Positions 1 through 36,224 of a stretch of 36,224 nucleotides of DNA are shown piece after piece. Position numbers and translations under genes: made by a program. Every line of letters starts with the position of its first letter. Positions within the stretch are counted from its first letter, which is position 1. The stretch is from Candidatus Thiodiazotropha endolucinida. GTDB lineage: Bacteria > Pseudomonadota > Gammaproteobacteria > Chromatiales > Chromatiaceae. The stretch lies in assembly GCF_001715975.1 (NCBI RefSeq), contig NZ_MARB01000033.1:1-36224 (forward strand), in the 5' to 3' direction. The notes under the pieces were generated by a model. The model was not told the origin of the DNA. It saw nothing but the letters and a program-made list of their open reading frames with translations, and made no database searches.

Positions 1-195
1 CCGAGAACCCGTATCCGCAATCTGATCAAGCTTGGTACCAGGACTCGAACAGCTGTGAGTCTTGGGCTGAGTTCTAAGGGGCCGTATCGCCTGGCAAGAA
101 CCCTTGCCACGCAATCGGGAATGACCAACAAGTGGTTGGCGCAACAGGGGCTCGTCTCTGTCAGGGAGCTATGGATTAAGTTTCACTATGCTTGA
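1..195 (+). CDS. Group II intron reverse transcriptase/maturase, C-terminal part
   Basis: This is the last 64 residues of a group II intron-encoded protein; the 5' part lies outside the window. Read in frame from base 1, it opens with PRTRIRNLIKLGT and closes with GLVSVRELWIKFHYA before a TGA at 193-195. That combination of an NLIKLG block and a closing LWIK-type tail is, from memory, characteristic of bacterial group II intron maturase C-termini. The protein normally copies the spliced intron RNA back into DNA at the target and helps the intron fold. The assignment is strengthened by intron domains V and VI directly downstream. It runs opposite to the neighbouring cassette genes. The intron class cannot be settled from this fragment. 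Confidence 0.88.
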   Translation, partial: PRTRIRNLIKLGTRTRTAVSLGLSSKGPYRLARTLATQSGMTNKWLAQQGLVSVRELWIKFHYA

Positions 196-196
196 T

Positions 197-267
197 GAAC
201 CGCCTAGTGTGGACCCGCATGCTAGGTGGTGTGGGGAGGGCGGGTTAGAGACCCGCCCTTACCCGAT
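197..267 (+). ncRNA. Group II intron domains V and VI and 3' splice boundary
   Basis: The 34 bases at 197-230 fold as a domain V hairpin: outer arms ACCGCC/GGTGGT, inner CCTAG/CTAGG. Domain VI follows as AGGGCGGGT (237-245) pairing with ACCCGCCCT (251-259) across a five-base loop. The intron should end at the dinucleotide AT at 266-267, since group II introns end in AY. The stop codon of the maturase lies just two bases before domain V, which is the usual arrangement. The DNA immediately beyond looks like half an integron attC site. Confidence 0.85.
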
Positions 268-291
268 TAGCCGTATGATGCATTTGTTCAT
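268..291 (-). other. Candidate half attC site (R''-L'' side), cut by intron
   Basis: Read on the - strand downstream of the DUF2130 gene, the sequence has TGAACAA, five bases, then TCATACGG, before the intron boundary. This matches the usual left half of an attC site (YAACAA, 5-7 bases, TCA-rich L'' box) by eye. The matching right half would lie on the other side of the intron, outside the window. The match is short, so this is only a candidate. Confidence 0.4.
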
Positions 292-302
292 ACAAGTATG
301 AC

Positions 303-1589
303 TTACTCTTGGTCATTTGAATCATTCTCAAGTGCAGCAAATTTTTCGACCATTGTAGGATTGCCTCGGGTCAATTTCTTAATGGTTAGATCTTCGGCTT
401 TGTCATTGGCAAGCCTGAGATTATTAGCGGATTTATGAAGTGCTTGTTTTGTTTTTTCCAGATCTTTTATTGCTTCATCTATACGCTTTACAGCTTCCTC
501 AAAGCCATCCGAAGCTAGCCGCCAATTTCTACCGAATGCGGTTTTGAATTCGTCCAGCTGAGACTCGAAATTAGTAATGTCTATGTTTTGCGCCCTTACT
601 TGAGCAAGTTCCGACTTGTATTTGAGTGAATTCTGAGCTGCGTTACGAAGCAATGTGATTATTGGGATGAAAAACTGAGGTCTTACAACATACATTTTAG
701 GGTGGCGATGGGAAACATCGACTATTCCGTTATTATAGAGCTCATTATCAGACTCTAGTAGCGAGACAAGTACAGCATACTCGCAGCCTTTTTCATTACG
801 ATCTTTATCAAGCTCTTTGAGAAAATCTTCGTTTTTCTTTTTTGTTGCTGTTTCATCGCCCTCATTCTTCATCTCGAACATGATCGAGACTATTTCAGTT
901 CCGTCTCCATCAGAGTCTTTGAAGACGTAATCTCCCTTGCTGCCACTACTTGCGTCATTGTCCTTTTCGAAGTAGGCGTTCGGAAACGCAGTGGCACGAA
1001 TACTGTTGAATGAGATTTCGCAGTGCTGCTCTAAAGTTTCACCAAGCATTTTAGTAGAAAGCTTTGCTTTGAAATCTTTGTAGTAAGCAATCAACTCATC
1101 CTTGGCTTTCAACTCAGAGCCATGAGTCTCCTTCATATTAGACTCAAGAAGCTTGTGCTCAGTATCTTTTGCCTCAAGTTTATTAACTAGATTGTCTCGC
1201 TCTTTTTCAACCGAACTGATTGCTTCTGTTATGACGAGCTTCTGCTCAACTTTAAAGGTCTCAAGTTTTGTCGCGAGTTGCTGTATTTCTGCATCCTTTT
1301 TTGCGATTGCTTCCGAGACAGCGAGGTTCTTCGCGACTTCACCGCCTTCAAGCTTGGCCTTCAATTCTTTTATCTCCGCGTCTTTCGCGGAAACATCCTT
1401 CTGCATCTTGCTTTTTACAGTTGTACTAGCCAGCTCAACTGCATTTAGTTTTTCTTTCTCGGCCAGCGTCAGACGTTCATCCAACTGGTGTTGGAAATCA
1501 CTGTCACGTACTTGCTTCAGGATATCGGCATATCCAGCTTCGTCGATCTTGAACGCCTTTTTACAATTGGGGCAAATGATTTCGTTCAT
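303..1589 (-). CDS. DUF2130 protein with zinc-binding N-terminus, coiled coil and putative PD-(D/E)XK nuclease core
   Basis: The 428-residue protein starts with a CPNC pair (C6, C9), continues through a highly charged, probably coiled-coil stretch (about 40-165), and then a globular DUF2130 domain (about 170-320). A C-terminal helical segment follows. In the globular part, D220 followed by E239-M-K241 fits the D...ExK active site of PD-(D/E)XK nucleases. I recall DUF2130 being grouped in that superfamily, but its activity is unknown to me. The start has a good GAAGGA ribosome site eight bases upstream. It lies 42 bp after the OLD nuclease gene on the same strand, so co-transcription is likely. 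The gene is clearly more A+T-rich than the chromosomal genes to the right, consistent with transfer. A defence role is an inference from its partner and the integron context. Confidence 0.8.
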
Positions 1590-1607
1590 AAGAATATTCC
1601 TTCTTTA

Positions 1608-1631
1608 GCGCCTGATCGCTCTTGTTAGCGC
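1608..1631 (-). other. Candidate half attC site (R''-L'' side) after OLD cassette
   Basis: On the - strand this reads GCGCTAAC, AAGAGCGA, TCAGGCGC, matching the R''-spacer-L'' layout of an attC left half. It begins one base after the stop codon of the OLD gene. GCGCTAAC is the exact reverse complement of the GTTAGCGC that precedes that gene at 3378-3385, as expected for the two outer arms of one cassette's attC. No L'-R' half follows: the DUF2130 start codon is only 18 bp further on. Confidence 0.55.
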
Positions 1632-3362
1632 TTATAAGGCATCAATAATCGTTTTAAGTGCATCAATATTTTCATCAGCGACATCACCTCTTTTGAATTT
1701 TACGATTATATTTAAAGGCTTCAGGTCTGGCCTGCTTGGTTTATCTATATCCAGAAAAGTCTCGAAATCATCATCAAATGCATAAATAGTTTTAGTTAAA
1801 GCAGTTTTTCTTTCATCTATAAACGTATTAACAATGCCATGCACGCCCGCATCATTATCGGAGTCAAGCAGTACTGAGTGGCTTATACCAAGCTCGGTCA
1901 ATAAAGTTATATAACGATGGATATTGAATTTACCCAGTGCATCAAGAAGGTAGATGTGCCGGTCTTTAAATTCTGGCCACTTTTCATTAAAGAGAAAATC
2001 AATAAATATTTTCTCGGATGCGCCCTCGCAAATAATTACATGTTTAGCAAAAAACATAGATGCTCTTTCGGCATCTAGCCACATGAAATATCGAACAGCT
2101 TCTTCTTCAAGTTTTTCTGCAGGATTCGGGATGTCATCCCTCAGTCTTTGAGTGCGAATTCTTTGCTTAATGCCGTCGTCATAGTCATCTGAGTTTAGGC
2201 AATCACAGAATCTTTTATAGAGTCCGATATTGCTATCGAAAACTCTATTAAGAGCCTCTTCCTTGACCTGGAATGAGTTTGTTTCGCCATTAATCTTCGA
2301 AAGCCGGATTATTCCTTCAATTTGATCGATTTGTTTGCTGACAAAATGCGGGGAATGGCTTGATATTAGGACTTGTTCTGGCTCTTGAGAGGCAAGCGTT
2401 CTTAAACTTAAATGCAGTGATTCCTGTTGAGCGGGATGTAGGAATGCCTCAGGTTCCTCATATAGGAATAATGTAAAGTCGGGGTCGAAATCTTTTTTCT
2501 TTGTTGAAGAGGGGGCAGCATACTTTGCCGACAATTTAATTAATGTAAATATTAAATGCCTCTGAAGTCCCTGGCCAAATGAGGATAAATTTATCTGCTT
2601 ACCCCCAAGATCAACATCTTCAATGTAGTGGGATAGCAGATTCTTTACTATATCCTCTGGCCTTATTGGGTTAACAGATACGCCAAATCGAATATTCCAT
2701 TGATCAATATCCGAATTAATATCGTCTATGAGGGAATTGATAGAGAAACCATCTTTAGAGGCTTCATCTTTAAAATCGGTATTGAATGTATCAAATGCAG
2801 TTTTTAATCCATCAAAAGTCGCACTCTCAAGGACGGCTCTTTTCATTACAAAGTTCACCATTTCACGAAATGGTGAGGGCCCTGTTAACTTTAGCGTTTC
2901 ATCAGTTTTGCTAACAGCGGGGATATAAATAACGTTACCTAGTTTCGCTTGAGATACGTTTTTGGCGCCATAAAATAAATTGCCAGAAAGCTCGCCTCCT
3001 TCATATGCGTAAATATTGCTTTGGCTTGTTTTGACTAAGTCTTTGTTATCTGATTGAAAGTATTTTCTTACTCGCAAAATACTATCTTTCGATTTATATT
3101 CATCCTTTAGTCCAGCTTGCTCATCCGGCGTTGTCTCAAAAGCAAGCTCTACCCAACTTTCGTCATCATCGGTTTTGAATTTCGGAAAATCTGAATCCTT
3201 TTTGTACTTTATGCCACCATCTTCATAAAACAGACGCAACGCCATCAATATATTGGTTTTCCCGGCATAATTCTCACCAACCAGCATAGAATAATCAGAC
3301 ACATAGCATGTGGCATCTTTTATTGAACGCACATTATGAATGATGATTTCTCTGAGATTCAT
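1632..3362 (-). CDS. OLD-family endonuclease: ABC-type ATPase with C-terminal TOPRIM domain
   Basis: The 576-residue protein has an ABC/SMC-like ATPase half and a nuclease half. Visible motifs are Walker A GENYAGKTN (29-37), signature-like LSSFGQGLQR (259-268), Walker B FLYEEPEAFLHP (299-310) and H-loop SSHSPHF (334-340). The TOPRIM part has VIICEGASE with E446 and E450, and LLDSDND with D500 and D502, the metal-binding acidic residues of OLD-type nickases. This is the architecture of the overcoming-lysogenisation-defect family, which includes the GajA subunit of Gabija; no UvrD-like GajB partner is seen here. Its neighbour is instead a DUF2130 putative nuclease. An AAGGG ribosome site precedes the ATG. 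The gene sits between complementary attC arms in an integron and is A+T-rich. Family assignment is firm; the antiviral role is inferred. Confidence 0.9.
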   Translation of the reverse strand: MNLREIIIHNVRSIKDATCYVSDYSMLVGENYAGKTNILMALRLFYEDGGIKYKKDSDFPKFKTDDDESWVELAFETTPDEQAGLKDEYKSKDSILRVRKYFQSDNKDLVKTSQSNIYAYEGGELSGNLFYGAKNVSQAKLGNVIYIPAVSKTDETLKLTGPSPFREMVNFVMKRAVLESATFDGLKTAFDTFNTDFKDEASKDGFSINSLIDDINSDIDQWNIRFGVSVNPIRPEDIVKNLLSHYIEDVDLGGKQINLSSFGQGLQRHLIFTLIKLSAKYAAPSSTKKKDFDPDFTLFLYEEPEAFLHPAQQESLHLSLRTLASQEPEQVLISSHSPHFVSKQIDQIEGIIRLSKINGETNSFQVKEEALNRVFDSNIGLYKRFCDCLNSDDYDDGIKQRIRTQRLRDDIPNPAEKLEEEAVRYFMWLDAERASMFFAKHVIICEGASEKIFIDFLFNEKWPEFKDRHIYLLDALGKFNIHRYITLLTELGISHSVLLDSDNDAGVHGIVNTFIDERKTALTKTIYAFDDDFETFLDIDKPSRPDLKPLNIIVKFKRGDVADENIDALKTIIDAL

Positions 3363-3377
3363 GTTTCCCTTTTCCGA

Positions 3378-3413
3378 GCGCTAACGCTTAGTTCAGCGGC
3401 CGTCGCGCCGCGC
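3378..3413 (-). other. Right half of an integron attC site (L'-R')
   Basis: On the - strand this reads GCGGC, GCGACG, GCCGCTGAAC, TAA, GCGTTAGCGC. The last part is a good L'-R' attC half, with the cleavable GTTA core at the usual place. GCGGC/GCCGC forms the inner hairpin. The complementary continuation on the far side (expected GTTCA before GCGGC) is missing and replaced by DNA belonging to the transposase gene, so this attC appears cut within L''. It lies 15 bp upstream of the OLD gene's ATG, as a preceding cassette's attC should. Confidence 0.65.
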
Positions 3414-4608
3414 AAAAAATTGGCGGTGATGTCTCGTGATTTAGATAATCAATGTGCGCTACAGGTCGATCGCGGTCCGTTGTAACGCATTGTTGCACAC
3501 TGCTATTCCTTATATAGGAAATTTTACGCCTTATGCTTATAACATGCATCAAATCATGGCCACACATCGGACAAATTGGCACTTCCCTATCCGGTTTTTC
3601 GAATACCTTTTCCAATTCTACTCCTAGTGTACTTCTTACCTTATCTCGCTTCTCTCGGGCACCACTGGCATATAACCCATAATATCTGACTTGATGTTGA
3701 CCGGCTACGGCGACATGCCATAACACGCGCGTCATGAAATGTGCTATCGGCAATGTCATAGTTTTTCTTTTACAGTCATGATGGTCTTTGTAGCAAAAAG
3801 TCACACGTTGATCATCAGCGCTTATAATCTGTTGGTTTTTGATCGTTCCACCCCTGACATATCGGGAAAGGTAGATTGCTACGCCATCGCCATGCTTGTA
3901 GGCGCCCTGTATTCGGATATTCCAGTTCTTTCGCGAAACTTGTCGCAACACCCGACGCCATTCAAGTTCTGTCCACTCTGGCGGAAGCGTAATTTCGTTA
4001 TTGGCATATGCTTCATTTAACCTACTCAGCCATTTGCCACGAAACTTCGCTTTCAGAACACCAACCGGTAATAAGAAATCATTTTCCACGCGGCACACAT
4101 CGTCGCTATGTAAACCTATACCGGTTACCAATACGTGCATGTGAGGATGAAAGATCTGGGTTCGGCCCCAAGTGTGCAGCGACGATAGGAGACCAACTTC
4201 TCCGCCAAGATACCGCTCGTCTTTTAATAACTCTCGCAGTGTCTCAGCAGTCGCCTGAAACAACTTGTCTGCACACCAGCGTCGATTGTAGTGCCAGATT
4301 GCATTGAGCTCATGAGGTAAGGTGAAAACTACGTGGTAGTGTTCGCACAACAACAATTTGGATTTGATCTTTTCGAGCCACTCCCGACTTTGTGATCCGT
4401 TGCAAAGGGGACAGCTGCGATGCCGGCAGGAGTGGGGCTGTCGCAACACATAATTATCATCACGGCATAACCATTCTTCATAGCCCAGTTCATCGCGCTG
4501 ACAATCCATGATCGCTTGTGCCGCTTTGATTTGATCAATACTCAGTCCGTGCATCTTTCTATAGCTTTCAAACTCCGAACGAAATATACTTTGTAGTGTC
4601 GCTTCCAT
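3388..4608 (-). CDS. IS91-family transposase (HUH/Y2 rolling-circle type)
   Basis: The 406-residue protein is an HUH endonuclease driving rolling-circle transposition. An N-terminal zinc region has H59, C61, H63, C66 and C69. The metal-binding motif is HPHMH (154-158), and the paired nucleophilic tyrosines lie in YLSRY (Y246, Y250). A second cysteine pair (C346, C349) follows. Length is normal for the family, so it may be active. The start has an AAGGAG ribosome site. The last nine or so residues (CAARRPLN) and the TAA stop are encoded by the attC half-site at 3378-3413, so the original C-terminus was probably elsewhere. It is divergent from intI. I could not define the element's ori and ter ends. 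Confidence 0.88.
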   Translation of the reverse strand: MEATLQSIFRSEFESYRKMHGLSIDQIKAAQAIMDCQRDELGYEEWLCRDDNYVLRQPHSCRHRSCPLCNGSQSREWLEKIKSKLLLCEHYHVVFTLPHELNAIWHYNRRWCADKLFQATAETLRELLKDERYLGGEVGLLSSLHTWGRTQIFHPHMHVLVTGIGLHSDDVCRVENDFLLPVGVLKAKFRGKWLSRLNEAYANNEITLPPEWTELEWRRVLRQVSRKNWNIRIQGAYKHGDGVAIYLSRYVRGGTIKNQQIISADDQRVTFCYKDHHDCKRKTMTLPIAHFMTRVLWHVAVAGQHQVRYYGLYASGAREKRDKVRSTLGVELEKVFEKPDREVPICPMCGHDLMHVISIRRKISYIRNSSVQQCVTTDRDRPVAHIDYLNHETSPPIFCAARRPLN

Positions 4609-4706
4609 GCGATCTCCTTCATAAAAATAAACTTAAATGGCATGCCTTTTTATAGGTAATGTACCAAGCTTTCTCTTCCTTCTATTTGTGCAACTTATAA
4701 ATATAC

Positions 4707-4731
4707 CCCAGATGTGTCTGATATATCTGGG
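4707..4731. repeat. Inverted repeat CCCAGAT/ATCTGGG upstream of intI
   Basis: Seven-base perfect arms, CCCAGAT (4707-4713) and ATCTGGG (4725-4731), flank an 11-base spacer. It could be a transposon end structure, an operator, or a hairpin on single-stranded DNA. It does not resemble a LexA box. Confidence 0.5.
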
Positions 4732-4754
4732 CCAATATTGTCGTGTATGCCGAA

Positions 4755-4784
4755 TTGCATGTTATTAAGTAGCTGATTTACAAT
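4755..4784 (+). promoter_or_regulatory. Possible promoter of intI
   Basis: TTGCAT (4755-4760) and TACAAT (4779-4784) are separated by 18 bases and lie about 50 bp before the intI start, which has a GAGG ribosome site at 4821-4824. Only a by-eye sigma-70 match. Confidence 0.3.
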
Positions 4785-4835
4785 ATGCACACCCATGGAT
4801 AGGGGCATGTATATCAGCAAGAGGTAAAAAGACAC

Positions 4836-5807
4836 ATGGACGTTGTTAAGAAACCTATGTTGCTGGAGGTCGTCCGGCAGCGAATGCGGCTTCGGCATTA
4901 CAGCATTCGGACTGAAAAATCCTACATTCACTGGATTCGGCGATTCGTTCGCTTTCATAACAGACGCCATCCCAAGGAGCTGGGTAAACAGGAGATCGAG
5001 GCCTTTCTCACCCACCTTGCCGTTGATCGAAAAGTGTCTGCCTCGACGCAGAATCAGGCTTTCAATGCTTTGTTGTTTCTCTACCGCGAGGTTTTGGAGC
5101 TTAAGATGCCGCAGCTTGATTCGGTAAGGCGTGCTAAAAAACCCAAACAGTTGCCGACCGTACTTTCGCCGGATGAGGTCCGACAGGTATTGAGTCACCT
5201 GGATGGTAAATACTGGATTGCCGCGAACCTGCTCTACGGCTCGGGGCTGCGACTGCTCGAATGCCTGCGTCTTCGGGTGCAGGATATCGATTTCAATCTC
5301 GCTCAGATCATGGTGCGAGGGGGAAAGGGCAACAAGGACCGTTGTACGATTTTGCCGGCGTCGGTGATCGATCCGCTGCAGGAGCATCTTGAGAAATTGC
5401 GCACCATCCATAGTCAGGATCTCGAAAAAGGCTTGGGTCGAGTATACCTGCCGGTTGCATTGGATCGCAAATACCCTAATGCCTCAAAAGAACTGTGCTG
5501 GCAGTTCGTCTTTCCCGCATCGCGTTACGTTGCTGATCGTGATACCGGGCATCAGGTCAGATTTCATTTGCATGAGAAGGCGCTGCAACGTGCGATTAAG
5601 TCTGCCGTCACGCAATCGGAAATCTCGAAGCGTGCAACGGCGCATACCTTGCGTCACAGTTTCGCGACCCACCTGCTACAGTGGGGTGCGGACATTCGCA
5701 CCATACAGGCCCTGCTCGGTCATAAGGATGTCAACACCACCATGATCTATACTCATGTGATTCAAAAAGGCGGCATGGGGGTTCGCAGCCCTTTGGATTT
5801 ATTGTGA
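4836..5807 (+). CDS. intI: Integron integrase (IntI-type tyrosine recombinase)
   Basis: The 323-residue protein catalyses cassette insertion and excision at attI and attC. It has a SAM-like DNA-binding N-terminal domain (about 8-95) and a catalytic domain. Catalytic residues are R139 (GSGLRL), K164, H270, R273 (HTLRHSF), H296 (LLGHKDV) and Y305 (MIYTH). Each is exactly seven less than the IntI1 residue I recall (R146, K171, H277, R280, H303, Y312). The segment [14 protein letters not shown] followed by CWQFVFPAS (about 204-229) is the extra helix patch that separates IntI from XerC/XerD. The C-terminus [12 protein letters not shown] is also typical. The gene is full length with no lesion. It converges on lhr with 14 bp between the stops. 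It is not IntI1, IntI2 or IntI3 itself, so a chromosomal integron is likely. Confidence 0.96.
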
Positions 5808-5821
5808 AAGAGATCGTACCC

Positions 5822-8800
5822 TTAAAACAGCGGACCTTGTTGCGGTTTGTGATAGTTAGCCGGATGCTGTTTGCGTGTCAGCAGATTCCTGATGTGCCAG
5901 TGTTCGCTCTCGGGTATCGCATCATCGATGGTGATCTCACCACCCTGGTTGGTGGCGACCGGTTTGCCATCCTTGTATAGAATGCGATGACCTGCCTGGG
6001 CAGTAATGCGTTTGCCGGGCGTAACGATGCCGGTGAGGTTCAGGGGGTCCGCGCTGCCGATGCTGATCAGTTCATCGGCATCCTTACTTTTGCGTACCTC
6101 GCGCATCAGACTCACCGCCTCCGTCAGTGCAAAATGCTCGCCGGCAAAACCCTCGACGAAACGACCACCCCTGATCTCTCCCCTTGCCTCCAAACGGCGC
6201 AAACAATAGAGCAGGTCGCGCCAGGGAGGCAGATCGCTCTCACGCTCGAGCAGTTTCCTGAACACCACGCCATAGCGGGTCAGCAGAGTATGCGCGATCT
6301 GCTCGATGCGTTGTGTTTCATCCTCATGAGCGATTGGCGCCCGTATCAATGACCAGCGCCCACCAGAGGCGAGTGGGGTCTGCATGGTAGTGCGACGCCG
6401 GCTGCGCTTGCGGCGCTTCTCCGGCGTGATCATGGCACGTAATCCCTGGAACTGGTCTGAATTGACCAGCCCCCAGGCGACCAGTTCGCCCAGGGCGATC
6501 TCCAGCTGGGTTTTCAGCAGACCGGTCTGCTGTTGCAGATCATCGAAAAAACTGGCGCCCCACTGCTGCAGCACTTCCAATACCTTGACCGCGGTGATGC
6601 TCAGCCCCTCGGGTACTGCCGAGTCTGTCCGATACCAAACCGAGAGATGGGGGCGGAAGACGAAAGCCAGCGGGGTGGTCTTGATTGCCGGGTTTTTGCG
6701 TTTGTTCTGCTTGGGTTCAGTTGGATGCAGGCGCAGCCAGGCAAGCTTGCCCGAACCGCACAACTCGTCCAGCTCGCTGGAGAAGTAGGGCTGCAGCCGG
6801 GCGGGCAGGATCTCATCCTCCCAGCTGCCGGCGGGCACGCTGATCCCTTCGAGTTGCAGCATGACCCGTTCCAGCGCAGCAACACCCTGCGCAGGATCGT
6901 CCAGCCCCTGCCAGCTGAACAGGAAGCGCATAAAATCGGCGGGGCTAACCGGCTCGATTTCACGACGCAGCTGTTTCAGGGTATAGCGGTGTATCCGCGC
7001 CAGCAGGCCGCGCTCGCACCACTCGACCTCGGCACAATCCGGATTGAAACGACCCTGTATGACATAGCCCTCCTGCTCCAGACTGCTCAACGCCAGCACC
7101 ACAGTTTCTGTCGGCAGATTTAAGGGGCGTGCCAGCTGCTCAACCGTCACCGGACCAAGACACTCCAGACAACTGCGCAGGATCTCCAACACCGCCGATT
7201 CAAATGTCTCGGCCTCATCTGCGGGTAGGGCGCTGATCATCGGTGATTGCTCATGCGCCGGGCAGATCTTCTGCATCGCCTGCAGCCGCTCCGCGCTGAC
7301 CCATAAAACCCGTTGCCCGTTCGTGAGCCGGGTAGCGCGCTGTTGCTGCTGCAGATCAGCCAGATAACGCCGCCATGACTCGAGATCCGTTGAGGCGATT
7401 TCGTCCTCTTCGAGAAAGCCGGCGATCATCAACCCATCGTGGAGTTCGTCCGGATTACGCGGCTGCGGCCAGGCCTCTGCCTGCACCTGGCGGATCGCCT
7501 CGGGATTCAGGCGTCCCAGGTCGGCGGCGGTTTGCGGATCCATATGGCGACGCTGCCGGACCGCCAGCGCGCGCCGCTCCTCCGCCGGGGTGTCGTCGAG
7601 GAAAGCGTAGGGTCTGGCATTGAGAATTTCGAGTGCCATGGGCGACGGTGTCGGCAGTTCTTTTGCGCTTACCCGGATGCGTCCCTGCTCAATGGCATCC
7701 AGCACCCCCTTCAGTCCATCGATGTCCATCAGCTCGTGCAGGCAGTCACACAACGCCTGGTTCACCAGCGGGTGGTCTGGCACCTCCCGGTCACCCTGGA
7801 TGTTTTCGAAACAGGCGAGCTGATCGGGGAAGACCAGTACCACCAGGTCTTCGGCATCGTTGCGCTGGAAGGGCGCGGGCACCCGCTTGCCGCCGCGCGT
7901 GCGGGGCACCGCCAGGGAGATATTGGTCACCCAGCGCCAGCGGGTCGGAAACATGGGCGCGGCCAGCAGGGCCTGAACCAATACCTGCTCGACGCTCTTT
8001 GATTTCAAATAGCCTGCCGGCTCTTCCAGGGGGAAGCTGTGGGTGGGCCCGAGGGAGAGGATCAGGTTGTCCTCGTTGGCGGCCGCCTGCAGTTCGAAAT
8101 TGAAGCGGCGGCAGAAGCACTTGCGCAGGGCCAGGCCCCAGGCCTTGTTGATGCGGGAGCCGAAGGGTGCGTGGATGACGAAATGCATGTCGCCGGTCTC
8201 GTCGAAAAAACGCTCGAAAACCACATGTCTCTGACTGGGAATCACGCCGAAGAGCGCCTTTGTCGCCGTGAGATATTCGACCAGCTGCTCGGCGACCGCC
8301 GGGTCGAGACGATGTGTCTGCTGCAGATAATCCAGCGCTGCCTGCTGTCCCTTGTCTAATACTCCGTCGAGGGTTTCGCGCAGTCGGGAAACCGCGTGGG
8401 AGAGTTCGTCGGTGCGACCCGGCGCCTCGCCGAACCAGAAGGGGATTGAGGGCGGCTGGCCGTGTGCGTCCTCCACGAACACCCTGCCCTGCTCGATCTT
8501 CAACATGCGGTAGGAGAAATTACCGAGCTGGAAGATATCCCCCGGCATGCTCTCGAAGGCGAAATCCTCGTTCAGGCTGCCGACGAACAGCCCCTCCGGT
8601 TGCAGGATCACATCGTAATCGAACTGATCGGGTATGGCGCCGCCATTGGTGATCGCCGTCAGGCGGGCACTCCGCCGCGGCCGCAGCATGCCGTTGACCG
8701 CATCGCGATGGATGTAGTCGCCCCGCCTGCCCCGCCGGGTGTGAAAACCTTCCGCCAGCATCTTCACCACATCGAGAAAATCCTGCTCGGCAAGATTGTT

Positions 8801-10123
8801 ATAGGGCCGGGCACACCTGAACGCCCGGTAGAGGGCCTGTTCATCCCACTCCCTGGCGGAGACCTCGGCGACGATCTGCTGGGCCAGGACATCCAACGGA
8901 TATTCGGGTACCGGGATCCGATCGAGTTCTCCTCTGCGTATCGAATCCAGCATGGCCACCGATTCGACCAGGTCGTCCCGGCTGAGGGGAAACAGCCGCG
9001 CCTTGGGGGTACCGGTCAGCTGGTGTCCGGAGCGGCCCGCACGTTGCAAAAATGTGGCGATACTGCGCGGCGACCCCATCTGGCACACCAGTTCCACATC
9101 TCCGATATCGATGCCGAGCTCCAGGGAGGCGGTCGCCACCAGGGCGCGCAGGGAACCCTTCTTCAGGCGCTGCTCGGCGTCGAGCCGGTGCTCCTTGGCC
9201 AGGCTGCCGTGATGGGAGGTGACCGCCTCCTCGCCCAAGGTCTTGGCCAATGCCGCCGCGGCACGTTCGGCGAGCCGGCGAGTGTTGACGAAGATCAGGG
9301 TGGTCTTGTGCTGGCTGATCAGCTGCTCGAGCCGGCGGTAGATCTCATCCCAGGCCTCGTTGGCCATCACCGCCTCCAGCGGCGACCCGGTCAGCTCGAC
9401 GGCCAGGTCCCGTTCACGCACATGGCCGGTATCGACTATGGTACAGGCCCGCTGCAGCGGATCGTCGTGTTGCCCGGTGAGGTAGCGCGCCATCTCCTCG
9501 ATCGGTTTCTGTGTCGCCGAGATGCCGATGCGCACCGGCGGCCTGTCACACAACCGGGCAAGACGCTCCAGGCTCAAGGTCAGATGGGCACCCCGTTTGT
9601 TGCCCGCCAGGGCATGGATCTCGTCGACAATCACGCTGCGTACCGTCTTCAACATCTCCCGGCCGGAATCGGAGGTCAGAAGGATATAGAGGGATTCCGG
9701 CGTGGTCACCAGGATGTGCGGCGGGGTGCGCTTCATCATCGCCCGTTCCGACGAAGTGGTATCCCCGGTGCGCACCAGGGCGCGAATCGGCACATCGGGA
9801 TAGCCCCCTTCCAGCAGCGCATCCCGGATCCCGTTCAACGGTTGTTCCAGATTCTTGTGAATGTCGTTGGAGAGGGCCTTCAGCGGTGAGACATAGAGCA
9901 CATGGGTCTCGTCGGCCAGGGGAAACTGCAGCCCCGCCTGTACCAGCCGGTCGATCGCCGCAAGAAAGGCGGCCAGGGTCTTACCGGAGCCGGTGGGCGC
10001 CGAGATCAGGGTGTTCTGTGCCGCCTGTATCGCCGGCCAGGTCTGCGCCTGGACCTCGGTGGGCCGGCCGAACTGCCGCTCAAGCCATGCTGTGACTGCC
10101 GGGTGAAACTGGAACGATGACAT
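5822..10123 (-). CDS. lhr: Large ATP-dependent helicase Lhr
   Basis: The 1433-residue protein is an SF2 helicase of the Lhr (large helicase-related) family, 3'-5' translocases linked to DNA repair. Visible motifs are Walker A SAPTGSGKT (41-49), DEIH box (167-170), ISAT motif III (201-204) and QRAGRSGH motif VI (360-367). The roughly 900-residue C-terminal extension with winged-helix and Lhr-specific domains is present. Length is near that of the E. coli enzyme (about 1538 residues). The gene stands alone, convergent with intI and divergent from the SRPBCC gene. High G+C and long uninterrupted coding mark it as resident chromosome, so it defines the right border of the integron region. Confidence 0.95.
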   Translation of the reverse strand: MSSFQFHPAVTAWLERQFGRPTEVQAQTWPAIQAAQNTLISAPTGSGKTLAAFLAAIDRLVQAGLQFPLADETHVLYVSPLKALSNDIHKNLEQPLNGIRDALLEGGYPDVPIRALVRTGDTTSSERAMMKRTPPHILVTTPESLYILLTSDSGREMLKTVRSVIVDEIHALAGNKRGAHLTLSLERLARLCDRPPVRIGISATQKPIEEMARYLTGQHDDPLQRACTIVDTGHVRERDLAVELTGSPLEAVMANEAWDEIYRRLEQLISQHKTTLIFVNTRRLAERAAAALAKTLGEEAVTSHHGSLAKEHRLDAEQRLKKGSLRALVATASLELGIDIGDVELVCQMGSPRSIATFLQRAGRSGHQLTGTPKARLFPLSRDDLVESVAMLDSIRRGELDRIPVPEYPLDVLAQQIVAEVSAREWDEQALYRAFRCARPYNNLAEQDFLDVVKMLAEGFHTRRGRRGDYIHRDAVNGMLRPRRSARLTAITNGGAIPDQFDYDVILQPEGLFVGSLNEDFAFESMPGDIFQLGNFSYRMLKIEQGRVFVEDAHGQPPSIPFWFGEAPGRTDELSHAVSRLRETLDGVLDKGQQAALDYLQQTHRLDPAVAEQLVEYLTATKALFGVIPSQRHVVFERFFDETGDMHFVIHAPFGSRINKAWGLALRKCFCRRFNFELQAAANEDNLILSLGPTHSFPLEEPAGYLKSKSVEQVLVQALLAAPMFPTRWRWVTNISLAVPRTRGGKRVPAPFQRNDAEDLVVLVFPDQLACFENIQGDREVPDHPLVNQALCDCLHELMDIDGLKGVLDAIEQGRIRVSAKELPTPSPMALEILNARPYAFLDDTPAEERRALAVRQRRHMDPQTAADLGRLNPEAIRQVQAEAWPQPRNPDELHDGLMIAGFLEEDEIASTDLESWRRYLADLQQQQRATRLTNGQRVLWVSAERLQAMQKICPAHEQSPMISALPADEAETFESAVLEILRSCLECLGPVTVEQLARPLNLPTETVVLALSSLEQEGYVIQGRFNPDCAEVEWCERGLLARIHRYTLKQLRREIEPVSPADFMRFLFSWQGLDDPAQGVAALERVMLQLEGISVPAGSWEDEILPARLQPYFSSELDELCGSGKLAWLRLHPTEPKQNKRKNPAIKTTPLAFVFRPHLSVWYRTDSAVPEGLSITAVKVLEVLQQWGASFFDDLQQQTGLLKTQLEIALGELVAWGLVNSDQFQGLRAMITPEKRRKRSRRRTTMQTPLASGGRWSLIRAPIAHEDETQRIEQIAHTLLTRYGVVFRKLLERESDLPPWRDLLYCLRRLEARGEIRGGRFVEGFAGEHFALTEAVSLMREVRKSKDADELISIGSADPLNLTGIVTPGKRITAQAGHRILYKDGKPVATNQGGEITIDDAIPESEHWHIRNLLTRKQHPANYHKPQQGPLF

Positions 10124-10222
10124 TACCCCATGATAGCCCTATTTTCTTGCGGGGGGCGTAATCCTATACTCGATATACTGTTTTCGGCAGACAATAAAAC
10201 CAACGGTGGAGGGAGCCTTGCC

Positions 10223-11224
10223 ATGACAACCGTAATCATTGTAATCGCCGTTCTGATCGCCGTCCCACTCATCTACCTGGCCACCCTGGACGGCAATTTC
10301 GCGGTCAGGCGCTCGCTGGAGATCGCGGTCGATCAAAAGACCGTGTTCGACAAGATCCGCGATTTCCGGAGCTGGTCAGACTGGAGCCCCTGGCTGATGC
10401 ACGAGCCCGACACCACCCTGGACTTCTCCGATACGCCGGACCGTGAGGGGGGCTGGTACAGCTGGGACGGCAGTATCGTCGGCGCCGGCAAACTGACCCA
10501 TGAAAAATTTAACGGCGAAGAGAAGATCGAACAACGTATCGAATTCTTGCGTCCATTCAAGTCCGTGAGCCGCGTCTGGTGGGAGTTCGAACCCAAGGGT
10601 GAAGACAAAACAATGGTCCACTGGAACATGGCGGGCAGCATGCCGTTTCTGTTCCGCTTCATGGCGAAGAAGATGCCTGCTTATATCAGTAAGGACTACG
10701 ACACCGGCCTCTACATGCTGCGCGGTGAGCTGGAAGCGGACGCGGAAGTCCCGCGCATGTCGTTTGACGGCCCGGTGGAGCTGCCGGAGCAGACCGCCCT
10801 GACCCTCCATTTCGAGGGTCATCTGGAGGCGATGAAAAAGGCCATGACGGAAGGCTTTCCACGACTTGGCCACTATGTCGATGAACAGGGACTGACCGCC
10901 ACGGGTTGCCCATTCACCATCTACCACAAGGTCGATCTTAAAACGATGCACTTCGACTGCGACATGGCGATACCGGTAGCACCGGAGACCACATCGACAG
11001 AGCTTGAGGTGAAGCGCTTCAGCGGCGGACGCTACTACAAGACCACCCTGAGAGGCAGCTATGAATTTCTCGAACTCGCCTGGTACCAGGCCTACGCCCA
11101 TCTGCAGATGAGTAAGATAAAACCCCTGCACAAGCAGGCATCGCGGGAGATGTATGAGAACGATCCCGACACGGTCAGCCATAGCAACGAGATTGTCACT
11201 TCGATCTACATACCGATCAAATAG
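10223..11224 (+). CDS. Membrane-anchored SRPBCC protein with C-terminal GyrI-like domain
   Basis: I choose the ATG at 10223 because a strong GGAGGGAG site sits seven bases upstream, and because the 31 extra codons from 10130 look non-coding. The resulting 333 residues begin with one hydrophobic helix (about 3-22). A START/SRPBCC (polyketide cyclase-like) domain follows (about 30-170) and then a GyrI-like effector-binding domain (about 185-333). Such proteins bind small hydrophobic ligands; no substrate can be named. It is divergent from lhr and ends in a clear terminator, so it is probably a single-gene transcript. Confidence 0.82.
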   Translation: MTTVIIVIAVLIAVPLIYLATLDGNFAVRRSLEIAVDQKTVFDKIRDFRSWSDWSPWLMHEPDTTLDFSDTPDREGGWYSWDGSIVGAGKLTHEKFNGEEKIEQRIEFLRPFKSVSRVWWEFEPKGEDKTMVHWNMAGSMPFLFRFMAKKMPAYISKDYDTGLYMLRGELEADAEVPRMSFDGPVELPEQTALTLHFEGHLEAMKKAMTEGFPRLGHYVDEQGLTATGCPFTIYHKVDLKTMHFDCDMAIPVAPETTSTELEVKRFSGGRYYKTTLRGSYEFLELAWYQAYAHLQMSKIKPLHKQASREMYENDPDTVSHSNEIVTSIYIPIK

Positions 11225-11322
11225 CCCAGATCGCCAATCGAAATCAGGATCAACTCAATGGTAGCCATACCCTATTGAAATGTGGATGAGATATTGCTGG
11301 GCCTCAGCCTATGACAACCGCC

Positions 11323-11350
11323 AGCCCGGCTTGTAGGCCGGGCTTGTTTT
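11323..11350 (+). terminator. Rho-independent terminator after the SRPBCC gene
   Basis: AGCCCGGC (11323-11330) pairs perfectly with GCCGGGCT (11337-11344) across a six-base loop and is followed by TGTTTT. Confidence 0.8.
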
Positions 11351-11364
11351 CAACCTGCATTACT

Positions 11365-11397
11365 TAGGGCCTGTTAACACTCATCAAATTGGCCCTA
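11365..11397 (+). repeat. Dispersed repeat, TAGGGCCTGTTAACA copy 1
   Basis: TAGGGCCTGTTAACACT begins this element, which closes with GGCCCTA, giving a 7-bp perfect inverted repeat (TAGGGCC/GGCCCTA) around a 19-base loop. Two more copies of the core occur at 28951-28965 and 35978-35994. It lies 24 bp beyond the 3' end of the VWA gene, so it could act as a transcript-end hairpin. Confidence 0.7.
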
Positions 11398-11420
11398 GCA
11401 CCAGACGCATCAACCACGGA

Positions 11421-12635
11421 TCAATACGCCGGCGCTTCCGCCTCATAGCGAATACCGCTGCGCTCGGCCTGTTCGCGAATGGCGCTGTAGAGTTTGTGGT
11501 CCAGGGAACCCTTGGCGCCACCGGACTTTTTCACCTCCTGTTTAAGATACTCCTTACGCTGTGCCGATAACTCATTGATCTCCTCCTGCAGTACCTTACG
11601 CTGTTTAGCCTTTTCAGTGATCATGGCACGTTGCTCCTGCGGCGCCATGGCGCGTATGGAGGAAGGCAGATGGTCCTTCTTGATGGCATCGAGCTCAACC
11701 CGACCGCTGGCCACATCGTCCACCAATTCACTGTCACCCAACAGATTGGATTTTCCACTCTTGGATGCATTGAAGGTGGCACGGCGCGCACGGGATGCGA
11801 CCGAGGCGGATTCATGCAACTTGTCAGCCGCCTGCAGTTTCTGGCGCTTCTTCTCCAACACCTCATCCGATCCATAGTAGAGACGGGTTTCATCCAACTT
11901 CTTCGAGAGTGTGGCCAGTTTCTCATCGAACGGCGTGCTGATTGCCACCGCGTTTCCGTCTTGAGAGACCTGGGCGTACTGCCCAAGACCGCCCTGGGCA
12001 ATCTTGCTCCAGACCAGACGTGTCGGGGCGCTGTTGCCGGCCTGGATTGTATTGACCACGATACCTTTGGCGTTGGCCACCTTAAGGGTTTGCGGATACT
12101 TCACATCATCCTGATAGTCCATGTGGGGCGGCGCATCCCCCACCAGGAAGACGACCCGATAGGCATCCTTACCCTGGCTCCAGGAGATCTTGCTGACCGC
12201 ATCATGCAGCGCCTGGTTGACGCTTTCCGGGCCGTCACCACCGCCTTCGGCGCGAAAATCCATCAGTGTCGCGTAGACCGAGTCGAGATCTTCCGAGAGA
12301 TCCACGACTTGCGTGACATAGTTGTCCCCCCGGTCTCGATAGGCCACCAGTCCCATCTTGATTTCCGGCGCGGGTTGCGCCTGGGCCATGGTGGAGGCGA
12401 TAGACCAGATCTTCTCCTTGGATGCCTGAATCAAGCCGCCCATGCTTCCGGTGGTATCCAGCGCAAACACCACTTCGATTTTGGGTCGTTCCTGGCTATT
12501 GGTGAACACCGCCGGCACCCGGACAGGATCAGGTGGTGGCATGTTAACCGCACCAACCTCCTTGAGGGCGGGATAGAACGCGATACCACCCGCGGTAAAA
12601 GTGAACAGTGCTGCTGCAATGATTTTCGATTTCAT
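11421..12635 (-). CDS. Secreted von Willebrand factor A domain protein
   Basis: About 404 residues from the ATG at 12635, which has GGAGACG just upstream; an ATG four codons earlier lacks a ribosome site. The N-terminus MKSKIIAAALFTFTAGGIAF is a signal peptide or membrane anchor. A VWA domain follows (about 50-250) with a variant metal-ion site, DTTGSMGG, instead of the usual DxSxS. The C-terminal third is charged and probably helical. VWA proteins of this type mediate protein contacts in the periplasm or at the membrane. It is the last gene of a three-gene run after the PspA-like and membrane-protein genes, suggesting a role in the same envelope function. Confidence 0.85.
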   Translation of the reverse strand: MKSKIIAAALFTFTAGGIAFYPALKEVGAVNMPPPDPVRVPAVFTNSQERPKIEVVFALDTTGSMGGLIQASKEKIWSIASTMAQAQPAPEIKMGLVAYRDRGDNYVTQVVDLSEDLDSVYATLMDFRAEGGGDGPESVNQALHDAVSKISWSQGKDAYRVVFLVGDAPPHMDYQDDVKYPQTLKVANAKGIVVNTIQAGNSAPTRLVWSKIAQGGLGQYAQVSQDGNAVAISTPFDEKLATLSKKLDETRLYYGSDEVLEKKRQKLQAADKLHESASVASRARRATFNASKSGKSNLLGDSELVDDVASGRVELDAIKKDHLPSSIRAMAPQEQRAMITEKAKQRKVLQEEINELSAQRKEYLKQEVKKSGGAKGSLDHKLYSAIREQAERSGIRYEAEAPAY

Positions 12636-12652
12636 GATCGTCTCCATGTTGA

Positions 12653-13222
12653 CTAACGAGAAGTTGATATCTTGGCGAGCGCGGCTTCAGCCGTGCGATG
12701 GGCAAGCTGAAAACCATCGTCCGTACTATCAACGGTGGTCGCCTGTTTGCTCGCTCGCTTCCAGGTATTGGGGATGAATACGAACAGTGCCTGGACGAGA
12801 AAAAAGCTCCACACACCGAGAAACAGATTGCCGGTTTGCAACAACGCCCATACCGAAGCCACCAAACCGAACAACACCAGGGCCAAGTCAGCCAATGCCG
12901 AGATGAGACTCGAGTAGAAATAGAGCGAGCGGATCAACCAGACAAGCCCAAGATGAGCCATGAGATATAGCGGCAGCCCCAGTCCCATCAGCCAGATAAC
13001 AACCGCTGCCGCCAACCAGACACTTACACTGGTAAGGCGTCCGACCTTTTCGCCGCTTCGACGCAACAGATAGATCACATAGATCAATCCCATCGTTGCG
13101 ATAAGCAGGTGTAGTACAAAATCGGTGACGAAAACTGTTATCAGCGCGCTAAAGAGCACACCCCCACCGATAGTGGCAACCAGCGCAACGCCGACGCCTT
13201 CCAAAAAGCCGGGCCGTTTCAT
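12653..13222 (-). CDS. Integral membrane protein of unknown family in pspA-VWA operon
   Basis: 189 residues with five or six hydrophobic segments, for example GVGVALVATIGGGVLFSALI (about 9-28), followed by a short hydrophilic C-terminal tail. I do not recognise the family. Its start overlaps the stop of the PspA-like gene by 4 bp (ATGA), so the two are translationally coupled, and it ends 17 bp before the VWA gene. The likely place is the inner membrane, where it may serve as the partner or anchor of the PspA-like protein. Confidence 0.8.
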   Translation of the reverse strand: MKRPGFLEGVGVALVATIGGGVLFSALITVFVTDFVLHLLIATMGLIYVIYLLRRSGEKVGRLTSVSVWLAAAVVIWLMGLGLPLYLMAHLGLVWLIRSLYFYSSLISALADLALVLFGLVASVWALLQTGNLFLGVWSFFLVQALFVFIPNTWKRASKQATTVDSTDDGFQLAHRTAEAALAKISTSR

Positions 13223-13767
13223 GACTGCGTCCTCCTCTGTTTTTCACGCAGAAAGGCGAGTTCGATGTCGTCGTCGTTGACCGCGAACTGACGCATGAAA
13301 TCCGGCTCGTTCCAACTATTGCGCTCATCCTCATCGCTATCGGAGCCGGCAAGCAATTCCGCCTTCTGTCGCATGGACTCGAGGCGCGAGCGGTTTTCAT
13401 GAATACGTTTTTTAAGTGTCTCTCCCGCCTCCTGAAACTCCTGTTGCTTGCGGGCGAGATAGTTAAGATAGCGCTCCGACTCCAGCTTGCGTTTCAAAAG
13501 CGTCCGGGCCAATGCCTCGTTACCGGTATCGAAGCAGAGATCCAACTCTTCGGTCACCTGATCAAGCCTTGCCACAAGTTCGCTTTGTCGCAATGCGATT
13601 TGCTTCAACTCAAGCTCGATGACCTTGACCCGATGATCATCCTTGGTTAAGGCCTCTTCCATATCACGGACCGCCTGCTTGAGTAAGATTTCCGGCTCCT
13701 CCATGCGATCGAGAACCGCATTGACATCGGCTCGAAACAGTTGGGATACGCGTGTGATGAGTGCCAT
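13219..13767 (-). CDS. PspA/IM30 family protein
   Basis: 182 residues, almost entirely amphipathic helix and coiled coil, starting MALITRVSQLFRADVNAVLD. This matches the N-terminal membrane-binding helix and coiled-coil core of PspA/Vipp1 (ESCRT-III-like membrane maintenance proteins). It is shorter than E. coli PspA (222 residues) and ends in an acidic tail. The ribosome site AAGGAG lies six bases before the ATG. No pspF, pspB or pspC genes are nearby, so it is not the classical phage-shock operon. Instead it leads a pspA-membrane protein-VWA operon divergent from a two-component system that probably controls it. Confidence 0.88.
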   Translation of the reverse strand: MALITRVSQLFRADVNAVLDRMEEPEILLKQAVRDMEEALTKDDHRVKVIELELKQIALRQSELVARLDQVTEELDLCFDTGNEALARTLLKRKLESERYLNYLARKQQEFQEAGETLKKRIHENRSRLESMRQKAELLAGSDSDEDERNSWNEPDFMRQFAVNDDDIELAFLREKQRRTQS

Positions 13768-13778
13768 GACAGTCTCCT

Positions 13779-13800
13779 TGTGTTTGAATGTCTAAACACA
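13779..13800. promoter_or_regulatory. Palindrome TGTGTTT/AAACACA before pspA-like gene
   Basis: TGTGTTT (13779-13785) and AAACACA (13794-13800) are perfect inverted arms around eight bases. The palindrome ends 12 bp from the PspA-like start codon and directly abuts its AAGGAG site. It could be an operator or a leader-RNA hairpin affecting translation. Confidence 0.45.
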
Positions 13801-13858
13801 GTCTAAGAGCGCGACGCCTTGGCGAGTAGACAGATTTCCGTAAAACAGTGGTAGGCAG

Positions 13859-13877
13859 ATTTACATAGAATTTACAT
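13859..13877. promoter_or_regulatory. Direct repeat ATTTACAT x2, candidate OmpR-type regulator site
   Basis: ATTTACAT occurs at 13859-13866 and 13870-13877, an 11-bp period. Tandem 11-bp-spaced half-sites are the usual target of PhoB/OmpR-type response regulators, and one such regulator is encoded 195 bp away. A third imperfect box (ATTTCCGT) lies about 25 bp before. Confidence 0.45.
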
Positions 13878-13957
13878 TTCTCATGCGATAACTTGGTAGC
13901 CTATTAATAGAGATATCTCTTTACTCCGTATCTGGTTGGGCAGTGAAAATTCAAAAT

Positions 13958-13981
13958 GCATTTATTTGCGTTGATTTGCGG
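13958..13981 (+). repeat. Dispersed repeat, GCATTTATTTGCGTT family copy A
   Basis: A 24-base segment starting GCATTTATTTGCGTT and ending ATTTGCGG. It matches 22 of 24 positions of 34660-34683; a shorter inverted copy is at 24142-24160. A related TTCGCGAACATTTGCGG stretch follows directly. Confidence 0.65.
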
Positions 13982-14071
13982 CCCAACAATCATTCGCGAA
14001 CATTTGCGGTTTGTTTTTTTAAGAAAGCCATGAAATGAATAAGAGATAAAACAGTGTAAATTTGGAGCAGC

Positions 14072-14773
14072 ATGAATCAAAAACCACACATCCTGATTGT
14101 CGAAGACGAAGAAGCTATTCGGGTAGGACTGATCGACGTATTCGTCTTCCACGGTTTCACCGTGGATAGTGCAGCCGAAGGTCCGGCAGGGCTGCAAAAA
14201 GCCCTCACCAGTACTTTCGACATGATCCTGCTCGACGTGATGCTGCCCGGGATGAACGGCTTCGATATCTGCAACCGCATACGCGAACAGGATAAGGATC
14301 AACCGATCATCATGTTGACCGCCAAGACCAGCGACGAAGACATTGTCCAAGGACTGACCCTGGGCGCGGACGACTATGTGGCGAAACCCTTCTCGGTCGC
14401 GCAATTGGTGCTGCGTGTACAGGCTGTATTGCGACGCTCCCGCTACAGCGATGCCAGCCTGGACTATATTCGGCTGGGCGATGCGGTGGAGATCGATATT
14501 CGCAACCTGTCAGGTAAACGCAGTGATGAGCCGCTCTCCTTCACCAAACGGGAGATGGAGATAATCGAATACCTGCACAGCCACCGGGAGCGTCCCGTAT
14601 CGCGTGAAGAGTTGCTCAACAAAGTGTGGGGTTATGCGAAAAATGCCGATATCGAAACCCGCACGGTGGATATACATATCGCCAAATTACGCAGAAAGAT
14701 CGAAATCAATTCAGCGGAACCCCGTTTTTTGACCACGGTACGGGGCGCCGGCTACCGCCTGTTGCTTGATTGA
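14072..14773 (+). CDS. OmpR/PhoB-family response regulator
   Basis: 233 residues. The receiver domain (about 5-120) has the acidic pair E11/D12, phospho-acceptor D55 (ILLDVMLPG), T83 and K105 (AKPF). A winged-helix DNA-binding domain follows (about 135-232), with ETRTVDIHIAKLRRKI as the recognition region. GGAG precedes the ATG. The kinase gene begins immediately after its stop codon, making a two-gene operon. The divergent pspA-like operon and the TTTACAT direct repeats between them are the natural target. Confidence 0.95.
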   Translation: MNQKPHILIVEDEEAIRVGLIDVFVFHGFTVDSAAEGPAGLQKALTSTFDMILLDVMLPGMNGFDICNRIREQDKDQPIIMLTAKTSDEDIVQGLTLGADDYVAKPFSVAQLVLRVQAVLRRSRYSDASLDYIRLGDAVEIDIRNLSGKRSDEPLSFTKREMEIIEYLHSHRERPVSREELLNKVWGYAKNADIETRTVDIHIAKLRRKIEINSAEPRFLTTVRGAGYRLLLD

Positions 14774-14774
14774 A

Positions 14775-16901
14775 ATGGCTCGCTCCGCCCTCAACAGCCT
14801 CAGCAAAAACCAACTACGCCGTTGGCTCATGGTGTTTTTCTTCGTCCTGGCCGTTCCCAGTGGTCTACTTGTCTATCAAGCCTACGACCAACTGAAGTGG
14901 GAGGCCTTTCATCGTCACCGGATGCTGGCCGAAGAGCTGGCAACGCGTATCGACAAGGGTTACGCCCAGCTCATCGAAACGGAGGAGCGTCGCGCTTTTG
15001 TCGATTACAACTTTCTCGTCGTTGCGGGCGATCCCAACAGCAACTTCATTCAGCGTTCAGCGTTGTCGAGTTTTCCTGTACGCTCACCAATACCTGGACT
15101 GATCGGTTACTTTCAGGTGGACAGCGAGGGCGTTTTCAAAACGCCGCTGCTCCCCGATTCGACACTCACCGCCAGCGAATACGGTATTCAGGCCGATGAG
15201 CTCGCGCAACGGCAGGAACTTGCCAATCGCCTGCGCGCTATCCTCGATGAAAACCGACTGGTTCGCACCGAGCAACACGAGGACAGGGAGGACGAACTCA
15301 CTGAAGCGATGATCACCCCTGAAGAGGTCCCACTCAGCGATAGAACGGGATCCCTCTACTCTTCCAGTACGGAGTCGCGACGCAATCGGGATCGTAAGAT
15401 AACTGAGGAGGGTGAAAAGGCGTCACGGGGTTACGGCAACAAGCATGAGATTGCTGCGGGGCAGGCTGTCTTTGATCGCCTGTCGGAGCAAAAAGCAGAT
15501 CGCCCATCAAAGGCGCTTACCGGTTCCAACATACTTGGCCGCGTGGAAGACCTGCAACTGGACAGCAGCTTTGAAGCCGCGCAGGCACCTATGCGACAGC
15601 AACGGATGACGCCCAAGGCGAAAGCAGGAGTGGCAAAACGCACCCCGCGTAAAGAACAAAGTGCATTGCCCGAACCGGAGTCTCCAGTCACACCACCGGC
15701 AACCATGGCTGCACCGCAGGCGTCGAAGCCGGCGCCGCTGCGGATCCGCACCTTCGAAAGCGAGATCGATCCCTTTGAAATGAGCCTTCTCAACAGCGGC
15801 CACATCGTGCTTTACAGAAAGGTGTGGCGTGACAACCGGCGCTATATTCAAGGCATGCTTGTGGAGCAAAGCGCTTTTCTCAGTGGCGTCATGGAAACCA
15901 GCTTTCGCGATACATCCCTCGCACAGATGAGCGAACTGATCACCGCTTACCAGGGAAATCTCCTGACTGCATTCTCCGCAACCATGGGAGAACGTTATCA
16001 TTCCGGTACCGAGGAACTTCACGGCGCACTCCTCTACCAAACCCGGCTCACCGCACCCTTCAATGATCTGGAAATGATATTCACTATTCAACACCTTCCC
16101 GCGGGTCCGGGCGGTGCAGTCGTAATATGGATCGCGGTGATTCTCTTTTTGCTTCTCGGCGCCGGCTTCTATGCCATATACCGCTTGGGCGTAGGACAGA
16201 TAAACCTGATCAGTCAACAGCAGGACTTTGTATCCGCCGTCAGCCACGAACTGAAGACGCCACTTACCTCGATACGCATGTATGGCGAAATGCTTCGCGA
16301 GGGCTGGGTGGTTGAAGATAAAAAACGTGACTACTACGACTACATACACGATGAGAGTGAGCGACTGACACGCCTGATCAATAACGTGCTGCAACTCGCA
16401 CGCATGACCCGAAACGGTCTGCAGGTTCAGCTAAAGCCTGTCTCAGCAGGTGAGTTGATGGACCTGATAGGGTCGAAGATTGAGTCGCAGACAGCTCGCA
16501 CCGGATTCGACCTCAAGTTGAATGCTTCCCCAGACTGCGCATCTCGAACACTGCAAGTCGACCCGGACTACTTTACGCAGATCATCATCAACCTGGTGGA
16601 CAATGCCATTAAATTCTCCGCCAAGGCAGAGAAAAAGGCAATAGATATTGAGTGTCTTGCACAGCAGGACAGCAGAGTGGTATTCAAGGTACGAGACTAC
16701 GGGCCAGGGATCGCGAAAGATCAGATGAAAAAGATCTTCAAACTTTTCTACAGATCCGAAAACGAACTCACCCGTGAGACAGTCGGAACAGGAATCGGTT
16801 TGTCATTGGTGAGTCAGTTAACCACGGCGATGGAAGGGAGTGTGGATGTAGTGAACATGGAGCCAGGGGTGGAGTTTCGCGTGAGCTTTTTGTCTGAGTG
16901 A
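14775..16901 (+). CDS. Sensor histidine kinase with large extracytoplasmic domain
   Basis: 708 residues from the ATG at 14775, which lies just past the regulator's TGA; a TTG at 14766 is possible but less likely. Two membrane helices (about 18-36 and 448-469) enclose about 410 periplasmic residues. The middle of these (about 165-325) is rich in charged residues, Pro and Ala and looks disordered. The cytoplasmic part has HisKA with H491 (SHELKTPLTS), N-box N610 (NLVDNAIKFS), DYGPG (641-645) and GTGIGLSLV (672-680). I see no HAMP domain between the second helix and HisKA. The unusually long sensor region resembles nothing I can name. Partner of the adjacent OmpR-type regulator. Confidence 0.93.
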   Translation: MARSALNSLSKNQLRRWLMVFFFVLAVPSGLLVYQAYDQLKWEAFHRHRMLAEELATRIDKGYAQLIETEERRAFVDYNFLVVAGDPNSNFIQRSALSSFPVRSPIPGLIGYFQVDSEGVFKTPLLPDSTLTASEYGIQADELAQRQELANRLRAILDENRLVRTEQHEDREDELTEAMITPEEVPLSDRTGSLYSSSTESRRNRDRKITEEGEKASRGYGNKHEIAAGQAVFDRLSEQKADRPSKALTGSNILGRVEDLQLDSSFEAAQAPMRQQRMTPKAKAGVAKRTPRKEQSALPEPESPVTPPATMAAPQASKPAPLRIRTFESEIDPFEMSLLNSGHIVLYRKVWRDNRRYIQGMLVEQSAFLSGVMETSFRDTSLAQMSELITAYQGNLLTAFSATMGERYHSGTEELHGALLYQTRLTAPFNDLEMIFTIQHLPAGPGGAVVIWIAVILFLLLGAGFYAIYRLGVGQINLISQQQDFVSAVSHELKTPLTSIRMYGEMLREGWVVEDKKRDYYDYIHDESERLTRLINNVLQLARMTRNGLQVQLKPVSAGELMDLIGSKIESQTARTGFDLKLNASPDCASRTLQVDPDYFTQIIINLVDNAIKFSAKAEKKAIDIECLAQQDSRVVFKVRDYGPGIAKDQMKKIFKLFYRSENELTRETVGTGIGLSLVSQLTTAMEGSVDVVNMEPGVEFRVSFLSE

Positions 16902-16930
16902 ACTTGCTCTTGCCAAGCCCCGAAGTAAGT

Positions 16931-17887
16931 CTAGCGTTTATTGCGCCAATCCCCCGGCGTGATCCCAAAGGTATTCTTGAAGGCGCGACTGAAGGCCGCT
17001 TCTGATTCGTATCCGACCTCAAAGGCGATCTGCGCAATTGCTCGCGGGCTTTCCCGCAGGCGAACTGCTGCCAATTGCAGGCGCCAGTGAGTCAGATATC
17101 GCATTGGGGGGATACCAACAAGCATCGCAAAACGCTCTGCAAAAGCGGAGCGTGACATACTCACCGCACTCGCCAATTCGTCGGTAGTCCATGCATGCGC
17201 GGGTTGTGTATGCAGTATCGCCAGTGCCTTCCCGACCTTGGCATCGCGTAACCCGGCAAGCCAGCCGGTCTGCTCCTCGGGTAGTGTGGCAAGGTATCGT
17301 CTGACTGCTTCCACGAACAACAGCTCGGCAAGTTTGCTCAGTACGGTCGTCGAACCAACGCCTCCAGTAGAGAACTCCTCTACGGCACGTCGAAACGATT
17401 CACTGATCCAGGCACCGGCAACATTATCGATTGTATTTATTCGCAGTACGCGCGGCAGTGCAGCAAGAAGTGGATTATCAGGGAGCTCACAACCCATGTA
17501 GCCACAGATGACATGCGTCTCCTCACCTCCACCACCAACACTCAGCACAGCCGGAGTGTCACCGTTCGGCGGTTGAATGAGGTGATCGATAACGGCTGGC
17601 TTGAGACCTGGCGCACTACCGAGTGCATGCCGATCATTCCGAGGCATCAAAATTACCTCACCCGCCACAACTTCGATCGGGTCTTCACCATCAAGCCGCA
17701 GGAACAGGTGTCCGTCAACCACAAAGTGGTACGCAATGATCTGAGCGGGCATCGGACCATACGGGAGACAATCCTCCGGCCCGATCTGCGAGGCGATACA
17801 CCAGGGGGCGCCGAATCGCGCATCGAGAAAAACATTGCTGGTCAGTCGCACCGCAGACATTACATCCGACAAAGCGTCCATAGGCAT
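16931..17887 (-). CDS. AraC-family regulator with cupin-type sensor domain
   Basis: 318 residues. The N-terminal half (about 15-190) is a cupin-like ligand-binding domain of the AraC-type Cupin_6 kind; FVVDGHLFLRLDG and AGEVILMPRNDRHAL are the visible strands. The C-terminal 100 residues hold the two AraC helix-turn-helix motifs: LASAVSMSRSAFAERF and IAQIAFEVGYESEAAFSRAF, with the closing FGITPGDWR. It is divergent from the tetratricopeptide gene across a 134-bp spacer and probably controls it. The ligand is unknown. Confidence 0.93.
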   Translation of the reverse strand: MPMDALSDVMSAVRLTSNVFLDARFGAPWCIASQIGPEDCLPYGPMPAQIIAYHFVVDGHLFLRLDGEDPIEVVAGEVILMPRNDRHALGSAPGLKPAVIDHLIQPPNGDTPAVLSVGGGGEETHVICGYMGCELPDNPLLAALPRVLRINTIDNVAGAWISESFRRAVEEFSTGGVGSTTVLSKLAELLFVEAVRRYLATLPEEQTGWLAGLRDAKVGKALAILHTQPAHAWTTDELASAVSMSRSAFAERFAMLVGIPPMRYLTHWRLQLAAVRLRESPRAIAQIAFEVGYESEAAFSRAFKNTFGITPGDWRNKR

Positions 17888-18021
17888 TAATCACCCGTTG
17901 CTAGCGTTCCGGCGTCTGCATCAACGATTCCGGCATCTAGGTCATGGTCGATGTATACACAAGCGCCTAGATTAACAAATACCAAATCAAGAGCAATAGA
18001 AACCACTTAGGAGATGAGAGG

Positions 18022-19350
18022 ATGACTATTCGAAATCAGTTTGGCTTGATACATTCCGGCACCCATCAAGATAGCCTGGAAACCTATGAACGCGCACTAC
18101 GGCAACTTCTATGTTACATCGAAGATCCCATAACTACAGTGAACAACGCCATTGCCGAATCACCTGAATTTACCATGGCGCATATTCTCAAGGCTTATCT
18201 GCACCTGTTGGGAACTGAACCCGGTGATATCGCGATAGCCAATACATGCCTAGAAGCGACCGCTCGCCTCGGCGGCGACTCTCGCGAGCGGATGCACCAG
18301 CAGGCCGTACGCCACTTGATTGAGGGACGCTGGCACCAGGCCGGTCGAGTACTCGAGGATATCACCATCGACAATCCCCACGACATTCTCGCGCTCCAGG
18401 CAGGCCATCTTGTCGATTTCTATACTGGAAATTCACTGATGTTGCGTGATCGCATAGCGCGAGCCTTTCCAAAGTGGAACAGCAACATGCCGGAATACCA
18501 CGCAATCCTTGGCATGTATGCCTTCGGTCTCGAAGAGACCGGCTTATACGAATTGGCGGAACGCCATGGAAGAGAATCTGTCGCGCTGAATCCGCGCGAT
18601 GGATGGGGACAACATGCCGTGGCCCATGTCATGGAGATGCAGGGTCGGCCGGCGGAAGGCGTAGCCTGGATGCGGGAAAATCCCGATGCCTGGGCGACCG
18701 ATAGCTTTTTTCAAGTCCATAACTGGTGGCACCTGGCCCTCTATCATCTGGAACTTGGCGAAATCGATGAGGTTTTGGCACTCTTCGATGGCCCTATCTA
18801 TGGTGAACAATCGACCATGGTTCTCGACATGATCGATGTCTCTGCAATGCTATGGCGCCTACACCTGTACGGTATCGATGTGGGTGATCGTTGGCAGGCC
18901 ATTGCAGATGGTTGGACGCCCATCGCAACGGCGGGGAATTATGCCTTCAATGATCTACATGCCGTCATGGCCTTCATCGGGGCAAACAGGCAGGATTCAA
19001 TTGATGCAGTCATCAATACACAGAAAATCGCCATGGAGCAAGATGACGACAATGCCTTATTTACACGGGAAGTCGGCTACCCATTGACCCTAGCGTTCAA
19101 AGCATATGCCGATGAAGACTATCAGCGAACGGTAGAACTAATTCGACCCGTGCGGGAAATCGCAAACCGTTTCGGTGGCAGTCATGCTCAGCGCGATATC
19201 CTGAATCTAACCCTGATCGAGGCCGCACTGCGAGCAGGAGATGCGATTCTGGCCAATGCACTAATTGCTGAACGCATGGAGAAGCGCCCGGATAGCCCAC
19301 TGCTGCGACTCTTCAGCCAGCGCGCGTACGATATGCGTAAGGCCGCATGA
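18022..19350 (+). CDS. Tetratricopeptide repeat protein, TTC38-like
   Basis: 442 residues, all-helical with repeated A-rich helix pairs, resembling the tetratricopeptide repeat protein 38 family of soluble proteins with uncertain function. There is no signal peptide or membrane helix, so it is likely cytoplasmic. Recognisable blocks are LAERHGRESVALNPRDGWGQ and HAVAHVMEMQGRPAEG. An AGGAG site lies eight bases before the ATG. Divergent from the AraC-family regulator. I recall such proteins near AraC regulators or oxidoreductases, but no reaction can be assigned. Confidence 0.8.
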   Translation: MTIRNQFGLIHSGTHQDSLETYERALRQLLCYIEDPITTVNNAIAESPEFTMAHILKAYLHLLGTEPGDIAIANTCLEATARLGGDSRERMHQQAVRHLIEGRWHQAGRVLEDITIDNPHDILALQAGHLVDFYTGNSLMLRDRIARAFPKWNSNMPEYHAILGMYAFGLEETGLYELAERHGRESVALNPRDGWGQHAVAHVMEMQGRPAEGVAWMRENPDAWATDSFFQVHNWWHLALYHLELGEIDEVLALFDGPIYGEQSTMVLDMIDVSAMLWRLHLYGIDVGDRWQAIADGWTPIATAGNYAFNDLHAVMAFIGANRQDSIDAVINTQKIAMEQDDDNALFTREVGYPLTLAFKAYADEDYQRTVELIRPVREIANRFGGSHAQRDILNLTLIEAALRAGDAILANALIAERMEKRPDSPLLRLFSQRAYDMRKAA

Positions 19351-19432
19351 TGGAACATAGGTCAATCAACTGCATGAAAGGTAAATTATAGAATCTATAC
19401 ACTATCTCTTGCAGGAACTTATACACGACCAG

Positions 19433-19479
19433 GGCCAGAGTGTAATTTTCGAAACATTTGAAATAATTGCTCTCTGGCC
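19433..19479 (+). terminator. Long hairpin, possible terminator of the tetratricopeptide gene
   Basis: GGCCAGAG (19433-19440) pairs perfectly with CTCTGGCC (19472-19479) across a 31-base loop, followed by TTTAT. The loop is long for an intrinsic terminator, and the hairpin lies about 80 bp past the stop. Confidence 0.35.
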
Positions 19480-19681
19480 TTTATACCGCAATCCGTGAAT
19501 AGTGAAAGCGACTTCAATACACCCTCTCAGCATACTTTCTGAATCACCAATGGCGAGTCATTGACTACCTGGGGATTTAGTAAAAATAGAGCGTGGATAT
19601 ATATTGTTGCTCTTCAACCCAAACCTGTCACTAAGATGATGCTCATCTTAATACACCAGCGAAACAGACAAACTAATCTGA

Positions 19682-19846
19682 ACCAGCTTTCAGCAGTATA
19701 CGAACAATTACGAACTCAGCCGCTATCAACAGTGCATATCTGACCTCTACAACGACCCGACCGCGATCAATGTCATCCTACATCTTGGCCTCACCAAGAC
19801 CAAAGCGGATGATGTAGCCCCCATTTGCGATGGCCCCCTGCCCTAA
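19682..19846 (+). pseudogene. Remnant coding stretch of unknown family
   Basis: A 54-codon open frame follows a TGA and has no ATG. It reads with natural-looking composition (YELSRYQQCISDLYNDPTAI, then NVILHLGLTKTKADDVAPIC) and ends with a TAA at 19844-19846. It looks like the tail of a decayed protein gene. I do not recognise the family. Confidence 0.35.
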
Positions 19847-19895
19847 ACAGGCCGTCCATCAAAGGGGATCAACTCCATTCAGATAGAGGCGCTTG

Positions 19896-20399
19896 TTAAG
19901 TGCCATTCTCTTCTAACCACTCGGCCCACCCCTCGGGTAGTTCATCGATTCCGATCATTATTTTGAATTTCTCAGGAGGAACCGGAATGACTTTAAACAC
20001 GCCCCCGGCTAAAAGATTGCCTTTCGGATCACGAGCCTCCGCTGTGACTTCTATTGCATCCCACTCACCACCTTCGCTTGTGATCGTAGCTGACAAAGAT
20101 AGGGGCTCCGACTGCATGGCAGGGCGGTGATACTTCATTTCGGCTGATCGAAGCACCCACATAGCTTTTGTGCCCCGCAAGACCATTCCGCTCCACGTGG
20201 CCATGCAATCAAGGGCTGTATAAATAGTGCCGCCATGGGTGATACCCGGGAAGCCGATCATATGATCTTGTGCTTGGAACTCACCCATGATTCGTTTGGT
20301 ATTCGCGGGATCCCGACTCACCGATATTTGTAAACCATGGGGGTTATCTTGGCCACAACCAAAGCAAACATTACCCGCTAATTCCAGCTTTCGGTTCAT
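19896..20399 (-). CDS. Hotdog-fold thioesterase, PaaI-like
   Basis: 167 residues with the single hotdog domain of the PaaI/4HBT superfamily (acyl-CoA thioesterases). The N-terminal motif CFGCGQDNPHGLQ (C15, C18) is common in this subgroup. GFPGITHGGTIYTALDCMA is the active-site helix region, with a histidine before the paired glycines. The ribosome site is AAAGGGAGG-like just before the ATG. The substrate is not predictable. It appears to stand alone, bordered by the remnant region and the toxin-antitoxin module. Confidence 0.85.
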   Translation of the reverse strand: MNRKLELAGNVCFGCGQDNPHGLQISVSRDPANTKRIMGEFQAQDHMIGFPGITHGGTIYTALDCMATWSGMVLRGTKAMWVLRSAEMKYHRPAMQSEPLSLSATITSEGGEWDAIEVTAEARDPKGNLLAGGVFKVIPVPPEKFKIMIGIDELPEGWAEWLEENGT

Positions 20400-20461
20400 T
20401 GGACCTCCCTTTATCCCACCACTTTATTGCACTTAACGGCCGCCATCACAGGAAGCATACT

Positions 20462-20472
20462 CGGAGCGTAGC
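20462..20472 (+). repeat. 11-bp direct repeat, left copy
   Basis: CGGAGCGTAGC here recurs exactly at 21171-21181. The pair brackets the toxin-antitoxin module and the 9-bp repeat array. Confidence 0.5.
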
Positions 20473-20524
20473 GGAGATCTTGCCATCATTGTGTATGGTA
20501 TTGTTAAGGCTTTTCGTCTAGACT

Positions 20525-20541
20525 GTACGGCGATACCGTAC
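20525..20541. promoter_or_regulatory. Palindromic operator candidate of the toxin-antitoxin operon
   Basis: GTACGG (20525-20530) and CCGTAC (20536-20541) are perfect arms around CGATA, 18 bp before the antitoxin start. YefM-type antitoxins bind palindromes with TGTAC cores, and this one reads TGTACGG. Autorepression is expected. Confidence 0.6.
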
Positions 20542-20559
20542 GTCTCGAAGGCGCCTACA

Positions 20560-20832
20560 ATGGACACCACCACCGTAAATAAATTCAGAGAAAGATTAAA
20601 ATCCTTTGTAGAACAAGTTGTTAGTCACCATTCTCCGCTACGTGTAACCCGCCGAAGCGGTGCAGATTTTGTAGTGATGAGCGCAGAAGATTGGGAACGA
20701 GACCAGGAGACACTGTACGTTCTGCAAAATACCAGCCTTATGCGCCAGATCGCTGAATCAAGTACAACCAATAGAGCAGGTAAAGGATATACCCCCACGG
20801 AGGGACAAATGGATGAGATCCTTAGTATTTGA
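20560..20832 (+). CDS. yefM: YefM/Phd-family antitoxin
   Basis: 90 residues from the ATG at 20560 (MDTTTVNKFRERLK). I prefer this to the upstream ATG at 20491 because the extra 23 codons cross the operator palindrome. The N-terminal domain (about 1-55) has the Phd/YefM DNA-binding fold with HSPLRVTRRSGADFVVMSAE, typical of the family. The C-terminal tail is acidic and wraps the toxin in known complexes. It overlaps the toxin gene by 20 bp, so the pair is one operon with coupled translation. Confidence 0.9.
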   Translation: MDTTTVNKFRERLKSFVEQVVSHHSPLRVTRRSGADFVVMSAEDWERDQETLYVLQNTSLMRQIAESSTTNRAGKGYTPTEGQMDEILSI

Positions 20833-21088
20833 AGGAAAAACATGGCTTGTATACGAAGATTTGCGACAACGCGATAAACGTATGCATAAAAACCTTTGCG
20901 CAATTTTGAAAGAAATGTTGCGCGATGATCCAGCTACAGGTTTAGGGAAGCCAGAAGCCCTTCGTCATAATCTCACTGGCTTTTGGTCGAGGCGAATTAG
21001 CCAAAAAGACAGGCTCATATATAAGTTTGACGATACACGTATCTATATTTTTGCCATTGGTGGTCACTACGACACTTTTGGGCCTTAA
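20813..21088 (+). CDS. yoeB: YoeB/Txe-family ribosome-dependent mRNA interferase toxin
   Basis: 91 residues. The segment GKPEALRHNLTGFWSRRIS is nearly the family signature. Catalytic residues aligned with E. coli YoeB E46, R65 and H83 are E48, R67 and H85. Five residues (DTFGP) extend past the usual HY C-terminus; since H and Y are present the toxin may still work. GGAGGG lies about eight bases before the ATG. In YoeB toxins, mRNA is cleaved in the ribosomal A site. Confidence 0.95.
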   Translation: MRSLVFEGKTWLVYEDLRQRDKRMHKNLCAILKEMLRDDPATGLGKPEALRHNLTGFWSRRISQKDRLIYKFDDTRIYIFAIGGHYDTFGP

Positions 21089-21091
21089 CGC

Positions 21092-21163
21092 CGGCACATC
21101 CGGCACATCCGGCACATCCGGCACATCCGGCACATCCGGCACATCCGGCACATCCGGCACATC
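21092..21163. repeat. Tandem array of eight 9-bp units (CGGCACATC)
   Basis: Eight perfect, uninterrupted CGGCACATC units starting three bases after the toxin stop codon. On the - strand they read as DVP codons in frame with the truncated macrodomain gene, so that frame stays open. Perfect identity suggests recent expansion by slippage. Confidence 0.95.
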
Positions 21164-21170
21164 CGGCAGC

Positions 21171-21181
21171 CGGAGCGTAGC
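21171..21181 (+). repeat. 11-bp direct repeat, right copy
   Basis: Exact second copy of CGGAGCGTAGC found at 20462-20472, between the 9-bp array and the truncated macrodomain gene. Confidence 0.5.
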
Positions 21182-21189
21182 ATAGGCTG

Positions 21190-21592
21190 TCCGATTTGCC
21201 GCGTTGGTTATCGCGTCGATCTTCAGGGTGTTGATATCGCCCTCCCAGATACTGATGCTTTCCGCCATGATGAAGGATCTAGGCAAGCGTGGCAGCTCTG
21301 ACGCCTCGGTAACCGGTTTTACAGCCAATTCAGATTGCAGGATCTGATTCACCGAGGCGACAAGTTCCGCAGGCAGATTGCCGGGCGGCCGAACGGTCAG
21401 TGCCGCCTGAAGCCACCGGCGCCGCTCGGTGGCATCTGTGGGAGGCGGATTGTGTTCGACGAATCCTTCAGAGTTCATGCCTGAGCGCAAAGCGGCTACC
21501 GCCTGTTCCAACGGCGAAGCTATGCTCCGCTCAGTCCGGGAGTAGGGTTTGAACAGATGGATATCATCGGCATAATCGTTAAAATGCACCAC
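21190..21592 (-). pseudogene. Truncated macrodomain protein-ADP-ribose hydrolase
   Basis: The first 134 codons read MVHFNDYADD at the start, then a helical region, and SISIWEGDINTLKIDAITNA with NAAN (about 112-133). That is the opening of a macrodomain (ADP-ribose-binding fold) with a family-specific N-terminal extension. After NAANR, homology stops: the frame continues into the 9-bp repeats as DVP repeats and then across the toxin gene. The glycine-rich ADP-ribose loop (GGGV type) and the rest of the fold are absent, so the product should not function. An intact, separate macrodomain gene is at 34716-35216. Confidence 0.75.
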
Positions 21593-21650
21593 CTACTCCA
21601 AAGTAAACCCGGGGCGTGATTGCGCCCCATCTGTCTTTGCTGCACACGCG

Positions 21651-22496
21651 TCAGAATTTCCCGCTGTCGTTTGCGGACTTTTCTGAAATTTCCTGTATCA
21701 CATCCCAGTGCTCGACAATCTTGCCATCATCGACACGGAAAAGATCGTAGAAGGCAGAGTGTTTACCCATAAACTGACCTTCAGATGCGGTAAGGACGAA
21801 GTTGCCTTCGGCGATGATCATATCCGTGTCACTGTAGGTCATCGGCGTACCAGCTTCGATCATCGCCTTGATCGCCTTGTTCAGCCCTTCCAGACCGTCG
21901 GCAACGCCGCTGTTATGCTGCAAATAGGTCTCGCTAGAGATATAGTCGGTGATCTTCCCGGGCGCCTTTCCCTGCAGGACATTGTGGACGAAATTAGTGA
22001 CCAGCTCCTTATTCTCCTCGGTTTTGTCCAGATCGGTGATCTCGGTCGTGCCGTCGAACTGTGTTCGGCCCGAGGGGTTCGGTGGGGTCACCGCGGTAAT
22101 ATTGTCCCAGTGTTCGACCACCTGACCATCTTCGACCCGGAATACGTCGAAAGCCGCCAGATGAGCGCCGCCGAAAAGCTGGGCATTCTTGTATTCGTTA
22201 TGGGCGACGACCATGTTGCCCTCGGCGATCAGACGATGGGTGGTCGAGCTGATACCGCTTTTCTTGAGCTTTGGGATCAAGTCGATCAATGGTGCTGCGC
22301 CATTTGGAACCTGCTGGTTATGCTGGACCACGTCTTTTGCAATCAGGTGACGCGCCGCATCCTGGTCGAAACTCTTGAACAGTGATGCCATCTCGGCGAC
22401 CGCGATATCTTTCGGCATGTCGCCAGCGAAGGCAACCATGCCAAAACAGACTGAGATTACAACGGCGCCGGCAATTTTAAAAATTGTATCTTTCAT
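21651..22496 (-). CDS. Secreted protein with two SnoaL-like (NTF2-fold) domains
   Basis: 281 residues with a clear signal peptide (MKDTIFKIAGAVVISVCFGM, cleavage near AFAGD). Two tandem SnoaL-like domains follow, about 30-140 and 155-270. Each ends in the family pattern: FDVFRVEDGQVVEHWDNI and YDLFRVDDGKIVEHWDVI. These small cone-shaped folds bind or isomerise small molecules; no substrate can be inferred. It has a periplasmic location. It lies in the same direction as the DUF2218 gene 42 bp upstream, and both diverge from a LysR regulator. Confidence 0.88.
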   Translation of the reverse strand: MKDTIFKIAGAVVISVCFGMVAFAGDMPKDIAVAEMASLFKSFDQDAARHLIAKDVVQHNQQVPNGAAPLIDLIPKLKKSGISSTTHRLIAEGNMVVAHNEYKNAQLFGGAHLAAFDVFRVEDGQVVEHWDNITAVTPPNPSGRTQFDGTTEITDLDKTEENKELVTNFVHNVLQGKAPGKITDYISSETYLQHNSGVADGLEGLNKAIKAMIEAGTPMTYSDTDMIIAEGNFVLTASEGQFMGKHSAFYDLFRVDDGKIVEHWDVIQEISEKSANDSGKF

Positions 22497-22538
22497 TTGT
22501 CTTACACCTTTGTATTTTCCTGATATCAGGTTGTAACG

Positions 22539-22856
22539 TTAATCAACCCTTTGGGTTGATGATTTGCGATACGCCCGTGACCAGTTGACAATCAGTCCTT
22601 CTCTGAAAGCAAACCTTTCCAGATGTGATTCCAGCACGGTTTCAACCCGCGCAAGACTCATTTCATCATCCGCCCTTGCGGTCAGTGTCAGCTCATCATC
22701 AACGGTTGTCATATCGCCTGTTCCGAATCCAAATTTGATCAGACAGGCAGATTCCCCATTGCGCTCGACACCAACCAGATGACCGAAATGCTTGTACAGC
22801 AACCGCATGTAGAGCCGCGCCCTTGCTGTCTGGATTGTTGTGTTGGAAGCGATCAT
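22539..22856 (-). CDS. DUF2218 family protein
   Basis: 105 residues matching DUF2218 by its conserved tail, LERFAFREGLIVNWSR, and the YMRLLYKHFGH segment near residue 16. DUF2218 proteins are small soluble proteins of unknown role, sometimes near iron or siderophore genes. It is likely the first gene of a two-gene unit with the SnoaL-like gene, divergent from the LysR gene across a 107-bp spacer. Confidence 0.8.
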   Translation of the reverse strand: MIASNTTIQTARARLYMRLLYKHFGHLVGVERNGESACLIKFGFGTGDMTTVDDELTLTARADDEMSLARVETVLESHLERFAFREGLIVNWSRAYRKSSTQRVD

Positions 22857-22963
22857 CTGTCCGGCGCTCTTCGCTTGTTGTTCGATATAGGAATAGCTTA
22901 AGTTAGAATTGTCTGCACGATAATATGTGTTTTTTCTAATTCATTGTTTGATAAAATAAAGCA

Positions 22964-23854
22964 ATGTACAAACACCTTCAGAGCATCGCTGCCTTTGTCG
23001 CGGTTGCGGAGACCAGTGCCTTCAACAGGGCGGCGCAAAAACTCGGGGTAAAGCCATCTGTGGTCAGCCATCATGTGTCCAGGCTCGAAGAGCATCTTGG
23101 AACCACTTTGGTCTATCGAACCACACGAAAGGTGACATTAACCGAGCACGGACGTGTCCTATTTGAGGCGGCTTACAAGTCGATGGATGCCACCAGTCGT
23201 GCACTCGATCAGATTATGGATGCGCAGGAGGAAGCCATTGGCGCGTTAAATGTGACCCTGCCGGTCTTTGTTCCCGAACCCAAGGTGGAAATGGCCATAC
23301 TCAATTTTATGCAACGCCATCCCTATGTCTCAATCTCATTGAATTATTCAGATGCCGTGGCGGACATTCTGGATAACGAGTATGACATGAGCATCCGGAT
23401 TGGTGATCCGCCGGACTCCAGTTATATTGCCAGAAAACTTTCAACAGTTACGCATATCCTTGTCGCGTCTCCAGATTTCATATTGCGCTATGGCACCCCT
23501 CAAAAACCCGATCAACTGTCTGAGCTGCCATACATTGCCATGGAAGGCTTGGGAGACACATTACAACTGATTCATGGTGATCAGCGGGTTGAAGTGCATC
23601 TGAGTACCTGCCAGCTCGCCACCAACAACATTTATGGGGCTCATGTTGCAGCAGTGAGTGGCCTGGGAATGGTGAGTCTTCCCCCAGCTCTTTGTGAAAG
23701 CAGCCTCGCACAAGGAAAGCTGATCAGAATACTACCGAAATGGAAGCAACCCAGCTGGCCACTTATTGCGATCTGGCCGGACAATTCGCGCCGGAAGACA
23801 CTGACTAAAAGGCTGGTGGATCATATTTCAGCTACTATGGAACCGGCCAGTTGA
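22964..23854 (+). CDS. LysR-family transcriptional regulator
   Basis: 296 residues. The winged helix-turn-helix occupies about 1-60 (FNRAAQKLGVKPSVVSHHVS), and a periplasmic-binding-protein-like effector domain spans about 90-290. It is divergent from the DUF2218/SnoaL genes, which is the standard arrangement for a LysR target. Its first third has a decayed duplicate directly downstream (23868-24017). The effector is unknown. Confidence 0.93.
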   Translation: MYKHLQSIAAFVAVAETSAFNRAAQKLGVKPSVVSHHVSRLEEHLGTTLVYRTTRKVTLTEHGRVLFEAAYKSMDATSRALDQIMDAQEEAIGALNVTLPVFVPEPKVEMAILNFMQRHPYVSISLNYSDAVADILDNEYDMSIRIGDPPDSSYIARKLSTVTHILVASPDFILRYGTPQKPDQLSELPYIAMEGLGDTLQLIHGDQRVEVHLSTCQLATNNIYGAHVAAVSGLGMVSLPPALCESSLAQGKLIRILPKWKQPSWPLIAIWPDNSRRKTLTKRLVDHISATMEPAS

Positions 23855-23867
23855 AGGGTTCTGTTGT

Positions 23868-24017
23868 ATCGCCGCATTCGTCGCGGTTGTGAAAACCGGG
23901 GCCTTCAACAGGGCGGCGCAAAACCTTCGGGTAAAGTCGTCTGTGGCAAACCACCACCTGTCCAGGCCAGAACTGAGCCGCTTTAAGGACTGTGTTGGGG
24001 TGGATTTTGGCGATTAA
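23868..24017 (+). pseudogene. Decayed duplicate of the LysR DNA-binding region
   Basis: Reads IAAFVAVVKTGAFNRAAQNL and on to HHLSRPE, about 25 of 35 residues identical to positions 9-43 of the LysR regulator just upstream. It then leaves homology and stops at TAA 24015-24017. No start codon is present. This is a partial tandem duplication or the remains of a paralogous gene. Confidence 0.8.
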
Positions 24018-24141
24018 CTGGCGAAATTTTGAATTCTCAAATAGGTGGCGGGGAATTCTCATTTCAACTGGCGCGCCACAGTGTGTGACCGCGGCAAGGG
24101 AAGACACGATTGGCGGTCTTGCACCGGATAAGCAGCGCAAA

Positions 24142-24160
24142 GAATCACGCAAATAAACGC
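24142..24160 (-). repeat. Dispersed repeat, GCATTTATTTGCGTT family, short inverted copy
   Basis: On the - strand it reads GCGTTTATTTGCGTGATTC, close to the first 19 bases of the copies at 13958 and 34660. Confidence 0.4.
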
Positions 24161-24208
24161 AAGGGATTTTTAAAATGGAGTTCGAAAAGGCCAATCCATT
24201 GATTTATA

Positions 24209-24284
24209 TGGTGGCCAGGGACAGAATCGAACTGCCGACACGGGGATTTTCAGTCCCCTGCTCTACCGACTGAGCTACCTGGCC
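24209..24284 (-). tRNA. tRNA-Phe (anticodon GAA)
   Basis: 76 nt on the - strand with CCA encoded. The acceptor stem is GGCCAGG/CCTGGCC, D-arm GCTCAGTCGGTAGAGC, and anticodon stem-loop GGGGACTGAAAATCCCC with GAA. The T-arm contains GTTCGATTC. Very similar to E. coli tRNA-Phe. Confidence 0.98.
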
Positions 24285-24349
24285 TTAGAGAAGAGGGCGT
24301 ATTAAACCGGGGATGCCCGGTTGAGTCAAGTCCGCACCCCCTTCGCTGC

Positions 24350-24616
24350 CTACTGGGGGCGATAGTCCGGCGGCAGCTCGGCGCCTTCGCCGAAGAAGAA
24401 CTGTTCCATCTGCTGTTCGAGGAATTTGCGCGCATTGGGATCGACCGGGCTGAGCCGGTTCTCATTGATCAGCATGGTCTGGTGCCTGAGCCATTCCTGC
24501 CAGGCTTCCTTGGAGACGTTGTCGAAGATGCGCTGGCCCAGCTCGCCGGGATAGGTGGGGCGCTCCAGCCCTTCGGCCTCACGTTTCAGTCTGACGCATT
24601 GTACGGTACGGCTCAT
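24350..24616 (-). CDS. yggX: YggX-type Fe(II)-trafficking / oxidative-damage protection protein
   Basis: 88 residues, the whole family length. It starts [20 protein letters not shown] with the conserved cysteine C7, and contains [14 protein letters not shown]. YggX protects iron-sulfur clusters and moves iron. Its ATG overlaps the mutY stop by 4 bp and has a GGAGGAGAGG site, so mutY and yggX are co-translated; MutY is itself an iron-sulfur protein, and this pair is conserved in gammaproteobacteria. Confidence 0.97.
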
Positions 24617-25749
24617 GGGGCCTCTCCTCCGGATTGATGTTCGCTAATCGGTCTGTCGATCTCTCGCAGGATGCGGCTGACCGGCGCGGCCAGCCCCCGG
24701 TCGTCGGGTTGTGACAGTTTATACCAGACCCTGGGGCCGGCATCCATGAGGCCCTTTGCAGGGTTTTTCACCGCCACCAGGACCGGCGTGATATCCAGGT
24801 GAAAGTGGGAAAAGGAATGACGTCTCGGCCGTAGTTGGTCACGCTCTTCCACATCACAGCCCAACACCTGCCGGCACCAGTCCTTCAACGGTTGTTCCGG
24901 CGGGCACTCGGGCAGACTCCACAATCCGCCCCAGATACCGCTGGGCGGCCGCTGCTCGAGCAGGATGTCGCCGGCGGGATCGGTCAGGATCAACATGCGG
25001 GTGGCGCGCACCGGCAGTACTTTTTTCGGTTTGGGGGCCGGATAGCGTGAAACATCCCCCTCGGCGAGGGCCTGGCAACTCTGCACCAACGGACAGCTGT
25101 CGCAGAGCGGCTTGCCCCGCACACAACAGGTGGCGCCCAGATCCATCATCGCCTGATTGTACTGCGCGGTTTGACGGTGCGGAGTCAGTTGTTCGCTCAA
25201 CCGCCACAGCTGCTTCTGCACACCATTGTTGCCCGGCCATCCCGGAATGACGAAGTGGCGCGCCAGGACCCGCTTCACATTGCCGTCGAGGATCGGCGCA
25301 TATTGTCCGAATGCGAGGGAGCGTATCGCCCCAGCGGTGGAGCGACCGATGCCGGGCAGGGCCTGCAGGCTGTCGAGATCGTCCGGCAGCACCCCTTGGT
25401 GCCGGGTCATGACCTCCCCTGCCGCCCGATGCAGATTTCTCGCCCGGGCGTAGTAGCCCAGACCGGACCAGTGATGCATGACCTTGTCAGGATCGGCAGC
25501 AGTCAGGGTGGGAATATCGGGGAAGCTTTGGATAAAGCGTTCGAAATAACCGATTACGGTATTCACCTGGGTTTGCTGCAGCATGATCTCCGAGATCCAG
25601 ATGCGGTAGGGATCCCGCGGTTGCTGCCATGGGAGGTCCTTTCTGCCGTGGCGGTCGAACCAGGCCAGCACGCGTTGTGAAAATCTCTCCGCCTCTTCGA
25701 GTGGGATGGTTGGGAGCGCTGTTTGAGCCCGCCTCTCTCGGTCTGCCAT
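24613..25749 (-). CDS. mutY: A/G-specific adenine DNA glycosylase MutY
   Basis: 378 residues from the ATG at 25749; the TTG one codon earlier is unlikely. MutY removes adenine mispaired with 8-oxoguanine. Visible: helix-hairpin-helix [12 protein letters not shown], catalytic glutamate in [11 protein letters not shown] (E54) and catalytic aspartate D155 (LDGNVKRV). The 4Fe-4S cysteines C209, C216, C219 and C225 have spacing 6-2-5. The C-terminal NUDIX-like domain that reads 8-oxoguanine is about 245-360. The start overlaps the AsmA stop (TGATG), and the stop overlaps yggX. Confidence 0.97.
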
Positions 25750-27887
25750 CAAAAGAGATTTTTCAGCTTATCCTTCAGCTTGTCCTTGAGTTCCTCCGGC
25801 ACCTTCTCCTCCAACTTCTCACCGATCTTTTCGTCCACCTTTTGATCGAGCTTCTGCTTGAGTTTCGCCTTCTGCTGCTCCTCCAGGATCTTCGACAGCT
25901 GTATGGAGAAGTCGGGGTCGTTCCAATTACCTTTGATCTTGACCGGTATGGGTATGCCGACCAGATCCTCCAGCGCCTCCCCTCCCTGTCCCGCCGGCGT
26001 GTTGACGATGACCGGTCGAACGGTGTACTTCAACCGCTCCTCCAGCAGATAGGCCTTGCCGCTTCCCTCCAGGCGGAGGTAGGGGGACTTGGCCAGCAGA
26101 CTCTGGTTGTTCACCACGCCGTTGACGATCGTGGCGCGCCCGTTGAGTTCTGAAAAGTCGGTCTGTTCCGGTTCATTCAACACCATGGTGCCTTCGCCTT
26201 TCAGCTTGGCCTTGGTATCGCGGATCATCTTGGCCAGGTTGAAGCCCTTGACCGCGCCATCGCGGAAATCGAAGGAGAGCTGTCCGTTGAGCCCACGCTT
26301 CAATTGTTTGACAGTATTGCCCCGGCTGGTGAGCTGCATGTCGAGATCGCCGCTGCCGAGCAGGGTATCCTTGCCGGTTAAATCGAGTAACAGCGGTCCG
26401 GAGAGAATCCTCGACACCTTCTGGGTAAGATTGATCGCCGGCCGTTCACCGGTGACATCCAACTGCACATCCCCTTTCATCAGGCCATCATAAAAACGGC
26501 CCACTTCGTGATCGAGATTCAGCTTGCCATCCCTGCCGCGCACCTTGAGCAGAATCGCTTCTGCTTGCAGCCCATTGACGATCAAGCTGTCGATGCGCAC
26601 GGTCCCGTCCAGCCGCAGGCCTCGCAATAACTCATTGGGAAACAGGGGCTCATTTTCCGATCCCCCTTTCGATGGCTTGCCGGGTGCCCTGCCCGGCTCA
26701 GCCTTCGGCGGCAGGTAACGATCCACATTGATGGTGTTCAACGCCAGATTGAACAGGTAGGCGGGCGATGCGAAATTAACCATCTCAAACTCACCCTTGA
26801 GTTTTGTCTGGTCCAACTCCAGCAACAGATTCTTCAATACCAGTTGATCGGGAGAGGCGGTGAAATCCGATGATAGAAAGAGGGATTGAAGCACCTCTTC
26901 GTCCGCCGTTTCCGGAACAGGCAGCCCAAACTGGTTCATCCACTCGCGCAGATTGAACTCGGCCAGGTTCAGCTCGCCTTTGAAGGTCGGATTGGTCTGG
27001 ATCTCCTCGCCCTGGACACGCCCGGTGAGCTTGAGTTTACCTGACGTGAGCTCCAGGTCGTGCAGATCCAGGATGTTGGACGTCAGGTTGACCAGCAGGT
27101 CACCCTCCAACAGGCTCTTGACCCCCTCCTCGGGCATGCCCTCACCGGTCAGATTCACCGCCAGTTGCAGATCCTGCATACTGAACACCTGCTCATCCGG
27201 TTTCACCAACATCTTGGAAGTCAGCTTGACACCACCCTTCAACAACGGTTTCCGGCTCGCCAGATCCATACTGAAATTCAAATCCACACTACGCCCCGGC
27301 GCCAATTCACCGGTCTCCAGATAGATGTTATCGATCTGGTAGCGTTCGCCCGTCGATTGATCGTCCCAAACCAGATTCGCCTCCTTGATGCTTAAACCGC
27401 CCACGGTGAAAGCCATCAAACCCGCTTTATCCTGTTGCGGGGACTCTGCCTCCACGGACTCCCGCTCACCTTCCGCTTTGCCCAGCATGTCATCCCAGTT
27501 GGTGACACCGCTCTTCGACCTGGCCAGGTTGAGCTTCAACCCCTCGATGCGCACAGTGTCGACTTCCAGCAGCTGATCAATCAGCAAGGGCAACAGGTTG
27601 ACGCCCACCTCGGCATGCTTGACCGCGGCGAAGTCTCCCTCTTTGAAGCCCTTGGCGTTGCTGAGGGTCAACCCATTCAACTCCAACGCCAGCCTGGGAA
27701 AGACAGACAAGCCGATATCCCCGCCGATGGTAAGGTCCCGCCCTGTCGCCTTCTTCACCTCGGCGACGATGCGGTCTTTATGGTCGTTCGGATCGACAAA
27801 CATGGGGATCAAAATCACCGCTGCGATGATCAGCAGCAGCACCATTCCGATCAACCATCCAAGCACCTTCAGTGTCTTGCCCATCAT
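25749..27887 (-). CDS. AsmA-family inner membrane protein
   Basis: 712 residues. One N-terminal membrane helix (about 8-29) anchors a large periplasmic region with AsmA N- and C-terminal domains. Examples are LALELNGLTLSNAKGF near the start and FDFRDGAVKGFNLAKMIRD toward the end. The last 45 residues are very rich in Lys and Glu (coiled-coil-like). AsmA-family proteins bridge the envelope for lipid transport and outer membrane assembly. Two adjacent ATGs exist; the second (27884) is better spaced from the AAGGAG site. It is the first gene of a tight AsmA-mutY-yggX transcript. Confidence 0.93.
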   Translation of the reverse strand: MMGKTLKVLGWLIGMVLLLIIAAVILIPMFVDPNDHKDRIVAEVKKATGRDLTIGGDIGLSVFPRLALELNGLTLSNAKGFKEGDFAAVKHAEVGVNLLPLLIDQLLEVDTVRIEGLKLNLARSKSGVTNWDDMLGKAEGERESVEAESPQQDKAGLMAFTVGGLSIKEANLVWDDQSTGERYQIDNIYLETGELAPGRSVDLNFSMDLASRKPLLKGGVKLTSKMLVKPDEQVFSMQDLQLAVNLTGEGMPEEGVKSLLEGDLLVNLTSNILDLHDLELTSGKLKLTGRVQGEEIQTNPTFKGELNLAEFNLREWMNQFGLPVPETADEEVLQSLFLSSDFTASPDQLVLKNLLLELDQTKLKGEFEMVNFASPAYLFNLALNTINVDRYLPPKAEPGRAPGKPSKGGSENEPLFPNELLRGLRLDGTVRIDSLIVNGLQAEAILLKVRGRDGKLNLDHEVGRFYDGLMKGDVQLDVTGERPAINLTQKVSRILSGPLLLDLTGKDTLLGSGDLDMQLTSRGNTVKQLKRGLNGQLSFDFRDGAVKGFNLAKMIRDTKAKLKGEGTMVLNEPEQTDFSELNGRATIVNGVVNNQSLLAKSPYLRLEGSGKAYLLEERLKYTVRPVIVNTPAGQGGEALEDLVGIPIPVKIKGNWNDPDFSIQLSKILEEQQKAKLKQKLDQKVDEKIGEKLEEKVPEELKDKLKDKLKNLF

Positions 27888-27894
27888 CTACTCC

Positions 27895-28215
27895 TTATTC
27901 ATTCTCTTTCGGATTTGGGCTTCCACAATTCCAACATATATCGAATCCCGCATCGATACTCTCTCCACAAACTCTACACTGCCAGGCCTCGCCACTGACC
28001 GGGGGACGATCGAAAAACGCTTCCGTGAGCCGCTTCGCCAGCGCCAGGTCACGATCTTCAAGCACCCAGAGGGTGGGGAAAATATTGGCCGGCAGTTCGC
28101 CCACGGCGCCACTCAGGTGATCACCGACAATCACGGTCTCAATTCCCTTCTGCTGGAGATGATCCTTGAGCATCTGTGCCTCCACCCTGTCCGCGGCTTG
28201 ATAAAGTTCTAGCAT
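27895..28215 (-). CDS. DUF2007 protein with C-terminal zinc ribbon
   Basis: 106 residues. The N-terminal DUF2007 domain (about 1-70; a predicted small-ligand or signal-binding fold) starts MLELYQAADRVEAQMLKDHL. A C-terminal zinc ribbon follows with CRVCGE and CWNCGS (C80, C83, C94, C97). This fusion is a known arrangement for the family. It ends 7 bp before the AsmA gene on the same strand, so it probably heads that operon. Confidence 0.85.
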   Translation of the reverse strand: MLELYQAADRVEAQMLKDHLQQKGIETVIVGDHLSGAVGELPANIFPTLWVLEDRDLALAKRLTEAFFDRPPVSGEAWQCRVCGESIDAGFDICWNCGSPNPKENE

Positions 28216-28455
28216 GGAAAACCGCCATCTCTCCTGAATACTATGTTATTCCGTCGGTCAAGTTCATACACCGATCGTTAATTTTTGATTCAACAAGCCC
28301 TAGCACGGTCACAATGCGGGGTCTGTTTCATTCATCGATAGCTTTAGACTACCTTATAACCGCTCCCGGGTGCCGCATAAATCCCTACATTTGCAAGGGT
28401 TCCCGGGACAAGAACGATCATTAGACTACACTAACAGCCACCGGCTTTCCCGCCG

Positions 28456-28764
28456 TTGTGGCATAACCAATTGCACGCACTACTCAACTTAAACTGGGCA
28501 CCCGAATTGTTGAAATACTTGTCTCTGGTTTTGATTTTGACGTTCACTGCCCTTGATAGCGCTATGGCGGAGAAGGGCCAGTCGATCATGTTCCAGCCTG
28601 AAGAGCATCCCTTCATGGAGCCTCCGAATGAGGCAGATGACGAAGCCGCTCAGTGCACGCAGCTGGCAAAACAGATCGAAGCCCTCAAGGGTAAACCGCA
28701 ACGCCGCCATGCGGCCCTGGAACGCTATCGATTGATGTGTACGGACAAGGCGCAGACAGAGTGA
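28456..28764 (+). CDS. Small secreted protein of unknown function
   Basis: 102 residues if started at the TTG 28456; start codon uncertain, with no clear ribosome site. A hydrophobic segment LLKYLSLVLILTFTALDSAM with a cleavage-like AMA site suggests export. The mature part is short, charged, and has two cysteines (C66, C95). I do not recognise a family. It ends 2 bp before the tRNA-Gly 3' end, with the tRNA on the other strand. Confidence 0.55.
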   Translation: MWHNQLHALLNLNWAPELLKYLSLVLILTFTALDSAMAEKGQSIMFQPEEHPFMEPPNEADDEAAQCTQLAKQIEALKGKPQRRHAALERYRLMCTDKAQTE

Positions 28765-28766
28765 AT

Positions 28767-28840
28767 TGGAGCGGGTAACGGGAGTCGAACCCGTCTCTCT
28801 GGCTTGGGAAGCCAGGGTAATACCGATATACGATACCCGC
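28767..28840 (-). tRNA. tRNA-Gly (anticodon CCC)
   Basis: 74 nt on the - strand with CCA encoded. The acceptor stem is GCGGGTA/TACCCGC, and the anticodon stem-loop CTGGC-TTCCCAA-GCCAG gives CCC. The T-arm contains GGTTCGACTCC. Confidence 0.97.
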
Positions 28841-28950
28841 GATTGCCGTCCCTGTCTGAATCCTTACCTCAGGCTTGCCGAGTTGTACGCAAGCTCTTGA
28901 CAAGTCTACCCTGCCACGATTTTCCTGTCATGCCACCTTACCCCAGGATC

Positions 28951-28965
28951 TGTTAACAGGCCCTA
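28951..28965 (-). repeat. Dispersed repeat, TAGGGCCTGTTAACA copy 2
   Basis: Exact 15-base core on the - strand. Its first three bases are the TAG stop codon of the acyl-CoA synthetase gene, so the repeat abuts the end of coding. Confidence 0.7.
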
Positions 28966-30780
28966 GACCAAACCATCGCCGTAGAGTGTTTCAACCTGTT
29001 GCTTGCAATGCGCCAAGACCTTCTGTCGTTTGATCTTCATGGTGGGCGTCATCAATCCATTCTCGATCGTCCAGGGTTCGAGCAGCAGGGCGACCCGACG
29101 TATCTTTGCGTAGCCGGGAAAATCGCGCAACGCCAGCCGTATTCGCTTCAGCAGCGCATTGTGCAGGCGCTCGTGCTCGAGACTGGATGATTGCGACGGA
29201 TCGAGTTCATACTCATCGGCGAGTCCGTTCCACAGGTCGGGATTGAGCACCACCAGCGCCCCCAGGTAGGGCTTACCCTCACCCACGACCATTATCTGTT
29301 CGATCAGGGGATCGAGGGTTATCGCCATCTCCATATCCGCCGGCGGGATCTTTTCGCCGTTCGACAGCACCAGGATATCCTTGATCCGGCCGGTGATATA
29401 GATATGGCCATCTTCATCGATACGCGCCTGATCGCCGGTATGCAACCAGCCCTGGGGGTCGATCATCTCGGCGGTAGCCGCATGGTTGTTCCAATATCCG
29501 AGCATCATCCCCGGCGTCCTGACCAGCAGTTCATCATGTTCGCCGATCTTCACAGTCACACCGCGTAAAGGAATACCGACACTTTCCGGTCTGATGTCAT
29601 GCATCGGATTGACACTGATGACCGGACTGGTCTCGGTCAACCCATAACCCTGCAGCATCGGCAGCCCGAGCCCCAAAAAGACCCGGGCAATCTCCGGCGA
29701 TATGGCCGCACCGCCGCTGACCGCGACGCGCAGCCGCCCTCCCAGCTTGTCGAGTATCTTGCCGGAGACCAGTTTGCGCAGCAGGGGATGCAGTAACAGC
29801 CCGGGAAACCAGCTGCGGCGCCCCATGCGATATTCAAACTCCCTGAATCCCACGCTCAAGGCCATATTGAAGAGCATGCGCGCAAAGGCGGGTTTACTCT
29901 TCAGCTGGTCCTGTACCCGGGCGTAGACCCGCTCGAAGATACGGGGCACGGCAATGATCGCGGTCGGCCTGATGGTCTGCAGGTCTTCCGCCAACTGGGG
30001 AATGGAACGGGCAAAGGAGACCGAGGCCCCCGCCATCATCGGCAAGTAGTAACCACCAGTCCTTTCAAGGGTGTGAGAGAGGGGCAGGAATGAAAGAAAG
30101 CTGTCCTGCTGATAGCAATCCACCACGGTCAGTGAGCCATGGGCGATGGAGAGCATATTGTAGTGACTCAGCATCACACCCTTGGGGCGTCCTGTGGTGC
30201 CGGAGGTGTAGACAATCGAGGCCAGGTTCTCGGGATCGGCATATCGCCGTTTCAAGGGATCGCCGCGAGGCGGCAACCAGTGCTTCGCCTCTCGCACCAG
30301 TTCATCCTCAGCCGGGTGTGGCTGTCGCTCTGTCTCCAGCACCACAACCCGCTGCAACTGGGGCAGCTCCTCCACTGAATCGGCCATGCGGTTCCAGCGG
30401 CCGCTGTCCTGCACCAGCAGCAGTTTGACCGCCGCGTCGCGCAGGATGTAGGCAATGGCATCTGCGCGATCGTCGGTATACAGAGGTACGACAACAAGTC
30501 CCAGCGAGAGGGCGGCCTGATCGAACATCACCCATTCGGGACAGTTCCTCAGGAGGATCGCGACCCGGTCCCCATCCTCCAGTGCCTCCCCCGATAGCGC
30601 CTGGCGCCAGCGCGACACCTGGCGTTCCATATCGCCCCAGGTGAGTTCGTACCACTGTTTGTTCTGCCGATGATAGTGTCGATAAGCCACCGCATCGGGT
30701 GTCCGGCGTGCACGCTGCAAAAACAACCCATCGAGGGTACCGGCCAATTCCGGCGATATCAGATCTTCACTCCACTTCAC
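28963..30780 (-). CDS. Long-chain fatty acid-CoA ligase (AMP-binding)
   Basis: 605 residues, the length of the FadD15/FAA-type bacterial acyl-CoA synthetases. Adenylation motifs are YTSGTTGRPKGVMLSH (191-206), GYGLTETSPV (378-387), GWLHTGD (444-450) and GRIKD (464-468); the catalytic lysine is in the last 30 residues. It activates fatty acids with ATP and CoA. It is monocistronic on the - strand and divergent from thiS. Confidence 0.93.
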   Translation of the reverse strand: MKWSEDLISPELAGTLDGLFLQRARRTPDAVAYRHYHRQNKQWYELTWGDMERQVSRWRQALSGEALEDGDRVAILLRNCPEWVMFDQAALSLGLVVVPLYTDDRADAIAYILRDAAVKLLLVQDSGRWNRMADSVEELPQLQRVVVLETERQPHPAEDELVREAKHWLPPRGDPLKRRYADPENLASIVYTSGTTGRPKGVMLSHYNMLSIAHGSLTVVDCYQQDSFLSFLPLSHTLERTGGYYLPMMAGASVSFARSIPQLAEDLQTIRPTAIIAVPRIFERVYARVQDQLKSKPAFARMLFNMALSVGFREFEYRMGRRSWFPGLLLHPLLRKLVSGKILDKLGGRLRVAVSGGAAISPEIARVFLGLGLPMLQGYGLTETSPVISVNPMHDIRPESVGIPLRGVTVKIGEHDELLVRTPGMMLGYWNNHAATAEMIDPQGWLHTGDQARIDEDGHIYITGRIKDILVLSNGEKIPPADMEMAITLDPLIEQIMVVGEGKPYLGALVVLNPDLWNGLADEYELDPSQSSSLEHERLHNALLKRIRLALRDFPGYAKIRRVALLLEPWTIENGLMTPTMKIKRQKVLAHCKQQVETLYGDGLV

Positions 30781-30812
30781 GAATCGACTCCAGCCATTGA
30801 GCTATCGCTCCC

Positions 30813-30834
30813 AGGCCCTTGCGGGGCCTCTTTT
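30813..30834 (+). terminator. Terminator-like hairpin in the fadD-thiS divergent region
   Basis: AGGCCC (30813-30818), loop TTGCG, GGGCCT (30824-30829), then CTTTT. It points rightward, but no + strand gene precedes it. It may be a leftover of a lost gene, or shield thiS from upstream transcription. Confidence 0.5.
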
Positions 30835-31032
30835 CATTTATTTATTCATTATTGTATGCGTTCCGTATTCACTCTATCCCTGCGGCTAGTGAGGATCGCT
30901 CAACCCTGTGCCTGTTTGCGCCTGGCCGGCATCACTCAAATTCAACAGTGGGTATTCGCCAACGCAACACATACTTTGTTGTCCTAAGATGAGGTAAAAT
31001 CTTTTCCCATCACCATTTGAGACCAGACAGAG

Positions 31033-31233
31033 ATGCAGATTTACTTAAACGGCGTGGAAAAGCAAATTCCCGACGCATTGAATATGGCCAAGCTGATCGA
31101 GTTACTCGATCTGTCCGGCCAGCGTATTGCTGTGGAAGTCAATGAAGAGTTGGTGCCTCGCAGTACCTTCGATGAGTATCTGCTGGAAGAGCATGACCAA
31201 GTCGAGATCATACAGGCCGTAGGTGGCGGCTGA
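31033..31233 (+). CDS. thiS: Sulfur carrier protein ThiS
   Basis: 66 residues, ubiquitin-like beta-grasp fold, with the required C-terminal Gly-Gly (AVGGG) that is adenylated and converted to thiocarboxylate to donate sulfur for the thiamin thiazole. It starts MQIYLNGVEKQIPD. thiG follows 57 bp downstream on the same strand, forming a thiamin operon. No TPP riboswitch is visible in the 250-bp leader. Confidence 0.96.
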   Translation: MQIYLNGVEKQIPDALNMAKLIELLDLSGQRIAVEVNEELVPRSTFDEYLLEEHDQVEIIQAVGGG

Positions 31234-31290
31234 AACTGCACCCTGAGTCGCCCATCCCAATCGAATCAATCACCAAGCAGAACCAGACCG

Positions 31291-32085
31291 ATGCCAAACG
31301 ATACCCAGAATGACAGCTTCAGCGTCGCCGGACGCCGTTTCAATTCCCGCCTGCTGGTCGGTACCGGCAAATATAAAGATATGCCGGAGACCCGGGAGGC
31401 CATCGATGCCAGCGGCGCGGAGATCGTCACCATTGCGGTGCGCCGCACCAACATCGGTCAGGATCGGGATCAACCCAATATCCTCACCGTGTTGCCGCCT
31501 GACGAGTTCACCTATCTGCCGAACACGGCCGGTTGCTACGACGCCAAGACCGCAGTCCGGACCTGCCGTCTGGCGCGGGAATTGCTGGATGGGCACAACC
31601 TGGTCAAATTGGAGGTGCTTGGCGACGAGAAGACGCTGTTTCCCGATGTAGTGCAGACCCTTGAAGCTGCAGAAGAGCTGATCAAGGACGGCTTCGATGT
31701 GATGGTCTACACCAACGACGATCCGATCATGGCCAAGCGGCTCGAGGAACTGGGTTGTGTGGCAGTGATGCCGTTGGCGGCACCCATCGGATCCGGCCTG
31801 GGCATCCGCAACCGGCTCAACATCCTGACCATTGTGGAAAACGCCAAGGTCCCGGTATTGGTGGATGCCGGCGTCGGCACCGCCTCCGATGCCGCCGTGG
31901 CCATGGAACTGGGTTGCGACGGGGTACTCATGAACACCGCCATTGCCGCGGCAGACAACCCGGTGTTGATGGCTTCGGCCATGAAAAAGGCGATCCAGGC
32001 AGGACGTGAGGCCTACCTGGCGGGTCGGATGACGGCCAAGCGCTTTGCCTCAGCCTCGTCACCGGTCGATGGGCTGTTTTTCTGA
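31291..32085 (+). CDS. thiG: Thiazole synthase ThiG
   Basis: 264 residues, (beta/alpha)8 barrel that builds the thiazole phosphate from deoxyxylulose phosphate, ThiS thiocarboxylate and a glycine imine. The presumed Schiff-base lysine is K106 (LVKLEVLGD). The phosphate-binding segments [20 protein letters not shown] and GVLMNTAIA are intact. Partner of thiS. thiO/thiH are not in the window. Confidence 0.97.
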
Positions 32086-32109
32086 CCATCCTCAGAACAT
32101 TCCAGACCT

Positions 32110-32799
32110 ATGTCGGTTGAACAGTCTCACCGTCCCATTCGCAGTTATGTCCTGAGACAGGGCCGATTGACTGAAGGTCAACAGCGGGCGTTCCAGGCGT
32201 TGTGGCCGCAGTATGGCCTGACCCTGGACCAACAACCCCTGCGCTTCGCTTCACTTTTCGGGCGGGAGGCGCCGGTCACCCTGGAAATCGGCTTCGGCAA
32301 TGGCGAAGCTCTGGCGCAGATTGCCGCCCGCCATCCCGAGCAGGACTTTCTGGGCGTCGAGGTGCATACACCCGGCGTGGGCCACTTGATGCTCAAACTG
32401 GCTGAGCAGGCATCTGACAATGTACGCATTGTGCAGGCAGATGCCATGGAACTGCTGCGACACCATATGCCTGAAGCCGCCCTCGACCGGGTCCAGCTCT
32501 ACTTTCCCGATCCCTGGCATAAACGTCGCCACCACAAACGCCGCATCGTGCAACAGGCGTTTGCCGATCTCATCCACCAGGCACTGAAACCCGGTGGGGT
32601 GATCCACATGGCCACCGATTGGGAAGAGTATGCCCGGCAGATGCTGGATGTATTCACCCAACACGACGGTTTTCGCAATCAGGCCGGAAAAGGCAACTTC
32701 TCCCCACGCCCGGATACACGACCTTTGACCAAATTCGAACAGCGGGGCCAGCGGCTTGGGCACGGGGTATGGGATCTTCTTTTCGAGCATGACAGTTGA
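32110..32799 (+). CDS. trmB: tRNA (guanine-N7)-methyltransferase TrmB
   Basis: 229 residues, SAM-dependent methyltransferase making m7G46 in tRNA. Motif I is LEIGFGNGE. The signature VQLYFPDPWHKRRHHKRRIV carries the catalytic aspartate, and the ending TKFEQRGQRLGH is typical. It follows thiG by 24 bp, and its TGA overlaps the next gene's ATG by one base (TGATG), so thiS-thiG-trmB-fetA-fetB may be one transcript. Confidence 0.97.
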   Translation: MSVEQSHRPIRSYVLRQGRLTEGQQRAFQALWPQYGLTLDQQPLRFASLFGREAPVTLEIGFGNGEALAQIAARHPEQDFLGVEVHTPGVGHLMLKLAEQASDNVRIVQADAMELLRHHMPEAALDRVQLYFPDPWHKRRHHKRRIVQQAFADLIHQALKPGGVIHMATDWEEYARQMLDVFTQHDGFRNQAGKGNFSPRPDTRPLTKFEQRGQRLGHGVWDLLFEHDS

Positions 32800-33395
32800 T
32801 GGGCAGCCTGACCTTAAAGCAGTTCCAATCACCCCTGCTCGAGCCCATAGAGCTGTATATCCCGGCGGGTCACTGCACCACCCTGAGCGGTCCTTCGGGA
32901 AGCGGTAAATCGCGCCTGTTGAGGGCCTTGGCCGACCTCGACCCACACCAGGGCGAAGCCTGGCTTGACGAGCAGGAAATGGCCTCATTCAGCGGTCCGG
33001 CATGGCGCCGAGAAGTGGGATTGCTTCCCGCTGAGAGCGCCTGGTGGAAAGATCGTGTCGGCGACCACTTCCCGCACGTCGACAACGCCCTGCTGTCACT
33101 TCTCGATTTGCCCCCTAACGCCATGCAGTGGGAGATCAGCCGTCTATCCAGCGGTGAGCGACAGCGCCTGGCTCTGGCAAGGCTGCTTGGCAACATGCCT
33201 CAGGTACTACTGCTCGATGAACCCACCGCCAATCTGGATCAAAACAATATCGACCGGGTCGAGGAGCTCATTGCTGAATGGCGCCGGCAACACAAGACCG
33301 CGGTACTCTGGGTTTCCCACGACCCTGATCAGCAACGGCGGGTCGGTGAGGAGTCCCGGCACATCGCAGACGGACGCCTGCAGGTAATACGATGA
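32799..33395 (+). CDS. fetA: ABC transporter ATPase, FetA/YbbL-type
   Basis: 198 residues from the ATG at 32799 (a TTG one codon earlier is less likely). Motifs: Walker A GPSGSGKS (31-38), signature LSSGERQRLALARLL (116-130), Walker B VLLLDEPTANLD (136-147), H-loop VSHDP. The length is near E. coli FetA. With FetB it forms a putative iron exporter protecting against peroxide stress; the identification rests on the paired UPF0014 permease. Confidence 0.9.
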   Translation: MGSLTLKQFQSPLLEPIELYIPAGHCTTLSGPSGSGKSRLLRALADLDPHQGEAWLDEQEMASFSGPAWRREVGLLPAESAWWKDRVGDHFPHVDNALLSLLDLPPNAMQWEISRLSSGERQRLALARLLGNMPQVLLLDEPTANLDQNNIDRVEELIAEWRRQHKTAVLWVSHDPDQQRRVGEESRHIADGRLQVIR

Positions 33396-34195
33396 CACTG
33401 ATAGAGCTGACTCCCCTCGACCTGGCACTGTCCGCAATCCTGGTAGTGGTACTGGCCCTGCTGTCGTTAAGGCTCTCCCTTGGCATCGAACGGCAACTGT
33501 TGATCGCGGCCCTGCGCACGGTGGTCCAGTTGATCCTGCTCGGCCTGGTGTTGAAGTTTCTGTTCGTGCAATCCCATCCCTTGTTGATCGCGCTCCTTGC
33601 GCTGTTCATGCTCTTCGTCGCGGGCTATGAAGTCATGGCCCGGCAACAACGCCGTTTTCTCGGTATCTGGGGTATGGGGGTTGGCACCCTCTCGATGTTC
33701 ATCTCCTCATTTACCGTTACCCTGATGGCGCTCACGATCATTATTCAGGCGGAACCCTGGTATTCAGTGCAGTACCTGATCCCCCTGCTGGGCATGCTGC
33801 TGGGAAACACCATGTCGGGCGTGGCCATCGCCCTGGACCACCTGACCCATAATGCCTGGCAGCAGCGGCAGCAGATCGAGGCGCGACTGATGCTGGGCCA
33901 CTCCTGGGAACAGGCAATTCGGGAGCACCGGCGCAACGCCTTGCGCAGCGGCATGATACCGATCATCAATGCCATGGCGGCGGCCGGCGTAGTCAGTCTG
34001 CCAGGCATGATGACCGGCCAGATCCTGGCGGGCGCGCCACCGTTCGAGGCGAGTAAATATCAGATCCTGATTATGCTGTTGATCGCCGCCGGTACCGGAT
34101 TCGGCGCCATGGCCGCGGTATGGATCGGCTCGAAACACCTGTTCGACGATCGTGAACGACTGCGGCTCGACCGACTCAGTGCGATTAAAAACTAG
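33392..34195 (+). CDS. fetB: UPF0014 / FetB-type ABC permease
   Basis: 267 residues with six or seven membrane helices (for example about 11-27, 33-52 and 59-77). Family signature segments are LIPLLGMLLGNTMSGVAIAL and GVVSLPGMMTGQILAGAPPF. Overlaps fetA by 4 bp. FetAB is known in E. coli for iron export; function here is by homology. Confidence 0.93.
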   Translation: MTLIELTPLDLALSAILVVVLALLSLRLSLGIERQLLIAALRTVVQLILLGLVLKFLFVQSHPLLIALLALFMLFVAGYEVMARQQRRFLGIWGMGVGTLSMFISSFTVTLMALTIIIQAEPWYSVQYLIPLLGMLLGNTMSGVAIALDHLTHNAWQQRQQIEARLMLGHSWEQAIREHRRNALRSGMIPIINAMAAAGVVSLPGMMTGQILAGAPPFEASKYQILIMLLIAAGTGFGAMAAVWIGSKHLFDDRERLRLDRLSAIKN

Positions 34196-34237
34196 GGGCG
34201 GTAATCGGTGATCACAGTAGCCCCCTCCCACACCTGC

Positions 34238-34462
34238 TTAGGAGACTTCCCGCTCACCACGGACCAGTTTTATCACCAACAGCACAACCGGCAGTCCATG
34301 CATCAACAGATCGAAGATATCGATAGGACGATGCAAGGTACCGGCCGCCAACATCTTCAGCTTCTCCCATAGATGGGGCTCCGGCACGAAAGGTGCCAAT
34401 CCGATCAATAACGCCGGCAGCGCGACCATCTGCATCGGCAGCCTATCCAGCCAATTAAACAT
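34238..34462 (-). CDS. Small two-helix membrane protein
   Basis: 74 residues with two hydrophobic segments (about 10-27 and 52-66) and a conserved-looking middle, PEPHLWEKLKMLAAGTLHRP. I recall very similar short proteins in many proteobacteria, often mislabelled RND transporter; the function is unknown. It is convergent with fetB, separated by 42 bp containing a weak GGGGC/GCCCC hairpin. Confidence 0.75.
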   Translation of the reverse strand: MFNWLDRLPMQMVALPALLIGLAPFVPEPHLWEKLKMLAAGTLHRPIDIFDLLMHGLPVVLLVIKLVRGEREVS

Positions 34463-34659
34463 CTAACCTCACCTAGGGCTTCGTAATACGATTTACGATT
34501 ATCCGCAAATCAAAGCTAATAAGCACAAAAGCTATTTCAACATGTACGGTGGTTCACTTCTACTTATCTGTCACTGGTATGGCAAGTCGCACATACACTA
34601 AAAAAACGAGATCTTTTTACACACTCACACATAGGACCATGGGGAGTAAATGAACATAC

Positions 34660-34683
34660 GCATTTATTAGCGTTCATTTGCGG
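34660..34683 (+). repeat. Dispersed repeat, GCATTTATTTGCGTT family copy B
   Basis: Matches 22 of 24 bases of 13958-13981, same orientation. It lies 33 bp past the 3' end of the macrodomain gene, within the 253-bp spacer 34463-34715, where I see nothing else of note apart from an imperfect TCGTAA/TTACGA inverted repeat near 34480. Confidence 0.65.
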
Positions 34684-34715
34684 GCTTTATCTCATATGGG
34701 TTTATAAGGAAGCGG

Positions 34716-35216
34716 TTAGCACTCAGAACAGAGGGATCGATAAAGATCCGCGTCGACCTCACTGAAACAACAGGCGATAATCTCGTCAAACGATTCTTTC
34801 CCTGCCTTCATGGCACCCAGCGCCACCTCAGCCGCTTCCCGTTTCGGGTAGCCGTAGACCCCGGTGCTGATGGCGGGAAAGGCTATGCTTCGACAACCCT
34901 TTTCAGCGGCCAGTGCCAGGCTGTTCTCATAGCAGGCACGGAGCAATGCGGCTTCATCCTGCCCACCGTTGCGCCAGACAGGGCCTACGGTATGGATGAT
35001 CCAGGCTGCCGGAAGCTTGTAGCCGGGTGTTATACGTGCCTCACCGGTTGGACAACCTCCCAAGGTTTTACAGACAGCCAGCAGTTCAGGGCCGGCCGCC
35101 CGATGGATGGCGCCATCCACACCGCCCCCCCCTAAAAGGGGGGAATTGGCTGCATTGACGATTGCATCCACTTCCAGCTTTGTAATATCTGCCGTTACAA
35201 TGCTTATCTGTCCCAT
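34716..35216 (-). CDS. Macrodomain ADP-ribose hydrolase (YmdB/MacroD-type)
   Basis: 166 residues, a complete macrodomain. Motifs are [20 protein letters not shown] (about 16-35), the HTVGP strand, and the phosphate loop [10 protein letters not shown]. This pattern is that of O-acetyl-ADP-ribose deacetylases, which also remove mono-ADP-ribose from proteins. Cysteines are abundant near the C-terminus. Only 13 bp separate it from the divergent DUF3301 gene, so their promoters must overlap each other's coding DNA. Confidence 0.94.
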
Positions 35217-35229
35217 AATCTATACCTGC

Positions 35230-35571
35230 ATGTCATACTCAACCCCCAATCTGCTGCTTGCCCTGTTGGCCTTGCTCTGGTTCTGGCGCGACAGTCTTCG
35301 GGTGCGTGAAATCGCCATACGGATCAGTCGCAACGCCTGTCAAAGCCATGGCGTGCAGTTTCTCGATCAGACCGTGGCCCTGCATCGGCTGGGAATTCGA
35401 TGGCTACGCAGCGGACTGAAATTGCGCCGTGTCTATGAGTTCGACTATAGCCTGGAAGGCTCGGGCCGGCGAACCGGATATGTGGTGATGGTGGGCACGG
35501 ATAATGTCAGCCTGCATATCGATCTGCCGGCGCAGGACATGGCTGGCCGTTCTGAACGAGACAAGGATTAA
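35230..35571 (+). CDS. DUF3301 family membrane-anchored protein
   Basis: 113 residues from the ATG at 35230; the frame is open further left, but that part runs antisense to the macrodomain gene. One N-terminal membrane helix (LLLALLALLWFW) is followed by a soluble region with FLDQTVALHRLGIRW and RVYEFDYSLEG, typical of DUF3301. Function unknown. Convergent with sspB, with the two stops nearly touching. Confidence 0.85.
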   Translation: MSYSTPNLLLALLALLWFWRDSLRVREIAIRISRNACQSHGVQFLDQTVALHRLGIRWLRSGLKLRRVYEFDYSLEGSGRRTGYVVMVGTDNVSLHIDLPAQDMAGRSERDKD

Positions 35572-35572
35572 A

Positions 35573-35971
35573 CTATTTGACCACTTTCAGGGATGGTCGT
35601 TTGCCCGGCGTGGTGGGATCGGGTTCATCGCCGGGATCGTCATCAAGTTTCACCTCTTCTTCGGGAAAAAGCATACCCTGGCCATTCTCCTTGGCATAGA
35701 TACCCATCACCGCGGCTGGAGGAATCAGAATATCCTCGGCTTTACCGCTAAATCGTGCGCTGAAACTGATCCAATCGTTACCCAGTTCAAGAGCAGAGAC
35801 AGCGGAGGGATCCACGTTCAGGATAATGCGTCCCTCTTCCACGAACTGATCCGGCACTACCACACCCTCTACCTCGGTGTTGACCATCAGGTAGGGTGTA
35901 GTGCCGTTATCGACCAACCAGTCATAGAGTGCACGTATCAGGTAGGGTCGATTGGATGACATATCTGTCAT
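35573..35971 (-). CDS. sspB: ClpXP protease specificity-enhancing factor SspB
   Basis: 132 residues. SspB delivers ssrA-tagged proteins to ClpXP. The N-terminal domain starts SSNRPYLIRALYDWLVDNGT; ISFSARFSGKAEDILIP is the substrate-binding strand region. The acidic linker and the C-terminal ClpX-binding tail (RPSLKVVK) are present. The usual partner gene sspA would lie just upstream; here a repeat-rich segment of at least 250 bp intervenes. Start may be M1 or M4. Confidence 0.96.
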   Translation of the reverse strand: MTDMSSNRPYLIRALYDWLVDNGTTPYLMVNTEVEGVVVPDQFVEEGRIILNVDPSAVSALELGNDWISFSARFSGKAEDILIPPAAVMGIYAKENGQGMLFPEEEVKLDDDPGDEPDPTTPGKRPSLKVVK

Positions 35972-35977
35972 ATCAAT

Positions 35978-35994
35978 TAGGGCCTGTTAACACT
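35978..35994 (+). repeat. Dispersed repeat, TAGGGCCTGTTAACA copy 3
   Basis: TAGGGCCTGTTAACACT, identical over 17 bases to copy 1 at 11365. Followed at 36003-36008 by an AGCCCT that partly restores the inverted arm. Lies directly upstream of sspB. Confidence 0.7.
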
Positions 35995-36009
35995 AATCCG
36001 ATCAGCCCT

Positions 36010-36108
36010 GCTGGGGCTATTTTTTCGTCCAGCAAGGCAGCATGAGCGATGTGTAGTTATTCTACATGAGTGAATGCTAACACCGCTGGGCGGAAAAATA
36101 GCCCCAGC
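36010..36108. repeat. Nested palindromic element upstream of sspB
   Basis: Outer arms of 24 bp (36010-36033 and 36085-36108) are inverted copies with two mismatches and contain GGGGCTATTTTT. Inside, AGCAT/ATGCT and TGTAG/CTACA (loop TTATT) form a second stem. No open frame. The flanking 36109-36224 carries further short G+C-rich palindromes and no convincing gene. Confidence 0.75.
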
Positions 36109-36224
36109 CCTACGGGTTGCGCCCCGAAGGAAGTGCCCTTGGGGTGTGCCTGAAAAAGCGCCACTCGGCGTTACTCGTCGTTCATTTGGAACAACCAAAC
36201 CTCTCTCCTCGCGCCTTGATTGGC

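Follow-up and report, generated by a model that had tools for sequence, protein, structure and literature searches.

OLD and DUF2130 genes paired beside an integron integrase: a candidate two-nuclease variant of OLD defence

A gene for an OLD-family nuclease and a gene for a DUF2130 protein adjoin on one strand of the genome of Candidatus Thiodiazotropha endolucinida, and the same pair recurs in other bacteria, on plasmids, and on contigs from a virus collection, which suggests an undescribed anti-phage module. We regard OLD-DUF2130 as a credible, though unproven, candidate for a two-nuclease variant of OLD defence. The stretch of DNA analyzed, referred to here as the window, is the 36,224-nucleotide sequence of contig NZ_MARB01000033.1. 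Within it the pair is located beside an integron integrase gene and behind a GTTAGCG core sequence, and at its far end a group II intron has entered a putative attC R'' box, a setting that is new here.

The OLD and DUF2130 genes

The OLD gene (positions 1632..3362, minus strand) encodes a protein of 576 residues, and the DUF2130 gene (303..1589, minus strand), encoding 428 residues, lies downstream of it on the same strand after an intergenic spacer of 42 bp (1590..1631). Both open reading frames were confirmed, and they are as rich in A+T as the initial annotation had described, with GC contents of 0.379 for OLD and 0.419 for DUF2130 compared with 0.539 across the window and 0.623 in a nearby Lhr-like helicase gene. 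The expectation that an ATPase and a TOPRIM domain are joined in one gene also held: the OLD protein matches the Pfam families AAA_15 (95.5 bits, cut-off 32.1) and OLD-like_TOPRIM (57.9 bits, cut-off 23.2). The Walker A residues G29, N31, G34, and K35, the EEPE motif at positions 302-305, and the TOPRIM residues E446, D500, and D502 are present and do not vary among four aligned sequences of the window OLD's clade. The protein thus has the features that define the OLD family, an ABC ATPase and a TOPRIM domain within one polypeptide with Walker A/B and acidic TOPRIM residues. Its best PADLOC model is Old (PDLC02358) at 171 bits, with 115 bits for the best GajA model and 95 for AriA, so that by sequence it is nearer to the solitary-type Old proteins of class 1 than to GajA. 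The genome holds one full match to this protein and a weak TOPRIM match on contig C9.

The DUF2130 protein belongs to PF09903 (292.7 bits, curated cut-off 26.7), matches no PADLOC model, and has a single match in its own genome. The CxxC pair, long coiled coil, and D...ExK core named by the initial annotation were all recovered, with one CxxC (C6 and C9) and the residues D220, E239, and K241. In an AlphaFold model compared with known structures by VIA-align, residues 180-320 form a predicted alpha-beta-beta-beta-alpha-beta core with the D and (D/E)xK residues on strands 2 and 3, and helices follow at the C terminus. This predicted fold suggests that DUF2130 is a coiled-coil PD-(D/E)XK nuclease. 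The five motif residues do not vary among 12 hand-picked members of two subfamilies. In a second set of 31 rows, consisting of the window and 30 fetched loci found by profile, 25 rows have C, C, D, E, K and two have C, C, D, D, K; the remaining four comprise two wrong ORF calls, one fragment at a contig edge, and locus L114 (300 residues), which has the D without the E or K. The residues are also invariant in a 61-row alignment (A4) that took 60 of 80 scan loci (19 had no clean ORF and one was omitted by hand), but there E239, K241, and C6 were forced because the scan pattern contained FEMK and the script that selected rows required FEMKNE and the first cysteine. Conservation of the motif is therefore judged from the 12-member and 31-row sets.

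Recurrence of the pair and the neighbors of DUF2130

Among 398 genomes of the phylum, DUF2130 was matched in 33 (31 over the cut-off) and the window OLD in 42, with its own genome counted in both. After leaving out the three weakest DUF2130 matches, the other 30 genomes contained 13 OLD-TOPRIM matches, five of them within 3 kb of DUF2130. Four of these five share the strand of DUF2130 (in the window's own genome, G338, G200, and G316), and the fifth (G217) is divergent and belongs to a Gabija system. With the window excluded, a simple genome-length estimate puts the chance of at least three same-strand neighbors among 12 at ~1e-6. In the same 30 genomes, none of the 60 N6_Mtase matches shared a contig with DUF2130 at a distance of 20 kb or less, the nearest being about 25 kb away (G267), and the link with OLD is therefore not a general restriction-island effect, a conclusion to be taken with caution because many of the genomes are fragmented.

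To these 30 genome loci were added five plasmid loci, the window, and 80 loci from a scan of GTDB contigs for the close DUF2130 subfamily, the best 80 of at least 564 stretches encoding relatives. The resulting 116 loci were not de-duplicated (L094 and L166 are apparently the same contig). Open reading frames of at least 120 residues within 4 kb of DUF2130 were clustered without supervision, together with those around the middle of 20 control regions, which were placed at round-number coordinates on large contigs from 12 of the genomes. OLD was the largest recurrent neighbor family, found at 13 of the 116 loci and none of the 20 controls (Fisher p 0.11, the control set being too small for significance alone); about 0.1 would be expected in 116 such stretches by our estimate from the OLD density of the 30 genomes, 13 in about 114 Mb. 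The clustering does not depend on OLD queries, whereas the searches for OLD at scan loci, on viral contigs, and among relatives of the window OLD used queries drawn partly from the same loci; one query (P0002) carried alignment gaps in some runs, which BLAST and MAFFT disregard. Other families absent from the controls were HerA (8 loci), SIR2 (7, one truncated), four families of type III restriction islands (4 loci each), a glyoxalase-like family (4), one unnamed family (4), and then smaller ones. PADLOC strongly names the HerA, SIR2, DUF4297, and type III methylase representatives near DUF2130. Three clusters of 4-8 loci were shared with the controls and by eye resemble ABC ATPases and regulators.

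These neighborhoods bear on the possibility that OLD is a solitary class 1 defense nuclease and DUF2130 a mobile DNA-repair or maintenance nuclease, perhaps with an RmuC-like role, that happens to lodge in islands and has no part in defense. Such an explanation would account for the 103 of 116 DUF2130 loci that fall outside the OLD cluster, although three of these do lie within 4 kb of some other OLD-type gene (L108 and L149, with divergent Gabija, and L154), and for the lack of type I-like methylases within 20 kb (the N6_Mtase matches above). It fits poorly with OLD, HerA, SIR2, and type III restriction genes as the commonest neighbor families absent from controls, with the patchy distribution of DUF2130 (33 of 398 genomes), and with its presence on plasmids and viral-collection contigs, and we consider it unlikely. 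The initial annotation had proposed looking for DUF2130 near defense genes; HerA, SIR2, and type III restriction genes do recur near it, but the type I-like methylases do not.

The arrangement of the pair varies between loci. OLD and DUF2130 are separated by 2 bp in L020, L089, L124, L126, L127, L145 (where OLD is open in its C-terminal part only), and L195, and by 81 bp in L180 and 119 bp in L140, against 42 bp in the window. DUF2130 comes first in L101 and L110, and in L172 OLD is split, with the nearer piece 838 bp from DUF2130. In L020 and L124 the pair is embedded in a type III restriction island of the order helicase-DUF4391-[OLD-DUF2130]-Mod-Res, and L093 has the helicase-DUF4391-Mod-Res island without OLD; in L126, L127, and L195 the pair is present with different flanks. 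Three contigs of the viral collection carry the pair (L229, L243/L230, and L244/L233), while three identical OLD copies (L241, L242, and L245) lack DUF2130. Six plasmid records encode a 626-residue OLD at ≥74% identity, with DUF2130 intact in two, reduced to a remnant of 49 codons in Aeromonas, and absent from three. The pair is therefore a recurring but optional unit.

The initial annotation had counted a pair found nowhere else as evidence against its proposal. Instead, in a tree of 49 OLD proteins the 16 paired ones occupy six places, with the window, L180, L101, L140, and L110 each standing apart and the other eleven falling within a single clade of 16 rows. Nine changes of label between paired and unpaired are required, and the starred branches of the tree force at least eight. 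The spacing of 2 bp between OLD and DUF2130 is found in one clade. These numbers come from an uneven sample hand-chosen from loci in hand, in which some branches are long (L101 joins another long branch), one of 50 rows was dropped as short, the broken OLDs of L145 and L172 are absent, and L247, with the remnant, is counted as paired. Old was the best PADLOC model for the window OLD and, in the other five paired types, for the single representative scored from each, with a near tie between Old and AriA for L110 (162.5 and 162.1 bits). None of the five relatives of the window OLD (from Tistrella, Xanthomonas and Acinetobacter plasmids, and two viral contigs) has DUF2130 where its flanks can be read; the plasmid stretches are long-flanked or complete, L198 breaks off within OLD, and L197 stops 1.1 kb past it. 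The adjacency proposed by the initial annotation therefore recurs, at 13 of 116 loci and for 5 of 13 OLD-TOPRIM matches within 3 kb, but it is facultative, with most DUF2130 genes lacking an OLD and none found beside the window OLD's relatives.

The integron and intron setting

The initial annotation missed the integron setting of the window. Upstream of OLD are, in order, an IS91-family transposase gene (3388..4608, minus strand; NF033538, 332.5 bits, cut-off 125), the integron integrase gene intI (4836..5807, plus strand; TIGR02249, 474.9 bits, cut-off 265), and the Lhr-like helicase gene. The orientation of intI is opposite to that of OLD and DUF2130, as for integrases and their cassettes, with the transposase gene intervening. 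A GTTAGCG sequence just upstream of OLD (3379..3385, minus strand) is a candidate R' (core) site. After OLD, CGCTAAC (1624..1630, minus strand), a candidate R'' half of attC, is its exact complement (7 of 7) and is followed by AAGAGCGATCAGGCG, with no R' before DUF2130. An exact match of GTTNNNN to its complement in the 60-bp flanks is also seen for 7 of 1039 other open reading frames, so the match around OLD is suggestive rather than conclusive.

A group II intron present in several copies in the genome occupies the left end of the window (1..267, plus strand) with its 3' part; its domain V-VI region is at 198-267, and the contig ends inside it. The match to Rfam RF00029 reaches 36.3 bits (E 1.7e-5) and so falls short of the gathering score, 40; at gathering scores Rfam finds only two tRNAs in the window. 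This 3' stretch has seven further matches in the genome, five of which are recognized by Rfam. The junction after DUF2130, ACGGCTA (268..274, minus strand), is a candidate for an attC R'' box into which the intron has inserted, the 3' exon of which starts T AGCCG in the orientation opposite to the cassettes. Group IIC-attC introns insert at the R'' box in TTGT/T, opposite to cassettes, according to the available portion of PMC7923331, and the junction sequence in the window would fit insertion of this kind. The intron 5' exon and an intron reverse transcriptase were searched for in the assembly and not found. The first exon base is T in all eight copies, but only three of them (in the window, at the start of C25, and on C36) show CTA at the junction, as an attC R'' box would be expected to give, and the intron therefore lodges at other kinds of site too. 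Contig C25 also encodes the genome's second integrase (TIGR02249, 446 bits), and its integron resembles that of the window in having GTTAGCG, a single cassette-like open reading frame, and then CGCTA with the same intron.

Because an integrase gene is adjacent, a GTTAGCG core lies ahead, and a putative R'' box invaded by an intron lies at the end, the two genes look like a composite cassette with the order OLD - half attC - DUF2130 - attC(intron). No complete attC (R'', L'', L', R') came out of a stricter scan; beyond the R''-type box at the intron, the remainder would lie past the contig end. The same setting means that the two genes could have been captured separately, and the main rival explanation for the window pair is that OLD and DUF2130 are independent genes from separate integron cassettes, fused by truncation of the intervening attC and sharing transcription without a joint function. 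The sequence CGCTAACAAGAGCGATCAGGCG after OLD resembles the 5' half of an attC and agrees with the GTTAGCG ahead of OLD at 7 of 7 positions, a coincidence shared by 7 of 1039 open reading frames, and the five relatives of the window OLD lack DUF2130, three of them on long-flanked or whole-plasmid sequence. Against this explanation, OLD clades unrelated to one another have such pairs as well, often with 2 bp between the genes, and the half-attC was judged by eye, the stricter scan having given no complete site. We hold it to be quite possible, but lean against it.

Relation to known systems and proposed function

OLD proteins have been divided by context into class 1 (single genes), class 2 (with UvrD, as in Gabija), class 3 (retrons), class 4 (PARIS), and class 5 (archaeal) (PMC10568477, PMC12796447, in the portions available), and the same portions describe class 1 as single genes away from other candidate defense genes and name no DUF2130 class. 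Like the class 1 proteins P2 Old and Thermus scotoductus OLD, the window OLD has an N-terminal ABC ATPase and a C-terminal TOPRIM domain, but it differs from the solitary class 1 genes as these sources present them in having a recurrent same-strand neighbor. Gabija (GajA-GajB) also consists of two genes, one for an OLD protein. The contrast that the initial annotation drew with its UvrD helicase is supported, since the window contains no GajB, the partner of OLD is instead a predicted PD-(D/E)XK coiled-coil protein, and the OLD is not of the GajA type. PARIS (AriA-AriB) similarly combines an AAA_15-type ATPase with an operonic neighbor, but in the window ATPase and TOPRIM are in one protein and the neighbor is DUF2130.

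An unusual Gabija, retron, or PARIS system with its usual partner replaced or lost was already disfavored, and we consider it very improbable. GajA models do match the window OLD (115 bits at best), as does AriA (95 bits), but the Old model is better at 171 bits, no UvrD, reverse transcriptase, or AriB-type gene lies beside OLD in the window, and Gabija loci in the vicinity of DUF2130 include GajB and reach 968 and 1044 bits with GajA models. Membership of each system was also rejected directly. For Gabija, GajB is missing and the neighbors of OLD in the window are the IS91 transposase and DUF2130 genes (the far side of the intron is unassembled); for retrons, the genome's only RVT_1 match is on another contig and the only Rfam hits in the window at gathering scores are the two tRNAs; and for PARIS, ATPase and TOPRIM occupy one open reading frame rather than separate adjacent genes.

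SIR2-HerA and DUF4297-HerA resemble OLD in being recurrent neighbors of DUF2130, but no HerA, SIR2, or DUF4297 gene adjoins the window pair. The predicted core fold of DUF2130 is shared with the PD-(D/E)XK defense nucleases Card1/Can2, McrC, and Cap4, from which it differs in its CxxC pair and long coiled coil. The Card1/Can2, McrC, and Cap4 families instead have CARF, SAVED, or an AAA+ partner. In the literature covered, mostly open-access articles exclusive of preprints and in part seen as excerpts, no defense role was found for DUF2130 (PF09903, COG4487), and the available part of PMC3597751 has both "DUF2130" and "defense" in a table row. The initial annotation knew of no described system with this composition, and the same literature and the PADLOC models, none of which covers DUF2130, agree. 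Integrons are known stores of defense genes (Darracq 2025, Getz 2025, Kieffer 2025, as cited in the portion of PMC12444791 available), and the window resembles the defense cassettes known through that source in having defense-type genes by intI and integron-like boxes.

We give about an even chance to the reading in which the window pair forms an anti-phage module of two nucleases, with a class-1-like OLD as its base, that was captured as a composite integron cassette. In such a module, the OLD ATPase-TOPRIM protein would, by analogy with its family, recognize or process foreign DNA, and the co-expressed DUF2130, as a predicted PD-(D/E)XK nuclease, would provide a second activity by cutting or degrading the DNA exposed by OLD. 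The arrangement of the genes and its recurrence are observed and the fold is predicted, while joint function of the two proteins, DNA as their substrate, and an anti-phage outcome are what we infer. DUF2130 may be an exchangeable add-on rather than an obligate subunit, one that could have joined several unrelated OLDs and that is also found next to SIR2-HerA, DUF4297-HerA, and type III restriction genes. A broader proposal, which we find doubtful, is that DUF2130 is a general-purpose, exchangeable PD-(D/E)XK nuclease of bacterial immunity that has been recruited time and again next to class-1-type OLDs, SIR2-HerA, DUF4297-HerA, and type III islands; the OLD pairing would then be a further, polyphyletic OLD class, with integrons capturing the pair as one mobile cassette.

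Whether class 1 OLDs defend alone is a question posed in the available part of PMC10568477, and the recurrence of a second nuclease next to several unrelated class-1-type OLDs would open it to a direct test. The pairing with OLD could give DUF2130 a function, and the integron setting may be a route by which such modules spread.

The integrase side of the window and related elements in its genome

An IS91-family transposase gene (3388-4608) lies between the integron integrase gene intI and the OLD gene. At its 3' end, this transposase gene leads into GCCGCTGAACTAAGCGTTAGCG, a sequence similar to the 3' half of an attC site, and the gene may have been inserted in, or have taken the place of, the first recombination site. 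The Lhr-like helicase gene at 5822-10123 matches the PADLOC DpdJ model PDLC02897 with 1620 bits, and its product is identified as an ATP-dependent helicase by other libraries. The helicase scores only 69 bits with the NCBIfam DpdJ model, whose cut-off is 800; the PADLOC model is therefore probably over-broad, and the gene probably does not belong to a Dpd system.

A second integron integrase of the same genome (TIGR02249, 446 bits) is encoded on contig C25 (locus L014, 90-2028), where a GTTAGCG core and a single 139-aa ORF are accompanied by a group II intron of the window type at a CGCTA junction. On contig C9, a second, distant OLD-like TOPRIM match (50676-50900) is found ~44 kb from the sole RVT_1 match in the genome (5866-6510).

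Neighbors of DUF2130 and OLD at other loci

In loci L020, L093, L124, and L173, DUF2130 lies inside an island of type III restriction genes that comprises DUF4391, Mod, and Res; an SNF2 helicase is present in three of the four islands, OLD in two, and HerA in L173. In L180 (6150-12434), L100, L148, and L184, DUF2130 is followed on the same strand by SIR2 and HerA genes; OLD also precedes DUF2130 in L180, forming the four-gene row OLD-DUF2130-SIR2-HerA. In the Aeromonas plasmid L247 (5001-7030), a short remnant of DUF2130, 49 codons long and with 78% identity, comes after an intact OLD. In the viral-collection contig L197, an OLD of the window's clade adjoins an ORF judged by eye to be tyrosine recombinase-like.

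Occurrence of close DUF2130 homologs in Patescibacteria-type records

DUF2130 proteins of the close subfamily, with 60-64% identity to the window protein, occur in records titled as Patescibacteria-type MAGs (L156-L158, L168, L185, L187, and L188), which points to either wide horizontal spread or mis-binning.
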